A stretch of 64,000 bases of DNA from Pseudomonas fontis. Lineage in GTDB: Bacteria; Pseudomonadota; Gammaproteobacteria; Pseudomonadales; Pseudomonadaceae. Below are positions 1-64,000 of the stretch, in pieces. The stretch spans positions 1-64,000 of the forward strand of contig NZ_JAMDGY010000053.1 of assembly GCF_028656955.1 (NCBI RefSeq), in the 5' to 3' direction. Every line of letters begins with the position of its first letter. Position 1 is the first letter of the stretch. The translations under genes and the position numbers were made by a program. The notes beneath the pieces are model-generated. The model saw only the letters and a list, made by a program, of their open reading frames with translations. It did no database searches and was not told the DNA's origin.

Positions 1-43
1 CCTCTTGCTCATGTTATGCCCGAACACAAAATTTCTGACACCC

Positions 44-77
44 CCGCCGTCACGGCGGAAGGGGCCCGAAAGCCCCC
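44..77 (-). terminator. Possible terminator after the DUF1853 gene
   Basis: Read on the minus strand, a GGGGC/GCCCC stem with a TTTCGG loop follows the stop codon by about 12 bases, and a second stem (CCGCC/GGCGG) follows that. Neither has a clean T-run, so this is a weak intrinsic terminator call. Confidence 0.4.
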
Positions 78-87
78 CAGAAAACCA

Positions 88-1032
88 CTACCCAGGCAAA
101 TCCGGCCACCGATCCGACACCAGAAATACCCGTTCCTCCTCGTGCCAGACCCCGTCACCAGCTTCCACCACCCGCACCAGCAACTGCGCTGGCGCCAGCG
201 GATCCAGCGCCGCGAGCCATTGCCCCCAATATTCAAGCGACCAGACCTCGGCCGCCGCGATCCGAGCCGGTGCCAGCCATGATTGGCGAGGCAGCAACTG
301 CCACCGGCCATCCTGGCTCAACGCCGCAAACCCTGGCCAATCCCGCTGATACACCCAGCGCCCGCGCAAATGTTGCGGATGCGCCCCGGCAGGCGAATCC
401 GCATGCCCCGGCCACGGATACAGCAGATACCCGCCCATCCACAATTGCGCAGTGAAAGCCCCGATCCCCAGCGCCGCCAGCGCCTGGCGACTCTCGGCCC
501 TGGCAGAGATCGGCAATTGGTGCCCGGTCAGGTGCGCCAGCTTGCGATCCAGCCGGTCATGGCACCCGGGCCCCAGCCAGTGCGCCGGGTCCAGGCCATC
601 GCCCCCGGGTGGCCCGAGGTACAGCTTGATCGCCAGTTCCTGATGATGAACCCCTTCGGCATCGCGCAGGAGCATGTCCAGCTCACCGAGGGTATGCCCG
701 CCCTCGCGAATCGGCAGGTTCGATGCGAGTAGCTCGACCCCCGGCGCATGCATCAATGCAAACTGCCACAAGCGTTCGTAATACAGTCCGAGTCGCCGGC
801 TGACCGCCAGGGCCAGCCAGTCCAGCAACGGCTGGCTGTCGCGATCCAGCGCCAGCAGCCAGTCGCGCAGTTGTTCAGGCGCCGCCGCCCAGTCACTGGC
901 CGCCAGCGGATGACGCTGCGGCCAGGGCGTTACCTCAAGCAATGGCGGCGTCACCAGCACCCACGCAAGGTCGCGCACGGCGGGTTGGCGCAGTTGGCGG
1001 GGCAGGGCGGCGAGGCTGGCAAATGGGTTCAT
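88..1032 (-). CDS. DUF1853 family protein
   Basis: A 314-residue cytosolic protein without signal peptide or membrane segments. It matches the DUF1853 family, which is found next to nadK in pseudomonads. ATG at 1032 begins the conserved MNPFASLA start; a longer frame to 1059 adds nine unlikely residues. The centre has GELDMLL (116-122) followed by ELAIK (132-136). This spacing recalls the core of PD-(D/E)XK nuclease folds, although the usual ExK glutamate is replaced by Ala, so activity is uncertain. It diverges from nadK across about 130 bp holding both promoters. The biological role is unknown. The family call is fairly sure; the fold idea is inference. Confidence 0.75.
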   Translation of the reverse strand: MNPFASLAALPRQLRQPAVRDLAWVLVTPPLLEVTPWPQRHPLAASDWAAAPEQLRDWLLALDRDSQPLLDWLALAVSRRLGLYYERLWQFALMHAPGVELLASNLPIREGGHTLGELDMLLRDAEGVHHQELAIKLYLGPPGGDGLDPAHWLGPGCHDRLDRKLAHLTGHQLPISARAESRQALAALGIGAFTAQLWMGGYLLYPWPGHADSPAGAHPQHLRGRWVYQRDWPGFAALSQDGRWQLLPRQSWLAPARIAAAEVWSLEYWGQWLAALDPLAPAQLLVRVVEAGDGVWHEEERVFLVSDRWPDLPG

Positions 1033-1165
1033 CCAGCGAGCATAGCCCCGATGCCCCACGCCCAGCGCAAAAACCGCCGTTTGCCGCTACCCGGCGCTTT
1101 CGCCCATAATCGAACTCTTTGGCGCAGATCGCCTATTTACCGCCGCAGAGCCTCGCAGGAGCCCC

Positions 1166-2056
1166 ATGGAGCAATTTCGCAATATCGGTATCATCGGCCG
1201 CCTCGGCAGCTCCCAGGTGCTCGATACCATTCGCCGACTGAAAAAATTCCTGCTGGCGCGTCACCTGCACGTCATCCTCGAAGACACCATCGCCGAAGTG
1301 CTGCCCGGCCACGGCCTGCAAACCTCCTCGCGCAAGCTGCTCGGTGAGGTGTGCGACATGGTCATCGTGGTCGGTGGCGACGGCAGCCTGCTCGGCGCCG
1401 CCCGCGCCCTGGCCCGGCACAATATCCCGGTGCTGGGGATCAACCGCGGCAGCCTGGGCTTCCTCACCGACATCCGCCCCGACGAGCTGGAAGTGAAAGT
1501 CGCCGAAGTGCTCGACGGCCACTACCTGGTGGAAAACCGCTTCCTGCTCCAGGCCGAAGTGCGCCGCCACGGCGAGGCCATCGGCCAGGGCGATGCGCTC
1601 AACGACGTGGTGCTGCACCCGGGCAAATCGACCCGGATGATCGAGTTCGAAATCTACATCGACGGCCAGTTCGTCTGCAGCCAGAAGGCCGACGGCCTGA
1701 TCGTCGCCACCCCGACCGGCTCGACCGCCTACGCGCTGTCCGCCGGCGGGCCGATCATGCACCCCAAGCTCGACGCCATCGTCATCGTGCCGATGTACCC
1801 GCACACCTTGTCCGGCCGGCCCATCGTGGTCGACGGCAACAGCGAGCTGAAGATCGTCGTCTCCCAGGACCTGACCATCTACCCGCAGGTCTCCTGTGAC
1901 GGCCAGAACCACTTCACCTGTGCGCCCGGCGACACCATCACGGTGAACAAGAAGCCGCAGAAGCTGCGCCTGATCCACCCGCTGGACCACAACTACTATG
2001 AGGTCTGCCGGACCAAGCTCGGCTGGGGCAGCCGTTTGGGTGGTGGAGGCGACTGA
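1166..2056 (+). CDS. nadK: NAD kinase
   Basis: A 296-residue ATP-dependent NAD kinase, which makes NADP+ from NAD+ in the cytosol. The hallmark GGDGSLL motif is near residue 71, followed by NDVVL and the TPTGSTAY/SAGGP segment that binds NAD and shapes the active site. Length is normal for the proteobacterial enzyme. The ATG at 1166 has a good AGGAG site about 5 bases upstream. Its TGA shares one base with the ATG of the next gene (TGATG), so translation of the two is coupled. A CATAAT box about 55 bp upstream could be its -10. Confidence 0.97.
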   Translation: MEQFRNIGIIGRLGSSQVLDTIRRLKKFLLARHLHVILEDTIAEVLPGHGLQTSSRKLLGEVCDMVIVVGGDGSLLGAARALARHNIPVLGINRGSLGFLTDIRPDELEVKVAEVLDGHYLVENRFLLQAEVRRHGEAIGQGDALNDVVLHPGKSTRMIEFEIYIDGQFVCSQKADGLIVATPTGSTAYALSAGGPIMHPKLDAIVIVPMYPHTLSGRPIVVDGNSELKIVVSQDLTIYPQVSCDGQNHFTCAPGDTITVNKKPQKLRLIHPLDHNYYEVCRTKLGWGSRLGGGGD

Positions 2057-3027
2057 TGCTCGATCCCGCGCGCAGTTACGACCTGATCGGCGATGTCCAC
2101 GGCTGTGCCCACACCCTGGAACACTTGCTCGACACCCTCGGCTACAAGCGCCAGGGCGGTGTGTGGCGGCATCCGCTGCGTCAGGCGTTGTTCCTCGGCG
2201 ACATCATCGACCGTGGCCCGCGTATTCGCGAGGCCCTGCACATCGTCCATGACATGGTCGAGGCAGGCCAGGCCCGCTGCATCATGGGCAACCACGAATA
2301 CAACGCCCTGGGCTGGACCACCCCGGCCTTGCCCAGCACCGGCAAGGCATTCGTGCGCGAGCACACGCCACGCCACGCCCGACTGATCGACGAAACCCTG
2401 ACCCAGTTCGCCCACCACCCCGGCGACTGGCATGACTTCCTCGAATGGTTCTACGAGCTGCCGCTGTTCCTTGATGCCGGGCGTTTCCGCCTGGTGCACG
2501 CGTGCTGGGACGCGCGGCTGATCGACCCGCTGCGCCAGCAACACCCCAATGGCTGCATCGATGAGCATTTCGTCCAGGCCTCGGCACTGCCCGACAGCTT
2601 TGCCGGGATGGTCTGCAACCGCCTGCTGCGCGGCACCGACATGCGCCTGCCGGACGGCCTGACGCTGACCGGTGGTGACGGCCTGACCCGCGCCTTCTTC
2701 CGCACCAAGTTCTGGGAAGAAGACCCGCAAACCTACGGCGATATCGTCTTCCAGCCTGACGCCCTGCCGGCCGAAGTGGCCAGCGCGCCGCTCAGCCGCA
2801 GCCAGAAGAATGCCTTGCTGCGCTACGGCGAGGACGAGCCGATGCTGTTCGTCGGTCACTACTGGCGCAGCGGCAAGCCGGCACCGATCCGCGCCAACCT
2901 GGCCTGCCTGGACTACAGTGCGGTGCTGTACGGCAAGCTGGTGGCCTATCGCCTGGATGATGAAACCCGAATCGACCCGCGCAAGTTCGTCTGGGTCGAT
3001 GTGGAACGGCCGGAGGCCAGCCAATGA
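2056..3027 (+). CDS. PPP-type metallophosphoesterase
   Basis: A 323-residue phosphoesterase with the three metal-binding signatures of the PPP/ApaH group in order: GDVHG (about 12-16), GDIIDRG (about 49-55) and GNHE (about 77-80). A later GHYW may supply a further metal-ligand His. It is larger than ApaH and may act on phosphoprotein or dinucleotide substrates; the substrate cannot be read from the sequence. It overlaps nadK by one base and the rhomboid gene by four bases (ATGA), so the three genes form one translation-coupled unit. Metal-dependent phosphatase activity is a safe call. Confidence 0.88.
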   Translation: MLDPARSYDLIGDVHGCAHTLEHLLDTLGYKRQGGVWRHPLRQALFLGDIIDRGPRIREALHIVHDMVEAGQARCIMGNHEYNALGWTTPALPSTGKAFVREHTPRHARLIDETLTQFAHHPGDWHDFLEWFYELPLFLDAGRFRLVHACWDARLIDPLRQQHPNGCIDEHFVQASALPDSFAGMVCNRLLRGTDMRLPDGLTLTGGDGLTRAFFRTKFWEEDPQTYGDIVFQPDALPAEVASAPLSRSQKNALLRYGEDEPMLFVGHYWRSGKPAPIRANLACLDYSAVLYGKLVAYRLDDETRIDPRKFVWVDVERPEASQ

Positions 3028-3896
3028 ATGTGATTGAGGTGCTACGCCTGCCGCTGAGTGTTGATCTCAGCGGTTTTGTCAGCCTGTTGCGGCGCCTGCA
3101 GGTGCCGCACCGGGTCAGCGAAGAGAGCGGCAACCAGGTGCTCTGGGTGTCTGAAGGGCTGGCGGACGATGTGCGTCAGTTGTACCAGCGTTATCCCGAG
3201 GGCAATGCCGACATCGAACTGCCCCAGGGCGAGGCGCTGGCCGGGCCGAAGCGGCCAGGTTTCACCGAGCAGTTGCGCACAAGCAAGGCGACCGCCGGGA
3301 TCCTCCTGCTGTGCCTGATCGTCGCCGGCCTGACCGGCCTTGGCGACAACTGGCAGACCCTGAGCTGGCTGACCTTCCTCGATTTTCGCGTGCAGGGCGA
3401 CTACCTGTACTTCACGCCGCTGGCCGACAGCCTTGCCCAGGGCCAGTACTGGCGCCTGATCACGCCGATGTTCGTGCATTTCGGCATCCTCCACCTGGCG
3501 ATGAACGGCCTCTGGTACTGGGAACTGGGCCGGCGCATCGAACTGCGCCAGGGCGCCTGGGCCATGCTCGGCCTGAGCCTGGTGTTCGGCCTGGTGTCCA
3601 ACGTCGCCCAGTACTGGTTTGGTGGCCCGAGCCTGTTCGGCGGGTTGTCCGGGGTGCTGTACGGCCTGCTCGGGCATATCTGGCTGTACCAGTGGCTGGC
3701 GCCCAACCCGGTGTATCGCATGCCGCGTGGTGTGCTGGTAATGATGCTGGTCTGGCTGGTGCTGTGCCTGTCCGGTTTTGTCAGCCTGCTCGGCTTCGGC
3801 CAGATCGCCAACGCCGCCCATGTCGGCGGGTTGTTGGTCGGTTGCCTGAGTGGGCTCTTGGGTGGGGCGCTGGCCCGGCGTAAACTGTCCGCTTGA
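3024..3896 (+). CDS. Rhomboid intramembrane serine protease, GlpG-like
   Basis: A 290-residue inner-membrane rhomboid protease. The first 75 or so residues form a soluble GlpG-like N-terminal domain. About six or seven membrane segments follow. The oxyanion HLAMN segment (HFGILHLAMN), the nucleophile motif GLSGVLYG and the catalytic histidine in NAAHVGG are all present, so the Ser-His dyad is intact. It probably cleaves membrane proteins within the bilayer as E. coli GlpG does. Unlike in E. coli it is not beside glp genes, so I give no symbol. The start overlaps the upstream stop (ATGA). Confidence 0.92.
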   Translation: MNVIEVLRLPLSVDLSGFVSLLRRLQVPHRVSEESGNQVLWVSEGLADDVRQLYQRYPEGNADIELPQGEALAGPKRPGFTEQLRTSKATAGILLLCLIVAGLTGLGDNWQTLSWLTFLDFRVQGDYLYFTPLADSLAQGQYWRLITPMFVHFGILHLAMNGLWYWELGRRIELRQGAWAMLGLSLVFGLVSNVAQYWFGGPSLFGGLSGVLYGLLGHIWLYQWLAPNPVYRMPRGVLVMMLVWLVLCLSGFVSLLGFGQIANAAHVGGLLVGCLSGLLGGALARRKLSA

Positions 3897-3910
3897 TTTT
3901 TGGAGTCGCT

Positions 3911-4171
3911 ATGACCACTTTTGCGCAAATGATCGAAAACATCACACCGGATATCTACCAGAGCCTGAAACTGGCTGTGGAACTCGGTAAATGGTCCGAT
4001 GGGCGCAAGCTCACCACCGAGCAGAAAGAGCTGTCGCTGCAGGCGGTGATCGCCTGGGAGCTGCAGAACCTGCCGGAAGAGCAGCGTACCGGCTACATGG
4101 GCCCGCAGGAATGTGCCTCCAAGTCGGCGCCTGTGCCGAACATCCTGTTCAAGTCGGATGCGATCCATTGA
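3911..4171 (+). CDS. DUF1315 family protein, YeaC-like
   Basis: An 86-residue soluble protein that matches the DUF1315/YeaC family of gammaproteobacteria. The ATG at 3911 follows a TGGAG site. Features include a conserved-looking KWSDGRKLT segment and a C-terminal half with E-rich helices. No function is established for this family. It sits between the rhomboid and DUF2797 genes, and its TGA overlaps the proposed TTG start of the next gene. Confidence 0.8.
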   Translation: MTTFAQMIENITPDIYQSLKLAVELGKWSDGRKLTTEQKELSLQAVIAWELQNLPEEQRTGYMGPQECASKSAPVPNILFKSDAIH

Positions 4172-4998
4172 TCGAAGTCGGCCGCGGTTCCATCAGTAAA
4201 ATGTCCGCGCGTCTCGAGACGCCGGTCGTGCAGTACGCGTTTCGCCTGGGCGATACCGAGGTGCCGGTCAACCCCATGCTGGGCAAGACCGTGCGTTTGG
4301 AATACCTGGGCGCGATCCATTGCAGCCATTGCGGGCGCAAGACCAAGACCAGCTTCAGCCAGGGCTACTGCTACCCGTGCATGACCAAGCTGGCCCAGTG
4401 CGACGTGTGCATCATGGCCCCGGAAAAGTGCCATTACGACGCCGGCACCTGCCGCGAGCCGTCCTGGGGCGAGCAGTTCTGCATGACCGACCATGTGGTC
4501 TACCTGGCCAACTCGTCGGGCATCAAGGTCGGTATCACCCGCGCCAGCCAGTTGCCAACACGCTGGCTCGACCAGGGCGCGAGCCAGGCCCTGCCAATCG
4601 TGCGGGTGGCCACCCGGCAACAATCCGGGCTGGTCGAAGACCTGTTCCGTAGCCAGGTTGCCGACCGCACCAATTGGCGTGCGCTGCTCAAGGGCGATGC
4701 CGAGGCGGTCGACCTGGTGGCTGTGCGCGAACAACTGTTCGCCAGCTGCGCCGAAGGTTTCCGCGGGTTGCAGGAGCGATTCGGCCTACAAGCCATTCAG
4801 CCGCTTTCCGATGTAGAACCGCTGGAAATCCGCTACCCGGTTGAAGCGTATCCAAGCAAGATCGTCAGCTTCAACCTGGACAAGAATCCCGTGGCCGAAG
4901 GCACGCTGCTGGGCATCAAGGGCCAGTACCTGATCTTCGATACCGGTGTGATCAATATTCGCAAATACACGGCCTACCAGCTGGCCGTGCATCAGTAA
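4168..4998 (+). CDS. DUF2797 family cysteine-rich protein
   Basis: A 276-residue protein of unknown function (DUF2797). I chose TTG at 4168 because it overlaps the previous stop (TTGA) and keeps an EVGRGSI leader; ATG at 4201 is the alternative and gives 265 residues. Nine cysteines lie between residues 52 and 105 (52, 55, 68, 71, 78, 81, 88, 95, 105), several as CxxC pairs, which suggests one or two zinc sites. Next comes VYLANSSGIKVGITR (about 111-125), whose shape resembles the core strands of GIY-YIG nucleases. That resemblance is my inference. It is followed after 12 bases by pepN, with which it is probably co-transcribed. Confidence 0.8.
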   Translation: MIEVGRGSISKMSARLETPVVQYAFRLGDTEVPVNPMLGKTVRLEYLGAIHCSHCGRKTKTSFSQGYCYPCMTKLAQCDVCIMAPEKCHYDAGTCREPSWGEQFCMTDHVVYLANSSGIKVGITRASQLPTRWLDQGASQALPIVRVATRQQSGLVEDLFRSQVADRTNWRALLKGDAEAVDLVAVREQLFASCAEGFRGLQERFGLQAIQPLSDVEPLEIRYPVEAYPSKIVSFNLDKNPVAEGTLLGIKGQYLIFDTGVINIRKYTAYQLAVHQ

Positions 4999-5010
4999 AA
5001 GGACCGCCAC

Positions 5011-7668
5011 ATGCGTACCGAACAGCCGCAAGTGATCTACCTCAAGGACTATCAGGCACCCGAGTACCTGATTGATGAGACCCACCTGACCTTCGAACTG
5101 TTCGAGGACCACACCCTGGTCCACGCGCAGTTGGTCATGCGCCGCAACCCGGCACGCGGTGCGGGCCTGCCGCCGCTGGTGCTCGATGGCCAGCAGCTGG
5201 AACTGCTGAGCGTGGCACTCGACGACCAGGCGCTGAACGCTGGCGACTACCAGCTGGGAGACAGCCACCTGAGCGTGCAGCCAACGGCGGCGACCTTCAC
5301 CCTGGGCACCAGCGTGAAGATCCACCCCGAGAGCAACACCGCCCTTGAAGGCCTGTACAAGTCCAGCGGCATGTTCTGCACCCAGTGCGAGGCCGAGGGC
5401 TTTCGCAAGATCACCTATTACCTCGACCGCCCGGATGTGATGAGCACGTTCACCACCACGGTGATCGCCGAGCAGCACCGCTACCCGGTATTGCTGTCCA
5501 ACGGCAACCCGATTGGCTCGGGCCCGCAGGAAGACGGCCGGCACTGGGCGACCTGGGAAGACCCGTTCGTCAAGCCGGCCTACCTGTTCGCGTTGGTGGC
5601 AGGTGATTTGTGGTGTGTCGAAGACAAATTCACCCGTCAGTCCGGGCGTGACGTGACCCTGCGCATTTATGTCGAGCCGGAAAACATCGACAAGTGCCAG
5701 CACGCCATGAACAGCCTGAAGAAGTCCATGCGCTGGGACGAAGAGGTCTATGGTCGCGAGTACGACCTGGACATCTTCATGATCGTTGCGGTCAACGACT
5801 TCAACATGGGCGCCATGGAAAACAAGGGCCTGAACATCTTCAACTCCAGCTGTGTGCTGGCCCGTGCCGAAACCGCCACCGATGCTGCGCACCAGCGCGT
5901 CGAAGCGGTGGTGGCCCACGAGTACTTCCACAACTGGTCGGGCAACCGCGTGACCTGCCGCGACTGGTTCCAGCTGTCGCTCAAGGAAGGCTTCACGGTG
6001 TTCCGCGATGCCGAGTTCAGTGCCGACATGAACTCGCGCACGGTCAAGCGCATCGAGGACGTGGCCTACCTGCGTACCCACCAGTTCGCCGAAGATGCCG
6101 GCCCGATGGCCCACGCTGTGCGCCCGGACAGCTTTATCGAGATCTCCAACTTCTACACCCTGACCGTCTACGAGAAGGGTTCGGAAGTAGTGCGCATGGT
6201 GCGCACCCTGCTCGGCGCCGAGGGCTTCCGCAAAGGCAGCGACCTGTATTTCGAGCGTCATGACGGCCAGGCAGTGACCTGCGATGACTTCATCAAGGCC
6301 ATGGAAGACGCCAACGGCGTCGACCTGACCCAGTTCAAGCGCTGGTACAGCCAGGCCGGTACGCCGCGTCTGGCGGTGAGCGAGTCTTACGACGCCGGTG
6401 CGCAAACCTACAGCCTGACGTTCCGCCAGAGCTGCCCGGCGACGCCGGACAAGGTCGAGAAGAAGCCTTTCGTGATCCCGGTGGAGCTGGGCCTGCTCGA
6501 CGCCCAGGGCAACGACATTGGCCTGCGCCTGAGCGGCGAAGCGGCCGCCGTGGGCACCACCCGTGTGCTCTCGGTAACCGAGGCCGAACAGATCTTCACC
6601 TTCGTCGATGTCGCGGCCAAGCCGTTGCCGTCGCTGCTGCGCGGCTTCAGTGCGCCGGTGAAGCTGAGCTTCCCGTACGACCGTGACCAGCTGATGTTCC
6701 TGATGCAGCATGACAGCGACGGCTTCAACCGCTGGGAAGCGGGGCAGCAGTTGTCGGTGCAGGTGTTGCAGGAGCTGATCGCGCAGTACCAGCAAGGTGC
6801 CGAGCTGGTGCTTGATCAGCGCCTGGTCACGGCGTTGGGCAGCGTGCTGGCCAACCAGCAGCTGGACCAGGCCATGGTGGCCGAGATGTTGTCGCTGCCG
6901 GGTGAGGCCTACCTTACCGAGATCAGCGAAGTGGCCGATGTCGATGCCATCCATGCAGCCCGCGAGTTTGCTCGCAAGCAGTTGGCTGAGCAGTTGTTCG
7001 ATGGCCTGTGGGCGCGTTATCAGGCCAACCGTGAGTTGTCGAAAACCACTGCCTATGTGGCCGAGGCCGAGCATTTTGCCCGTCGCAGCTTGCAGAACAT
7101 TGCCCTGTCGTACCTGATGCTCAGCGGCAAGCCGCAGGTGCTGGCGGCGACACAGGAGCAGTTCGACGCGTGTGACAACATGACCGAGCGCCTGACCGCG
7201 CTGGCCGTGCTGGTCAATTCCGCGTTCACTGCCGAGCGCGCCAAGGCGCTGGAAGTGTTTGCCGAGAACTTCAAGGACAACCCGCTGGTCATGGACCAGT
7301 GGTTCAGCGTGCAGGCGGGCAGCACCTTGCCGGGTGGTCTGGCGCGGGTGCGTGAGCTGATGCAGCACCCGGCGTTCACCTTGAAGAACCCGAACAAGGT
7401 ACGCGCGTTGATCGGTGCCTTTGCCGGGCAGAACCTGATCAACTTCCATGCGGCGGATGGTTCTGGGTATCGCTTCCTGGCGGACCTGGTGATCGAGCTG
7501 AACGCGTTGAACCCGCAGATTGCCTCGCGGCAACTGGCGCCGCTGACCCGCTGGCGCAAGTATGACGCGGCGCGTCAGGCGCTGATGAAGGGCGAGCTTG
7601 AGCGCATTCGCGGCTCGGGTTCGCTGTCTAGCGACGTGTTCGAAGTGGTGAGCAAGAGCCTGGCCTGA
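5011..7668 (+). CDS. pepN: Aminopeptidase N
   Basis: An 885-residue M1-family zinc aminopeptidase of the E. coli PepN type; it removes N-terminal residues from peptides in the cytosol. The exopeptidase motif GAMEN is present, and the zinc site HEYFH is at 303-307 with its third ligand Glu at 326, the spacing seen in the E. coli enzyme. Length is full. The order is an N-terminal beta domain, the catalytic domain, then an Ig-like strand domain and the large helical C-terminal domain. It is the last gene of the nadK-pepN block, ending just before an intrinsic terminator. Confidence 0.97.
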   Translation: MRTEQPQVIYLKDYQAPEYLIDETHLTFELFEDHTLVHAQLVMRRNPARGAGLPPLVLDGQQLELLSVALDDQALNAGDYQLGDSHLSVQPTAATFTLGTSVKIHPESNTALEGLYKSSGMFCTQCEAEGFRKITYYLDRPDVMSTFTTTVIAEQHRYPVLLSNGNPIGSGPQEDGRHWATWEDPFVKPAYLFALVAGDLWCVEDKFTRQSGRDVTLRIYVEPENIDKCQHAMNSLKKSMRWDEEVYGREYDLDIFMIVAVNDFNMGAMENKGLNIFNSSCVLARAETATDAAHQRVEAVVAHEYFHNWSGNRVTCRDWFQLSLKEGFTVFRDAEFSADMNSRTVKRIEDVAYLRTHQFAEDAGPMAHAVRPDSFIEISNFYTLTVYEKGSEVVRMVRTLLGAEGFRKGSDLYFERHDGQAVTCDDFIKAMEDANGVDLTQFKRWYSQAGTPRLAVSESYDAGAQTYSLTFRQSCPATPDKVEKKPFVIPVELGLLDAQGNDIGLRLSGEAAAVGTTRVLSVTEAEQIFTFVDVAAKPLPSLLRGFSAPVKLSFPYDRDQLMFLMQHDSDGFNRWEAGQQLSVQVLQELIAQYQQGAELVLDQRLVTALGSVLANQQLDQAMVAEMLSLPGEAYLTEISEVADVDAIHAAREFARKQLAEQLFDGLWARYQANRELSKTTAYVAEAEHFARRSLQNIALSYLMLSGKPQVLAATQEQFDACDNMTERLTALAVLVNSAFTAERAKALEVFAENFKDNPLVMDQWFSVQAGSTLPGGLARVRELMQHPAFTLKNPNKVRALIGAFAGQNLINFHAADGSGYRFLADLVIELNALNPQIASRQLAPLTRWRKYDAARQALMKGELERIRGSGSLSSDVFEVVSKSLA

Positions 7669-7684
7669 TTGCAGGTGAGGTAAG

Positions 7685-7719
7685 AAAGGGCTGGCCTGTC
7701 ACTGGGCCGGCCCTTTTTT
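7685..7719 (+). terminator. Intrinsic terminator after pepN
   Basis: AGGGCTGGCC pairs with GGCCGGCCCT (one G-U) across an eight-base loop and is followed by a run of T. It begins about 17 bases after the pepN stop. Confidence 0.9.
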
Positions 7720-7724
7720 ATGGG

Positions 7725-7828
7725 CTCTTGTAGCCGCTGCCGTCAGGCTGCGCTCGCCTGCAACGCAGGCGCCGCTGTTGGCAGCCCTTGCGGACTCCAG
7801 CGCAGCCTGACGGCAGCGGCTACAAGAG
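7725..7828. repeat. Cloverleaf-like composite inverted repeat, copy 1
   Basis: Two perfect 30-base inverted arms (7725-7754 and 7799-7828) enclose two smaller hairpins. The first is perfect (CGCCTGC-AAC-GCAGGCG, 7755-7771); the second is decayed. A reverse-orientation copy lies at 32497-32590. The rest of the 345-bp gap (7669-8013) holds the pepN terminator and, presumably, the promoter of the next gene, which I could not place. Confidence 0.9.
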
Positions 7829-8013
7829 CGGCGCTGCGACGATTCGGCTCGGGTCGCAATAGGAATTACCCAGTCTTAACAAAAGATAACGACAACCGCG
7901 TTGTCATCCCGATCCCTGGCCTGTTAGCTTGAGCTCAAGATTCGCGGGGCTCTAACCTGCAGCTTTGCGCCCCGCAGGCACTACTCCAATAACAATAATC
8001 GTGGGAGAGGTCT

Positions 8014-9078
8014 ATGAGCGAGCCTGTCATGGCGCGCGCCGTCCAAGGTGCACCGCGAGGAAGGGCAGCCCCCGCCGCACTGGCTGCCAGCGCGTTGCTG
8101 GCCCTGGCGATGGGGCTCTTTGCCAATACCGTCGAAGCCGCCAAGAACGACGACGCAGCAAAGACAATCTATTCACAAACCTCGGACAAGGCTTCACGCA
8201 GCCTGCTGATCGATGTTGTCCATGCCGGGCCACGTCTGGTCGCGGTGGGTGATCGCGGGCACATCCTGTTCTCCGACGACCAGGGCAGCACCTGGACCCA
8301 GGCCCGCGTGCCCAGCCGCTCGTTGCTCACCGCCGTCAAGTTTGTCGACGACAAGCACGGCTGGGCCGTCGGCCACGACGCGCAGATCCTCTCCACCGAC
8401 GACGGTGGCGCCACCTGGAACAAACAGTTCGAAGACCTCACGCGCGAAGCACCGCTGCTCGACGTATGGTTCGAGAACACCCAGCACGGCATCGCCATCG
8501 GCGCCTACGGGGCCGCCCTGGAAACCACCGACGGCGGCAAGCACTGGCAAGACATCGGCGATCGCCTCGACAACCAGGACGGCTACCACCTCAACGGCAT
8601 TGCCGCGGTGAAGGATGCCGGCCTGTTCATCGTCGGCGAGCAGGGCAGCATGTTCCGCTCCAGCGACAACGGCCAGACCTGGGAAACCGTCCAGGGCCCA
8701 TACGAAGGCACGTTGTTCGGCGTGATCGGCACCTCCCAGGCCAACACGCTGCTGGCCTACGGCCTGCGCGGCAACCTGTACCGTTCCACCGACTTCGGCA
8801 CCAGTTGGGACAAGATCGCCCTGCAAGGCGTACGCGGCCCGCTCGAATTCGGCCTGTATGGCGCTACGCTTCTCGATGATGGCAGCCTGGTATTAGTCGG
8901 TAACGGCGGCACGGTGCTGCGCAGCAGCGACGACGGCGTCAGCTTCGCTGTCGTCAACCGGGCAGACCGCCTGGCGCTTTCGGCCGTGAGTGGCCTGGCG
9001 GACGGCAACCTGATCGTGGTCGGGCAGGGCGGTGAACACGCCGCCACTGCGACCGGCGCCGAGAGGGCGCAACCATGA
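8014..9078 (+). CDS. YCF48-like exported beta-propeller protein
   Basis: A 354-residue protein. Residues 1 to about 43 look like a signal peptide (hydrophobic core ending TVEA), so it is probably periplasmic. The rest is made of repeats carrying Asp-box/BNR signatures such as DDQGSTW, DDGGATW, TDGGKHW, SDNGQTW and TDFGTSW, typical of the YCF48/Hcf136 and sialidase propeller folds. Its stop overlaps the start of the RND exporter (ATGA). YCF48-like and RND/MMPL exporter genes are a recurring pair in pseudomonads, so it may be a periplasmic partner of the exporter. The substrate is unknown. RBS GGGAGAGG precedes ATG 8014. Confidence 0.85.
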   Translation: MSEPVMARAVQGAPRGRAAPAALAASALLALAMGLFANTVEAAKNDDAAKTIYSQTSDKASRSLLIDVVHAGPRLVAVGDRGHILFSDDQGSTWTQARVPSRSLLTAVKFVDDKHGWAVGHDAQILSTDDGGATWNKQFEDLTREAPLLDVWFENTQHGIAIGAYGAALETTDGGKHWQDIGDRLDNQDGYHLNGIAAVKDAGLFIVGEQGSMFRSSDNGQTWETVQGPYEGTLFGVIGTSQANTLLAYGLRGNLYRSTDFGTSWDKIALQGVRGPLEFGLYGATLLDDGSLVLVGNGGTVLRSSDDGVSFAVVNRADRLALSAVSGLADGNLIVVGQGGEHAATATGAERAQP

Positions 9079-11477
9079 CCAGTCGGGAGTCGATCAGCAT
9101 GAATCAGCAACACCATCAGGACAAAGCGACCCTGCTCGAGCGCCTGATCTTCAACAACCGTCCGGTGGTCATCGGCATCTGCCTGCTGGTGAGCATCTTC
9201 CTGTTCTGGCAGGCGACCCTGATCCGGCCGTCCACCAGCTTCGAGAAAATGATCCCGCTGGAGCACCCGTTCATCCAGAACATGCTCGAGCACCGCAACG
9301 ACCTGGCGAACCTGGGCAACACCGTGCGCATTTCGGTGGAGTCGACCAACGGCGACATCTTCAGCAAGGAGTACATGGAGACCCTGCGTCAGATCCATGA
9401 CGAGGTGTTCTACATTCCAGGCGTTGACCGTTCGGGCCTGAAGTCGCTGTGGAGCCCCAGCGTGCGCTGGACCGAGGTGACCGAAGAGGGCTTCGCCGGC
9501 GGCGAGGTCATCCCGCAGACCTACAACGGTTCTCCCGACAGCCTCGAGGACCTGCGCAACAACGTGCTCAAGTCCGGCCAGGTCGGGCGCCTGGTGGCGA
9601 ACAACTTCAAGTCGAGCATCATCGACATCCCGCTGCTGGAGTCCTACCCGGACCCGCAAGACCAGGGCAAGCAGATCAAGCTCGACTACCAGGCCTTCTC
9701 GCACCAGCTGGAAGAGAAGATCCGCGACAAGTTCGAAGCGCAGAACCCCAATGTCCAGATCCACATCGTCGGCTTTGCCAAGAAGGTCGGCGACCTGATC
9801 GACGGCCTGATGATGGTGGCGATGTTCTTTGGTATCGCCCTGGTCATCACCTGGATCCTGCTGTACTGGTTCACCTGGTGTATCCGCAGCACCATCGCGG
9901 TGCTGATCACCACATTGGTTGCGGTGGTCTGGCAGCTCGGCCTGATGCACGCGGTAGGCTTCGGGCTGGACCCGTATTCAATGCTGGTGCCGTTCCTGAT
10001 CTTCGCCATCGGCATCTCCCACGGGGTGCAGAAGATCAACGGTATCGCCTTGCAGTCCAGTGATGCCGAGAACGCCCTGACGGCGGCGCGGCGCACCTTC
10101 CGCCAGCTGTTCCTGCCGGGGATGATTGCCATCCTGGCCGACGCCGTGGGCTTCATCACCCTGCTGATCATCGACATCGGGGTGATCCGCGAGCTGGCCA
10201 TCGGCGCTTCCATCGGCGTGGCGGTGATCGTCTTTACCAACCTGATCCTGCTGCCGGTCGCCATTTCCTATGTCGGCATCAGCAAGAAGGCCATCGAGCG
10301 CAGCAAGAAGGACGCGACCCGCGAACACCCGTTCTGGCGCCTGCTGTCCAACTTCGCCAGTGCCAAGGTGGCGCCGGTGTCCATCGTGCTGGCCTTGCTG
10401 GCCTTCGGTGGCGGCCTCTGGTACAGCCAGAACCTGAAGATCGGTGACCTCGACCAGGGCGCGCCGGAACTGCGCCCGGACTCGCGCTACAACAACGACA
10501 ACAGCTTCATCATCAGCAACTACTCGACCAGCTCCGACGTGCTGGTGGTGATGGTCAAGACCAAGAGCGAAGGCTGCTCGGTGTACCCGACCATGGCGCC
10601 GATCGACGAACTGATGTGGAAGATGGAGAACACCCCGGGCGTGCAGTCGGCGATCTCGCTGGTGACCGTGTCCAAGCAGATGATCAAGGGCTTGAACGAG
10701 GGCAACCTGAAGTGGGAAACCCTGTCGCGCAACCCTGAGGTGCTCAACAGCTCGATCTCCCGTGCCGATGGCCTGTACAACGGCGATTGCTCGCTGGCGC
10801 CGGTGCTGATCTTCCTCAACGACCACAAGGCCGAGACCCTCGACCGCGCGGTCAATGCGGTGCAGGAGTTTGCCAAGGAGCACAACACCGAAGACCTGCA
10901 GTTCCTCCTCGCGGCCGGCAACGCCGGGATCGAGGCGGCCACCAACGACGTGATCAAGTCGGCCGAGCTGACCATCCTGATCCTGGTGTACATCTGCGTG
11001 GGGGTGATGTGCATGATCACCTTCCGCTCCTTTGCCGCGACCTTGTGCATCGTCCTGCCGCTGGTGCTGACCTCGGTACTGGGCAACGCACTGATGGCCT
11101 ACATGGGCATCGGCGTGAAGGTGGCGACCCTGCCGGTGGTGGCATTGGGTGTGGGGATTGGTGTGGACTACGGCATCTACATCTACAGCCGCCTGGAAAG
11201 TTTCCTGCGCGCGGGCATGCCATTGCAGGAAGCGTATTACCAGACGCTGCGTTCGACCGGCAAGGCGGTGCTGTTTACCGGGCTGTGCCTGGCGATCGGC
11301 GTGTGCACCTGGATCTTCTCGGCGATCAAGTTCCAGGCTGACATGGGCCTGATGCTGACCTTCATGTTGCTGTGGAACATGTTCGGTGCGCTGTGGCTGC
11401 TGCCAGCGCTGGCGCGCTTCCTGATCAAGCCGGAGAAACTGGCGGGCAAGCAGGGCGGGTCGATTTTCGCCCACTGA
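9075..11477 (+). CDS. RND superfamily (MMPL-type) exporter
   Basis: An 800-residue inner-membrane transporter with the two-fold RND/MMPL plan: one N-terminal membrane helix (about 25-45), a periplasmic loop, a helix bundle (about 235-400), a second loop, and a second bundle (about 625-785). It resembles the lipid or hopanoid exporter branch more than AcrB-type drug pumps: it is shorter and has no adaptor gene beside it. ATG at 9075 overlaps the upstream stop; ATG at 9099 (MNQQHHQ) is a possible alternative. Substrate unknown. A REP pair follows the stop and probably stabilises or ends the transcript. Confidence 0.88.
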   Translation: MTSRESISMNQQHHQDKATLLERLIFNNRPVVIGICLLVSIFLFWQATLIRPSTSFEKMIPLEHPFIQNMLEHRNDLANLGNTVRISVESTNGDIFSKEYMETLRQIHDEVFYIPGVDRSGLKSLWSPSVRWTEVTEEGFAGGEVIPQTYNGSPDSLEDLRNNVLKSGQVGRLVANNFKSSIIDIPLLESYPDPQDQGKQIKLDYQAFSHQLEEKIRDKFEAQNPNVQIHIVGFAKKVGDLIDGLMMVAMFFGIALVITWILLYWFTWCIRSTIAVLITTLVAVVWQLGLMHAVGFGLDPYSMLVPFLIFAIGISHGVQKINGIALQSSDAENALTAARRTFRQLFLPGMIAILADAVGFITLLIIDIGVIRELAIGASIGVAVIVFTNLILLPVAISYVGISKKAIERSKKDATREHPFWRLLSNFASAKVAPVSIVLALLAFGGGLWYSQNLKIGDLDQGAPELRPDSRYNNDNSFIISNYSTSSDVLVVMVKTKSEGCSVYPTMAPIDELMWKMENTPGVQSAISLVTVSKQMIKGLNEGNLKWETLSRNPEVLNSSISRADGLYNGDCSLAPVLIFLNDHKAETLDRAVNAVQEFAKEHNTEDLQFLLAAGNAGIEAATNDVIKSAELTILILVYICVGVMCMITFRSFAATLCIVLPLVLTSVLGNALMAYMGIGVKVATLPVVALGVGIGVDYGIYIYSRLESFLRAGMPLQEAYYQTLRSTGKAVLFTGLCLAIGVCTWIFSAIKFQADMGLMLTFMLLWNMFGALWLLPALARFLIKPEKLAGKQGGSIFAH

Positions 11478-11495
11478 CCGACCGCGTCGCCTCTA

Positions 11496-11570
11496 TCGCC
11501 GGCAAGGCCGGCTCCCACAGTACCGGTTGCACATGCAACCTCCTCTGTGGGAGCCGGCCTTGCCGGCGAT
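11496..11570. repeat. REP pair A
   Basis: Inverted pair of the unit TATCGCCGGCAAGGCCGGC...CCCACAG, head-out, with about 24 bases between the halves. It lies between the RND gene and the next small gene. Confidence 0.92.
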
Positions 11571-11609
11571 GCTTTTGCGGTATCATGCAGCCTTTCCAGC
11601 ACGATACCC

Positions 11610-11906
11610 ATGCCAATGACCACCCTCTCCCAAGCCCTGCACACCTGCGACATGCTCCTTGTCGACGGCTTGCACGCCTTTGAATTCACCCGTCGCGATG
11701 ACGGCCTGCAAGTCGAATGCATGGATGGCAACAAGTTCAAGCGCTGGTTCTTCACCGCCGCCCAGGTCATCGAAGCCCGCGCCGATGGCCCGGACTGGCT
11801 GATCAATGCTGACCAGAGCGAGCATCGACTAGTCTGTATGAGTGCTTTCTGCGCCCCGGACGAAGACGATGATGAAACACCTGCTGACGCTCCTGCTAAC
11901 GACTAG
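11610..11906 (+). CDS. Small conserved protein, possibly DUF5629
   Basis: A 98-residue soluble acidic protein. It reads MTTLSQALHTCDML early on and has repeated Trp/Phe positions (RWFF) and an acidic tail (DEDDDE). I think it belongs to the Pseudomonas DUF5629 family, from memory of the N-terminal pattern only. The ATG at 11610 was taken; ATG 11616 (MTTL) is equally possible. Its 3' end overlaps the start of the lactonase gene by 38 bases in another frame. No function is known. Confidence 0.65.
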   Translation: MPMTTLSQALHTCDMLLVDGLHAFEFTRRDDGLQVECMDGNKFKRWFFTAAQVIEARADGPDWLINADQSEHRLVCMSAFCAPDEDDDETPADAPAND

Positions 11907-13017
11907 TGCCATGCTGCTGAGCGCCACCGCCCACAGCCATGATCTGCTGGTGGGCAGCTACACCGATGGTACCAGCGAAGGCATCTACCGCTATCGCTTC
12001 GACAGCACCACCGGCAGGATCAACACCACGCCGCAGCAGGTGCTCAAGAGCAGCAACCCGTCCTGGCTGACCCTCTCGCCCGACCACCGTTGGCTGTTTG
12101 CAGTCAACGAGAATGGTGCCGGCAAAGGCGAAGTCAGCAGCTTTAGCATCGACCCCAACCCCGTCAGCCACGTGCTGAGCCCTCTGAACCAGGTGCCCAG
12201 CAAGGGCGATGAGCCGACGCATTCCAGCCTCAGCCACGATGGCAAGTTTCTCTTTGTCGCCAACTACGGCGTGCAACCGGTGCCAGGCGGTAGCCTGAGC
12301 GTGCTGCCGGTGGCGGCCGATGGCCGGCTTTCCGCGCCCAGCCAACAGTTGCAGCATCAGGCCAGTCATGTGAACCCCGAGCGCCAGGCCGGGCCGCATG
12401 TGCATTCGGTGGTGTCGTCGCGCGATGGGCGTGAGGTGTTTGTCAGCGACCTGGGGGCGGACAAGGTCTTCATCTATCGCTATGACCCCAGCCATGCCAC
12501 AACGCCCTTGAGCCCGGCCAACCCGGAAGCGATCCACCTGCCGCCGGGCAGCGGGCCACGCCACCTGCTGTTTTCCAGGGATGGCGCGCATGCGTACCTG
12601 ACCCTGGAAATGAGCGCTCAGGTCGCGGTGTTCGATTACCGGGACGGCACCCTGGTACCGCGGCAGATCGTTGACCTGACGGCCCAGACCGAACCTGCGG
12701 CCAAGGCCGCTGGCGCCTTGCACCTGTCGGCTGATGGCCGATTCCTGTATGTCAGCAACCGTGGCACGACGAACGAGTTGGTGGTGTTTGTGGTGAACGA
12801 GCAGGACGGCAGCCTGCAATTTCTGCAGCGGCGTTCGGTGGAGGGGGATCACCCGCGTGAGTTCGCGTTGGACCCGAGTGAGGGTTACGTGCTGATTGCC
12901 AACCAGAAGAGCAACCAGATCGTGGTGATCAAGCGTGATCCATTGACCGGTTTGCTGGGTGATACCTTGCAGACGCTGGAGCAGGCGGCGCCTTCGGACC
13001 TCAAGTTCATCGACTGA
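11869..13017 (+). CDS. Exported lactonase-family beta-propeller (6-phosphogluconolactonase-like)
   Basis: About 382 residues. A signal peptide (hydrophobic LLTLLLTTSAMLLSATA, cleaved near AHS) precedes a seven-bladed propeller of the YbhE/Pgl lactonase family, recognised from blades such as VGSYTDGTSEGIYRY, NPSWLTLSPD, LFVANYG, GPHVHSV, GPRHLLFS and HPREFALDP. Cytosolic Pgl hydrolyses 6-phosphogluconolactone; a secreted form more likely acts on another lactone or lacks enzyme activity, so no symbol is given. Two adjacent ATG codons (11869, 11872) could start it. It overlaps the previous gene, which suggests coupled translation. Confidence 0.82.
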   Translation: MMKHLLTLLLTTSAMLLSATAHSHDLLVGSYTDGTSEGIYRYRFDSTTGRINTTPQQVLKSSNPSWLTLSPDHRWLFAVNENGAGKGEVSSFSIDPNPVSHVLSPLNQVPSKGDEPTHSSLSHDGKFLFVANYGVQPVPGGSLSVLPVAADGRLSAPSQQLQHQASHVNPERQAGPHVHSVVSSRDGREVFVSDLGADKVFIYRYDPSHATTPLSPANPEAIHLPPGSGPRHLLFSRDGAHAYLTLEMSAQVAVFDYRDGTLVPRQIVDLTAQTEPAAKAAGALHLSADGRFLYVSNRGTTNELVVFVVNEQDGSLQFLQRRSVEGDHPREFALDPSEGYVLIANQKSNQIVVIKRDPLTGLLGDTLQTLEQAAPSDLKFID

Positions 13018-13139
13018 CTATCAATTGCCTTGATATCCGCTACTGCCTCAATGAATTTTTCGGCGCGGGGGTGGCGGGCGTAAGTTTGATTCACGGCCTC
13101 AGACGGCCCTTTCAAACTACCGACTTCGAGGTCAATGCC

Positions 13140-13319
13140 ATGAACTTCAATCTCTTCCCGGTCATCTCCGCCTCCGCCATTTCCGCTTCGGTCGTGTTGC
13201 CCGCCGGTGCGCAGATCGAAATCAACGAGCGCAAAACGTCGACCCCCAGCTATACCCAGAAGTATTTGCAGCAAAGTGCCAATTTTTATGCGGCGCTGGA
13301 TCACAAGACCCAGCACTGA
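13140..13319 (+). CDS. Hypothetical small protein, 59 aa
   Basis: ATG at 13140 has a GAGG site about 9 bases upstream. The N-terminal half is hydrophobic (FPVISASAISASVVLPAGA) and could be a weak signal or membrane anchor; the C-terminal half is polar (ERKTSTPSYTQKYLQQ). I recognise no family. It stands alone between the lactonase gene and REP pair B. Coding is plausible from the RBS and amphipathic layout but unproven. Confidence 0.45.
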   Translation: MNFNLFPVISASAISASVVLPAGAQIEINERKTSTPSYTQKYLQQSANFYAALDHKTQH

Positions 13320-13331
13320 GTCGGGGCGTCA

Positions 13332-13412
13332 GAAGCATCGCCGGCAAGGCCGGCTCCCACAGGGGTTGGATGTGCAACGGATACTGTGGGAGCCGGCCTT
13401 GCCGGCGATGCT
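13332..13412. repeat. REP pair B
   Basis: Inverted pair of AGCATCGCCGGCAAGG-type units separated by about 21 bases. It sits between the convergent small gene and the GST gene, where it can serve both as a 3' end. Confidence 0.92.
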
Positions 13413-13415
13413 TTT

Positions 13416-14009
13416 TCAACGGGCCATGATGGCCTTGAACAATGCCGACTCCAGCCACCCTTGCAGCCAACCGCGCACACCAGGATAGGGCGCCTGGGCA
13501 AACCACTGCGGTTCGACCCCGGCAAACTGGCGAATGAACGGCATCAGCGCAACATCGGCCATGCTTGGGCGTTCGCCCAGCAGGTAGGCGTGCTGCGTCA
13601 GCCGCGCCTCCAGGTCTGCCAGAATTTCTTCCGCCAACGCCCGGTACGCTTCACGCGACTGCTCCGGGTAGCGCTCGGCATATTTGTAGTGATTGAGCCG
13701 CACCTTGAACAGCGTGTCGTTGCGGCTGATCAACGCCTGCATCTGTTCGATGGCTTCAGGCTCGTCACGCAACAGCCAATTTTCCGGGTCGTGTCGTGCC
13801 AGTGCCCAGCGCATGATCTCCAGGCTTTCCTCAATCACCCGGCCCTCCACGCTCAGCACCGGCACCGTGCCCTTGGGCGACAGCGCGAGCATTTCGGCCG
13901 GCTTGGCTTTCAGGCTGACTTCGCAGATCTGCACCGGACAGCCGCTGTAATGGAGGGCCATGCGCGCACGCATGGCATAGGGGCAGCGTCGGAACGAATA
14001 GAGGATCAT
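13416..14009 (-). CDS. Glutathione S-transferase family protein
   Basis: A 197-residue GST-fold protein. The N-terminal thioredoxin-like domain begins with YSFRRCPYAMRAR, where CPYA is the omega/beta-like cysteine motif, and holds the cis-Pro segment GTVPVL followed by the glutathione-contacting ES pair (IEESLEIM). The helical C-terminal domain contains MADVALMPF, the usual N-capping box region. The Cys motif suggests thiol transferase or dehalogenation-type chemistry rather than classic conjugation. It starts within the stop of sbcC (ATGA), so it is the last gene of the sbcDC operon, an unusual partner. Confidence 0.9.
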   Translation of the reverse strand: MILYSFRRCPYAMRARMALHYSGCPVQICEVSLKAKPAEMLALSPKGTVPVLSVEGRVIEESLEIMRWALARHDPENWLLRDEPEAIEQMQALISRNDTLFKVRLNHYKYAERYPEQSREAYRALAEEILADLEARLTQHAYLLGERPSMADVALMPFIRQFAGVEPQWFAQAPYPGVRGWLQGWLESALFKAIMAR

Positions 14010-17000
14010 CCACTGACCTCCACGGTACTCAAGCCATTGCCCTGACGACGTACCTGGATTTGCACCGGGATCCGCTCGTGCATTTCCTGCACATGGGAAA
14101 TCACCGCCACTTTGCGGCCTTGGGCCTGCAAGCCATCCAGTGCGTCCATTGCCAGCTGCAGCGATTCCGGGTCGAGGCTGCCGAAACCTTCGTCGATAAA
14201 CAGCGATTCGATGCGCAGGGTGCTGGAGGCCATGGAAGCCAGGCCCAGGGCCAAGGCCAGCGACACCAGGAAGGTCTCGCCACCCGACAGCGAATGCACC
14301 GAGCGCAGCTCATCGCCCATCTCGGTATCCAGCACCAGCAGCCCCAGCAGGCTGCCGCCACGCTTGAGGCGATAACGTCGGGCCAGCTGACGCAGTTGGA
14401 CGTTGGCGTGGTGCACCAGCAAGTCGAGGTTGTAGCCCTGGGCGATCTTGCGGAACACATCGCCGGTGGCCGAGCCGATCAGCGCACTCAGCCGCGCCCA
14501 GCGCTGCCATTGGCCATGAGCCTCGGCAATGCGCCCGGCCAGGGCCTGGTTGGCCTGCTGGCGGCGCTGGTCTTCAGCCTGTTCAGCGCGCAGCTCGGCA
14601 CACTGGTGCTCGCGGCTGGCCAGTTGCTGTTGGGCCTCGACCAAGGCCTGCTCAAGCTGCTCGGCAGACAGTTCGCCGTTGCCCAGGGCCTGATGCTGTT
14701 GCAGGCGCTGTTCGCGCTCCTGCACCAGCACCTTGGCCTGTTCGATGGCCTTTTCGGCGTTTTGCAGGCTTTGGCGCAGTTGGCTGAGCTGTTCCTCGTC
14801 AATCGCCAGCAGCGCGTTCAGGCCGCTGTCATCGAGGTCCGGGTGGGCAAGGCGCCATTGGGCGATCAGGCTGTCCAGCTGTTGGCTTTCCTGTTCGAGC
14901 GTGGCGCGTTGTGTTTCCCGTGATTTCAGTTCGGTGGTCAGTTCCACGGTGCGCGTGCGGGTGTCTTGCAGTTGCTGGCTGGCGCCGCTTTCGGCTGTGC
15001 GCGCGTGCTCCACGGCGTGTTCCAGCTGCTGCTGCCAATGCTCGGCACTGGCATGTGCGCCGACCAGCGCGGCCAATGCCTCGCGGGCGCTGTGCTGTTG
15101 CGTGCTCAGTGCGACGACCTGCTGCTGCAATTCTTCCTGCTTTTGCAGCCGTGCCTGCTGCTGCAACTGGAGCTTGTCCAACTGCTGCTGGCGCTCGCCC
15201 AGTTCCTGCTGCTGGTCTTTCTGGCGGTCCAGCAGTTCCAGGCGTTGCGAGAGTTGCTGGTCCAGGTGCAGGAAGGTGGCCGACGGCTCTTCGCGCAGGC
15301 GTTGCAGAATGTCAGCCGGCAACAGCGTGGCAAAGCCGGTCAGCTCCTGCTCCAGTCGCTCGGCGTCCGCGTTCAGCGCCTGCTGCTGGTGGCCCAGCTG
15401 TTGCGTCGCCTGTTGGCTGGCCTCGTTGGCTGCCTGAAGCTGCTGGTGCAGGCGCGCGGCGTCCTGTTGCAGGGTGAGCAGGGTGTTCTGGCGCTGCTCA
15501 TCACGACCGATATCGTCGTTCAAGCGCCGCAGTTGCAGCTCCAGCCAGGCGCTACGGCCGTTGCTGTCCTGTTCGGCGAGCTGTGCATGCAGCGGGTGCG
15601 CTTCCAGGCTCGGGGCAGCGGCCTGTTGCTGGCTGGCCAGTTGTTCGAGCTGGTGCAGGTATTCCTTGATCTGGCCGTTGACGCCACCCAGTTGCGTGCG
15701 CAACTCATCGAGCCGGGCCTTGAGCTGGTCGACCGAACGCTGGGCGTTGGCTTCCTCGTCCTGGTCGTGGCGGCCGAGGCTTTGCAGCAAGGCTTCGGGT
15801 TGGTGATAGGGGTGTTCCTGGCTGCCGCACACCGGGCAGGGCTGCTCGTCCTGCAACTGTGCGCGCAGCTCTTCGACGCTGGCGCTGCGGGCCAGGCGCT
15901 GGCGTTCGAGCAATTGCCGGGTGACGCTTAGCGCCTGCTCGGCAGCGGTCAGTGTGGTCTTGCCTTGGAGGCCTTCGGCAATCAGCTGTTCGCGCTGCTG
16001 CTGGGCAGCCTGCTGACGCTCTCGCAGGGCCTGAACGCGTTGTTCCAGCTCCTGATGGCTGCTCCACAGGCGAGTCAATTCCTCGATGCCGCGTTGCTGT
16101 TTGCGGTTGTCTTGCAGCAGGGTGCCGAGCAGGCCGATCTGTTCGGCCAACGCCTCCGGTTCGGCGCCGGCTTCCTGGAACAGCAGGGCCAACGCGGTGC
16201 GTTGCTCGTCGCACTGGCGGGTAGCGGCCGCGGCGCGTTGCTCCAGCAGCGGCAGCTCTTCGCGGCCTTTGCTCAGGCGGTTGCCGATCAGCATCAGTTG
16301 CTGCAATTGGCCACGGTAGGCGTTCCACGCATCGCCGATGCTGGCGAGCGGGGCGCTGTGGGCGAGTTGTTCGGCGATGCCGTTCAGGCGCTCGCGGGTG
16401 TGGGCTTGCAGTTCGTTCAGGCTGGTCAGCTGTTGCTGGCCATCAGTGCTGGCCTGTTCGGCCTGTTGGCACAGTGCAGCCTGGCCGCTCAGTTCCTGTT
16501 CCAGGCGGGCCAGGGTGTTTTGTTCGGCAAACGCCTGGCGCAGCGGCGCAACGCTGTCGGCTTGTGCCGCGAGCGCCTGTTTCAGCGCGTCAGTGGCGCT
16601 GAGCAGGTCCTGCTCCAGTTGGAGCTGGCGGTCGTGCAGCGCAGCCTGTTGCTGGTGTTGCAGGGCGATTGCCCCAGCCAGCGCAGTACGCTGGCTGACC
16701 AGCTCCCGTTGCCGGGCAAATTGATGGCGCTGCGGGGCGAGTTGTTCCAGGCGGGCGAGCTTCAGACGCTCGTCGGCCAACTGTTCCCAGTGTTGCTGGG
16801 CACTGTGCTGGCTTTCGCTGGCGGCGCGCTGCTGGTCCTGCAATTGCAGCAGCTCGGTCAGCCAGGCGCGTTGCAGTTCGTATTGGCGCAGCTGGCCTTG
16901 CTCCAGCTTGAGCTGGCGCTGCGCTTGACCCAGACGTTCATCCAGGTCGGCGCGGGCCTCGTCGCTCATCGGGATGACGCCGCTGGCCTGGTCGAGCAGG

Positions 17001-17653
17001 GCCTTGTGCGCGTCTTCGGCTTCCTTGCTCTTGCTGTAGGCGCGGCGGCCCAGCTGGCTGTAGATCGCCGTGTTGGTGAGCTTTTCCAGCAGCTCGCTGC
17101 GTTCGCGGTCATCGGCCTTGAGGAAGGCGCTGAACTCGCTTTGGGCGAGCATCACGGCGCGGGTGAACTGCTCGAAGTTCAGGCCCAGGCGGGCCTCGAT
17201 CAGTTGCTCGTATTCACGTTTGCTCTGGTTGCTCAGCAGTTGGTTGCTGTCCAGGTCATGCAGGCTCTGGCGGCTGCCTTGCAGCTTGCCGGTGGCCTTG
17301 TCGCGGGCGCGGTTGGTTTCCCAGCGGGCGCGATAGCGGCGTGCGTCGATGCCGACGAAGTCGACCTCGGCAAAACCGCTGCCGGTGCCGCGGCGCAGCA
17401 GGGTGCGCGGGTCGCTGGTGAGGATCTCGCTGTCCACTTCCGGCAGCTTGGTTTCGCGGCCGATGCTGCTCAGGCGCGGCACCGAGCCGAACAACGCCAG
17501 GCACAGGGCATCGAGCAGGGTGCTCTTGCCCGCGCCGGTGGGGCCGGTGATGGCGAACAGGCCGGCACTGGCCAGCGGCTCGGCGGTGAAATCGATTTCG
17601 AACGGCCCGGCCAGCGAGGCGAGGTTCTTCAGGCGGATGGCAAGAATCTTCAT
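14006..17653 (-). CDS. sbcC: SbcC-type nuclease subunit, Rad50-like ATPase
   Basis: A 1215-residue SMC/Rad50-like ATPase that with SbcD cleaves hairpins and protein-blocked DNA ends. Walker A GPTGAGKST is near residue 37. Very long Gln/Glu/Leu-rich coiled coils follow, with a zinc hook CPVCG near 605 midway, then the ABC signature LSGGET and Walker B LFIDEGFG near the C-terminus. All expected parts are present at full length. It overlaps sbcD by four bases upstream and the GST gene by four bases downstream. The long coiled coils leave open frames on the other strand, which I regard as shadows. Confidence 0.97.
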   Translation of the reverse strand: MKILAIRLKNLASLAGPFEIDFTAEPLASAGLFAITGPTGAGKSTLLDALCLALFGSVPRLSSIGRETKLPEVDSEILTSDPRTLLRRGTGSGFAEVDFVGIDARRYRARWETNRARDKATGKLQGSRQSLHDLDSNQLLSNQSKREYEQLIEARLGLNFEQFTRAVMLAQSEFSAFLKADDRERSELLEKLTNTAIYSQLGRRAYSKSKEAEDAHKALLDQASGVIPMSDEARADLDERLGQAQRQLKLEQGQLRQYELQRAWLTELLQLQDQQRAASESQHSAQQHWEQLADERLKLARLEQLAPQRHQFARQRELVSQRTALAGAIALQHQQQAALHDRQLQLEQDLLSATDALKQALAAQADSVAPLRQAFAEQNTLARLEQELSGQAALCQQAEQASTDGQQQLTSLNELQAHTRERLNGIAEQLAHSAPLASIGDAWNAYRGQLQQLMLIGNRLSKGREELPLLEQRAAAATRQCDEQRTALALLFQEAGAEPEALAEQIGLLGTLLQDNRKQQRGIEELTRLWSSHQELEQRVQALRERQQAAQQQREQLIAEGLQGKTTLTAAEQALSVTRQLLERQRLARSASVEELRAQLQDEQPCPVCGSQEHPYHQPEALLQSLGRHDQDEEANAQRSVDQLKARLDELRTQLGGVNGQIKEYLHQLEQLASQQQAAAPSLEAHPLHAQLAEQDSNGRSAWLELQLRRLNDDIGRDEQRQNTLLTLQQDAARLHQQLQAANEASQQATQQLGHQQQALNADAERLEQELTGFATLLPADILQRLREEPSATFLHLDQQLSQRLELLDRQKDQQQELGERQQQLDKLQLQQQARLQKQEELQQQVVALSTQQHSAREALAALVGAHASAEHWQQQLEHAVEHARTAESGASQQLQDTRTRTVELTTELKSRETQRATLEQESQQLDSLIAQWRLAHPDLDDSGLNALLAIDEEQLSQLRQSLQNAEKAIEQAKVLVQEREQRLQQHQALGNGELSAEQLEQALVEAQQQLASREHQCAELRAEQAEDQRRQQANQALAGRIAEAHGQWQRWARLSALIGSATGDVFRKIAQGYNLDLLVHHANVQLRQLARRYRLKRGGSLLGLLVLDTEMGDELRSVHSLSGGETFLVSLALALGLASMASSTLRIESLFIDEGFGSLDPESLQLAMDALDGLQAQGRKVAVISHVQEMHERIPVQIQVRRQGNGLSTVEVSG

Positions 17654-18891
17654 GGCTGTTCCTCTTCCTGCTGCACGTCCTGCAACAGCAGGGCGAAGTC
17701 GGCCAGGGTCTGCTCGTCGACCGCGCTGCCGTAGGCCTGCTCCCAGGCACGGCTGAACAGTTCGTGCGGGGTGAGCTGGCCGAGCTCGATCAGGCGCGCG
17801 CCGTCTTCGCCGTCGGCGCCATTGCTGCCGGCGTATTCGGCGGCGATGCGCACCAGGCGCACGGCTTTGCCGTGCAGGGCTGCTTCGATCTGCTGGCGCA
17901 GGTCGGGTTGCGGCTCATCAAGGCGCACGCGCACTTCCAGCCAGGGCTGACGCTGCGGGTCATCCAGCAGGTCGACCACTGGCAGCTCGAGCAGTTGTTC
18001 GAGTATTTCCGCCAGCGGCGCCGGGCCCAGGCGTTGCAGGTGAACGGCGCGCGGTACCAGGCGCGATTCGACGCTGCTCAGGCTGGCGCCGTCGAGTTCG
18101 ACTTCCAGCACCTGGTGCGGGTAGCCGATCTCGGAGAACGACAACGGGATCGGCGAGCCGCTGTAGCGGATGCGTTCTTCGCGGTTGACCCGTTGTGGCT
18201 TGTGCAGGTGGCCGAGGGCGACGTAGCTGATGTCCTTGCCGAACAGGCTGGCGGGCAGGGCTTCGGCGTTGCCGATGATCAGGCTGCGCTCGGAGTCTTC
18301 AGACACCGAGCCGCCGGCCATGTGGGCGTGGCTGACGGCGATCAGGGCCTGGCCGGCTTTGCGTTTTTCCAGGGCGGCGGCAATCAGCCGTTCATGCACC
18401 TGGCCGATGCCGCGCAGGTAGTCGTCCCCCAGGGCGGCGCCGGTGACTTCGGCGGGGCGCAGGAAGGGCAGGGCCAGGCACCAGGCGGTGGTCTTGCCTT
18501 TGGCGTTGCTCAGCGGGATGAGCAGGCGTTCGCTGTCGAGTACGCCGTCGTCGAGCCATTGCACCCGGCCCAGGGCGTGGGTGCGCAGGCGGCGCATCAG
18601 TGCGGCGGGCAGTTCGATGCGCGAGCCGGAGTCGTGGTTGCCGGCGATCATCACGATGTCGAGCTTGGGTTGCTGTTCGTGGGCCTGGACGATGAAGTCG
18701 TAGAGGCGTTCCTGGGCTTTGACCGGCGGGTTGACCGTGTCGAAGATATCGCCGGCGATCAGCAAGGCGTCGGGTTGGCGCAGCTTGAGCTGGCCGAGCA
18801 GCCAGTCGAGGAAGCAGGCATGTTCGAAGTCGCGTTCCTGGCCGTGCAGGGTTTGTCCCAGGTGCCAGTCGGAGGTGTGAAACAGACGCAT
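17650..18891 (-). CDS. sbcD: SbcD-type nuclease subunit, Mre11-like
   Basis: A 413-residue calcineurin-like nuclease. The metal-binding motifs are DWHLG (8-12), GDIFD, GNHDS, SHAHM and GHLHKPQ, in the Mre11/SbcD order. The ATG at 18891 gives the canonical MRLFHTSDWHLG start; an upstream in-frame extension runs through a REP sequence and is not protein. It is the first gene of the sbcD-sbcC-GST operon. The promoter lies in 18892-19002. Confidence 0.97.
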   Translation of the reverse strand: MRLFHTSDWHLGQTLHGQERDFEHACFLDWLLGQLKLRQPDALLIAGDIFDTVNPPVKAQERLYDFIVQAHEQQPKLDIVMIAGNHDSGSRIELPAALMRRLRTHALGRVQWLDDGVLDSERLLIPLSNAKGKTTAWCLALPFLRPAEVTGAALGDDYLRGIGQVHERLIAAALEKRKAGQALIAVSHAHMAGGSVSEDSERSLIIGNAEALPASLFGKDISYVALGHLHKPQRVNREERIRYSGSPIPLSFSEIGYPHQVLEVELDGASLSSVESRLVPRAVHLQRLGPAPLAEILEQLLELPVVDLLDDPQRQPWLEVRVRLDEPQPDLRQQIEAALHGKAVRLVRIAAEYAGSNGADGEDGARLIELGQLTPHELFSRAWEQAYGSAVDEQTLADFALLLQDVQQEEEQP

Positions 18892-19002
18892 GGAGAGTCC
18901 TGTGGGCCAGGTCGGTGGAAATAGCCGGGTATGGTAACGCGCCCAGGGCGTTGAGGGGACCTTGCTTGATGAGCTTGTGCTTGGGCGAGTGCGCTGCACT
19001 CG

Positions 19003-19075
19003 ATCGCTGGCAAGGCCAGCTCCCACAGGTGTTCGCGGCGCTATTGCTCTCTGTGGGAGCCGGCCTTGCCGGCGA
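19003..19075. repeat. REP pair C (mixed subtype)
   Basis: The left half has the CTGGCAAGGCCAG core and the right half the CCGGCCTTGCCGG core, so the two stem variants are combined in one pair. It lies between the divergent 5' end of sbcD and the 3' end of the Bat operon. Confidence 0.88.
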
Positions 19076-19124
19076 AGAGGCCGGCAGGGGCAGTGAACAA
19101 GTTGTGAGCTTTACTCAAGCAGTG

Positions 19125-20747
19125 CTATTTCGGATACAGCGGCGGCAAGCTGCCGTTTTCGCCATTTACCAGCTGGCCAAGCTCGGCCGTCGGGATCGTG
19201 CCGATCGCTCGCCACAGGTCTTCGCCCTGCCAGTACTGCCCAGACTCGCTGTACAACGCCCCATTCAAGCCATCCAGCGCATCCGACAGCGGCACGAACC
19301 GCGCCGCCATGTCCGCCAGCGTCTCCGGCTGCTGCCGCGCCCAGGCATCCAGGGCCTGGCGCGTGGCCTGCGGATCATTGGCCTGGCAGGCGCGCTTGAG
19401 ATCATCCAGCAGGGTGCGCGGGCTCGGCCCGCTCTGCGCCGCGCGCAATACCGCCGGCTGCGAACGCGCACGCCACCACAAGGCAAACCCCGCCAGCGTG
19501 GTCAGCGCCAGCACCAGCGTACTCAACTGCCATGGCCACAACGCATACAACTCACTACTGCCGGTACTGGCTGGCGCTTCAGCAGTCAGCGCCGGGTTGT
19601 CGGCAACCTGCACGCTGCGCGCCGGCAGGCTGCTGCGCTCCAGGTGATCTTCACGGGTGTTCCACCAGGTCACCTCCAGGCTCGGCAACTCCAGGCCGCC
19701 ACTGTGGGTCGGCACCAGCGCCTCACGCTCTTCACGGCTGCCCAGCAACCCGCGCTCGTTAATCTGGTTGCGCAGTTGCGGTTGGTCCGGATAGCGCCGC
19801 AACCCCGCCACCTCGGTGGCCGGCAGGGCCGGCAACTGGGCGCTGGACAAACCCTCGGCCTTGAGCACGATGCTGCGAGTCAGCGAGTCGCCAATCTGGA
19901 TCGGGGTCTGTGCCGGGTCCGGGCTCCAGTGTTCCTCCAAGCTCAGGCTGCGCGCCGGCAGCCAGGGCTGGTCCGCCGGGTAATCAAGCGGCCGCGCCTT
20001 GACCTGCAAGGTCATCGGCGCCGAACTCACCCGCACCTGCTTGCCGGTGCGTGGCGATGCGCCGGCCTGTGGCGAGCTGTCCACCATGCTGGCGCTGAAG
20101 GTCAACGCCGGAATGCTCAGCTCGCCACTCTGCTGCGGGTAGATGGCATAGCGCATTTCGATCACGCCATGGCGCACACCATTGATCAGCTTCTCGTAGG
20201 TGCGCGACTCCCCCAGTGGCTCGACCTTGGCATTCTCGACCTGCAACGGGCTGAGGTTGCTGTCGTCATACAGCGATACCGAATGGTTGATTCGCAGGGT
20301 CAGCACCGCCTGCGCCTGCACATAGGCGCTCTGCTCATCGAGGCTGGCCTCCATGAACACCGGAGCCAGGTCCACCGGGGTGTTGGCGTCGGAAGGCAGC
20401 ACCTGCACCTGTACCGGCTCGCTGCGCGCGTCCCCCAGTTGCAGGGCGGGGATCTCCAGCGAGCCACTTTGGCGCGGCATCAACGTGATCACCCAGCGCG
20501 TGGTCGCCTTGGCCTGGCCCTCAAGGGTATTGAGGCTGTTGAGCTGTCGGGTGCCGCGCACCTCGAACTGCGGCTGCAAGGGGGTCAGGTCCGGCTTGCC
20601 GAACTGGGTGACGTCGTTCATCTCCAGCGTCAGTTCAAGGGTTTCGCCCGCACTCAGGCGGGCTCGGTCAACACTGGCGTGCAAGCTGGCGGCCTGCACC
20701 TGCAGGGCCAGCAAAAGGCTGAAAACGAAGGCGCATACGCGACTCAT
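19125..20747 (-). CDS. BatD-like protein
   Basis: A 540-residue exported membrane protein. A signal peptide (FVFSLLLALQVQAA) is followed by long beta-rich repeats such as VDRARLSAGETLELTLEM, then a membrane helix near residues 415-440 and a cytosolic tail. This is the BatD layout found in MoxR/Bat operons, which are linked to envelope stress and aerotolerance in other bacteria. The ATG at 20747 overlaps the stop of the BatB/C gene (ATGA). It is the last gene of the operon; REP pair C follows. Confidence 0.85.
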   Translation of the reverse strand: MSRVCAFVFSLLLALQVQAASLHASVDRARLSAGETLELTLEMNDVTQFGKPDLTPLQPQFEVRGTRQLNSLNTLEGQAKATTRWVITLMPRQSGSLEIPALQLGDARSEPVQVQVLPSDANTPVDLAPVFMEASLDEQSAYVQAQAVLTLRINHSVSLYDDSNLSPLQVENAKVEPLGESRTYEKLINGVRHGVIEMRYAIYPQQSGELSIPALTFSASMVDSSPQAGASPRTGKQVRVSSAPMTLQVKARPLDYPADQPWLPARSLSLEEHWSPDPAQTPIQIGDSLTRSIVLKAEGLSSAQLPALPATEVAGLRRYPDQPQLRNQINERGLLGSREEREALVPTHSGGLELPSLEVTWWNTREDHLERSSLPARSVQVADNPALTAEAPASTGSSELYALWPWQLSTLVLALTTLAGFALWWRARSQPAVLRAAQSGPSPRTLLDDLKRACQANDPQATRQALDAWARQQPETLADMAARFVPLSDALDGLNGALYSESGQYWQGEDLWRAIGTIPTAELGQLVNGENGSLPPLYPK

Positions 20748-22462
20748 CGATGGGTTTCCTGATGTTGTTGCTGTTCGTACCAGAATTTGCGCCGCAGCAG
20801 CTCGGCCGGGTTGTCCGGGATCTGCCGCAGCCATTGTTCCAACGCCTGGCGCTGTTCGGCGTCGAGGGTGCTGCTGGTTGGCCGCTGAGGTGGCCGGGTG
20901 CTGTCCTCGTCTTGTGCGGTGCCGGGCGCCTGGGTCTCGCCGGGCTCGGTGGAATCTTGCGGCTCGCCGGTCTCGGCCTGGTCGTCGTTGCCACTTTCGC
21001 TGCTGCTGGACTGCTGACCGCTGCTGGCGCTGTCGGTGGGCATGTTCTGGCTCGGCTGCTCGGGCTCGTCGCTGGTCTCGGGTTGCTCCGGGCTCGCGGC
21101 TTTTTGTTGTTGCAGTATCTGCTCGACCAACGCACGGTTGGTTAGCGCGGCCTGCAATTCGGGCTGGCGTTCGAGGGCTTGCTCGTAGGCGTCCAGCGCC
21201 GCTTCCAGCTCGCCGCTGCGGGCCAGGGCATTAGCCCGATTGTAGTGCGCGGCGGCGCTGTTGCCTTGGGCAAACAGGCGGGCGGCACCGGCATAGTCGC
21301 CTGCCTCGTACAAGGCCAGGCCTTTCCATTGCGGGTCCTTGAAGTGCCTGGCCGCCTCGGCGGGGCGCTTCTGCTCAAGCAACTGCTGGCCCTGCTGGTC
21401 GGGGCGCAGCCACAGTTCGCTGAACTCGAAGGCATAGCTGGGCTGCGGCAGGCAGAACAGCAGCGGCAGGCAGAACAGCCAGCCGCGTCGCCCGGCACAG
21501 GCCGCCAGCAGCAACAGCGGCAGGAGCAGCCAATAACCCTGGTCGGCCCAGCTGTCGAGCTTCACGGTCTGGCCTTCGGCACGCAGGCTGTGGAGGCTGT
21601 CGAACAGGCCCAGGCCACGCAGGTCGAGGTCGTCGATGCGGGCATGCCGGTAGCGCCCGCCGGTGCTGTTGATAAAGGCCTTCAGGCTGGCGCTGTCGAG
21701 CCGTGGCAAGAGAATCCCGCCCTCGGCGTCCTTGATGAATTCGCCATTGGCCTGCTTCACCGGAGCGCCTTCGGCGGTGCCGACCCCCAGCATCAACAAG
21801 CTCGGGCCCTGACGGCCGAGGGCCTGGACGATCCCTTCGCGCTCTTGCTCGCTCAGTTCCGAGCCGATCAGCAGCAGGCGGCCCTGGCCCAGGCCACCCT
21901 GGGCCAGCAGCGACAAGGCCTTGCGCACCGCCAGGTCAGCTCGCTGCCCGGTTTGCGGCATGATCGAGGGGTCGAGGGCTTCAAGCAGGTTGCGGCTGGT
22001 GGCCAGGTCGTCGGACAGCGGCACCAGCGTGTGCGCACTGCCGGCATAGACGATGATTGCCGTTTGGCTGTCGCGACGATGCTCCAGCAGGTCGAAGATC
22101 TTGCGCCGCGCCTGTTGCAGGCGGTTTGGCGGGCTGTCTTCGGCGAGCATCGAGGGGGTCAGTTCGAGCATGATCACCAGCGGATCGGCGGGGCGCTGAT
22201 GGCTGTCTTCCAGGCGCTGCCAACTCGGCCCGAGCAGGGCCAGCACGGTCAACACCCAGGCCAGGCCGAGGGCGATCCACGGCAGTTTGCTGTCGCGGCC
22301 ATTGCCGCCACCGAGCAGTACCGCGTGGAAGGCCGGCGGCAGGATCATCTGCCAGCGCCCGGCACGCTTCTGCCGGTGCCAGAGTTTCCACAGCAGCCAG
22401 CCAAGCACCGGCAGCAACAGCAGCCAGGCGGGGCGCAGCCATTCGGGCCACAAGTCGCTCAT
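20744..22462 (-). CDS. BatB/BatC fusion: VWA domain plus TPR
   Basis: A 572-residue inner-membrane protein. Two N-terminal helices (about 10-27 and 60-80) lead to a VWA domain (about 90-280), a further membrane helix near 305-345, TPR-like repeats (about 375-445) and a low-complexity acidic Q/S/E/P tail. This is a BatB VWA part fused to a BatC TPR part, common in Pseudomonas. The MIDAS position reads ELTPSM where BatA has DVSGSM, so Asp is replaced by Glu and the first Ser by Thr; metal binding may be altered. Overlaps both neighbours by four bases. Confidence 0.87.
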   Translation of the reverse strand: MSDLWPEWLRPAWLLLLPVLGWLLWKLWHRQKRAGRWQMILPPAFHAVLLGGGNGRDSKLPWIALGLAWVLTVLALLGPSWQRLEDSHQRPADPLVIMLELTPSMLAEDSPPNRLQQARRKIFDLLEHRRDSQTAIIVYAGSAHTLVPLSDDLATSRNLLEALDPSIMPQTGQRADLAVRKALSLLAQGGLGQGRLLLIGSELSEQEREGIVQALGRQGPSLLMLGVGTAEGAPVKQANGEFIKDAEGGILLPRLDSASLKAFINSTGGRYRHARIDDLDLRGLGLFDSLHSLRAEGQTVKLDSWADQGYWLLLPLLLLAACAGRRGWLFCLPLLFCLPQPSYAFEFSELWLRPDQQGQQLLEQKRPAEAARHFKDPQWKGLALYEAGDYAGAARLFAQGNSAAAHYNRANALARSGELEAALDAYEQALERQPELQAALTNRALVEQILQQQKAASPEQPETSDEPEQPSQNMPTDSASSGQQSSSSESGNDDQAETGEPQDSTEPGETQAPGTAQDEDSTRPPQRPTSSTLDAEQRQALEQWLRQIPDNPAELLRRKFWYEQQQHQETHR

Positions 22463-23535
22463 CGACGCCTCCGCAAGCGCAGGCGCTTGAGCCGTTCACG
22501 CCAGTCCGGGTGCGGCTGCAAAAAATGCGGGCGACGCAACAGGCGTTGCAGCAGGTTGTCCGGCCAGCGGTCGCGCACTACCAGCAACATGCTCAGCAGC
22601 AGCGCCAGGGCCAGCGGCCAGGCGTACAAGGCCTGGGCGGTACGGGCCTGGGTCGGTTGCTGTTCCACCGGTTCCAGGCGGTCGAGGGTTTCACCGATGG
22701 CGGCCAGCTCGTTGCCGTCGTGGGCGCGGAAGTAGGCACCTTGGGTCAGCTCGGCGATCTCCTTGAGCGAGGCTTCGTCCAGGTCCAGGCTCGGGTTGAT
22801 GCCGAGCAGGCCGGCGGTGCCGCTCTGCTCGGGGTCGGCGCCGATGCCGATGGTGTAGATGCGGATGTTCTCCTGCGCGGCCAGGCGGGCGGCGGTCAGC
22901 GGGTGGATCTGCCCGCCGTTGTTGGCGCCGTCGGTCACCAGGATCAGCACCCGGCTCTGCGCCGGGCGCGTGCGCAGGCGTTTGACTGCCAGGCCGATGG
23001 CGTCGCCAATGGCGGTGTTCTTGCCGGCGATGCCGATCTGCGCTTCGTCGAGGAAGGTGCGCACGGTGCGCCGGTCGAAGGTCAGCGGCGCTTGCAGGTA
23101 GGCCTGGCTGCCGAACAGGATCAGGCCGACACGGTCGCCTTCGCGGTCCTGGAGGAAGTCACCGAGCAGTTCCTTGACCAAAGTCAGGCGGCTGACCTCT
23201 TCGTCCTGCCAGCTCATGTCGGGGTAATCCATGGAACCGGACACATCCACCGCCACCAGCAAATCGCGGCCACTGGCAGCCACCGGCAATGGTTCGCCCA
23301 GCCACTGCGGGCGCGCAGCAGCACACAACAGCAGCACCCAGAGCAGCACGAACGGCGCCTGCTGGCGCCAGGTCGGCAGGTTCAAGCGGGCGCGGCGCCC
23401 GGCCAGGCCTTCGAGTTCGTCGAGGAAACTGACCTTGAGCACCGGTTCGCCGCTGTCGGCGGCGGGCAGCAACAGGCGTGCGATCCACGGCAAGGGGAGC
23501 AGGGCAAACACCCACGGCCAGGCCAGTTCAAACAT
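22459..23535 (-). CDS. BatA-like VWA domain protein
   Basis: A 358-residue inner-membrane protein with N-terminal helices (about 5-22 and 55-72), a VWA domain with an intact MIDAS (DVSGSM, and later TDGANN), and a C-terminal helix near 310-330. It matches BatA of MoxR/Bat operons, in which VWA proteins probably act as metal-dependent scaffolds for MoxR. The ATG at 23535 overlaps the upstream DUF4381 gene by eight bases; its TGA overlaps the BatB/C start. Confidence 0.9.
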   Translation of the reverse strand: MFELAWPWVFALLPLPWIARLLLPAADSGEPVLKVSFLDELEGLAGRRARLNLPTWRQQAPFVLLWVLLLCAAARPQWLGEPLPVAASGRDLLVAVDVSGSMDYPDMSWQDEEVSRLTLVKELLGDFLQDREGDRVGLILFGSQAYLQAPLTFDRRTVRTFLDEAQIGIAGKNTAIGDAIGLAVKRLRTRPAQSRVLILVTDGANNGGQIHPLTAARLAAQENIRIYTIGIGADPEQSGTAGLLGINPSLDLDEASLKEIAELTQGAYFRAHDGNELAAIGETLDRLEPVEQQPTQARTAQALYAWPLALALLLSMLLVVRDRWPDNLLQRLLRRPHFLQPHPDWRERLKRLRLRRRR

Positions 23536-24022
23536 GTTTGCGAATCCAGGTGTCGACCGCCTGGTTGAGCCCGGCGATGGCCTTGTCGTCGAGGCGGCAT
23601 TCCGGCTTGTAGGCACCCTCTACCAGGATCATCCAGCGGGTCAGGCCCGCCGCCGGGCAGCGGTTGTCGAGGAAGGCCAGCCATTTGCGCCCGTTGAGGG
23701 TGTGGCTGTGGCTGTCCGGGTAGTGGTTGCGGCACAGGCGCTTGAGCAGTGCGTTGATCTGCTGCAGCCAGGCACCGGCCGGGGCGCCATCGTAGGGTTT
23801 GGGCAGGCGCGCGAGTTCCGCCAGGGCTTCCAGGCGGATCGGGTCCAGCGGCTGTTCGGCGCGCGGGATCGGTGCCTTGCGCGGGCGCCAGTGGCGCAGG
23901 CGCCAGGCGGCCCAGCCGAGCAGCGGCAGCAACATGAGCAGCAGCCACCAGCCCGGTGCCGGTGGCCACAGGCCGATCGGCTCGGGGGCGATCAGGGGTT
24001 GCAGCTGGTCCAGGGTATTCAT
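23528..24022 (-). CDS. DUF4381 family membrane protein
   Basis: A 164-residue protein with one membrane helix (WWLLLMLLPLLGWAAWRL, about 25-42) and a cytosolic domain holding PLDPIRLEALAEL and WLAFLD. This is the DUF4381 pattern found between DUF58 and BatA genes in MoxR operons. Its own function is unknown; position and overlaps at both ends imply a role in the same complex. Confidence 0.85.
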   Translation of the reverse strand: MNTLDQLQPLIAPEPIGLWPPAPGWWLLLMLLPLLGWAAWRLRHWRPRKAPIPRAEQPLDPIRLEALAELARLPKPYDGAPAGAWLQQINALLKRLCRNHYPDSHSHTLNGRKWLAFLDNRCPAAGLTRWMILVEGAYKPECRLDDKAIAGLNQAVDTWIRKHV

Positions 24023-24963
24023 CGGTGCTTACCCGAGCGCTGCGGGTCGAGGTACTCGCGCAACTGCTCGATCATTTCGCTTTGCGTGCTCAGCGGCATC
24101 AGCACTACGCGCAGTTTTTGCGCGAGCAATTCCCAGCGTTCGATGCGCGCTTCGGCCAGGCTGCGGTAGCTTTGGCGCAAACTGGCGTCGAGGGTGTCCA
24201 GTTCCAGCTGGGCGCCGCGCTGGGCAAAGCGCAGCAGGCCGGCAGCCGGCAGGGCATGGTCGAGCGGGTCGGACAGCGGCAGCAGCAACAGGTCGCAATG
24301 GCGTGACAGCAGGCCCAGCTGTTGCTCGACCACAGGGTTGAGCGCGCGCTCGTCACAGATCACGATGGCCAGGCTGCCCGGGCGCAGCACCTCGCGTGCC
24401 CGGCGCAGCGCCGTGCCGAGGATGTCGCCCTGGGCCTGGGCCTCGGTGTGCAGCGACTGGTTGACCCGCGCCAGGCGGTTGAGCAACTGCAACAGGCTCT
24501 GCTTGCTGCGCCGTGGCTTGATTTCATAGTGCTCGTTGTCGCCGAACACCAGGCCACCGATGCGGTCGTTGTGGCCCAGTGCAGCCCAGCCGATCAAGGC
24601 GGCGGCCTGGGCGGCGAGCACCGATTTGAACATCAGGCCCGAGCCGAAGAACAGCCGGCGGCTTTGCTCGACGAGAATGTAGATCGGCCGCTCGCGCTCC
24701 TCATGGAACAGTTTGGTGTGCGGCTCCTGGGTGCGTGCGGTCACCCGCCAGTCGATGTTGCGCACATCGTCACCGGCCTGGTAGACCCGCACCTGGTCGA
24801 AGTCCACGCCGCGTCCGCGCAGTTTTGAATGGTGCAGGCCGACCAGCGGGCTGCGCTGGCCGGGGGCGGAGAACAGCTGCACTTCGCGCACGCGATGGCG
24901 CATCTCGATCAGCTCGGTGAGGCCGATGCGGATGCCGTGGGAAGTCAGCGAGTGGTCGGGCAT
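24019..24963 (-). CDS. DUF58 domain protein
   Basis: About 314 residues, soluble. It carries the DUF58 signature VDFDQVRVYQAGDDVRNIDW followed by a VWA-like fold (YILVEQSRR). Partner of MoxR ATPases in many bacteria. ATG at 24963 gives MPDHSLTS; a TTG at 24972 that overlaps the moxR stop (TTGA) would add three residues and is a real alternative. Its stop overlaps the DUF4381 start. Confidence 0.88.
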   Translation of the reverse strand: MPDHSLTSHGIRIGLTELIEMRHRVREVQLFSAPGQRSPLVGLHHSKLRGRGVDFDQVRVYQAGDDVRNIDWRVTARTQEPHTKLFHEERERPIYILVEQSRRLFFGSGLMFKSVLAAQAAALIGWAALGHNDRIGGLVFGDNEHYEIKPRRSKQSLLQLLNRLARVNQSLHTEAQAQGDILGTALRRAREVLRPGSLAIVICDERALNPVVEQQLGLLSRHCDLLLLPLSDPLDHALPAAGLLRFAQRGAQLELDTLDASLRQSYRSLAEARIERWELLAQKLRVVLMPLSTQSEMIEQLREYLDPQRSGKHR

Positions 24964-24968
24964 AGGGT

Positions 24969-25928
<960 letters not shown>

Positions 25929-26157
25929 CGTCGACGGTTCCTGGAATGGCGCCCGGACGTACTGCGAAAAGCGCCCGGGCAGGGGCTGATACTTTAATCC
26001 ATCCGGGCCTCTGCCGACTAATGGCACCGAGCAAATTTATCCGCGACATTGCCGCAGGGGTTTGCCGAAAAGTCTTTCAGCACAGGGCGAATCGGCTGCT
26101 TTCGGCCGGTGTGCGGGTATTCATTAACTGTTTCCCTTTAGCCGGGAGACAGGCCTC

Positions 26158-27609
26158 ATGAACGTTGCAGCACCGCATGATCAGCAAGCCAGGACACTTA
26201 CCGTGCGCATCGGGGTGTTCTTTGACGGAACTGGAAACAACCGCGACAACAGTCGCAGCACGGCGCAGTGTCGGGCCTGGTCGAGCGGCGCGCCGCTGGA
26301 TGATGCCAGTGCAGGTTTCTGCCGGGCGCATGGTTTCGATGCCCAGGGCAAGATGCCCCATGACAGCTATGGCAACGAACCGAGCAATATCGCCTATCTC
26401 TACGAGCTGTACCGCGACCAGGCCGAGGAGGTGCTGGGGCCCGAACAGGGTGAGGTGTCCCTGGCGGTCTATGTCGAAGGTGTCGGCACCACTCGCGCCG
26501 GGCCTGACTCGCTCTATGCCCAAGGCACCGGGCGTTGGGGCACTGGCGTGCTGGCGCGGGTGGCGCAGACGCCGGCGAAGATCCTGCAGCGGCTCGCGGC
26601 CTTGCAGGCGCGCAACCCGGGCCTGGTCGTCGGGCGCCTGGTGTTTGACCTGTTCGGCTTCAGCCGGGGTGCGGCCGAAGCCCGGCACTTTGCCAATGAT
26701 CTGCTCAAGGGCGCGAAAAGCCTGCTGGCCATTGAACTGGCCGGCGGCGCAGTCCAATTGGCGGGCAGCTTTGCCTGGCGCCGGGACAGCGACATCAGCC
26801 TCAATTTCATCGGCCTGTTCGACACCGTGGCAGCCATCGTGTCGCCGCTGGTGGGCAACTTCAGGCCGGGCAACGACGTCTACGGCCGCCTGGCGCTGGG
26901 CTTGGCCAAGGGCGACGCGCGGCGGGTGGTGCAACTGGTGGCAGCCGACGAGCAGCGCGAGAACTTCGCCCTGGTCGCCAGCGATGACGACATCCTGCTG
27001 CCGGGGGTGCATGCCGACCTAGGGGGTGGCTACCTGGCGCAGATGCACGAACAGGTGCTGCTCAGCCGGCCTGACCGCTGTGAGGTCAATCTCGCGGTGG
27101 CCGACGAGCAATCCCCCGCCAGCCAGCGGGTACGCCAGGTGCTTGAAACCCAGGCACGCAACTGGCAGGCGCGCGGGTTGATGCCGGCGCTGAAGGTCTG
27201 GAGCCAGGCGCTGCCGTTTGACCGTGAGGAGTATGTGCAACCCGTCAAGCGGGTATTTGCCGCAGTGCAGAGCGAGCGCGAAGTGCTCGGGCAGCTGTCG
27301 CGGGTCTACCTGCGGGTCATGCGCGAACTGGCCGTGGTGTACGACGTGCCATTGGCCAGCCCGGAAGGTATCGCCGCGTTGGCCTTGCCGGATGAACTGC
27401 TGGAAATCACCGAAAAACTCCAGGCTTTCGCCCTGGGGCAGACCCCGCGCTGGAACCTCTGCGAGCAGGAGCAGCACCTGCTCTATAGCCGCTATGTGCA
27501 CTGCTCCGCGCACTGGGGAATGCCCGGCAATACCAGCGACAGCCGCCTGGAAGCGCTGTACCTGAACCGGCCCGCCAGCGCGGGGCGGGCCGTGCACGGC
27601 AATCGCTGA
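26158..27609 (+). CDS. DUF2235 lipase-like protein (Tle1-type fold)
   Basis: A 483-residue protein of the DUF2235 family, which includes type VI secretion phospholipase effectors (Tle1). FFDGTGNNRDNS near residue 21 is the family's start; the nucleophile elbow GFSRGAAEAR is near 165, FIGLFDTVAA near 218 gives an acidic residue, and GVHADLGGGY near 282 gives the histidine. The triad therefore looks intact. No signal peptide. No VgrG, PAAR, adaptor or immunity lipoprotein is next to it, so delivery and target are unknown; a housekeeping lipase role is possible. RBS GGGAGAC precedes ATG 26158. It diverges from moxR over 229 bp. Confidence 0.83.
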   Translation: MNVAAPHDQQARTLTVRIGVFFDGTGNNRDNSRSTAQCRAWSSGAPLDDASAGFCRAHGFDAQGKMPHDSYGNEPSNIAYLYELYRDQAEEVLGPEQGEVSLAVYVEGVGTTRAGPDSLYAQGTGRWGTGVLARVAQTPAKILQRLAALQARNPGLVVGRLVFDLFGFSRGAAEARHFANDLLKGAKSLLAIELAGGAVQLAGSFAWRRDSDISLNFIGLFDTVAAIVSPLVGNFRPGNDVYGRLALGLAKGDARRVVQLVAADEQRENFALVASDDDILLPGVHADLGGGYLAQMHEQVLLSRPDRCEVNLAVADEQSPASQRVRQVLETQARNWQARGLMPALKVWSQALPFDREEYVQPVKRVFAAVQSEREVLGQLSRVYLRVMRELAVVYDVPLASPEGIAALALPDELLEITEKLQAFALGQTPRWNLCEQEQHLLYSRYVHCSAHWGMPGNTSDSRLEALYLNRPASAGRAVHGNR

Positions 27610-27652
27610 GCAGCCGTCCATCGCAGAGATAGAAAGCAAGCTAATTAATTGT

Positions 27653-27704
27653 TTGACATTAGCTGCTTAGGCAGTAGTATTTCGCCAACTTACTGCCTAA
27701 GCAG
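27653..27704 (+). promoter_or_regulatory. Promoter with two MarR-type operators
   Basis: TTGACA (27653-27658) and a TAGTAT box (27675-27680, 16 bases apart) form a good sigma-70 promoter. CTGCTTAGGCAG (27663-27674) fills the spacer and its inverted partner CTGCCTAAGCAG (27693-27704) lies just downstream; each is itself an imperfect palindrome. This is the expected layout for autorepression by the MarR protein that starts at 27716. Confidence 0.82.
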
Positions 27705-27715
27705 GTAACTCCCCG

Positions 27716-28189
27716 ATGCAGCACTTCACCCCGGAAAACTTCCAGACCTGCACCATTGGCATGCTCCTGGGGCGTGCAGCGCTGGTCAAAGACCGCATCC
27801 TCGACACCCACCTGCAGCAGTACGGCGTAACTGCTGCGCAGTTCAAGGTGCTGATCATCAACGCCCAATACGGCGTCGATACCCCGGCCGAGCTGTGCCG
27901 CTATCTGGAGCTGGACAGCGGTTCGATGACGCGGATGCTCGATCGTCTGGTGCAGAAAGACCTGATCGCGCGCCGCCCCTGCGAAGACGACCGCCGCCAG
28001 GTGCGCCTGCAGTTGACCGAGGAAGGGCAGAAGCTTGCCGATCAGTTGCCGCACGTCGGGGCCGCGGCCATGAACGAAGTGGTGGGTGGGCTGGAGCCGG
28101 ATGAGCTGGCCACCCTGGAAAAAATCCTCACCAAGATGCTGCTGGCCGTTGGCGATTCGCTGACGGCCATGCGGGTAGGTGCGCAATGA
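27716..28189 (+). CDS. MarR family transcriptional regulator
   Basis: A 157-residue winged-helix regulator. DSGSMTRMLDRLVQKDLIARR is the recognition helix region, and CEDDRRQVRLQLTEEG is the MarR wing with its usual DxR motif. It most likely represses its own operon through the paired palindromes just upstream and is released by a substrate of the pump. Its stop overlaps the start of the outer membrane factor gene (ATGA). Confidence 0.93.
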   Translation: MQHFTPENFQTCTIGMLLGRAALVKDRILDTHLQQYGVTAAQFKVLIINAQYGVDTPAELCRYLELDSGSMTRMLDRLVQKDLIARRPCEDDRRQVRLQLTEEGQKLADQLPHVGAAAMNEVVGGLEPDELATLEKILTKMLLAVGDSLTAMRVGAQ

Positions 28190-29664
28190 ACATCAAGCCT
28201 TTGCGTACGGGGCTGAGCCTGATTGTCGTGGCCTTGACCCTGGCAGGTTGTGCCAACTACAGCGGCTTGCTGCCTGAAGGCAAAAGCCTCAAGGCCGGCG
28301 ACTTGCATGCCGAGCAAACCCTCAAGGGCGTGACCTTGTCCGCCGCCGCCTGGCCGAAAAGCGACTGGTGGCGCAGCCTCGGTGACCCGCAGCTGGACAG
28401 CCTGATCGCTGAAGCGCTGCGCGACAGCCCGGACATGCAGATCGCCAGCGCGCGGGCCCACCAGGCCAGTGCAGCGGCCTACGCGGCTGATGCCGCGCGC
28501 ATGCCGAGCCTGGATGCCAGCGCCGGCGTCAACCGTTCGCGGCTGGCCCGTGACCAGGACCCGAGCGGAGCAGGCGGCACCTATGCCACCGTACGCACCC
28601 TCGAAGCCGACTTCAGCTACACCTTTGACTTGTGGGGCGGCCAACGCGACGCCTGGGAAGCGGCACTGGGCCAGGCCCGCGCCGCTGAAGTGGACCGTCA
28701 GGCTGCGCAACTGACCCTGGCGGCCGATGTCGCCAGGGCCTACAGCCAGCTGGGGCAGGCCTACATCGTCAACGACCTGACCCAGGACGACCTCAAGCGT
28801 ACCCGGCAGATGCTCGACCTGGGCAAGCGCCGCCTGGCTTCCGGGATCGACAGCGACTACCAGCTCCAGCAGACCGAAAGCCTGGCCGCCAGCTCCGAAG
28901 AGCAGGCGATCAATGCCGAGAAACAACTGCGCAGTGCGCAGATCGCCTTGGCCGTGTTGCTGGGCAAGGGCCCGGATCGCGGCGCGCAGATCACCCGGCC
29001 CAATGTGCTCAAGCCGAGCGCGGTGGCCTTGCCGTCGGTGCTGCCGGCTGAATTGCTCGGCCGTCGCCCGGACCTGGTGGCTGCGCGCTGGCGGGTCGAG
29101 GCGGCCAGCAAGTCGATCGATGCCGGCAAGACCCAGTTCTACCCCAACCTCAACCTGAGCATTGCCGCCGGCACCCAGGCTTTGCTGGGTGACGCGATCT
29201 TCGGTGCGCCGAGCCGCTTTTTCAGCATTGCCCCGACCGTATCGCTGCCGATCTTCGACGGTGGCCGCCTGCGTGCCGACCTTGATGCCCGCGACGCCGA
29301 CTACGACCTGGCGGTGGCGCAGTACAACAAGAGCCTGGTGCGCGCACTGGGTGAGGTCAGCGACAACATTGACCAATTGCACGCGCTCGGCCGGCAGATC
29401 GCCGCCAAACAGCACGCCGCCGACATCGCCCAGCAGTCCTACGACACCGTGGCCCAGCGTTATGGCGCCGGTATCGGCAACTACCTGGACGTGCTCAGCG
29501 TCGAGCAGCAACTGCTCCAGGCCCAGCGCCAACTGGCGGACCTGAACGCTGAACAGATCGACCTGTCGATTCAACTGATGCAAGCGCTGGGTGGCGGCTT
29601 CCAGGCTGACACCGGCGCCGCTGCGCAGACCGCGGCGGTGCCGTCGGCCTCCCGTAAACAATAA
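28186..29664 (+). CDS. Outer membrane efflux lipoprotein, NodT/OprM family
   Basis: A 492-residue TolC-like channel. The signal peptide ends in a lipobox, LAGC (Cys about 23), followed by SDWWRSLGDPQLDSLI, typical of the NodT family. Two outer-membrane-factor repeats with coiled-coil stretches follow; LLGRRPDLVAARWRVEAA marks the start of the second. It forms the outer membrane exit duct for the adaptor and MFS pump encoded next. The gene sits between marR and the adaptor in one operon. Confidence 0.93.
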   Translation: MNIKPLRTGLSLIVVALTLAGCANYSGLLPEGKSLKAGDLHAEQTLKGVTLSAAAWPKSDWWRSLGDPQLDSLIAEALRDSPDMQIASARAHQASAAAYAADAARMPSLDASAGVNRSRLARDQDPSGAGGTYATVRTLEADFSYTFDLWGGQRDAWEAALGQARAAEVDRQAAQLTLAADVARAYSQLGQAYIVNDLTQDDLKRTRQMLDLGKRRLASGIDSDYQLQQTESLAASSEEQAINAEKQLRSAQIALAVLLGKGPDRGAQITRPNVLKPSAVALPSVLPAELLGRRPDLVAARWRVEAASKSIDAGKTQFYPNLNLSIAAGTQALLGDAIFGAPSRFFSIAPTVSLPIFDGGRLRADLDARDADYDLAVAQYNKSLVRALGEVSDNIDQLHALGRQIAAKQHAADIAQQSYDTVAQRYGAGIGNYLDVLSVEQQLLQAQRQLADLNAEQIDLSIQLMQALGGGFQADTGAAAQTAAVPSASRKQ

Positions 29665-29681
29665 ACGCCAAGGTACTAGTC

Positions 29682-30884
29682 ATGGCCACTGACACTTCTT
29701 CGGACACTGCCGTCACCGCGCAGGACCTTTCCAACCAGCGCAAGCGCAAGGTCTGGCTGTTCACCGTGCTGCTTGTGGTGCTGCTGCTCGGCGCCGGGAT
29801 ATGGGGCTGGCATACCTTGTACGGGCGTTGGAGCGAAAGCACGGACGACGCCTATGTAAACGGCAACGTGGTGGAAATCACCCCGTTGATTACCGGCACG
29901 GTGATTAGCATCGGCGCCGACGATGGCGACCTGGTGCATGCCGGGCAGACCCTGGTGCAGTTCGACCCGAGCGACGCCCAGGTCGGTTTGCATTCGGCCG
30001 AGGCCAAGCTGGCCCAGGCCGTGCGCCGGGTGCGTGGCTTGTACAGCAATGTCGATGGCATGAAGGCCCAGGTGGCTTCGCGTCAGGCTGACTTGCAGAA
30101 GGCCCAGGAAAACTACAACCGTCGCAAGACGCTGGCGGCCGGTGGGGCGATTTCCCAGGAGGAGCTGTCCCACGCCCGTGATGACCTGAGTTCGGCGCAG
30201 AGCGCACTCAACAACGCCCAGCAGCAGTTGAGCACCACCAGCGCGCTGGTTGACGACACCGTGGTGTCGTCGCACCCGGAAGTGCAGTTGGCCGCTGCCG
30301 ACTTGCGCCAGGCCTACCTGAACAATGCCCGCAGCACGTTGGTGTCGCCGGTGACTGGCTATGTTGCCAAGCGCACCGTGCAGTTGGGCCAGCGTTTGCA
30401 GCCGGGTGTTGCGACCATGGCGGTGATCCCGTTGAACGAGCTGTGGATCGATGCCAACTTCAAGGAAACCCAGCTGCGTGACATGCGTATCGGCCAGCCG
30501 GTGGACATCGTCGCCGACCTGTACGGCAGCGAAGTGAAGTACAGCGGCACGGTCGACAGCCTGGGCGCGGGCACGGGCAGTGCCTTTGCCCTGTTGCCGG
30601 CACAGAACGCCACCGGCAACTGGATCAAGATCGTCCAGCGGGTGCCGGTACGGATCCACATCAACCCGCAGCAATTGCAAGATCACCCGCTGCGCATCGG
30701 CTTGTCGACCCAGGTCGACGTAGACCTGCATGACCAGAGTGGCCCGGTGCTGGCGCAGCAACCACCGCAGAAGGCCTCGTTCGAGACCCAGGTGTTTGAT
30801 CGTCAGTTGGCTGAGGCCGACACCCTGATCGCCCGCCTGATCCACGACAACAGCGCCACTGCCAGCAAGACGGCGCAACGATGA
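29682..30884 (+). CDS. HlyD/EmrA-type membrane fusion protein
   Basis: A 400-residue periplasmic adaptor. A short cytosolic tail and one membrane helix (about 25-45) are followed by the STDDAYVNGN motif of EmrA-type adaptors, a split biotinyl-lipoyl domain, a coiled-coil hairpin (about 95-190) and a beta-barrel region. It links the DHA2 pump to the outer membrane channel. Its stop overlaps the pump start (ATGA). Confidence 0.93.
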   Translation: MATDTSSDTAVTAQDLSNQRKRKVWLFTVLLVVLLLGAGIWGWHTLYGRWSESTDDAYVNGNVVEITPLITGTVISIGADDGDLVHAGQTLVQFDPSDAQVGLHSAEAKLAQAVRRVRGLYSNVDGMKAQVASRQADLQKAQENYNRRKTLAAGGAISQEELSHARDDLSSAQSALNNAQQQLSTTSALVDDTVVSSHPEVQLAAADLRQAYLNNARSTLVSPVTGYVAKRTVQLGQRLQPGVATMAVIPLNELWIDANFKETQLRDMRIGQPVDIVADLYGSEVKYSGTVDSLGAGTGSAFALLPAQNATGNWIKIVQRVPVRIHINPQQLQDHPLRIGLSTQVDVDLHDQSGPVLAQQPPQKASFETQVFDRQLAEADTLIARLIHDNSATASKTAQR

Positions 30885-32410
30885 GCAGCAATGCTTCGTT
30901 CTCGCCGCCGAGCCTGTTGCTGACGACCATCGGCTTGTCGCTGGCGACCTTCATGCAGGTGCTCGACACCACCATTGCCAACGTGGCATTGCCGACCATT
31001 TCCGGCAACTTGGGCGTGAGTTCGGAGCAGGGCACCTGGGTCATCACCTCATTTGCGGTGAGCAACGCGATTGCCTTGCCGTTGACCGGTTGGTTGAGCC
31101 GGCGTTTTGGTGAAGTGAAGCTGTTCATCTGGGCCACGCTGCTGTTTGTGGTGGCCTCGTTCTTGTGTGGCATTTCCCAGTCGATGCCGGAGCTGGTGGG
31201 CTTTCGGGTGTTGCAGGGGGTGGTGGCCGGGCCGTTGTACCCGATGACCCAGACCTTGCTGATAGCCGTGTACCCCCCGGCCAAAAGGGGGATGGCCCTG
31301 GCCTTGCTGGCGATGGTCACGGTGGTGGCGCCGATTGCCGGGCCGATTCTCGGTGGCTGGATTACCGACAGCTACAGCTGGCCGTGGATCTTCTTCATCA
31401 ACGTCCCGATTGGTTTGTTTGCCGCGGCGGTGGTACGTCAGCAGATGCGTACGCGGCCGGTGACTACCAGCCGGCAGCCGATGGACTACGTCGGCTTGCT
31501 GACCTTGATCGTCGGGGTAGGGGCCTTGCAGATCGTGCTCGACAAGGGCAACGACCTGGACTGGTTCGAGTCGAACTTCATCGTCATTGGTACGTTGATA
31601 TCGGTGGTGTTCCTGGCGATTTTCATTATCTGGGAACTGACCGACAAGCACCCGGTGGTGAACCTGCGCCTGTTTGTGCACCGCAACTTCCGTATCGGCA
31701 CGATTGTGTTGGTGGGGGGGTATGCGGGGTTCTTCGGGATCAACCTGATCTTGCCGCAGTGGTTGCAGACGCAGATGGGTTATACCGCGACTTGGGCGGG
31801 GTTGGCGGTTGCGCCGATCGGCTTGCTGCCGGTACTGATGTCGCCGTTTGTGGGCAAGTATGCGCACAAGTTTGATTTGCGTGTGTTGGCCGGGTTGGCG
31901 TTTTTGGCGATCGGCGCCAGTTGCTTCATGCGGGCGGGGTTCACCAGTGAGGTGGACTTCCAGCATATCGCCCTGGTGCAATTGTTCATGGGGATCGGGG
32001 TGGCGTTGTTCTTCATGCCGACCTTGAGCATCTTGCTGTCTGACCTGCCGCCGAACCAAATTGCCGATGGCTCGGGGCTGGCGACCTTCCTGCGTACCCT
32101 GGGCGGGAGTTTTGCGGCGTCGTTGACGACGTGGATCTGGATTCGCCGGGCGGACCAGCATCATGCTTATTTGAGTGAAAGCATCAGCACCTATGAGCCG
32201 GCGACGCGGGACATGCTGCTCCAGTTGGGTGGGGCGAGTACGCAGTCGTATGCGCAGATGGACCGGATCCTTACCAGCCAGGCGTATATGATGTCGACCG
32301 TGGACTATTTCACCCTGCTGGGGTGGGTGTTTGCCGGGTTGGTTCTGTTGGTGTGGTTTGCCAAGCCGCCGTTTACGGCGAAGGCTGGGGCGGCTTCTTC
32401 CGGGCATTGA
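30881..32410 (+). CDS. DHA2 family MFS drug exporter, EmrB-like
   Basis: A 509-residue, 14-helix MFS proton antiporter. LDTTIANVALP near residue 27 is the DHA2 motif; LSRRFGEVKLF is the loop 2-3 motif A; VAPIAGPILGGW is the antiporter motif C. With the adaptor and outer membrane gene it forms an EmrAB-TolC-like pump, substrates unknown. The last third uses TTG Leu and GGG Gly codons more than the first part, a mild shift that I do not take as proof of transfer. Confidence 0.93.
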   Translation: MSSNASFSPPSLLLTTIGLSLATFMQVLDTTIANVALPTISGNLGVSSEQGTWVITSFAVSNAIALPLTGWLSRRFGEVKLFIWATLLFVVASFLCGISQSMPELVGFRVLQGVVAGPLYPMTQTLLIAVYPPAKRGMALALLAMVTVVAPIAGPILGGWITDSYSWPWIFFINVPIGLFAAAVVRQQMRTRPVTTSRQPMDYVGLLTLIVGVGALQIVLDKGNDLDWFESNFIVIGTLISVVFLAIFIIWELTDKHPVVNLRLFVHRNFRIGTIVLVGGYAGFFGINLILPQWLQTQMGYTATWAGLAVAPIGLLPVLMSPFVGKYAHKFDLRVLAGLAFLAIGASCFMRAGFTSEVDFQHIALVQLFMGIGVALFFMPTLSILLSDLPPNQIADGSGLATFLRTLGGSFAASLTTWIWIRRADQHHAYLSESISTYEPATRDMLLQLGGASTQSYAQMDRILTSQAYMMSTVDYFTLLGWVFAGLVLLVWFAKPPFTAKAGAASSGH

Positions 32411-32496
32411 TTTTGGATTTTGAGTTGGGTTGCTGCCGGCGCCCTCGGCGCTTTCGGGCCATGCAAAGCTACACACTGCGGGGGTGCACAATTTCT

Positions 32497-32590
32497 GTAG
32501 CCGCTGCCGTTAGGCTGCGCTGGAGCCCGTAAGGGCTCCCAAAGGCGGCGCCTGCCATGCAGGCGAGCGCAGCCTTACGGCAGCGGCTAC
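32497..32590. repeat. Cloverleaf-like composite inverted repeat, copy 2
   Basis: Arms of 25 bases (32497-32521 and 32566-32590, one mismatch) enclose two perfect hairpins, GGAGCCC-GTAA-GGGCTCC and CGCCTGC-CAT-GCAGGCG. It is the reverse complement arrangement of the copy at 7725-7828, sharing its arms and the order of inner hairpins. Confidence 0.9.
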
Positions 32591-32664
32591 GTTTGCCAGC
32601 GATAGGCCAGCCCACAGTTAACAAAACAAGCGCAATCACCATCAATCAAACAACGAGACCCCTG

Positions 32665-33003
32665 ATGACCCCTGAACTCCAGATCACCGACCTCCACCTG
32701 GGCGAAGGCAAAGCGGCCATCAAGGGCGCCCTGATCACCACCCAATACACCGGCTGGCTGGAAGACGGCAGCGAATTCGACTCTTCCTGGTCGCGCGGCA
32801 AGCCCTTCCAGTGCGTGATCGGCACGGGCCGCGTGATCAAGGGCTGGGACCAGGGCCTGCTGGGCATGCAAGTCGGCGGCAAGCGCGAACTGCGCGTCCC
32901 TGCCCATCTGGCATATGGCGAACGCAGCATGGGCAAGATCCCCCCGCATTCGAACTTGCGCTTCGAAATCGAACTGTTGGAAGTCCTGACCCGCGACGAT
33001 TGA
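32665..33003 (+). CDS. FKBP-type peptidyl-prolyl cis-trans isomerase
   Basis: A 112-residue single FKBP domain without signal peptide, so cytosolic. TTQYTGWLEDGSEFDSSW, GTGRVIKGWDQGLLGM, and AYGERSMGKIPPHSNLRFEIELL are the classic FKBP strand and pocket motifs, with the key Trp and Tyr kept. It speeds proline isomerisation during folding. ATG 32665 was chosen because a longer frame would run through the repeat just upstream. Confidence 0.94.
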   Translation: MTPELQITDLHLGEGKAAIKGALITTQYTGWLEDGSEFDSSWSRGKPFQCVIGTGRVIKGWDQGLLGMQVGGKRELRVPAHLAYGERSMGKIPPHSNLRFEIELLEVLTRDD

Positions 33004-33220
33004 TGCACCTTTCGTCGTCTTATTTCAGCAATACATTGGCGTTAAAGTCCGTCGTGCTCAGGGATGAGCACCCCATGGATGAACCAATCGGCTTCAAGGC
33101 ACTCTGAAGAAGCCCGTGCCCATGGAAGGAGCAGCAGACAAGGACAGCCCCGCGAGTACAATCGCGAGGCGGTATAGGCGGGTCAGCCTCAACCCCATTG
33201 CCGTAAAGAGCCCGCCCCTC

Positions 33221-33883
33221 ATGAAGTTGCCATCGTTCCTTCGTCGTCACCGCCACGCGCTGACGGCTGTTGCCCTGGCTGCCATCGTCATGCCGCTGAC
33301 GTTCCAGGCAGTCGAAAGCCACGACCGGCCCATGGATGGCACCCAGACCCTGGTGTTCCTGCGCCATGCCGAAAAGCCCGGTGAAGGCCTGGGGCAACTC
33401 AATTGCCAAGGGCTCAACCGTGCGCTGGACCTGGCAACGCTGCTGCCGGAAAAATTCGGCAACGCCAACTATGTATTCGCCGCCAACCCTTCACGGCATG
33501 TTGAAGAGGGCAGCCACGACGATGCCTACAGCTACATCCGCCCCTTGATGACCATCAGCCCGAGCGCCATCAAGCTCGGCCTGCCGGTGAACATCGATTT
33601 CGCCGCCAACGACACCGCCGACCTGGCCAATGAGCTGTTGCAGGACAAATACCGTAATTCGGTCATCTACACCGCCTGGTCGCATGGTTACCTGCCTGAA
33701 CTGATCAACACCGTGGCTGGCAAGGCGCTGGGCGAGAAGCGGGTGATCACCGATGACTGGGACGGTGCAGATTTCGATTCGCTGTATGTGCTGACCCTGA
33801 CCTGGCACGACGGCAAGGCCAGCCTGCTCAGCCGCAACTACAAGCAAGGGTTGAATGGCGGGGCGCAGACTTGCCCTAGCTGA
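33221..33883 (+). CDS. Exported histidine phosphatase family protein
   Basis: A 220-residue protein with a signal or anchor segment (ALTAVALAAIVMPLTF, about 14-30). VFLRHAEKP is the RHxE/K phosphohistidine motif of the branch-1 histidine phosphatases, followed by LNCQGLNRAL. The later ANPSRH and WSHGYLPEL regions supply the second Arg/His. It probably removes phosphate from a periplasmic substrate; which one is unknown. ATG 33221 fits the signal peptide. The 217 bp upstream (33004-33220) show no gene. Confidence 0.8.
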   Translation: MKLPSFLRRHRHALTAVALAAIVMPLTFQAVESHDRPMDGTQTLVFLRHAEKPGEGLGQLNCQGLNRALDLATLLPEKFGNANYVFAANPSRHVEEGSHDDAYSYIRPLMTISPSAIKLGLPVNIDFAANDTADLANELLQDKYRNSVIYTAWSHGYLPELINTVAGKALGEKRVITDDWDGADFDSLYVLTLTWHDGKASLLSRNYKQGLNGGAQTCPS

Positions 33884-33903
33884 GGCGCAGGCTGCTCTGG
33901 CCT

Positions 33904-33930
33904 TATCGCCGGCAAGGCCGGCTCTCACAG
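33904..33930. repeat. Single REP unit D
   Basis: One TATCGCCGGCAAGGCCGGC unit with a CTCTCACAG variant end. Its usual inverted partner is missing; a separate AGGTTTG/CAAACCT hairpin follows it. It lies between convergent genes. Confidence 0.8.
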
Positions 33931-33969
33931 GTTTGTGCGGGCACTCAAACCTGTGCGGGCCTGGTGATC

Positions 33970-34407
33970 TTATTTCATCGGCGGCAGGCGCCGCTTGACC
34001 GGGGTTTTCTTGACAATCGCGGTGTTGGTTTCGGCATGGCTGTTGAGCTTGTCGAGCAAGGTATCCAGCTGCTCCATCGAGCGCACATGCAAACGCGCGA
34101 TAAAACAGTCATCGCCGGTCACTTTGTCGCACTCGGTGAACTCCGGGATCGCCACGATCTGCCGCTCGACTTCCTGCAACTGCCCAGGCAACGGCCGAAT
34201 GCGCACAATCGCCTGCAACTGATAGCCAAAGCAGCGAGGGTCGACCTCAACGGTATAGCCCTTGAGCACCCCGCGCTCTTCCAGCCGGCGCAAACGTTCG
34301 CTGACGCTGGGTGAAGACAACCCGCTCAACTGCGCCAGGGCCTTGAGCGACAGGCGCGAGTCGTCCATCAGGGCCTGGATCAGCAACTGGTCGATGTCAT
34401 CGGTCAT
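33970..34407 (-). CDS. Lrp/AsnC family transcriptional regulator
   Basis: A 145-residue feast/famine regulator. It has an N-terminal HTH (LSLKALAQLSGLSSPSVSER) and a C-terminal RAM ligand domain (GYQLQAIVRIRP, CDKVTGDDCFI). ATG 34407 was chosen over GTG 34410 because AGGAGG then sits five bases away. It is divergent from the DMT transporter gene across about 130 bp and probably controls it in response to an amino acid, as with other Lrp/EamA pairs. Confidence 0.93.
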   Translation of the reverse strand: MTDDIDQLLIQALMDDSRLSLKALAQLSGLSSPSVSERLRRLEERGVLKGYTVEVDPRCFGYQLQAIVRIRPLPGQLQEVERQIVAIPEFTECDKVTGDDCFIARLHVRSMEQLDTLLDKLNSHAETNTAIVKKTPVKRRLPPMK

Positions 34408-34538
34408 CACGGCCTCCTAAGGCAATACGCGGAAACGGCCTTGATAATAAAGGCCGATGGTCAGTCTAGCCTGATTTATCAACTGGAACGCTGGCCTTCA
34501 GCCGTCGCATACTTTTCCCATCGTCGAGGAGGTGTGAG

Positions 34539-35444
34539 ATGGACAGTTCGTTACGCCGTGGTTCGCTGGAGATGGTTGCCGCGATGCTGATTTCCGGGAC
34601 CATCGGCTGGTTTGTGCTGGTGTCCGGGCAGCCGGTGCTGGATGTGGTGTTCTGGCGCTGCGTATTCGGCGCGGTTACCTTGCTGTTGATTTGCGCAGCC
34701 ATGGGCTTTCTCAAGCCTGGCATCCTGAGCTGGGCCACCTTTGCCCTGGCGGTGATCAGTGGCGTGGCCATCGTCGGCAACTGGGTGTTGCTGTTCGCCT
34801 CCTATTCGCGCGCCTCGATTGCCATCGGCACGGCGGTGTACAACGTCCAACCGTTCATGCTGGTGGGGCTGGCCGCGTTGTTCCTGGGCGAGAAGATCAC
34901 CACCGCCAAGCTGTTCTGGCTGGCGGTATCGTTCGCCGGGATGCTGGCCATCGTCAATGCCCACGGCAATGCCAGTGGCAGCGGTGACGACTACCTGATC
35001 GGTATCGCCCTGGCGCTGGGCGCGGCGTTCCTCTATGCGGTCGCGGCATTGATCATCAAGCGCCTGACCGGCACGCCGCCGCACCTGATCGCGCTGGTCC
35101 AGGTCAGTACCGGGGTGCTGTTGCTGGCGCCGTTTGCCAACACCAGCGGCTTGCCCGGCATGGGCGGTGAGCTGGCCAGCCTGATCACCCTGGGGGTGGT
35201 GCACACCGGTGTGATGTACGTGCTGCTGTACGGCGCGATCCAGAAGCTGCCGACGGCACTGACCGGCGCGCTGTCGTTCATCTACCCGATTGCGGCGATC
35301 TTCGTCGACTGGTTGGCCTTCGGCCATCAACTGGTGTTGCTGCAATGGCTGGGTGTCGCGGCGATCCTGCTGGCGGCGGCGGGGATGCAGCAGGGCTGGT
35401 GGTTCAAGCCAGCCGCTGGCGCTGCAACGTTGAAAGCCGACTAG
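34539..35444 (+). CDS. DMT family transporter (two EamA domains)
   Basis: A 301-residue inner-membrane protein with ten predicted helices in two EamA repeats (about 8-140 and 150-290). It probably exports an amino acid or related metabolite, judging from the divergent Lrp-type regulator. RBS GAGGAGG precedes ATG 34539. Its TAG stop shares the four bases CTAG with the stop of the convergent hydrolase gene. Confidence 0.9.
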   Translation: MDSSLRRGSLEMVAAMLISGTIGWFVLVSGQPVLDVVFWRCVFGAVTLLLICAAMGFLKPGILSWATFALAVISGVAIVGNWVLLFASYSRASIAIGTAVYNVQPFMLVGLAALFLGEKITTAKLFWLAVSFAGMLAIVNAHGNASGSGDDYLIGIALALGAAFLYAVAALIIKRLTGTPPHLIALVQVSTGVLLLAPFANTSGLPGMGGELASLITLGVVHTGVMYVLLYGAIQKLPTALTGALSFIYPIAAIFVDWLAFGHQLVLLQWLGVAAILLAAAGMQQGWWFKPAAGAATLKAD

Positions 35445-36127
35445 GCCCGCGCGGCCCGGTCGATCAGCGCCGCCACTTCGGCGGCGCGTGAGGCCAGCGA
35501 GGCGTGGCTGGCATCGAGCTTGAGCAACTCCTTTGGCTTCATGCGCCCGGCCATCATCTGCTGGTTGGCCGGGTGGATCATCTGGTCGTGGTTGGAGAGC
35601 TGGTACCAGCAGGGTTTGTGTTTCCAGGCCGGGTCGCTGATGGTGTCGCCAAAGGTGCTGGCCAGCGGCGCCTTCTGGGTGACCCCCATGACCAGGCCTT
35701 CATCCTTCGACAGGTCCTGGCAGAAGCTTTCGTGGAATTTGTCCGGTTTCAGCCACAGGTAACCGTCGCTGTCCGGCGCCAGGTTCGGCGCGGCTGCGGG
35801 CAGGTTCTGCTGGGTAATGCCGCCGGGGCTTTCGCCTGCATCCGGGGCAAATGCCGCGATATACACCAGGCCGGTCACGTTGGCCTGGTTGCCCATCTGG
35901 GTGATGACCGCACCGCCATACGAGTGCCCGACCAGCAAGACCTTGCCCGGTTGCTGGGCGACCATCTTGCGGGTGCGCTCGGCGTCGTCGGCCAGGGCGG
36001 TCAGGGGCATTTCGACAGCGTGCAGATTGCTGTGGCCGAGGCGATGCAGTTCGAGGATGACCCGGGTCCAATGCGCGGCACCGCCCCAGAACCCGTGGAC
36101 CAGCACGATCGCGGGAAGATCACTCAT
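35441..36127 (-). CDS. Alpha/beta hydrolase
   Basis: A 228-residue alpha/beta hydrolase, cytosolic. HGFWGGAAHW forms the oxyanion loop, GHSYGG the nucleophile elbow with Ser near 80, and LDASHASL contains the catalytic His. It resembles the esterase/EstC-like group annotated for methylsalicylate-type esterases in plants, but the substrate is open. ATG 36127 starts at MSDLPAIVLVHG; a longer frame upstream crosses the divergent promoter and is rejected. Confidence 0.88.
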   Translation of the reverse strand: MSDLPAIVLVHGFWGGAAHWTRVILELHRLGHSNLHAVEMPLTALADDAERTRKMVAQQPGKVLLVGHSYGGAVITQMGNQANVTGLVYIAAFAPDAGESPGGITQQNLPAAAPNLAPDSDGYLWLKPDKFHESFCQDLSKDEGLVMGVTQKAPLASTFGDTISDPAWKHKPCWYQLSNHDQMIHPANQQMMAGRMKPKELLKLDASHASLASRAAEVAALIDRAARA

Positions 36128-36239
36128 GGCCTTGCTCCTGCTGTAGGTGGGAATGGCAGTGTAGACGCTGCACCTGCGATTCGACGGAACACAGGACGGA
36201 CGCGCTAGAATAGGCCGCTTTGCCCCAGCGACCTTTGCC

Positions 36240-37166
36240 ATGACCCCTGAAATCGCCACGCTCCACGCGCACCTGCTCGGTGCCTTGAACCCTGTACCTG
36301 CCGAAACCCGCCGTGTGTTCCACGGGCGCGGGCGCTGCTGGCCGGGCCTGGAGCAGATCACTGTGGACTGGTTGCAGGGCGTGTTGCTGGTGTCGCTGTT
36401 TCGCGAGCCGCCCGAGGGGCAGCAGGCGCAGTTGCAGCAGATGCTCAAGCAACTGGCCGCCAGCCTGGGCTGGAGCAGCGAAGCGATCCTGATCCAGCAC
36501 CGCTACCTGCTGGAAAGCACCGGCCAATGGTTGCTGGGTGAGCCCTGCGAGCAGCGGGTGATCGAGGAAGACGGGCTGCGTTACCAGTTGGACCTTGGGG
36601 TGAAGCAGAACACCGGGCTGTTCCTCGATATGCGTTATGGCCGGCGCTGGGTGCGTGAGCAGGCGGCGGGCAAGCGGATCCTCAACCTGTTTGCCTACAC
36701 CTGCGGGTTCTCGGTCACGGCGCTTGCCGGTGGCGCCGAGCAGGTGGTCAACCTCGACATGGCGCGCTCGGCGCTCAGCCGTGGCCGGGACAATCATCGC
36801 CTGAACGGGCATGACGTGTCGCGGGTGGGGTTCCTTGGGCATGAACTGTTCAAGTCATGGGGCAAGGTACGCAAGATGGGCCCGTATGACCTGGTGATCA
36901 TCGACCCGCCGACCTTCCAGAAGGGCAGCTTCGTGCTGACCCAGGATTACGCGAAGATCTTGCGACGCTTGCCGGAGTTGCTCAATGCCGGCGGGACGGT
37001 GCTCGCTTGTGTGAATGACCCGGCTATCGGGCCGCAATTCCTGATTGAAGGGATGGCGGCCGAGGCGCCGCAACTGGCCTTTGTCGAGCGCCTGGAAAAC
37101 CCGCCGGAGTTTCCCGACAGCGAGGTGGCGGGTGGGTTGAAGGCGTTGGTGTTCCGGCTGAACTGA
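36240..37166 (+). CDS. Class I SAM-dependent methyltransferase, RlmI-like
   Basis: A 308-residue methyltransferase of the SAM-binding PF10672 type related to rRNA m5C enzymes such as RlmI. QNTGLFLDMR and ILNLFAYTCGFSVTAL form motif I, VNLDMARSAL motif II and VIIDPPTFQKGSF motif IV. It lacks the PUA domain of RlmI. The probable substrate is RNA, not shown by the sequence. It is divergent from the hydrolase gene. Confidence 0.85.
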   Translation: MTPEIATLHAHLLGALNPVPAETRRVFHGRGRCWPGLEQITVDWLQGVLLVSLFREPPEGQQAQLQQMLKQLAASLGWSSEAILIQHRYLLESTGQWLLGEPCEQRVIEEDGLRYQLDLGVKQNTGLFLDMRYGRRWVREQAAGKRILNLFAYTCGFSVTALAGGAEQVVNLDMARSALSRGRDNHRLNGHDVSRVGFLGHELFKSWGKVRKMGPYDLVIIDPPTFQKGSFVLTQDYAKILRRLPELLNAGGTVLACVNDPAIGPQFLIEGMAAEAPQLAFVERLENPPEFPDSEVAGGLKALVFRLN

Positions 37167-37211
37167 GCCTTTTTATGATGTGGAATACCGACCAGGCACC
37201 GCGTCGCTTCC

Positions 37212-37304
37212 AATCGCTGGCAAGGCCAGCTCCCACAGGTGTCAGTCATTAAGTGTCAGTCATTGTGGGAGCTGTTTCTGTGGGAGCTGGCCTTGCCAGC
37301 GATG
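37212..37304. repeat. REP pair E (CTGG subtype)
   Basis: Both halves carry the CTGGCAAGGCCAG core with ATCGC and TCCCACA ends. An extra TGTGGGAGCTG fragment lies in the spacer, as if a half-unit had been duplicated. It separates the methyltransferase gene from the convergent PepSY gene. Confidence 0.88.
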
Positions 37305-37339
37305 AGGTCTGAGCCCTCACAGAGAATCGGGCAATACAG

Positions 37340-38803
37340 TCAATGCCGCAACCGCCGCCACCCCAGCACCAACCCGGTCCCACTGATCAGCAGGCCGCCC
37401 ACACTCAGCACGATCATCCACACATCCCACAGTGGCCGGTTGTGCAGCAGCGGCAACCAGTCCCAGCTGTGCAGCAGGGCGAACAGCCAGCGCGATGCCC
37501 GCTTGGGCTGATCGAGCACCCCGAGCACTTCACCGGTGTACAGGTCCAGGTGCAGCCAGGTCTGCTGCGGATCATCAAACTTCACCCGCAACACCGGCAG
37601 GCGCTTCTCGATATGCCCCATCATGCTGTGCTCGGCGCGGGCGTAATAGTAGAAGTCGTAGGCCTCCAACTGCTCACTGTGCATCCGCCCCTCAGGCCAT
37701 ACTGCCTTCGCTGCACTTTCCAGCACCTCGCGCGGCAAGCGCGTCAGCACCTGCCCATCGGCCATCGACAGCACCCGCGTGCTGCCCGCGCCGTCATGCC
37801 CGACCAGATACCCGGCCCCCCCGATCAACCGCCATTCCAGCTCGCGCGCCTTGAAACCTTGCCCATCGAAACGCGCCAGTGCCTGCTGCGCGGTCAGTGG
37901 AAACGCCGTGGTCGTCAGCGGCCCAGCCGAATACGCCGCCACCTTCAACGGCGTCGCACTGCTGAACACCTGCCAGGGGTTCATCGACATCAGCCCGCTG
38001 AAGATCCAGGTGATCGCCAGGCTGCCAAATATCAGCCCGCCCAGGTGGTGCCAGCGCGCAAACCCGCGATACGGCGAGCGCGAGCCGCTGCGATACGGGC
38101 GCTGGAAGCGCCAGCGCAACACGCCGATCACCGAACCGAGCAGCGCCATGACCGTCGCCGCCAGCGACAGGTAGATCACGATATTGGTCCAGATCCCGTC
38201 CAGGCCAATGCCGCGCAGCGGGTACAGCCAGTGCAGCCAGGCGCCTACGTAGTTCCAGCCACGCTCCAGCCGGGTGGCATCGCGCACCACCGCGCCGGTT
38301 TGCCCGGAGATGTACAGCAAGGTGTTGTCGCTATCGTCCAGTTCCACGCGCTGCAGCGGACGGTCCGCATCCAGCCCGCGGGAATGGCTCCACAGGTCTT
38401 CGTCCACCGCCCCGCGATATTCGGCGTGTGCCTGCGGCGCGTATTGCCGGGCGCTGGCCAGGGCCTGCTCACGATCAACCGCCGGGATTTTCTGCCCGCT
38501 CACGGCGCTCACCGCCACATTGCTGTGGCCCGGATAAGTGAACAGGTAACGCGGCTCGCCGGCCACCGTGCTCAGGCGCATGCTGGCGGGTGGGCGCAGC
38601 GGGTCGGCCGCCGTCATGGCCGCGTCCAGGCCCACGCTCGGCGCGGGGCTGCCCAGCACCGGCAAATGCAGCAGGTGCTCGCGCGGCGTCAGTTTCGGGT
38701 AGCCGACATAGAGCATGACCACGCCGGACACGAACCACAGCGCCATGAACAGGCACAGCACGATGCCCAGCCAGCGATGCCACAGGTACAGGTAACGCTT
38801 CAT
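37340..38803 (-). CDS. PepSY domain membrane protein
   Basis: A 487-residue inner-membrane protein of the PepSY-associated TM family. LYLWHRWLGIVLCLFMALWFVSG is helix 1 with the conserved His, then a periplasmic region with PepSY domains; GFARWHHLGGLIFG gives a second His pair, LMSMNPW follows, and two more helices lie near 180-205 and 465-485. The conserved histidines suggest haem binding and a ferric-chelate reductase-like role. It is next after a TonB receptor gene, the usual pairing. A strong hairpin sits in the 47-bp gap. ATG 38803 was chosen. Confidence 0.88.
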   Translation of the reverse strand: MKRYLYLWHRWLGIVLCLFMALWFVSGVVMLYVGYPKLTPREHLLHLPVLGSPAPSVGLDAAMTAADPLRPPASMRLSTVAGEPRYLFTYPGHSNVAVSAVSGQKIPAVDREQALASARQYAPQAHAEYRGAVDEDLWSHSRGLDADRPLQRVELDDSDNTLLYISGQTGAVVRDATRLERGWNYVGAWLHWLYPLRGIGLDGIWTNIVIYLSLAATVMALLGSVIGVLRWRFQRPYRSGSRSPYRGFARWHHLGGLIFGSLAITWIFSGLMSMNPWQVFSSATPLKVAAYSAGPLTTTAFPLTAQQALARFDGQGFKARELEWRLIGGAGYLVGHDGAGSTRVLSMADGQVLTRLPREVLESAAKAVWPEGRMHSEQLEAYDFYYYARAEHSMMGHIEKRLPVLRVKFDDPQQTWLHLDLYTGEVLGVLDQPKRASRWLFALLHSWDWLPLLHNRPLWDVWMIVLSVGGLLISGTGLVLGWRRLRH

Positions 38804-38817
38804 CACACAGTTCCTCG

Positions 38818-38844
38818 CAGGCCGGGGCATTCAGCCCCGGCCTG
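38818..38844 (-). terminator. Hairpin between TonB receptor and PepSY genes
   Basis: A perfect 11-base stem (CAGGCCGGGGC / GCCCCGGCCTG, ATTCA loop). No T-run follows on the minus strand, so it may slow decay or reduce read-through rather than end transcription. Confidence 0.55.
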
Positions 38845-38850
38845 TTCCAG

Positions 38851-41019
38851 TCAGAAGCGGGTCTGCACGGCCAGCTCGAACGTCCGTGGCGCGCCCAGGT
38901 AGAGCATGCTCGACGACGTCCAGCGGGCGTACACCTCATCGGTCAGGTTGCGCACCCGCGCGGTAATGCGCGTGTCTGCATCTACCTTGTAGCCGACAAA
39001 CGCGCCGAACACCGTGTACGCCGGGGCATAGCGGGTGTTGGCGGCGTCGGCATACACCGAGGACACGTAGCGGCTGTCACCGCCAATCTGCCAGCTCGGG
39101 TCGATGTCGTAGGTCAACCACAGGTTGGCCACCCGCTCGGGGATGTTGGTCGGGGTGTTGCCCTTGCGCGACACGCTGGTGCCGCCGACGTTCTCGTTGA
39201 ACTCGTCGTACTGGGCATCGACATAGGCAAAGTTGCCCTCGGCCAGCAGTTGCGGGGTGACGCGCAGCGAGGCGGCCACTTCGATGCCGCGTGAGGTCTG
39301 CTTGCCCACCGGCTGGGTCACGCCCGGATTGGCCGGGTCGGCGGTGGCCAGGTTTTTGCGCTCGATCTGGTAGGCGGCAACCGTCGCCGAGCCCAGCCCG
39401 TCGAGGAAGTCGAACTTGCTGCCCACCTCGATCTGCTTGCCGGTGCTCAGGTCGAAGTCACGCACCGTGGCAAAGCTTGCAGTCGAGAGGATGCCAGCCG
39501 GCGGGTCGGCGGCGGTGCTGTACTGCACGTAGACGTTGGCGGTCGGGGTCAGTTCGTAGACCAGGCCAATGCGCCCGGTGGTGGGCTCGTAGACGCGCTT
39601 GAAGTCCAGCGGGTTGTTGGCGTCCACGGCGCGGTAGTTGTGCACCTGCAGGTCGACATGGTCATGGCGCAGGCCGGTCAGCAGCGACAATCGATCGGTC
39701 AACTGCTGGCGGTTCTCGAGGAACACGGCCCAGGTGTCCACGGTGTTCTGGCGGTTCTTCTGGTAGCCGGGGAGCATGCCGGGCAGGTCGTAGAACTTGC
39801 CTGGGTCGAAGTTGCCCGGGTCGACGCTGTCGAACACCCGGTTGATCGAGCGCGGGTAGTTCATCGACACGTTGTGGCTGTAGTCCACCCCCGCCGACCA
39901 CTGGCTGCGCCGGCCGAACAACTGCCCTTCATGCAGCAGTTCCAGGCGGTTGCCATTGAGCTCCTGGTCGTGGCGTTGCAGCAGTGCGTTGGAGCGGATC
40001 ACCCTATTGTTGTCGGCGTTGTAGGCGTAGGTCTCCAGGTTGCGGAAATTACGCTCGGCGTTGTAGTGGTAGAGCGTGTTGCGCAGCGAAGTGTCGTCGT
40101 TTAAGCGGTAGTCGGTGATCGAACGCAGCCAGCGCACGCGCTGCTCGTAGCGGCCATCCTCGACGTTGTAGTTCTCGAAGCGGCGGCTCTCGTCGACCTT
40201 CATTTCGCCGCCCAGCGGGTTGAGCACGGGGCTGCCCCAGTATGGGCTGTCGACCACCTCGTTCTGGTATTCCAAAGCCAAGGTGTGGGACAGCTGGTCG
40301 TTGAAGTCGGTGAGTAGCGAGAAGGCGACGGTCCAGGCATCGCGCTCTTCGCGGTCGACATAGCCGTTGCTGTGGCTGTGGCTGAAATCCAGGCGCGCGT
40401 AGTTGCGGATGCCGTCGCCGTCGTTGAGGGCGTGGTTGAAGCCGAACGAGGTTTCGCTGCTGTCGTAGGAGCCGTACTTGATGCGCCCTTCGTTGAAGTT
40501 TTCGTCGCGGCTGGCCAGCTTGGTGATGTAGTTGATCGAGCCGCCCACGGCGCCGGCGCCGAACAGGAAGCTCGACGGCCCGCCGATGGCCTCGACGCGG
40601 TCGTAGATCCAGCTGTCCACCGGGCGGGCGGCAATCGCGTCGTATTGCACGGTAATGCCGTTGAACAACTGGGTGATCTGCGCGCCGGAAAAGCCCCGGT
40701 AGGCCACCGACCCCGCCGAGCCTGGTGGCGACGCGGCGGTCATGCCGGGTACGCCGGCGAGGGCGTCCTGGGTGGTTTGTGCGCCGCGCTGTTCGAGTTG
40801 TCGATGGTTGACGATATTGACCGAGGCCGGCGTTTCGCGGGGCGTGAGGCCCAGGCGCGAGCCGGTTTGTGATGGCGTATCGAGCAGCACGCCTTCGTGC
40901 GAGTCTTCGACATCGGTGATTTGTACGTCAGGCAGGGTCACGGTGTGATCGGCCATGGCGTTGAACGACAGCGCGCAGAGCAGGGCTGCGCACCCAGGGT
41001 AACGGGAGGTGTTGGTCAT
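38851..41019 (-). CDS. TonB-dependent receptor
   Basis: A 722-residue outer membrane receptor. The signal peptide ends near SFNAMA, then a TonB box-like stretch (TVTLPDVQITDV), a plug domain (TPRETPASVNIVN ... GVPGM ... YRGFSG ... GPSSFLFGAGAVGG) and a 22-strand barrel ending in ...LAVQTRF with a terminal Phe. It is annotated by fold as a siderophore receptor, but it stands with DUF2946 and PepSY genes, and a CusR-like palindrome lies upstream of DUF2946, so copper or a metal chelate is possible. No N-terminal signalling domain. The ATG at 41019 gives MTNTSRYPG. Confidence 0.9.
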   Translation of the reverse strand: MTNTSRYPGCAALLCALSFNAMADHTVTLPDVQITDVEDSHEGVLLDTPSQTGSRLGLTPRETPASVNIVNHRQLEQRGAQTTQDALAGVPGMTAASPPGSAGSVAYRGFSGAQITQLFNGITVQYDAIAARPVDSWIYDRVEAIGGPSSFLFGAGAVGGSINYITKLASRDENFNEGRIKYGSYDSSETSFGFNHALNDGDGIRNYARLDFSHSHSNGYVDREERDAWTVAFSLLTDFNDQLSHTLALEYQNEVVDSPYWGSPVLNPLGGEMKVDESRRFENYNVEDGRYEQRVRWLRSITDYRLNDDTSLRNTLYHYNAERNFRNLETYAYNADNNRVIRSNALLQRHDQELNGNRLELLHEGQLFGRRSQWSAGVDYSHNVSMNYPRSINRVFDSVDPGNFDPGKFYDLPGMLPGYQKNRQNTVDTWAVFLENRQQLTDRLSLLTGLRHDHVDLQVHNYRAVDANNPLDFKRVYEPTTGRIGLVYELTPTANVYVQYSTAADPPAGILSTASFATVRDFDLSTGKQIEVGSKFDFLDGLGSATVAAYQIERKNLATADPANPGVTQPVGKQTSRGIEVAASLRVTPQLLAEGNFAYVDAQYDEFNENVGGTSVSRKGNTPTNIPERVANLWLTYDIDPSWQIGGDSRYVSSVYADAANTRYAPAYTVFGAFVGYKVDADTRITARVRNLTDEVYARWTSSSMLYLGAPRTFELAVQTRF

Positions 41020-41076
41020 CAAGCGAACTCTGGAAATGAGCCAGCGGCCGGTGGCACCTGCTCGGGCAGGCGCAAC

Positions 41077-41101
41077 AAAAAAAGGCCGGTTTTGGGCGGC
41101 C
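41077..41101 (-). terminator. Intrinsic terminator after DUF2946
   Basis: On the minus strand GGCCG pairs with CGGCC across an eight-base loop and is followed by seven T. It lies between DUF2946 and the TonB receptor gene, so the receptor depends on read-through or on its own promoter. Confidence 0.72.
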
Positions 41102-41120
41102 GCACGGGCGGCCTGGGCAG

Positions 41121-41510
41121 TCAGACCAGAGCGGGGGAGGCGCGGGGGTTGGCGGCGGGCCAGCAATAACGCGGCGGGGCTTTGCTGCGCAGCTCGCGGA
41201 CATAGCGGCGTGGGCGACTGATCGCCAGCAGCCAGCCAATGACCAGGCTCAGGCCCAGGCACACCACGGCAGCGGCGCACACTGGGCAGGTTTGCATGCT
41301 GTCCCAACCGGCAACGCTGTCTTCGCTGTAGTCGCTCTTCAGGGTCGGGCCGGGGTTGCCCATGGCGGAACAGAACGCCCCGCCAATGCCGTTGAGCTTC
41401 AGGCCCATCATCTGGCCATGGCCCAGACCGCAGGCGAACAGATTGAACAGGACACAAAAATAGAGCGTCCAGGCAATCAGCGGGCGGTTGGGGGTGGCAG
41501 AGAAGGTCAT
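41121..41510 (-). CDS. DUF2946 family membrane protein
   Basis: A 129-residue protein. A hydrophobic N-terminal segment (WTLYFCVLFNLFACGLG) and a second one (CAAAVVCLGLSLVIGWLLA) surround a CPVC motif (about 75-78). DUF2946 proteins are often found next to copper-related TonB receptors and PepSY proteins, and CPVC could bind metal. It is the first gene of the DUF2946-receptor-PepSY set. Function unproven. Confidence 0.8.
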   Translation of the reverse strand: MTFSATPNRPLIAWTLYFCVLFNLFACGLGHGQMMGLKLNGIGGAFCSAMGNPGPTLKSDYSEDSVAGWDSMQTCPVCAAAVVCLGLSLVIGWLLAISRPRRYVRELRSKAPPRYCWPAANPRASPALV

Positions 41511-41555
41511 GGCGGGGACTTTAGCATCGAACGGTTATGGGCAGAAGGCAAGGTA

Positions 41556-41569
41556 TGACATGAATGTCA
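41556..41569. promoter_or_regulatory. CusR-like palindrome upstream of DUF2946
   Basis: TGACAT-GA-ATGTCA begins 45 bases upstream of the DUF2946 ATG. The E. coli CusR box core is TGACAA-NN-TTGTCA, so arms and spacing agree in all but one position per arm. The 346-bp gap 41511-41856 otherwise holds a decayed REP trace near 41650 and the fabV promoter. Confidence 0.5.
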
Positions 41570-41724
41570 GGGTTGGGCAGTGGACGAGTACGAGTTTTGG
41601 TTTTTTGTGGGGCTTGCGGGCCCCTTCACTCCAGTGAAATTGACCTTTCAGCAAGGCCAGCTCACACAGTGGGTATGTGGGTGGCTTTGCTTTGTACGGT
41701 GTAGGCAGCAACGTCAGCAAACCC

Positions 41725-41752
41725 TTGAAACCGCACGATCAACCCGTAAGAT
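41725..41752 (+). promoter_or_regulatory. Probable fabV promoter
   Basis: TTGAAA (41725-41730), a 16-base spacer and TAAGAT (41747-41752) form a sigma-70 type promoter about 105 bases before the fabV start codon. Confidence 0.5.
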
Positions 41753-41856
41753 GTGTCCGATCTGCCACGGGTGTAGTCTCACCCTCTAATTAACCGGATC
41801 AACCGGCGCCCCAAAACCCCGGTTCCCCACGTATTTTCAATGACGAGGTACAGACA

Positions 41857-43056
41857 TTGGCCATCATTAAACCCAAAGTTCGCGGTTTCATCTGCACCAC
41901 TACGCACCCGAAAGGCTGCGAACTGAACGTACGTGATCAGATCGAGGCAACCCGCAAGCTGGGCTTGCGCAAAGATGGCCCGAAAAAAGTCCTGGTCATC
42001 GGCGCCTCCAGCGGCTACGGCCTGGCTGCACGCATCACCGCCGCCTTCGGCTACGGCGCCGATACCCTGGGTGTGTTCTTCGAGAAGCCAGGCACTGAGA
42101 CCAAGCCCGGCACCGCCGGCTGGCACAACTCCGCCGCCTTCGACAAGTTCGCCAAGGCCGAAGGCCTGTACAGCAAGTCGATCAACGGCGACGCCTTCTC
42201 GCACGAAGCCCGCGCCAAGGTCATCGAGCTGATCAAGAACGAAATGGGCGGCCAAGTCGACCTGGTCGTCTACTCGCTGGCCTCGCCTGTGCGCAAACTG
42301 CCAGACACCGGCGAAGTCATTCGCTCGGTACTCAAGCCCATCGGCCAGCCGTACAAGTCGACCGCCATCGACACCAACAAAGACACCATCATCGAAGCCT
42401 CGATCGAGCCTGCCACCGAGCAGGAAATCGCCGATACCGTCACCGTGATGGGCGGCCAGGACTGGGAGCTGTGGATCAACGCCCTGAGCGACGCCGGCGT
42501 GCTGGCCCCGCAAGCGCGCACCGTGGCCTTCAGCTACATCGGCACCGAAATCACCTGGCCGATCTACTGGCACGGTGCCCTGGGCAAAGCCAAGCAGGAC
42601 CTCGACGAAACCGCCCTGCGCCTGAACCAGAAAGTCGCCGGCGGCGCCAACGTTGCCGTGCTCAAGTCCGTGGTTACCCAGGCCAGCTCGGCCATCCCGG
42701 TAATGCCGCTGTACCTGTCGATGGTCTTCAAGATCATGCAGGAGAAGGGCGTTCACGAAGGCACCCAGGATCAACTGGACCGTCTGTTCCGCGACCGCCT
42801 GTTCCGCGCCGATGGCCAACCAGCCGAACTGGACGAAAAAGGCCGCCTGCGCCTGGACGACTGGGAACTGCGTGACGACGTACAGGATGCCTGCAAGGCA
42901 CTCTGGCCACAGGTGACCACCGAGAACCTGTTCGAACTGACCGACTACGCCGGCTACAAGAGAGAGTTCCTCAAGCTGTTCGGCTTTGAGCGTCAGGATG
43001 TCGACTACGAAGCCGACGTTGCTACCGACACGCCGTTCGACTGCATCGAGCTGTAA
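41857..43056 (+). CDS. fabV: Enoyl-ACP reductase FabV
   Basis: A 399-residue NADH-dependent enoyl-[acyl carrier protein] reductase that completes each fatty acid elongation round. [14 protein letters not shown] is the nucleotide-binding loop, and the [10 protein letters not shown] segment gives the FabV Y-x8-K active-site motif (wider than the Y-x6-K of FabI). FabV enzymes are known to tolerate triclosan. The start is TTG at 41857 with a GAGGT site 7-8 bases upstream; no in-frame ATG upstream is better. Monocistronic, with its own promoter and terminator. Confidence 0.97.
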
Positions 43057-43075
43057 GCAGCACTCGCTGTAAACC

Positions 43076-43109
43076 AAAAAGGCCCATGTCGCGAGACATG
43101 GGCCTTTTG
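43076..43109. terminator. Bidirectional terminator between fabV and the sulfate-binding gene
   Basis: AAAAAGGCCCATGTC and GACATGGGCCTTTT pair around a GCGA loop. The A-run and T-run on either side let it serve both convergent genes. Confidence 0.93.
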
Positions 43110-43124
43110 CGTTACGGGCGGTGA

Positions 43125-44123
43125 TTACTGCCCGGTGTAGATCTGGTCGAACACGCCACCATCGTTGAAGTGGGTCTTCTGCACGGTGCGCCAGTCACCA
43201 AAGGTCTTCTCGACCGAGAGGAAGTCGACTTTCGGGAAGCGGTCGGTGTACTTGGCCAGCACCGCCGGGTCACGTGGACGCAGGTAGTTGTTGGCGGCAA
43301 TCTCCTGGGCCTCAGGCGACCACAGGTACTTCAGGTAGGCCTCGGCTACCGCACGGGTGCCTTTCTTCTCGACCACTTTGTCGACCACGGTCACCGGCGG
43401 CTCGGCTTCTGCCGACACGCTCGGGTAGATCACTTCGAATTGATCACGACCAAACTCGCGGGCAATCATTTCCGCTTCGTTCTCGAAGGTCACCAGCACG
43501 TCGCCAATCTGGTTGGTCATGAAGGTGGTGGTGGCCGCGCGGCCACCGGTGTCCAGCACTGGCGCCTGCTTGAACAGCTTGCCGACGAAAGCCTTGGCCT
43601 TGTTCTCGTCGCCGCCGTTCTTCAGCACGTAGCCCCAGGCCGACAGGTAGGTGTAGCGGCCGTTACCCGAGGTCTTCGGGTTGGGCACGATGACCTGGAC
43701 GCCGTCCTTGAGCAGGTCTGGCCAGTCTTTCAGGGCCTTGGGGTTGCCCTTGCGCACGATGAACACGGTGGCCGAGGTGAATGGCGCACTGTTGTTCGGC
43801 AGGCGCGTTACCCAGTTCTCCGGCACCAGCTTGCCGTTGTCGGCCAGGGCATTGATGTCGGTGGCCATGTTCATGGTGATGACGTCGGCCGGCAGGCCGT
43901 CGATCACCGAGCGCGCCTGCTTGCTCGAACCGCCGAAGGACATCTGCACCTGGAGCTTCTCTTTGTGCTCCGCTTCCCAGTGCTTCTGGAAGGCCGCGTT
44001 GTAGTCCTTGTAGAAGTCGCGCATCACGTCATAGGAAACGTTGAGCAGCGGCGGGGCCGCCTGGGCCAGAGTGCTCAAGGCCAGACCTGCGGCCAGAAGC
44101 GAGGCACTGAAGAGTTTTTTCAC
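43125..44123 (-). CDS. Sulfate ABC transporter substrate-binding protein
   Basis: A 332-residue periplasmic protein. Signal peptide ends at LAQA. LLNVSYDVMRDFYKDYN, SFGGSSKQARSVIDGL, NPKTSGNGRYTYL and the C-terminal FPKVDFLSVEKTFGDW are hallmarks of the Sbp/CysP sulfate-binding family. The start codon is GTG at 44123 with AAGGA seven bases before it. No CysT, CysW or CysA genes lie next to it, so it must use a permease encoded elsewhere. The AT-rich gap 44124-44215 holds its promoter and perhaps a CysB site, not identified. Confidence 0.93.
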   Translation of the reverse strand: MKKLFSASLLAAGLALSTLAQAAPPLLNVSYDVMRDFYKDYNAAFQKHWEAEHKEKLQVQMSFGGSSKQARSVIDGLPADVITMNMATDINALADNGKLVPENWVTRLPNNSAPFTSATVFIVRKGNPKALKDWPDLLKDGVQVIVPNPKTSGNGRYTYLSAWGYVLKNGGDENKAKAFVGKLFKQAPVLDTGGRAATTTFMTNQIGDVLVTFENEAEMIAREFGRDQFEVIYPSVSAEAEPPVTVVDKVVEKKGTRAVAEAYLKYLWSPEAQEIAANNYLRPRDPAVLAKYTDRFPKVDFLSVEKTFGDWRTVQKTHFNDGGVFDQIYTGQ

Positions 44124-44215
44124 TGCGCATTCCTTGTTGGAGTTGGCTAAGAAGCATTATGGCGACGACTATAACGGCTGGCCTTTAGACACTAAAAGAT
44201 TAAAAAGTACTTTGC

Positions 44216-45040
44216 TTATTCCACTTTCTTGAAAAGCACATTGCCGCAGCGGGAGCAGAAGGCCGCGCCATGTTCGTGGCTGCTTTTGCGGCAGGTCGGG
44301 CAGTCGTGCTTGAGCTGTTCACCGCGCATGGCATTGGCCAGTTCGGCGGTGAAGATGCCGGTGGGCACGGCGATGATCGAGTAACCGGTGATCATCACCA
44401 GCGAGCTCAGCACCTGGCCTAGCGGGGTCTTGGGCACGATGTCGCCATAGCCCACGGTGGTCAGGGTGACGATGGCCCAGTAGATGCCCTTGGGGATGCT
44501 GGTGTAGCCGTGCTCCGGCCCTTCGATCACGTACATCAGGGTGCCGAACACGGTCACCAGGGTCGACACGCTGAGCAGGAACACGATGATTTTCTGCTTG
44601 CTGCCCTGCAACGCCGCCAGCAGGTAATGCGCCTGCTTGAGGTAGGGCGCGAGCTTGAGCACGCGGAAGATCCGCAGCATGCGGATGACCCGGATCATCA
44701 TCAGGAACTGTGCATCGGAATAGTAGATGGCGATGATCCCCGGCAGGATCGCCAGTAAATCCACCAGCCCGTAGAAGCTGAAGGCATAGCGCAGCGGCTT
44801 GGGCGAGCAGTACAGGCGCACCAGGTACTCGATCAGGAACACCGCGGTAAAGCCCCATTCGATGATCGCCAGCAGGTTGGCGTAGTGCTGGTGGACCTCG
44901 TCGATGCTGTCGAGGACCACGACCACCAGGCTGGCGAGGATGATCAGCAGGAGGATGGTGTCGAAGCGTCGCCCGGCGACGGTATCGGTTTGAAAGACGA
45001 TGACGTAGAGCCGGTCGCGCCAGCTCGAAGGGGTTTCCAT
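44216..45040 (-). CDS. Voltage-gated ion channel, K+ type, with C-terminal zinc ribbon
   Basis: About 274 residues with a six-helix voltage-gated channel plan. S4 has a row of arginines (MIRVIRMLRIFRVLKL) and the selectivity filter is TVGYGD, so it is probably potassium selective. After S6 comes a short tail with CPTCRKSS...CSRCG, two CxxC pairs 15 or so residues apart like a zinc ribbon. ATG 45040 is preferred over ATG 45052 because GGAG sits six bases before it; that site lies in the 3' arm of a perfect hairpin. The gene follows the urea transporter gene by 44 bases and may be co-transcribed. Confidence 0.9.
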   Translation of the reverse strand: METPSSWRDRLYVIVFQTDTVAGRRFDTILLLIILASLVVVVLDSIDEVHQHYANLLAIIEWGFTAVFLIEYLVRLYCSPKPLRYAFSFYGLVDLLAILPGIIAIYYSDAQFLMMIRVIRMLRIFRVLKLAPYLKQAHYLLAALQGSKQKIIVFLLSVSTLVTVFGTLMYVIEGPEHGYTSIPKGIYWAIVTLTTVGYGDIVPKTPLGQVLSSLVMITGYSIIAVPTGIFTAELANAMRGEQLKHDCPTCRKSSHEHGAAFCSRCGNVLFKKVE

Positions 45041-45043
45041 GCG

Positions 45044-45067
45044 CAGCTCCATTCAACAATGGAGCTG
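45044..45067 (-). promoter_or_regulatory. Hairpin covering the ribosome binding site of the ion channel gene
   Basis: CAGCTCCATT-GTTG-AATGGAGCTG on the minus strand is a perfect 10-base stem. The GGAG in its 3' arm is the likely Shine-Dalgarno for ATG 45040, so folding should block initiation. Confidence 0.6.
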
Positions 45068-45084
45068 AGCCTAGGGGCAGCGCT

Positions 45085-45975
45085 TCAGCTATGCAAGCGC
45101 CCGGCGCGGCGTGCCAGCGGCTGGCGCAGCACGCGCTGGCCGATCAGCACCAGCCAGCAGGCGAGGATGAACGGCGCGGTCAGGCCCGGCACCGGCAACT
45201 GGGCAACCAGCGGTTGCAGGATGATCGCCAGGAGCATCGCCAGCAGTGGCAGCCAGGGTTGCTTGCGGGTCTGGCTGAAGGCCAGGGCGGCGAGGGCGGC
45301 GTTGAAGCCGTACAAGCCGGCATAGGCGGCGCTGGCTTCACCGCCGATCAACGCGACGCTGCCCCCGACGGCGGCGCCGAGCAATGCCCAGGCGGCGGCG
45401 TAGCGGTTCGACAGCAGCAGGCCGATGGCGATCAGCAGGCCGGCTAGCGGGTTGTCCAGCAGGAAGATCTCGCCCAGGCCACGGGCCAGTGCGTACAGCG
45501 CGTTGTGTTCGACCGGGGCGGCGGCAGCGTTGGCGCCGGGCTCGCTGACCAGCAACACGGCCCAGCCGATCAGCACGAAGGGCGCGGTGTAGGCGGGCAG
45601 CAGCAGGTTGGAGCTGGCGCGCTTGAGCCATTGGTGCACGAGCATGCTGCTCAGGCCGCCGGCGGCGATGATCAGCGGGGCGAGGATCGCCGACCAGGGC
45701 AGCGCGTAGCTCAGCAGCAGGCCGATCAGCACGCCGTTGTAGCTGTAGAGGCCGGCTTGGCGGTCGGTGCGGTTGTAGCCGCGGCGTTGCGCGGTGAGCA
45801 ATCCTGCGAGCGCGCCGAGCAGGGCGCCGCCGATCAGTTCTGGGGCACTGATGAGAATGGCCAGCAGGCAGAACAGGCCGCACAGCGGGTTGCGCTGCAA
45901 GAGCACCTGGCTGAAGCCGTTGAGCAAGGCCGTTGCCCAGTCAGGGCAAGGGTTTACAAAATTCTTGGTGTACAT
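45085..45975 (-). CDS. Urea transporter family protein
   Basis: A 296-residue inner-membrane protein with about ten helices and the UT/Yut-type pseudo-repeat: GALLGALAGLLTA with YNGVLIGLLL in the first half and GAAVGGSVALIG with LYGFNAALAALAF in the second. It should be a passive urea channel. No urease genes lie in the window. ATG 45975 starts at MYTKNFVNP; upstream sequence in frame is REP. It precedes the ion channel gene on the same strand. Confidence 0.85.
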   Translation of the reverse strand: MYTKNFVNPCPDWATALLNGFSQVLLQRNPLCGLFCLLAILISAPELIGGALLGALAGLLTAQRRGYNRTDRQAGLYSYNGVLIGLLLSYALPWSAILAPLIIAAGGLSSMLVHQWLKRASSNLLLPAYTAPFVLIGWAVLLVSEPGANAAAAPVEHNALYALARGLGEIFLLDNPLAGLLIAIGLLLSNRYAAAWALLGAAVGGSVALIGGEASAAYAGLYGFNAALAALAFSQTRKQPWLPLLAMLLAIILQPLVAQLPVPGLTAPFILACWLVLIGQRVLRQPLARRAGRLHS

Positions 45976-46056
45976 AGGGGCAGGTCTGGTGGGTGAAGTG
46001 GGGCGCCTCTTTGGGCTGTGTTTCCCACATGGGTTGGGTAGAACGGTGGTGGATTC

Positions 46057-46128
46057 ATCGCCGGCAAGGCCGGCTCCCACAAAGTTGAATACACCTCCAA
46101 CCCTGTGGGAGCCGGCTTTGCCGGCGAT
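46057..46128. repeat. REP pair F
   Basis: Inverted CCGGCAAGGCCGG-type pair; the right half has GGCTTTGCC in place of GGCCTTGCC. It lies between the pyk stop codon and the start of the urea transporter gene and probably marks the 3' end of the glycerate operon transcript. Confidence 0.9.
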
Positions 46129-46137
46129 AGCATCACA

Positions 46138-47553
46138 TCAGATCAACGTCTCGATCCGTAGCGTGTTAGTCGACCCCGGCTTGCCAAAAGGCACACCGGC
46201 GGTGATCAGCAGCGTGTCACCACGGCTGGCCATACCTTGCGCCTGGGCGATTTCCAGCGCCGTCGAGCAGACTTCATCTACCTGGCGCAGGCGATCATTG
46301 ACCACCGAGTGCACACCCCAGGCCACGCTCAGGCGCCGTGCAGTGTTCAAGTTCGGCGTCAGGTTGAGGATCGGCGCCCGTGGCCGCTCGCGCGCGGCAC
46401 GCAGGGTCGAACTGCCCGACTCGCTGTAGTTCACCAGCACGGCCACCGGCAGGATGCTGCTGATCCGGCGAATCGCGCAGCTGATCGCGTCCGACATGGT
46501 GGCTTCCGCCTGCGGGCGACCGACGTCGAGCTGGGCCTGGTAATCCGGGCCGCCTTCTACCTGGCGAATGATCTTGCTCATCATCTGCACGGCTTCCAGC
46601 GGGTACTCGCCCGAGGCCGTCTCTGCCGACAACATCACCGCATCGGCGCCTTCGGCCACGGCATTGGCCACGTCAGTAACCTCGGCGCGGGTCGGGGCAG
46701 GGGAGAAGCGCATCGACTCGAGCATCTGCGTCGCCACGACCACCGGGCGACCCAGTTGGCGGCAGGTGGTGATGATGTTCTTCTGGATCTGCGGCACGCT
46801 TTCGGCCGGGACTTCCACGCCCAGGTCGCCACGGGCGACCATGATCGCGTCGCTCAGCTCGGCGATTTCGCGCAGTTGGGTCACCGCCGACGGCTTCTCG
46901 ATCTTGGCCATCAGGTAGGCGCGGTCACCAATCAACTGGCGCGCTTCAATAATGTCTTCCGGGCGCTGCACGAACGACAGGGCCACCCAGTCCACGCCCA
47001 GCTCCAGGCCGAAGCTCAGGTCGCGGCGGTCCTTGGCGGTCAGCGGGCTGAGGTCCAGCACGGCCTGTGGTACGTTCACGCCTTTACGGTCGGACAGCTC
47101 GCCGCCGTTAAGCACTTCGGTGTCGATGGCGTCGGCGTGCTTGGCGGTCACGCGCAGGCGCAGCTTGCCGTCGTCGAGCAGCAGGTCCATGCCTGGCTCA
47201 AGCGCGGCGATGATTTCCGGGTGTGGCAGGTTGACCCGCTCCAGGGTGCCCGGGGTGCTGTCCAGGTCCAGGCGCAGGGCCTGGCCGCGTTGCAGCTGGA
47301 CCTTGCCGTCGGCAAAGCGGCCGACGCGCAGCTTCGGCCCTTGCAGATCCATGAGGATGCCCAGCGGGTAGTTCAGCTGGGCTTCCACTTCGCGGATCCA
47401 CTGATAGCGCAGGGCGTGGTCGGCGTGCTCACCGTGGCTGAAGTTGAGGCGGAAGATGTTCACCCCGGCTTCGACCAACTGGCGAACGTCGTCGATGCCG
47501 TTGATTGCTGGGCCGAGGGTGGCGAGGATTTTGACTTTTTTGTCAGGCGTCAT
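46138..47553 (-). CDS. pyk: Pyruvate kinase
   Basis: A 471-residue pyruvate kinase that makes pyruvate and ATP from phosphoenolpyruvate. ILATLGPAIN opens the barrel, MAKIEKPSAV contains the active-site lysine, MVARGDLGVE the metal-binding motif, and VATQMLESM the next conserved block. Full length. It starts inside the 3' end of the glycerate kinase gene (11-base overlap), so it is the end of a pathway from glyoxylate to pyruvate. This is the pyruvate kinase linked to gcl in pseudomonads (often called pykF). Confidence 0.96.
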   Translation of the reverse strand: MTPDKKVKILATLGPAINGIDDVRQLVEAGVNIFRLNFSHGEHADHALRYQWIREVEAQLNYPLGILMDLQGPKLRVGRFADGKVQLQRGQALRLDLDSTPGTLERVNLPHPEIIAALEPGMDLLLDDGKLRLRVTAKHADAIDTEVLNGGELSDRKGVNVPQAVLDLSPLTAKDRRDLSFGLELGVDWVALSFVQRPEDIIEARQLIGDRAYLMAKIEKPSAVTQLREIAELSDAIMVARGDLGVEVPAESVPQIQKNIITTCRQLGRPVVVATQMLESMRFSPAPTRAEVTDVANAVAEGADAVMLSAETASGEYPLEAVQMMSKIIRQVEGGPDYQAQLDVGRPQAEATMSDAISCAIRRISSILPVAVLVNYSESGSSTLRAARERPRAPILNLTPNLNTARRLSVAWGVHSVVNDRLRQVDEVCSTALEIAQAQGMASRGDTLLITAGVPFGKPGSTNTLRIETLI

Positions 47554-48823
47554 GTTGGGCAGTCTCGAGAATCAGGATGGCACGGAAGTCGTTGACGTTG
47601 GTCCGGGTCGGCTCGGTAACGATCAGTGCGTCGAGCGCGGCGAAGTAGCCGTAGCCGTTGTTGTTGTCCAGCTCGTCCGCTGCCGACAGGCCCAGGGCCT
47701 GGGCACGCGCGTAGCTGTCCGGGGTCATGTAGGCACCGGCGTTTTCTTCCGAACCGTCGATGCCGTCGGTGTCACCGGCCAGGGCGTAGACACCCGGCAG
47801 GCCCTTGAGGCTTTCGGTCAGGCTCAGCAGGAACTCGGCGTTGCGCCCGCCACGGCCGTTGCCGCGCACGGTCACGGTGGTTTCGCCACCGGAGAGGATC
47901 ACGCAAGGGGCCGCCAGCGGCTGGCCGTGCAGGACGATCTGGCGGGCAATGCCGGCGTGCACCTTGGCCACTTCACGCGACTCGCCTTCGAGGTCGCCGA
48001 GGATCAGCGGGCTGAAGCCGGCCTGGCGCGCCTTGACCGCAGCAGCCTCCAGCGATTGCTGGGGCCGGGCGATCAGTTGGAAGTGGCTGCGGGCCAGGGC
48101 CGGGTCGTCGGCCTTGACGGTTTCCGAGGCCGGGTTGTTCAGCCAGTCGATCACCGCTTTGGGCGCTTCGATGTGGTAGCGCTTGAGGATCGCCAGGGCT
48201 TCGGCCGAGGTGCTCGGGTCGGCCACGGTGGGGCCGGAGGCGATGACCGTGGCGAGGTCGCCCGGTACATCGGAAATCGCATAGGTGTAGACGGTGGCCG
48301 GCCAGCAGGCCTTGGCCAGGCGGCCGCCCTTGATCGCCGAGAGGTGCTTGCGCACGCAGTTCATCTCGCCGATGGTGGCGCCGGACTTGAGCAGGGCCTT
48401 GTTGATCTGCTGCTTGTCGGCCAGGGTCAGGCCGGCGGCAGGCAGCGCCAGCAGGGCAGAGCCACCGCCAGACAGCAGGAAGATCACGCGGTCTTCGGCC
48501 GTGAGGTTGCTGACCATTTCCAGTACGCGCTTGGCGACGGCGAGGCCGGCGGCATCCGGGACCGGGTGGGCGGCTTCGACCACTTCGATTTTCGAGCAGC
48601 TGGCGCCGTGGCCATAGCGGGTCACGACCAGGCCCGAGACTTCGCCTTTCCAGCTGCGCTCGACCACTTCGGCCATGGCGGCGGCAGCCTTGCCGGCGCC
48701 GATGACGATGACGCGACCGCTGCGGTCGCTGGGCAGGTACGCTTCAAGGACCTGGCGTGGGTGCGCGGCGTCGATGGCTGTGTCGAACAGCTCGCGCAGG
48801 AATTGTTGCGGATCGACCGACAT
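47543..48823 (-). CDS. ttuD: Glycerate 2-kinase, MOFRL family
   Basis: A 426-residue glycerate kinase of the GckA/TtuD type, which phosphorylates glycerate for entry into lower glycolysis. VIGAGKAAAAM is near 42, FLLSGGGSALL near 117, an ISDVPGD block in the middle, LSGGETTVTVRGNGRGGRN near 320 and AGDTDGIDGS near 360. ATG 48823 was chosen because it starts at MSVDPQQF. It overlaps pyk downstream. A terminator-like hairpin lies between it and glxR. Confidence 0.94.
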   Translation of the reverse strand: MSVDPQQFLRELFDTAIDAAHPRQVLEAYLPSDRSGRVIVIGAGKAAAAMAEVVERSWKGEVSGLVVTRYGHGASCSKIEVVEAAHPVPDAAGLAVAKRVLEMVSNLTAEDRVIFLLSGGGSALLALPAAGLTLADKQQINKALLKSGATIGEMNCVRKHLSAIKGGRLAKACWPATVYTYAISDVPGDLATVIASGPTVADPSTSAEALAILKRYHIEAPKAVIDWLNNPASETVKADDPALARSHFQLIARPQQSLEAAAVKARQAGFSPLILGDLEGESREVAKVHAGIARQIVLHGQPLAAPCVILSGGETTVTVRGNGRGGRNAEFLLSLTESLKGLPGVYALAGDTDGIDGSEENAGAYMTPDSYARAQALGLSAADELDNNNGYGYFAALDALIVTEPTRTNVNDFRAILILETAQHDA

Positions 48824-48856
48824 GGCAGGCTCCAATCTTATTGTTCTGCAGAATCG

Positions 48857-48900
48857 AAAACGCCCTTGGGCCTGCCTCCGTGCAGGCCGACCCAAGGGCG
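48857..48900 (-). terminator. Terminator-like hairpin between glxR and ttuD
   Basis: CGCCCTTGGG and CCCAAGGGCG pair, with an inner GGCCTGC/GCAGGCC stem, followed by TTTT on the minus strand. It starts 15 bases after the glxR stop. Confidence 0.75.
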
Positions 48901-48915
48901 GTTGTTGCCCGGGTA

Positions 48916-49809
48916 TTACTTGTTGTCGCGGATCGAGAAGTTGGCCATGTGCTCAAGGCCTTTGATCAACGCCGAGTGGTCCCAGTTGGCGCCGCCGATG
49001 GCTGCGCAGGTGCTGAACACCTGTTGCGCGTTGGCGGTGTTGGGCAGGTTGATGTTCAGTTCCTTGGCGCCTTGCAGGGCCAGGTTCAGGTCCTTCTGGT
49101 GCAGGCTGATGCGGAAGCCTGGGTCGAAGGTGCCCTTGATCATGCGCTCGCCGTGCACTTCGAGGATCTTCGAAGAGGCGAAGCCGCCCATCAGTGCTTC
49201 ACGCACCTTGGCTGGGTCTGCGCCGTTCTTGGCAGCAAACAGCAGGGCTTCAGCAACGGCCTGGATGTTCAGGGCGACGATGATCTGGTTGGCAACCTTG
49301 GCAGTCTGGCCGTCGCCGCTGCCGCCGACGCGGGTGATGTTCTTGCCCATGACCTGGAACAGCGGCAGTGCGCGTTCGAAGGCATTCGGGCAGCCGCCGA
49401 CCATGATGCTCAGGGTTGCAGCCTTGGCACCGACTTCGCCGCCGGAGACTGGCGCGTCGAGGTAGGTAGCGCCGGTCGCCTTGATTTTCTCGGCGAAAGC
49501 CTTGGTGGCGGTAGGGGAGATCGAGCTCATGTCGATCACGACTTTGTTCGGGCCAACACCGTGGGCAACGCCGTTCTCACCGAACAGGACCGCGTCGACC
49601 TGGGGGGTATCGGGCACCATGATGATGATGAATTCAGCTTCCTGGGCCACTTCTTTCGCGTTGGCCAGGGCCACCGCGCCGGCGGCGACCAGGTCGGCTG
49701 GAGCTGCGTCGTGGTGGGTGGTCAGGAACAGGCTGTGACCTGCTTTTTGCAGGTTCTGGGCCATTGGAAGACCCATGATGCCGGTGCCGATAAATCCGAT
49801 TTTAGCCAT
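48916..49809 (-). CDS. glxR: 2-hydroxy-3-oxopropionate (tartronate semialdehyde) reductase
   Basis: A 297-residue beta-hydroxyacid dehydrogenase. GFIGTGIMGLPMAQNL is the N-terminal dinucleotide-binding motif, DAPVSGGEVGA the substrate loop, and KVANQIIVALN carries the catalytic lysine. It reduces tartronate semialdehyde to glycerate with NAD(P)H. It stands between hyi and ttuD in the glyoxylate operon. REP pair G separates it from hyi. Confidence 0.95.
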   Translation of the reverse strand: MAKIGFIGTGIMGLPMAQNLQKAGHSLFLTTHHDAAPADLVAAGAVALANAKEVAQEAEFIIIMVPDTPQVDAVLFGENGVAHGVGPNKVVIDMSSISPTATKAFAEKIKATGATYLDAPVSGGEVGAKAATLSIMVGGCPNAFERALPLFQVMGKNITRVGGSGDGQTAKVANQIIVALNIQAVAEALLFAAKNGADPAKVREALMGGFASSKILEVHGERMIKGTFDPGFRISLHQKDLNLALQGAKELNINLPNTANAQQVFSTCAAIGGANWDHSALIKGLEHMANFSIRDNK

Positions 49810-49860
49810 GAGAGTTGCCTCTTGTAATTGTTGATTCTCGGCTGGCTTGCCGTAGCCCCC

Positions 49861-49942
49861 TGTGGGAGCTGGCCTTGCCAGCGATGGGAACAATGCGGTG
49901 TGTCAGGAAGGGCCTCATCGCTGGCAAGGCCAGCTCCCACAA
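49861..49942. repeat. REP pair G (CTGG subtype, reversed order)
   Basis: Two CTGGCAAGGCCAG-type units, facing the other way from pairs A-C, E, F and H: the CCCAC ends lie outside and the ATCGC ends inside. It is inside the glyoxylate operon between hyi and glxR. Confidence 0.9.
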
Positions 49943-49966
49943 AGGGACCGTGAGGCCGTCGGCGAC

Positions 49967-50749
49967 TCAGATTGCGTTGTGCGTCTTCAGCCAGCCCAAG
50001 CCTGCTTCGGTGGTGGTCAGCGGCTTGTACTCGCAGCCCACCCAGCCCTGGTAGCCGATGCGGTCCAGGTGTTCGAACAGGAAGCGGTAGTTGATCTCGC
50101 CAGTACCCGGCTCGTTGCGGCCCGGGTTGTCGGCCAGCTGGATGTGGTTGATCTTGGCCAGGTTGCCTTCCATGGTGCGGGCCAGGTCGCCCTCCATGAT
50201 CTGCATGTGGTAGATGTCGTATTGCAGGAACAGGTTGCTGCTGCCCACCTCGGCCTGGATCTCCAGCGCCTGCTGGGTGGTGTTCAGGTAGAAACCGGGA
50301 ATGTCACGGGTGTTGATCATTTCCATGACCAGCTTGATCCCGGCAGCCTGCAGTTTCTCGGCAGCGAATTTCAGGTTGTCGACGAAGGTCTTGCGCACGC
50401 TGGCGCAGTCCGGGCCTTGTGGACGAATACCGGCCAGGCAGTTGACCTGGGTGTTGCCCAGTACCTGGGCATAGGCGATGGCCAGGTCTACGCCAGCGCG
50501 GAATTCCTCGACACGTGCCGGGTCGCAGGCGATGCCGCGATCACCCTTGGCCCAGTCGCCGGCCGGCAGGTTGAACAGCACCTGGGTCAGGCCGTGGCTG
50601 TCGAGTTGCTGCTTGATTTCAGCCGAGCTGAAATCGTACGGGAAGAGGTACTCGACCCCGCTGAAGCCGGCATCGGCAGCAGCCTTGAAACGGGCGAGGA
50701 AGTCCTGCTCGGTGAACAGCATGGACAGGTTGGCGGCGAAACGTGGCAT
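49967..50749 (-). CDS. hyi: Hydroxypyruvate isomerase
   Basis: A 260-residue TIM-barrel isomerase that interconverts hydroxypyruvate and tartronate semialdehyde. PRFAANLSMLF, FSGVEYLFPYDF, NTRDIPGFYLNTTQQAL, QYDIYHMQIMEGDLA, and HIQLADNPGRNEPGTGEINY are typical. Its metal ligands (Glu, Asp, His) fall in these blocks. RBS GGAGACAACC precedes the ATG at 50749. Follows gcl across 57 bases holding a terminator-like hairpin. Confidence 0.95.
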   Translation of the reverse strand: MPRFAANLSMLFTEQDFLARFKAAADAGFSGVEYLFPYDFSSAEIKQQLDSHGLTQVLFNLPAGDWAKGDRGIACDPARVEEFRAGVDLAIAYAQVLGNTQVNCLAGIRPQGPDCASVRKTFVDNLKFAAEKLQAAGIKLVMEMINTRDIPGFYLNTTQQALEIQAEVGSSNLFLQYDIYHMQIMEGDLARTMEGNLAKINHIQLADNPGRNEPGTGEINYRFLFEHLDRIGYQGWVGCEYKPLTTTEAGLGWLKTHNAI

Positions 50750-50763
50750 GGTTGTCTCCTTGC

Positions 50764-50796
50764 AAAAGTGGGCCCTGCGCGCAGTGGCGCAGGGCC
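50764..50796 (-). terminator. Terminator-like hairpin between gcl and hyi
   Basis: GGCCCTGCGC and GCGCAGGGCC pair perfectly across a six-base loop, and TTTT follows three bases later on the minus strand. It begins about 10 bases after the gcl stop. Confidence 0.7.
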
Positions 50797-50806
50797 GCTA
50801 CAACGA

Positions 50807-52582
50807 TCAGTCGAGCATCGAAATCGCGGTTGGCGCGTCGTCGCCGACCAGGGCCAGGTCTTCGAATTCGTTGACCGCGTTGATTTCGGTACCCATGGAA
50901 ATGTTGGTGACGCGCTCGAGGATGACCTCGACCACTACCGGCACCTTGAACTCTTCCGCCATTTGCTGGGCCTTGCGCAGGGCCGGCTGGATTTCAGCTG
51001 GATCAAATACGCGCAGTGCCTTGCAACCCAGGCCTTCAACGACCGCGACGTGGTCTACGCCGTAGCCTTTGAGTTCTGGAGCGTTGATGTTCTCGAACGC
51101 CAGTTGCACACAGTAGTCCATCTCGAAACCACGTTGCGCCTGACGGATCAGCCCCAGGTAGGAGTTGTTCACCACGACGTGGATGTACGGCAGGTTGAAC
51201 TGCGCACCAACGGCCAGTTCTTCGATCATGAACTGGAAGTCATAGTCGCCCGACAGCGCAACCACTTTGCGCGACGGATCGGCCTTGACCACGCCCAGTG
51301 CTGCCGGGATGGTCCAGCCCAGTGGGCCGGCCTGGCCGCAGTTGATCCAGTGACGTGGCTTGTACACGTGGAGGAATTGCGCGCCGGCGATCTGCGACAG
51401 GCCGATGGTGCTGACGTAGCAGGTGTCCTTGCCGAACACCTGGTTCATTTCCTGGTACACGCGCTGTGGCTTGACCGGGATGTTGTCGAAGTGGGTCTTG
51501 CGCTGCAGGCTGGCTTTACGCTGCTGGCAGTCTTTGAGCCACTCGCCACGGCACTTCAGCTTGCCGGCGGCTTTCCACTCGCGGGCCACTTCGAGGAAGG
51601 TGTCCAGCGCAGCGCCTGCGTCGGAAACGATGCCCAGGTCCGGGGTGAACACACGACCGATCTGGGTCGGCTCGATGTCGACGTGAATGAAGCGACGGCC
51701 TTCGGTGTAGACGTCGACCGAACCGGTGTGACGGTTGGCCCAACGGTTACCGATACCCAGCACCACGTCGGACTTGAGCATGGTGGCGTTGCCGTAGCGG
51801 TGCGAGGTCTGCAGACCGACCATGCCGACCATCAGCGGGTGATCGTCCGGGATGATGCCCCAGCCCATCAGGGTCGGTACCACCGGGATACCGGTCAGTT
51901 CGGCGAACTCGACCAGTTTCTCGCAGGCGTCGGCGTTGATGATGCCGCCACCGGCTACCAGCAGCGGGCGATCAGCCGAGTCGAGCATGGCCAGGGCTTT
52001 TTCGACCTGGATGCGGTTGGCCGCAGGCTTTTGCACCGGCAGCGGCTGGTAGGCGTCGATGTCGAATTCGATTTCAGCCATCTGCACGTCGAACGGCAGG
52101 TCGATCAGCACAGGGCCTGGGCGGCCGGAGCGCATTTCGTAGAAGGCTTTCTGGAAGGCGTACGGCACCTGGCCCGGTTCCAGGACGGTGGTTGCCCACT
52201 TGGTCACTGGCTTGACGATGCTGGTGATGTCGACGGCCTGGAAATCTTCCTTGTGCATGCGAGCACGCGGCGCCTGGCCGGTGATGCACAGGATCGGGAT
52301 GGAGTCGGCGGAGGCGCTGTACAGCCCGGTGACCATGTCGGTGCCCGCAGGGCCCGAGGTGCCGATGCACACGCCGATGTTGCCGGCCTTGGTACGGGTG
52401 TAGCCCTCGGCCATGTGCGAGGCGCCTTCAACGTGACGAGCGAGGACGTGATCGATGCCGCCGACTTTTTTCAAGGCCGAATACAGCGGGTTGATCGCAG
52501 CTCCCGGGATGCCAAACGCGGTGTCAACACCTTCGCGGCGCATCACCAGAACGGCTGCATCGATTGCTCTCATTTTGCTCAT
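50807..52582 (-). CDS. gcl: Glyoxylate carboligase
   Basis: A 591-residue thiamine diphosphate enzyme that joins two glyoxylates into tartronate semialdehyde with release of CO2. Residue 51 is Val in RHVEGASH, where other family members have the catalytic Glu; this Val is the Gcl hallmark. [12 protein letters not shown] ... NNSYLG is the TPP/Mg2+ motif. First gene of the operon gcl-hyi-glxR-ttuD-pyk. The GclR repressor is known to control the P. putida gcl operon; a TTGTATACAA palindrome 27 bases before the ATG is a likely operator. Confidence 0.96.
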
Positions 52583-52608
52583 GGTTTTGTGCCTCTTTGA
52601 TTTTGTAA

Positions 52609-52618
52609 TTGTATACAA
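52609..52618. promoter_or_regulatory. Palindromic operator near gcl start
   Basis: TTGTATACAA, a perfect 10-base palindrome, 27 bases upstream of the gcl ATG. An identical copy is at 52749-52758. Confidence 0.7.
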
Positions 52619-52748
52619 ATAGCTTTTCGCCAGAGTGTATTCACGGCAGGCGACTCTGGTCAATCCATTTTCATCGGCTGCCGGTGCATTCGTCGAAACG
52701 CCATTAAAAACGGTGTTTGGTCTGAATTGAATCAGATGGCCGAAATTA

Positions 52749-52758
52749 TTGTATACAA
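52749..52758. promoter_or_regulatory. Palindromic operator in the gcl / GlcG-like divergent region
   Basis: Second perfect TTGTATACAA, with AT-rich flanks, 140 bases from the first and about 80 bases before the divergent gene. The two sites could let one regulator control both directions. Confidence 0.7.
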
Positions 52759-52839
52759 AAATAATCACCATTGTGTTCTATTTGTCGTATTGAATTTTCA
52801 CCTGCCCACCTGGGCTTCTAACAACAAGAGGACCTTTCC

Positions 52840-53280
52840 ATGAACGCTTTGAGCTTGAAAGTGGCTGTCAATCTGGTGAATGGCGCCATTGCTGCGGGGC
52901 GCAAGATTTCTGCGGCGCCGCTGACGGTGGTGGTGCTGGACGCCGGTGGTCACCTGGTGACCTTGCAGCGCGAGGACGGCGCCAGCCTGCTGCGTCCGCA
53001 AGTGGCGATGGGCAAGGCCTGGGGTGCGATTGCCCTGGGCAAGGGCTCGCGCCTGCTGGCGCTGGACGCGCAGCAGCGCCCGGCATTCTTTGCCGCGCTC
53101 AATGGCCTGGGCCAGAGCCCGATCGTGCCGGCGCCGGGTGGCGTGCTGATTCGTGACGAGAAGGGTGTGGTGCTGGGGGCGATCGGTATCAGTGGCGATA
53201 CGTCGGATATCGACGAGCAGTGCGCGATCAGTGCGATCGAGGAAGCGGGGTTGACGGCTGATGCGGGTGTAGCAGCCTAA
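52840..53280 (+). CDS. GlcG/HbpS family protein
   Basis: A 146-residue protein of the GlcG/HbpS-like fold, often labelled haem-binding. VVVLDAGGHLVTLQREDGAS, AMGKAWGAIALGKGS, and GGVLIRDEKGVVLGAIGISG are characteristic. No clear signal peptide, so likely cytosolic. GlcG-type genes are common beside glycolate/glyoxylate genes, where the role is unresolved. AGAGGA precedes the ATG at 52840. It is divergent from gcl and shares the operator region. Confidence 0.9.
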   Translation: MNALSLKVAVNLVNGAIAAGRKISAAPLTVVVLDAGGHLVTLQREDGASLLRPQVAMGKAWGAIALGKGSRLLALDAQQRPAFFAALNGLGQSPIVPAPGGVLIRDEKGVVLGAIGISGDTSDIDEQCAISAIEEAGLTADAGVAA

Positions 53281-53287
53281 ATCGCTA

Positions 53288-53340
53288 TCGCCGGCAAGGC
53301 CGGCTCCCACAGAAACCGTGGGAGCCGGCCTTGCCGGCGA
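53288..53340. repeat. REP pair H forming a 23-base perfect hairpin
   Basis: The two halves are only seven bases apart, so they make one uninterrupted 23-base stem. It sits between the convergent GlcG-like and TetR genes and probably ends both transcripts. Confidence 0.93.
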
Positions 53341-53356
53341 TGCTCTTCAGCAGCAG

Positions 53357-53965
53357 TCAGGCATCCGGTGCACAGCCCTTGAGCACCAGGCGGATGATGG
53401 TCTGCGCCGCCGCCTCATAATCCGCGTCATCCAGCTTGGCCTTCCCGGTCACTACCGAAATCTGCCAGTCAAAGTCCGCGTAGGTCTGCGTCGCCGCCCA
53501 GATGCTGAACATCAGGTGATGCGGGTCGACCGCCGCCATCTGCCCGCGATCAATCCAGCCTTGAATGCACTCGATGTTGTGCCGCGCCTGCTCGTTCAGC
53601 GTGCGTACCTGGCTTGGGCTCAGGTGCGGCGCACCGTGCATGATTTCGCTGGCAAATACCTTCGACGCAAACGGTAAATCGCGGGAGATGCGTACTTTGG
53701 CGCGAATATATGCACTGAGCACGTCATCAGGCTCGCCGTCGGCATTGAACGGCGTCGAAGCCTGCATGATCGGCTCGATGATGCTTTCCAGGACCTCGCG
53801 GTAGAGGTTTTCCTTGGACTTGAAATAGTAGTAGACGTTGGGCTTGGGCAAACCGGCCTTGGCGGCGATGTCGCTGGTCTTGGTGGCGGCGAAGCCCTTG
53901 TCGGCGAACTCTTCGCTGGCGGCCCGCAGGATCAGTTCTTTGTTGCGCTCGCGGATGGTGCTCAT
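53357..53965 (-). CDS. TetR family regulator, RutR-like
   Basis: A 202-residue TetR regulator. The HTH is in FADKGFAATKTSDIAAKAGLP followed by KPNVYYYFKSKENLYREVL. The C-terminal domain (FASEIMHGAPHL, WAATQTYADFDWQISVV) resembles RutR/YcdC-type regulators of pyrimidine or nitrogen metabolism. Its target is not evident here: it lies between the GlcG gene and the siderophore receptor. ATG 53965 was chosen as start of the MSTIRERNKE segment. Confidence 0.9.
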   Translation of the reverse strand: MSTIRERNKELILRAASEEFADKGFAATKTSDIAAKAGLPKPNVYYYFKSKENLYREVLESIIEPIMQASTPFNADGEPDDVLSAYIRAKVRISRDLPFASKVFASEIMHGAPHLSPSQVRTLNEQARHNIECIQGWIDRGQMAAVDPHHLMFSIWAATQTYADFDWQISVVTGKAKLDDADYEAAAQTIIRLVLKGCAPDA

Positions 53966-54109
53966 GGACCGGGAAACTCCTTGCCGGAAACGGCGGTGGG
54001 GCATGGTAGCACCGGCGCCGAAGAAGGCTCAAGAATGCTGCTCCAGGCCCCTGCGGGCGCGGGCTGGCCGACGTTGTCAGGCGCCAGCCGGCCCGCTTCA
54101 GCCGAGGGC

Positions 54110-56368
54110 TTAGAAGTCCACGGTAGCGGACAGCTCGAAGGTGCGCGGGGCACCCAGGCCAAGGCTGGCGGTCAGCGGTACGCCCCAGTAGTCCTTGTTG
54201 GTCAGGTTGGAGACGTTGGCCCGCAGGGTCACCGGGCGGCTTGCTACCTGGGTGGCGAAGCGTGCGCCGACGTCGAAGATCGTGTAACCGGGGATCGACA
54301 GGCTGTTGTCGGCACTGATGTACTGCTTGGAGAGCGAGGTGGCGTTGGCGGTCAGCGTCAAGCCGTCGACCACGGGGGTGTCCCATTCCACGCCGAGCTT
54401 GCCTTGCAGTTTGGGATAGGCGGTGGCGGTCTTGCCTTCGTTGACACCGCCTGCGGTCTTGGTCAGCTTGGGGTCGACATAGGCAATGCCGCCCATCAGG
54501 CGCAGATCGATCAGCGGTGAGCCGAAGAAGCCCCATTCCACGCCACGGTTACGCTGCTCTCCACCAAACGAGAAGATGTTGGTGGCCGGGTCGGTGTAGC
54601 TGCTTGGACGCTTGATTTCGTACAGCGCCAGGGTATGGGTGAACGTACCCAGGTCCAGCTTCAGGCCGACTTCCTTCTGCTTGGATTTGAACGGTTCGAA
54701 CACCGTGCCGGCGTTGGCGGCGCTGACAGGCGCCGTGGCACCCTTGCTCAGGCCCTCGATGTAGTTGGCATAGAGCGAAAGGTTGTCGGTGAGCTTGAAC
54801 AGTATTGCGCCCGAAGGGGTGGTGGCGTGGGTGTCGTAGTTGGGCTTGTTGCGCGCGCCGGTCCCGGTGTTGAAGGTGTCGGTGACCACTTCCTGGCGAC
54901 GTACGCCGAGGGTCAGTTGCAGGCGGTTGTCGAACATCGACAGGGTGTCGGCGATGCCGTAGCTCTTCAGGTCGTTTTCCGTGTGGATGATCAGCGGCCA
55001 GGCTTCCGCCGCCTTGGGGCCCCAGACCGGATGGTAGATGTTGGTGGTCCAGTTCGCGCCGGGTACCGACCTGCGGCCCCAGTCCTTTTCCTTGTCGGAG
55101 TACTGGGTGGCGTTCACCGACCATTGATGGTTGATGCCGAACGTGTCGAAGTGGCCGCGCAGGCCTACCTCTGCGGAGGTCTTCTCGATCTCGAACTTCA
55201 GCTGGCCCATGGTGGTGGTGAAGTCACCGGCGTTGTTGATCAGCGTGGCAGACAGCGCACCGCTGTACTTGTAGTTGGTCTTGCTGGTGCCGATGGCCGC
55301 ATAGGCCATCAGTTGATCGTTCAGGTCATATTCGCCGCGCAGGATCGCGCCTTTGTCCTTGCTCTCGACGTAGGCCCAGTCGGGGTTGAGCAAGGTGTCG
55401 GCTTTCGGTGGCTTGGGTATCGCGACGCCGGCAGCCAGGCCGATGCCGCGGTTCTGTCCCTTGATGTAGTCGTCGCTGTCGAACAGGTCGAGGGACAGGC
55501 GCGCGCGCTCGCCACGCCAGTCCAGGGCCAATGAGGTGAGCCCGTTGCGCCGGCTCTGGTGGTCGATGGCCGCGTCACCATCACGGTAGACACCGTTGAA
55601 GCGCACGCCGAACTGGTTGTCTTCACCAAAGCGTCGGCCGATGTCCAGGTGCCCACCGAACTGTGAGTCGGACTCGTAGATGCCGGTCAGGCGCGTCAGC
55701 GGCGTATCACCGGCACGTTTGGGAATCAGGTTGACCGTTCCTCCCACCGAACCACCCGGCGGCATGCCGTTGAGCAGCGCCGAAGGGCCCTTGAGCACTT
55801 CAATGCGTTCGTACATTTCCGGGGATGCCCGGTAGAAGGGCGCCATGCCGTACAGGCCATCGACGGTCATGTCGCTGACGCTGGAGGAGAAACCGCGAAT
55901 CGAGTAGTTCTCGCTGTACGTGCCGCTCAGGCCGTTGCTGAACACCGAGGGGTCGGTGGCGGCGATCACGTCGGTGATGTCTTTGGCTTGCAGGTCCTGG
56001 ATGTATTTTTCCGTGTAGCTGATGGTGCTGAACGGCGTCTCCATGATGTCCTTGTTGCCCAGCAACCCGACCCGGCCCCCGGTCGCAACCTGGCCGCCGG
56101 CGTACTCGGGCGGCAGGTTGTCGGCGGGCAGGTGGGTGCCTTCGACCGTGGTTTCCGAGAGCACCAGGCTCTCGCTGGCCGCCTCGGCTTTGGCCGGTTC
56201 AGCCTGTTCGGTCTGCGCGTCGGGTTGCGCTGCGGTCACGGCCATGGACACGCCGCCCAGGCCGAGCAGCAATGCCATGTTTACGGCGGTGAAGGTGCGG
56301 TTCAATGCGAATTGCGGCGCCTGCGACAAGGCTGGGTTGAAGCGCCGTGGCTTACAGCGTTCCGACAT
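54110..56368 (-). CDS. TonB-dependent siderophore receptor
   Basis: A 752-residue outer membrane receptor. A long signal region (helix around MALLLGLGGVSMAVTAAQ), a plug with ETPFSTISYTEKYIQ, DPSVFSNGLSGTYSENY and IRGFSSSVSDMTVDGL, then GPSALLNGMPPGGSVGG and a barrel ending ELSATVDF with terminal Phe. No N-terminal STN signalling domain, so it does not itself act as a FecA/FpvA-type transducer. A Fur box lies 74-95 bases before the ATG. It belongs with the ABC genes that follow upstream on the same strand. Siderophore identity is not readable; a catechol or mixed type is suggested by the CeuE-like binding protein. Confidence 0.92.
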   Translation of the reverse strand: MSERCKPRRFNPALSQAPQFALNRTFTAVNMALLLGLGGVSMAVTAAQPDAQTEQAEPAKAEAASESLVLSETTVEGTHLPADNLPPEYAGGQVATGGRVGLLGNKDIMETPFSTISYTEKYIQDLQAKDITDVIAATDPSVFSNGLSGTYSENYSIRGFSSSVSDMTVDGLYGMAPFYRASPEMYERIEVLKGPSALLNGMPPGGSVGGTVNLIPKRAGDTPLTRLTGIYESDSQFGGHLDIGRRFGEDNQFGVRFNGVYRDGDAAIDHQSRRNGLTSLALDWRGERARLSLDLFDSDDYIKGQNRGIGLAAGVAIPKPPKADTLLNPDWAYVESKDKGAILRGEYDLNDQLMAYAAIGTSKTNYKYSGALSATLINNAGDFTTTMGQLKFEIEKTSAEVGLRGHFDTFGINHQWSVNATQYSDKEKDWGRRSVPGANWTTNIYHPVWGPKAAEAWPLIIHTENDLKSYGIADTLSMFDNRLQLTLGVRRQEVVTDTFNTGTGARNKPNYDTHATTPSGAILFKLTDNLSLYANYIEGLSKGATAPVSAANAGTVFEPFKSKQKEVGLKLDLGTFTHTLALYEIKRPSSYTDPATNIFSFGGEQRNRGVEWGFFGSPLIDLRLMGGIAYVDPKLTKTAGGVNEGKTATAYPKLQGKLGVEWDTPVVDGLTLTANATSLSKQYISADNSLSIPGYTIFDVGARFATQVASRPVTLRANVSNLTNKDYWGVPLTASLGLGAPRTFELSATVDF

Positions 56369-56392
56369 GCTGGATTCCTTTCGATTCGGAGA

Positions 56393-56413
56393 CTAGTGAG
56401 GGGGATTCACTAG
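56393..56413. promoter_or_regulatory. Palindrome in the receptor leader
   Basis: CTAGTGA and TCACTAG are separated by seven bases, 25-45 bases before the receptor ATG. It could be an operator for a local regulator or an mRNA hairpin. Confidence 0.4.
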
Positions 56414-56441
56414 GTATTCCGAACCAGAGTCACAAATCCTC

Positions 56442-56463
56442 AGTGAAAATCATTAGCATTTGT
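56442..56463 (-). promoter_or_regulatory. Fur box for the siderophore receptor
   Basis: On the minus strand AAATGCTAATGATTTTCA resembles the Fur consensus GATAATGATAATCATTATC in most positions. It lies between the terminator of the ABC operon and the receptor gene. Confidence 0.75.
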
Positions 56464-56493
56464 AAAAAGGCCAGTACCGCGATGGCACTGGCC
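56464..56493 (-). terminator. Intrinsic terminator after the siderophore-binding protein gene
   Basis: GGCCAGTGCC and GGTACTGGCC pair (one G-U) around a five-base loop and are followed by TTTTT. The receptor gene therefore has its own promoter. Confidence 0.85.
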
Positions 56494-56522
56494 GTTGATC
56501 TGGCACCCACAGCGATGGCGAA

Positions 56523-57515
56523 TCAGCCCTGATAGCCCTGCACCACTTCATCCGCCATGCGGTTCAGGCAGGTCACGCTGGCGGTGCACAGGTACCAGGT
56601 CTGGGCATCGACGAAGATCACCCGGCCGTTGCTCCAGGCCTTGGTCTTGCGCAGCAGGGGGTTGTCCAGGCTGTCGAGGTTGAGCGCCGGGCGCCGCTCC
56701 ATGACCGCCGTGCGGTCGATGACATAGAGAATGTCGGGGTCGGCCTGCTGGATGAATTCATTGGAAATCGGCTGGCCATGCAAGCCGGCCTCGATATCGG
56801 TGCTGGCCGGCTTCACGCCCAGGGTGTCGAAGATGAAGCCATAGCGCGACTTCACGCCATAGGAGGTGAACGCGCCGTTGTTGTGCAGCACGATCAACGC
56901 TTTTTCAGGGCGGCCTTCGGTCACCTTGCGGGTCTGTTCGACCTTGGCGTCCATCTGCGCGACTTTCTCGCGGGCCAGGTCTTCCTTGCCGAAAATCCGC
57001 CCGAGGGTGGTCAGGTGGGTTTTCGCCGCATCGATGAAGTTGCCCTGCTTGTTGCTCAGGTCGACATCGTCGTACACGGTGGGGGCGATCTGGCTCAGCT
57101 CGGCATAGCTCTGCGCCTGCAAGGGCGAGATCAGGATCAGGTCGGGCTTGAGCGCATGCAGCCGTTCGAGGTTGGGCTGGATGGTGGTGCCGACATCGGC
57201 CACGTTCGGGTCGTCGCGGTACTTGATCAGGAAGTCGGCCACGTAGTCCTTGGCCATGCCCACCACTGGAGCCCCCAGTTGGTCGAGGCTGTCCAGCTCG
57301 CTCATGTCGAACGCCACCACCCGCTCAGGCAACTTGTTGATCGCCGTGGTGCCCAGTGGGTGCTCGATCTTGATCGGGGTGTAGGGCGCAGCTACCGGGA
57401 CGGTTGCGGCTGTCGCGGTGGCTTCGCTCGCCGGTTTGTCACAGCCTTGCAGCGCGGTGGCCATGGTGATTGCCAGCAGCACGCCGGTAATCGTGTTCAG
57501 CTTTCCAGCACTCAT
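56523..57515 (-). CDS. Ferric siderophore ABC transporter substrate-binding lipoprotein, CeuE-like
   Basis: A 330-residue lipoprotein; LQGC is the lipobox (Cys about 25), so it is anchored by lipid at the inner membrane. IKIEHPLGTTAINKLPERVVAFDM, GAPVVGMAKDY, and KPDLILISPLQAQSYAELSQIAPTV are typical of the CeuE/FatB/VctP helical-backbone binding protein group (FecB family). It passes the iron complex to the FecCD permeases. Start overlaps the ATPase stop (ATGA). Confidence 0.93.
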   Translation of the reverse strand: MSAGKLNTITGVLLAITMATALQGCDKPASEATATAATVPVAAPYTPIKIEHPLGTTAINKLPERVVAFDMSELDSLDQLGAPVVGMAKDYVADFLIKYRDDPNVADVGTTIQPNLERLHALKPDLILISPLQAQSYAELSQIAPTVYDDVDLSNKQGNFIDAAKTHLTTLGRIFGKEDLAREKVAQMDAKVEQTRKVTEGRPEKALIVLHNNGAFTSYGVKSRYGFIFDTLGVKPASTDIEAGLHGQPISNEFIQQADPDILYVIDRTAVMERRPALNLDSLDNPLLRKTKAWSNGRVIFVDAQTWYLCTASVTCLNRMADEVVQGYQG

Positions 57516-58294
57516 ATCAGTTCCCTTGACGTTGATGGGTTGAAGTAGTTGCAGACGAAACCCTGCTCACTGCGCAGGATCTCGAAATCCAGGTCGAACA
57601 GGTCGCGCAGGCACGCCTCGTTGACCACCTGCGCCACCGGCCCATGGCAATGCACGGCGCCGCGCTTCATGGCGACGATATGGTCGGAATAGTTGGCGGC
57701 GAAGTTGATGTCGTGGACCACCAGGATCACCGTGCGGCCCTGCTCGTCGCATAGGCGACGCAGGGCGCGCATGATCAGCACGGCGTGCTTCATGTCGAGG
57801 TTGTTGAGCGGCTCATCCAGCAGCAGGTAGTCGGTTTGCTGGGCGATGGTCATGGCCAGGAACGCCATCTGCCGCTGCCCGCCACTGAGCTCGTCGATGT
57901 AGGACAGGCGCAGCGCCTGCAGCGACAAAAAAGTGATGGCCTCATCGATGGCCTGGTGATCGGCGGCGGTCAGGTTGCCCCGGCTGTAGGGAAAGCGGCC
58001 GAACGCGACCAACTCCTCGACGGTCAGGCGCAGGTTGAATTCCGGGGCCTGGCGCAGGGTGGCGACCTGCTTGGCGTAGTCGCGGATCGGAATCGAGGCA
58101 ATGCTGCGCCCGCCAAGCTTGAGCTCGCCGCGTGTCGGCGCCTGCAAGCGTGCGATCAGCATCAGCAGGGTGGTCTTGCCCGCGCCGTTGGGGCCGATCA
58201 ATGACGTCACCTGCCCCGGCGGGAACTCGATGCTGACATCGTTCAGCACCTGCTGGTTGCCGTAGGCCTTGTAGACATGGCTAAGGGAGATCAT
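57512..58294 (-). CDS. Iron-siderophore ABC transporter ATPase
   Basis: A 260-residue ABC ATPase. Walker A GPNGAGKTT, Q-loop region RQAPEFNLRL, signature LSGGQRQM, Walker B LLLDEPLNNLD and the H-loop VVHDINFAANY are all intact. CeuD/FepC family. It energises the two permeases encoded just upstream, with four-base overlaps on both sides. Confidence 0.95.
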   Translation of the reverse strand: MISLSHVYKAYGNQQVLNDVSIEFPPGQVTSLIGPNGAGKTTLLMLIARLQAPTRGELKLGGRSIASIPIRDYAKQVATLRQAPEFNLRLTVEELVAFGRFPYSRGNLTAADHQAIDEAITFLSLQALRLSYIDELSGGQRQMAFLAMTIAQQTDYLLLDEPLNNLDMKHAVLIMRALRRLCDEQGRTVILVVHDINFAANYSDHIVAMKRGAVHCHGPVAQVVNEACLRDLFDLDFEILRSEQGFVCNYFNPSTSRELI

Positions 58295-59241
58295 GCGCTG
58301 CCTCGTGTGCGAACCATCAGCGTGAGGAAGTACACGCCACAGACCAGGTTGATCAGAATGCTGACGGAGGTGTTGTAGTTGAACAGTTGCTCGACCAGGT
58401 ACTGGGCGATGATTAACAGGGCGATGGCAATCGCGCTGGCCATGGGCAGGGTGACGCGGTGCCGGTTGGTGCGGGCCAGTGCATAGGTGATGTTGGCGAC
58501 GAACACGCCCATGAACGCGGTCGGCCCGACCAGGCTGGTGGAGACCGCCACCAGCACGGCAATCAGCGCCAATTGCAGGCTGACGCTGCGCAGGTAGTCG
58601 ACCCCCAGGGAAATCGCCTGGTCACGCCCCAGCGACAGCACGTCGAGCAGCGGCAGGGTGCGCTGCACCAGCAGGCAAACCAGCGCCACCAGCAGCCCCG
58701 AATAGATCACCTGCGCCGGCTGCGCCTTGTTGAACGAGGCGTAGTTGAAGCCTTGCAGGATCGAGAATTCGCCGGGGCTGATCTTCAGCTGGATGAACTG
58801 GGTGAAGGTCGCCATGACCATGCTCAGTACCAGCCCCAGCAGCAACAGCATGTACACGTTGTTGCGACCGTTGCGAAACAGCCAGCGGTGGATCAGCCAG
58901 GAATAGCCGAGCATCAGCAGGATCGACAGCAGCACATTGCCGTGGCGCCCCAGCAGCACCAGGCTCTGGGTGCCCAGCAGCAGGATCAGCAGTGCCTGGA
59001 ACAACAGGTAGATGGCCTCATAACCCATGATGGCCGGGGTCAGGATGCGGTTGCCGGCGATGGTCTGGAAAATCACCGAGGCATAGGCGATGCACACCCC
59101 GGCAATGCCGATGGCCGCCAGGCGGGTCAGCCGCTTGGGGATCACGTAGGCGAAGTCCAGGCCCGAGCCCAGCAGCAGGAAGCCTAGCGCCAGGGCCAGC
59201 ACCAGCAGCCAGACGCCGTAACGGGCAAGTAGGCGGCTCAT
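58291..59241 (-). CDS. Iron-siderophore ABC transporter permease 2
   Basis: A 316-residue FecCD-type permease with about nine or ten helices. AAIGIAGVCIAYASVIFQTIAGNRILTP gives the start of the family core, and LVGPTAFMGVFVANITYALAR the loop that contacts the ATPase (EAA-like). CeuC/FatC type. It pairs with the product of the overlapping upstream gene. Confidence 0.93.
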   Translation of the reverse strand: MSRLLARYGVWLLVLALALGFLLLGSGLDFAYVIPKRLTRLAAIGIAGVCIAYASVIFQTIAGNRILTPAIMGYEAIYLLFQALLILLLGTQSLVLLGRHGNVLLSILLMLGYSWLIHRWLFRNGRNNVYMLLLLGLVLSMVMATFTQFIQLKISPGEFSILQGFNYASFNKAQPAQVIYSGLLVALVCLLVQRTLPLLDVLSLGRDQAISLGVDYLRSVSLQLALIAVLVAVSTSLVGPTAFMGVFVANITYALARTNRHRVTLPMASAIAIALLIIAQYLVEQLFNYNTSVSILINLVCGVYFLTLMVRTRGSA

Positions 59242-60182
59242 GTGTACTTCCTGATCAGCAGCACGAGGAACACCACGCCACCCACGCTGCCGGCGGTGAG
59301 GCCGATGGGCACTTCGAACGGGTAGATCAACAGGCGCCCGAGGATGTCGCAGGCCAGCAGCAGCGATGCCCCGTACAGGGCCACGATGGGCAGGGTGCGC
59401 TCGAGGTTTTCGCCGTAGTACATCGCCACCAGGTTGGGCACCACCAGCCCGACAAACGGGATCGCGCCCACGGTGATCACCGTGGCGGAGACGGTCACCG
59501 CCACCAGCATCAGGCCCAGCGTCGCATTGGCCGTGTAGTTCAGGCCCAGGCTGCTGGCCATGCCTTCACCCATGGCCAGCACGGTGAAACGCTGGGCGAA
59601 CAGGTAGGTCAGCACCACGATCGGCAGGATCAGGTAGATGATTTCGTAGTTGCCCTGGACGATCTTGGAAAAGTCCCCCAGCAACCAGCCCTGCATGCTT
59701 TGCAGGAAGTTGTGGCGGTAGGCGTAGAACTCGGCGATGGCGCTCAGCACACTGCCATACATCAGGCCCACCACCGGCACCAGCACGATGCTCTTGAACT
59801 TGATGTGGCGGATGATGGCCACGTACAGCAGGCTGGCGACAAAGCAGAAGGCCAGGGCAAACAGCATCTTGCCCACGGTGCCGATCGACGGGACCACGGT
59901 CAGCGATATGAGGATGCCCAACTTGGCTGCATCCAGCCCGCCGGAAGTGGCCGGCTCGACAAAACGGTTGCGCACGATCTGCTGCAGGATCACTCCGCAC
60001 ATCGCCAGGCCCACGCCCGTCAGCACCAGTGCCGCCAGGCGCGGCAGGCGGCTGGCGGTGAGGGTCAGCCAGGCATCGTCGGAGAAACTCAGCAGTGCGC
60101 TCCAGGACACCTGCTTGACCCCGACCATCAGTGACAGGCAACAGAGCAGCAGAAACAGCAGGGGCAGGGCGGCGCGTCTCAA
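59238..60182 (-). CDS. Iron-siderophore ABC transporter permease 1
   Basis: A 314-residue FecCD-type permease with similar layout: LPRLAALVLTGVGLAMCGVILQQIVRNRFVEPAT and GAIPFVGLVVPNLVAMYYG are the family motifs (CeuB/FatD type). The start is TTG at 60182, which overlaps the upstream stop (TTGA); no in-frame ATG lies nearby until about residue 21. That start is fairly safe because the N-terminal helix begins right after it. Confidence 0.92.
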   Translation of the reverse strand: MRRAALPLLFLLLCCLSLMVGVKQVSWSALLSFSDDAWLTLTASRLPRLAALVLTGVGLAMCGVILQQIVRNRFVEPATSGGLDAAKLGILISLTVVPSIGTVGKMLFALAFCFVASLLYVAIIRHIKFKSIVLVPVVGLMYGSVLSAIAEFYAYRHNFLQSMQGWLLGDFSKIVQGNYEIIYLILPIVVLTYLFAQRFTVLAMGEGMASSLGLNYTANATLGLMLVAVTVSATVITVGAIPFVGLVVPNLVAMYYGENLERTLPIVALYGASLLLACDILGRLLIYPFEVPIGLTAGSVGGVVFLVLLIRKYT

Positions 60183-61948
60183 ACACTGCCCTCGCTGGCC
60201 GGCTCGCCTGCAATCCGCCAGCCCTTGGCGGCGCGCCGCTGGGCGAGGAAGTGGGCGTACAGGCCGGGTTGTTCACTCAGTTGTGCTGGCGAGCCGTGTT
60301 CGCTGACCTGGCCGTTGTCGAGCACCACGATCTGGTCGGCCATGGCGACCGTCGACAACTGGTGGGCAATCACGATCAGCGTGCGCTTGCCGCGCAAACG
60401 CGCCAGCGCCTCGGCAATCGCCGCCTGGTTTTCGGCATCGAGTGCGGCGGTGGCCTCGTCGACCAGCAGGATCGGTGCATCCTTGATCAGCGCCCGGGCA
60501 ATCGAGATGCGCTGGCGTTCGCCACCGGAAAGCCGCGTGCCGCCTTCGCCGACCGGGGTGTCCAGCCCTTGCGGCAGGCGCTCGATGATTTCCACCACGC
60601 CGGCCTGGCGTGCAGCTTCCATGACTTCGGCATCCGTGGCGTCGGCTTTGCCGATGCGGATGTTGTCGGCGATGCTGCCCTGGAACAGGTAGGCGTCCTG
60701 GAATATCTGGCTGATCTGCGCCGCCAGTTGGCCGCTGGACATCTGCCGCACATCCACGCCACCGACCAGGACGCTGCCCTGGCTGGCATCGAAGAACCGC
60801 GCAATCAGCCGCACCAGGGTGGTCTTGCCCGAGCCGGACGCACCGACCAACGCGGTCATGCTGCCCGGGGCAATCTGCAGGCTGACCTTGTGCAGTACAT
60901 CGGGTTGGTCGGTCTCGTAGCGCAAGCTCACGTCGCGCAGCTCAACCGCACCATCACTCGGTGCCTGCGGGTTGCGCGGCTGCGGCAATGGCTGCACGGC
61001 AAACAGTTCGCGTACCACTGCCAGTTGGCTGCGGGCGTTGCGCAGCACCTCGCTGTAGCTGGCCACCTCCAGCAGCGGGTCGACAAAGCGGCTGACCAGC
61101 AGCAACGCGAGCATGACCGCGACCACGGAACCTGCCGGCAGTTGGCTGCCGGTCAAGTCCCCCAGCCACAGCGCAGCGGCGATCAGCAGCGCGGCGAACG
61201 CGGCCTGCACCGCCCAGGTGTTGAACACCACCGACATCGCCGAAACATGAATCAGGTGCCGCGCCGACTGCTGCTGGCGGGTGATCGCCTGTTCAAGGAA
61301 GCGCGTGCCGCCGTCTTCGCCATTGAACGCCCGCAGCACCGACTGCGCCTGGGCGAACTCGACCATGCGCCGGCTGGTATGTGCGGTGTCGCTGTTGAAA
61401 CGTTCGTCGGCATGCTGGCCGAGGCGGGCGGTGAGCACGAACACGGCGAACAGGACTGGCAGGGTCAGCAGGGCGATCAAGCCCATGTGAATATTGAGGG
61501 TGAACAACGCCGCGACCACCACCACGGGAGTGACCACGCCGGTAATCACTGGGGTGAAGACGTGGGCGGGCAGCTGCGCCAGGGCCATCATTCCTTGCGA
61601 GGTGACATGGCTCAGGCGTGCGGTGTTGTGTGCGTTGAACCACCCCATCGGCAGCTGCGCGACATGATCACCCAGGCGATGACGGCCACGTTGCAGCACT
61701 GCGATGCCAACGCGAATGCCGGCTTTTTCAACCGTGCGCCGCAGCGCCCAGCACAGCAGCACGCCGACCAGCAGCACGGCCAGCCATTGCCAGGCAGTAC
61801 GCAGGTCTTCGGCCAGCAGGCTGTTGAAGACCGGCATCAGGGTGATGATGGTCAGCCCGCAGAGCACGCCATAGACCAGGGTCATGATGAGGTAGCGGTG
61901 CAGTACGGGCGCGTCGTCGCCCAGCAGTTGGATAAAGGTTTTCAGCAT
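60179..61948 (-). CDS. ABC transporter, fused membrane and ATPase domains (YbtQ/BarB-like)
   Basis: A 589-residue exporter-fold half-transporter with six helices (about 10-300) followed by an ATPase domain with Walker A GASGSGKTT, signature LSGGERQR, Walker B ILLVDEATAALD and H-loop IAHQLS. It resembles the YbtP/YbtQ (yersiniabactin) and BarA/BarB (acinetobactin) half-transporters that move siderophores; direction, import or export, cannot be read. It forms a heterodimer with the next gene's product, whose end overlaps its start by seven bases. Confidence 0.9.
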   Translation of the reverse strand: MLKTFIQLLGDDAPVLHRYLIMTLVYGVLCGLTIITLMPVFNSLLAEDLRTAWQWLAVLLVGVLLCWALRRTVEKAGIRVGIAVLQRGRHRLGDHVAQLPMGWFNAHNTARLSHVTSQGMMALAQLPAHVFTPVITGVVTPVVVVAALFTLNIHMGLIALLTLPVLFAVFVLTARLGQHADERFNSDTAHTSRRMVEFAQAQSVLRAFNGEDGGTRFLEQAITRQQQSARHLIHVSAMSVVFNTWAVQAAFAALLIAAALWLGDLTGSQLPAGSVVAVMLALLLVSRFVDPLLEVASYSEVLRNARSQLAVVRELFAVQPLPQPRNPQAPSDGAVELRDVSLRYETDQPDVLHKVSLQIAPGSMTALVGASGSGKTTLVRLIARFFDASQGSVLVGGVDVRQMSSGQLAAQISQIFQDAYLFQGSIADNIRIGKADATDAEVMEAARQAGVVEIIERLPQGLDTPVGEGGTRLSGGERQRISIARALIKDAPILLVDEATAALDAENQAAIAEALARLRGKRTLIVIAHQLSTVAMADQIVVLDNGQVSEHGSPAQLSEQPGLYAHFLAQRRAAKGWRIAGEPASEGSV

Positions 61949-63738
61949 GGTGATTGCGCCTTTTCCTTGGCCTGTTGATAACCGCCCAGTGCCCACAGCC
62001 GGGCGTACTGGCCGTTGCGCGCGAGCAATTGGGCGTGGTTGCCTTGTTCGCGGATGCTGCCGTTGTCGATCAGGATGATCTGGTCGGCGTGCATCACCGT
62101 GTCCAGGCGGTGGGCGATTACCAGCAGGGTGCGGCCACGGGCAAAGCGCGACAGGGCGTGCTGGATCTGCACCTCGTTTTGCGCATCGGCAGCGGCGGTG
62201 GCTTCGTCCAGTACCAGGATGGGCGGGTCGAGCAGCACTGCACGGGCGATGCTCACGCGTTGCAGTTCACCGCCGGAGAGCTGCGCGTCTTCACCGATGA
62301 CCGAGTCATAGCCGCGAGGCAGGGCGAGGATGCGCTGGTGAATGTTGGCGGTACGTGCCGCTGCCTCGATTTCTTCCTGGCTGGCGCCGGGGCGGCCCAG
62401 GGCGATGTTGTCGCGCAGGCTGGCATGGATCAGGCGAACCTCCTGCAACACGAAGCCGATATGTCGGTACAACTGCGCGGTATCGAGCTGGCGCAGGTCG
62501 ACACCGCCCAGGGTGATGCGCCCGGCGCTCGGGTCGAAGAAGCGCAACAACAGCCGGGCCAGGGTCGACTTGCCGGCACCGGATGCGCCGACAATCGCCG
62601 TGACGGTGCCGGGCTTGAGGGTGAAGCTGACGTCGTCGAGCACGCGGGTTTCGCCGTCGTAGCTGTAGCTCAGGTGCTCGACGCGCACTTGCGCGTTTTG
62701 CGCCAAGAGCGGGGCGGTACCGGCGAGGTTTTCCAGCACGGGCGTATGCAGCAGGGTGTGTACGCGCTGGGCTGCGCCGGTGGCGTTGTGCAGATCGTGG
62801 GTGATGTAGCTCATCAGCAACAGCGGGGCGCACATGCCCGGCGCGACCAGGGCGAACGGCAGTATTTGCAACGGGGTGATCCAGCCCAGGCTGACGAACA
62901 GCGTGCCAAATGCCAGGACGATGCCGAGTACCGCCACCGGGGTTATCAGGGCATGGGCGTTGGCCATTGCGCTGACCAGCGGCCGGGTGAAATCGGTGAA
63001 CGCTGCCGCGAAGGCATCGACGGCTTCGCGGTAGCTGCCATGGGCCTTGCCCTCGACGCCAAAGGCCTTGACCACCGGGATACCGTTGACGAACTCGACC
63101 ACGGCATTGTTGATCCGCGCCATGCCGGCACCGAAGGCCTGCATGTTCGCGCTGCTGGCTTTGGTGGCCCGCGCTACGAACAGGAAGAACAGCGGGAAGG
63201 GCAGCAGCGAGACGATTGCCATGCGCCAGTCCATGGCGAACAGGTACAGCACGGCAATCAGCGCCGCGCCGACGGTGCGGCCCAGGGTGGTGTAGAAATG
63301 CGCGGTCAGGCTGTGCAAGGTATTGATGTCTTCCTGCATGGCTTGCTTGACCTCGCCGGAGGCCCTGCTGGTAAACCAGCCCAGTGGCACCTTGGCCAGC
63401 CGCCGGGTAATCGCCAGGCGCAGGTGGCCGGTGATGCGGTTGTCGGCCAGGTGGGCAATCATCTCGCCCAGCGAGATCAGGATCATCCCCAGGAACAGGC
63501 AGCCCAGGCTGACGCCGAGTACCTGCCAGACCTGGCCGCCGATCTGCGCCCAGTTGCCGACCGCATCACCCTGGCTCAACGCAAGCTGGGCGATGTGGGC
63601 GATGCCAGCCAGCGGCACCATGGTCAGCATGCTGCCCAGGGCGGCGAGCGTGCCGGCGCCGATCAGGCGCCCGCGGATCGGCTGCAATACCTGGGATACC
63701 GTGCCGCTGGCGGTGGCCTTGGCCTCGTTGACGCTCAT
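61942..63738 (-). CDS. ABC transporter, fused membrane and ATPase domains (YbtP/BarA-like)
   Basis: A 598-residue half-transporter with the same layout: six helices (about 20-320), Walker A GASGAGKST, signature LSGGELQR, Walker B ILVLDEATAAAD and H-loop IAHRLD. The D-loop AAAD differs from the usual ALD/ASLD and is like the AFAD of YbtP-type proteins. CTGAGGAGGTTCA gives a strong RBS before ATG 63738. It is first in the transport operon, after the ECF sigma gene. Confidence 0.9.
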   Translation of the reverse strand: MSVNEAKATASGTVSQVLQPIRGRLIGAGTLAALGSMLTMVPLAGIAHIAQLALSQGDAVGNWAQIGGQVWQVLGVSLGCLFLGMILISLGEMIAHLADNRITGHLRLAITRRLAKVPLGWFTSRASGEVKQAMQEDINTLHSLTAHFYTTLGRTVGAALIAVLYLFAMDWRMAIVSLLPFPLFFLFVARATKASSANMQAFGAGMARINNAVVEFVNGIPVVKAFGVEGKAHGSYREAVDAFAAAFTDFTRPLVSAMANAHALITPVAVLGIVLAFGTLFVSLGWITPLQILPFALVAPGMCAPLLLMSYITHDLHNATGAAQRVHTLLHTPVLENLAGTAPLLAQNAQVRVEHLSYSYDGETRVLDDVSFTLKPGTVTAIVGASGAGKSTLARLLLRFFDPSAGRITLGGVDLRQLDTAQLYRHIGFVLQEVRLIHASLRDNIALGRPGASQEEIEAAARTANIHQRILALPRGYDSVIGEDAQLSGGELQRVSIARAVLLDPPILVLDEATAAADAQNEVQIQHALSRFARGRTLLVIAHRLDTVMHADQIILIDNGSIREQGNHAQLLARNGQYARLWALGGYQQAKEKAQSPC

Positions 63739-63859
63739 TGAACCTCCTCAGTAGCTGCTGCAGGCAGCGCCTTGGCGTGCCTGGTGTCCTTTGCGTGTGG
63801 GCGGATTGCGCGGTACTTACTGTGTATTACGAACAGCAGCGCAAAACCCTCAATCGGTT

Positions 63860-64000
63860 TCAGCGAAACGGCCTGCGCTTGACGGCATATGGGGTGCAGG
63901 CGCGCAGGCCCGAGGCGATGTATTTCTCCACCGACGACACCGAAACCTTCAGTTCAGCGGCAATGTCGCGGTGGCCCATGCCGCTCAACTTGTGCATGAG
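63860..64000 (-). CDS. ECF sigma factor, FecI type (partial, 5' end outside window)
   Basis: The last 46 codons of a gene entering from the right edge. The translation begins LMHKLSGMGHRDIAAELKVS and goes on VSSVEKYIASGLRAC, which is the region-4 helix-turn-helix of FecI-like ECF sigma factors. It ends ...RRPFR and stop at 63860-63862. No FecR gene follows; the next gene is the ABC transporter at 63738. It probably controls the siderophore genes under iron limitation. Family call is strong for its length; the identity of the anti-sigma partner, if any, is unknown. Confidence 0.82.
   Translation of the reverse strand, partial: LMHKLSGMGHRDIAAELKVSVSSVEKYIASGLRACTPYAVKRRPFR

Follow-up and report, generated by a model that had tools for sequence, protein, structure and literature searches.

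The window, by which we mean the whole 64,000-nt stretch of Pseudomonas fontis DNA analysed here, carries on its reverse strand a short DUF2946 open reading frame, a TonB-dependent receptor gene and a PepSY_TM gene (Table 1). These three families, and the CPVC motif of the DUF2946 protein, had been recognized in the preliminary description, and all of them were confirmed; the DUF2946 domain scores 52.4 bits against PF11162, for which the cut-off is 23.7. Translation of the PepSY_TM gene may actually begin at an in-frame ATG 27 nt downstream of the start given in Table 1. The gene order is that of the Bordetella pertussis cruR-crtA-crpH operon, and the cruR-crtA-PepSY arrangement is also present in relatives. 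Upstream of the leader gene, fabV is located between sbp, a sulfate-binding-protein gene, and cruR. For the comparisons below, 69 loci from relatives were available, 24 of them supplied by named genomes. No cruR was found in one locus (L026) and six duplicates were dropped, leaving 62 distinct cruR genes.

Table 1. Features of the operon and its upstream region, in window coordinates
Feature	Position	Strand	Details
PepSY_TM protein gene in the crpH position	37340..38830	-	PF03929, E 6.9e-16
crtA-like TonB-dependent receptor gene	38851..41019	-	722 aa
Intergenic hairpin	41045..41088	-	outer arms 41083-41088 with 41045-41050; inner arms 41067-41076 with 41051-41060
Predicted Rho entry region (C-over-G stretch over the cruR stop)	41079..41198	-	47% C, 27% G
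Terminator-like stem followed by T7, between cruR and crtA	41084-41101	-	5 GC pairs
cruR-like DUF2946 upstream ORF	41121..41510	-	129 aa, stop included; PF11162, E 1.1e-13
RASP codons, predicted arrest motif	41133..41144	-	residues 123-126
CPVC codons, predicted copper site	41277..41288	-	residues 75-78
Predicted -10 hexamer TAAAGT (within TGCTAAAGT)	41518..41523	-	7 nt before the cruR ATG
Palindrome TGACATGAATGTCA	41556..41569	.	46-59 nt upstream of the cruR ATG
fabV	41857-43056		NF043048, 689 bits

The top PDB match of the receptor is 9rvq (E 7e-243), deposited as CrtA of B. pertussis, a solved copper transporter. The next solved chain scores 3e-41, a gap of about 200 orders of magnitude. 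The ligand site described for B. pertussis CrtA comprises Y130, W265, E337, Q356, H358 and R395, of which the histidine is essential (PMC12914433). The window receptor keeps five of these six residues, as Y126, W261, E329, Q348 and the essential H350, while R395 is replaced by an asparagine (N387).

The DUF2946 gene probably encodes a copper-sensing leader peptide of the CruR type. Its CPVC and RASP motifs are separated by 44 residues, and RASP ends three residues before the C-terminus. In CruR of B. pertussis, the spacing between the CXXC and the arrest motif is 45, with a tolerance of one or two residues (PMC9426467); it is 44-46 in 59 of the 62 relatives, the other three being unscored. The window leader has RASP at the position where CruR has RAPP, and strict RAPP is absent from it. 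The C-terminal motif is RASP in 42 relatives, RAPP in 19 and neither in one. A KAPP sequence, 13 residues upstream of RASP, was dropped as an arrest motif because RASP stands at the conserved spacing.

Of 299 genomes drawn from across the phylum, 41 had a match, giving 53 leaders: 39 with RAPP, six with RASP, five with RGPP and three with apparently spurious motifs (RFRP, RVPP and RRVP). All six RASP leaders are from the genus of the window. In the available text of PMC10987492, RASP is named once, for leaders that cluster with SecM, and the RQH motif of that paper admits a serine at the third place. For ApdP, the third residue of the arrest motif is described as partly replaceable by glycine only (PMC12992588), and arrest on RASP may for that reason be weak or absent. 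The P. fontis genome contains two further DUF2946 leaders, one with a RASP end and one with a RAPP end, which flank a gene for a PCu(A)C copper chaperone (L003; G000:C98:2120-5482). Among the relatives, the cruR genes of four loci (L043-L046; 52-55% identity) have no crtA match within roughly 1.5 kb downstream, so that a cruR-type leader may head other genes there.

A -10-like promoter hexamer lies close to the cruR ATG, and the message is predicted to start at this ATG, that is, to be leaderless. Such a hexamer, ending 5-9 nt before the ATG, is found in 57 of the 62 relatives; the other five (L022, L186, L189, L190 and L192) have near-matches at the same place. No Shine-Dalgarno sequence precedes cruR in any of the 62. 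A stricter hexamer pattern is present at 48 of 50 cruR loci (window included), as compared with none of 228 long open reading frames. A wider pattern occurs before one of the latter, and Shine-Dalgarno-like letters precede 55 of them. The cruR ATG was picked by protein length, independently of the hexamer, and in 25 of the 50 loci there is no alternative in-frame start upstream of the chosen one. Neither of the other cruR genes in the P. fontis genome has a -10-like hexamer at the start chosen, and the hexamer is likewise missing from most of the phylum-draw leaders outside the crtA-linked group at the ATGs listed. We rejected a leaderless start as a general DUF2946 trait, for lack of support in this genome and in the phylum draw. 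Since the hexamer is missing in the other cruR genes, the leaderless reading is a prediction for the crtA-linked Pseudomonas group only.

In the region of the cruR stop codon, C exceeds G at all 63 loci (window included), by at least 10 points in 59 of them; at seven other gene ends in the window, the difference lies between -17 and +3. The proline-rich end of the leader partly accounts for this C-rich stretch, which is predicted to serve as the entry region for Rho. Further downstream, a GC stem followed by a T run has the appearance of an intrinsic terminator. At this site, 8 of 17 clade members lack a run of four T, which rules out intrinsic termination as the conserved mechanism, although the stem may still act in the window.

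The intergenic hairpin co-varies in the P. putida-like clade to which the window belongs. Its fold was drawn by eye from the alignment and the pairs were counted afterwards. In 16 distinct sequences, both bases have changed in five pairs, a count reached by 3 of 500 shuffles. The covariation score of 0.104, versus 0.070, was reached by none of the 500, and further pair types were unexceptional (203 of 500). When L182 and L185 were added, the outer arms paired in 101 of 108 cells, as compared with 93.7 in shuffles (11 of 20000 as high). Since the alignment used for the counts also served to draw the fold, the support is weaker than these shuffle figures suggest, and related sequences can exceed shuffles even without structure. 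The fold that RNAalifold itself proposed for alignment A1 had a covariation term of -0.45 and two pairs changed on both sides; alignment A2, in which the 5' arm was misplaced, was excluded from the counts. For a 5' hairpin adjoining the cruR stop, no pair changed on both sides and we make no claim. The intergenic region alone folds in an ordinary manner (z -0.97), and a search of Rfam over 40900-41900 gave one match, far below the gathering score. The co-varying hairpin might provide the pause of the polymerase called for by the B. pertussis model, or it might shield the ribosome site.

The preliminary description had drawn attention to a copper-type palindrome upstream of cruR, and an exact copy was found at the position it gave. 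This is the sole exact match to TGACATNNATGTCA within the window; relaxing the search to two mismatches gives three matches, versus a mean of 1.2 in shuffles. Perfect 6-2-6 palindromes number 31 in the window and 26 +/- 5 in 20 simulated sequences. A palindrome of this form is ordinary at the density of the window, and it is the particular letters of TGACATGAATGTCA that are rare: they occur at two places in the 6.07-Mb genome, and the reversed control at none. The second genomic copy is located inside a TadA/T2SSE-type ATPase gene.

By its letters, the palindrome resembles the boxes of heavy-metal response regulators. The near match to the E. coli CusR core TGACAANNTTGTCA, also pointed out earlier, was borne out, with 10 of 12 positions matching and two differing. 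On its coding strand, the palindrome agrees with the P. aeruginosa CopR consensus CTGACAn5GTAAT at 10 of 11 positions. It has ATGT in common with the CusR/CopR/CzcR site reported in P. paraeruginosa, and also ACAT according to a later passage of the same paper, which prints one half-site as ATTCAT in the abstract and as ATTACAT later (PMC11195947). There, the zinc regulator CzcR reportedly reads the same site as CusR and CopR, so that regulator binding to the palindrome would not by itself imply copper. Three response regulators encoded in the P. fontis genome exceed the TIGR01387 heavy-metal cut-off. The site TGACAAAGCTGTAAT precedes a CopA-type multicopper oxidase gene (TIGR01480, 718 bits) by 73 nt and TGACAAAGTTGTAAT lies ahead of one of the three regulators, placements which suggest that this class of box is in use in the genome. 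The class pattern TGACAn5GTNAT occurs at 29 genomic places, versus 11 for the reversed control, and a match to the pattern alone is therefore weak evidence. Six of the 29 places fall in one tandem repeat (L094-L099; G000:C20:194415-197774), where six copies of one site are spaced by 669 bases in a long, repeat-rich open reading frame that by eye looks like a large RTX-like protein built of near-identical tandem repeats.

No conservation of the palindrome was seen: when up to two mismatches are allowed, it is absent from the 200 nt upstream of cruR in all 62 relatives, and at three mismatches six relatives have a match. This absence is half of a refuting outcome named in the preliminary description, the other half of which concerns control in those relatives. 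It is also absent upstream of the other two cruR genes of the P. fontis genome. Among 398 Pseudomonas genomes, the region 41511-41700 is matched in two, its own and one other, the latter through a 27-nt repeat. In eight of ten pairwise alignments, the DNA in common with relatives begins between -16 and -42 relative to the ATG, and in the remaining two it extends weakly to -81 and -84, across the place of the palindrome (-59 to -46). The palindrome is thus at the edge of the DNA common to relatives, on the fabV side. In the flanking DNA available, sbp is present in 14 of the 62 relatives, and fabV is beside cruR in none, for many loci within a flank of only about 1.5 kb. We read fabV as a gene that moved next to the copper operon.

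Taken as a whole, the locus is likely to be a copper-acquisition operon of the cruR-crtA-crpH type, in which the control by copper would most probably be post-transcriptional. At low copper, a ribosome translating the DUF2946 leader would stall at the C-terminal RASP. The stalled ribosome would deny Rho access to the C-rich sequence surrounding the cruR stop, allowing crtA and crpH to be transcribed. Binding of copper to the nascent CPVC would release the stall, and Rho would then end transcription before crtA. Rather more tentatively, we suggest that the crtA-linked CruR of Pseudomonas forms a distinct variant, in which the first ribosome would load directly on the 5' end of the emerging leaderless message and follow the polymerase from codon one, with RASP in place of RAPP as the site of arrest. 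In the P. putida-like clade, the variant would add the co-varying hairpin, which would hold the polymerase while copper is being read.

This proposal differs from that of the preliminary description, in which the palindrome was a working operator of the CopR/CusR/CzcR type and the main metal control of the operon. Besides its letters, and the regulators and class sites found elsewhere in the genome, the position of the palindrome is suitable, as 52 nt separate its centre from the predicted message start downstream and activators usually bind about there. However, none of the 62 relatives and neither of the genome's other cruR genes has it, and its region is matched in the 397 other Pseudomonas genomes only through the 27-nt repeat in one of them. 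By eye, 3 of its 12 positions deviate from the copA site, and the class pattern has 11 genomic places even when reversed, against 29. Moreover, such a box would activate in copper, while the studied operon of B. pertussis is shut down by copper (PMC9426467). We therefore consider a main operator very unlikely, and copper control through the palindrome is not supported. At most, the palindrome would be a lineage-specific extra operator of the CopR/CzcR type. A copper-activated regulator bound there would raise cruR transcription in copper, but the leader would still end the message before crtA, so that even a working box need not turn on uptake in copper. Such a second layer over the CruR control, gained when fabV came beside the operon, seems to us rather unlikely though worth keeping in mind. 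The position of the palindrome beyond the common DNA in most alignments, next to a fabV that none of the 62 relatives has there, speaks for it; the two alignments that run weakly across the site speak against it, and with one strain of the species covered there is no sign of selection, so that the palindrome may have arisen by chance.

A different mode of post-transcriptional control, in which the leader acts like CutF and opens an RNA stem-loop to control crtA translation with no need for Rho, also deserves consideration. CutF is described as DUF2946-like (PMC9973294), and the window has both a co-varying hairpin between the genes and, where the ribosome probably binds, an invariant pairing of GCTC with GAGT. 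Nevertheless, the supported hairpin stops short of the likely ribosome site, the C-over-G stretch fits Rho, and CutF raises its target in copper, all of which make this mode unlikely. As for the substrate, the receptor exceeds the TIGR01783 siderophore-receptor cut-off, as would be expected if the set imported an iron siderophore under Fur control. However, the best upstream match to the 19-position Fur consensus has 10 mismatches, which equals the background and agrees with the earlier statement that no convincing Fur box is present. In addition, the best solved relative of the receptor is by far the copper transporter CrtA, and a CruR-type leader heads the set. Iron import is hence highly improbable. 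The earlier suggestion of copper-chelate rather than iron uptake is well supported, as judged from the CrtA-type receptor, the CruR-type leader, the PepSY_TM protein and the lack of a Fur-like site.

The focus thereby shifts from a single-genome palindrome to a leader peptide, probably copper-sensing, that many Pseudomonas species have. The leader differs from the one studied case in its predicted RASP arrest core, its predicted leaderless gene and a candidate pause hairpin, and a leaderless leader gene would mean that ribosome and polymerase are coupled as soon as the first codon is read. The palindrome also offers a caution, in that a convincing regulator box next to a metal operon may turn out to be recent, unshared sequence. 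Its letters and 2-nt spacer are like those of the CusR/CopR/CzcR boxes of E. coli and P. paraeruginosa (PMC11195947), but the putative box is not conserved and would be expected to act in the opposite direction.

Among known systems, the closest is the B. pertussis cruR-crtA(bfrG)-crpH operon. There, the CXXC of nascent CruR is described as reading copper, which frees the ribosome stalled at RAPP and lets Rho terminate the message ahead of the receptor gene (PMC9426467); the arrest of CruR was later shown in vitro (PMC12992588), and CrtA and CrpH reportedly serve heme-copper oxidases (PMC12914433, PMC13038864). CrpH belongs to a PepSY_TM subfamily marked by heme-binding His residues, among them H200 and H444. 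The two operons are alike in the DUF2946 leader with its CXXC, C-terminal R-A-x-P and same spacing (PMC9426467), and in the C-over-G content at the leader end and the CrtA-type receptor followed by a PepSY_TM protein (PMC9426467, PMC12914433, PMC13038864). They differ in that the window leader has RASP instead of RAPP, its gene is predicted to be leaderless whereas the B. pertussis start was mapped 45 nt upstream (PMC9426467), and its intergenic region is 101 nt long as compared with 162 nt, with a co-varying hairpin in the window's clade. No leaderless or RASP-type CruR is described among the titles and abstract openings that literature searches of open-licence papers listed, and PMC9426467 contains neither "leaderless" nor "RASP".

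In P. aeruginosa, PA0434 (OptJ/CrtA), which by its description belongs to the CrtA cluster and is made at low copper (PMC12914433), is a further likeness. CutF-CutO of Rhodobacter capsulatus likewise has a copper-sensing, DUF2946-like nascent leader and an RNA structure before the next gene; CutF differs in its CXXXC, its proline-rich end and the rise of its target in copper (PMC9973294). The arrest peptides of the SecM and RAPP-like kind are also short exported leaders that end in R-A-x-P (PMC12992588, PMC10987492, PMC10951233), but they sense secretion, unlike the window leader, a predicted copper sensor. Seen against these systems, the operon is of a known kind, with a Pseudomonas-type variant of the leader.
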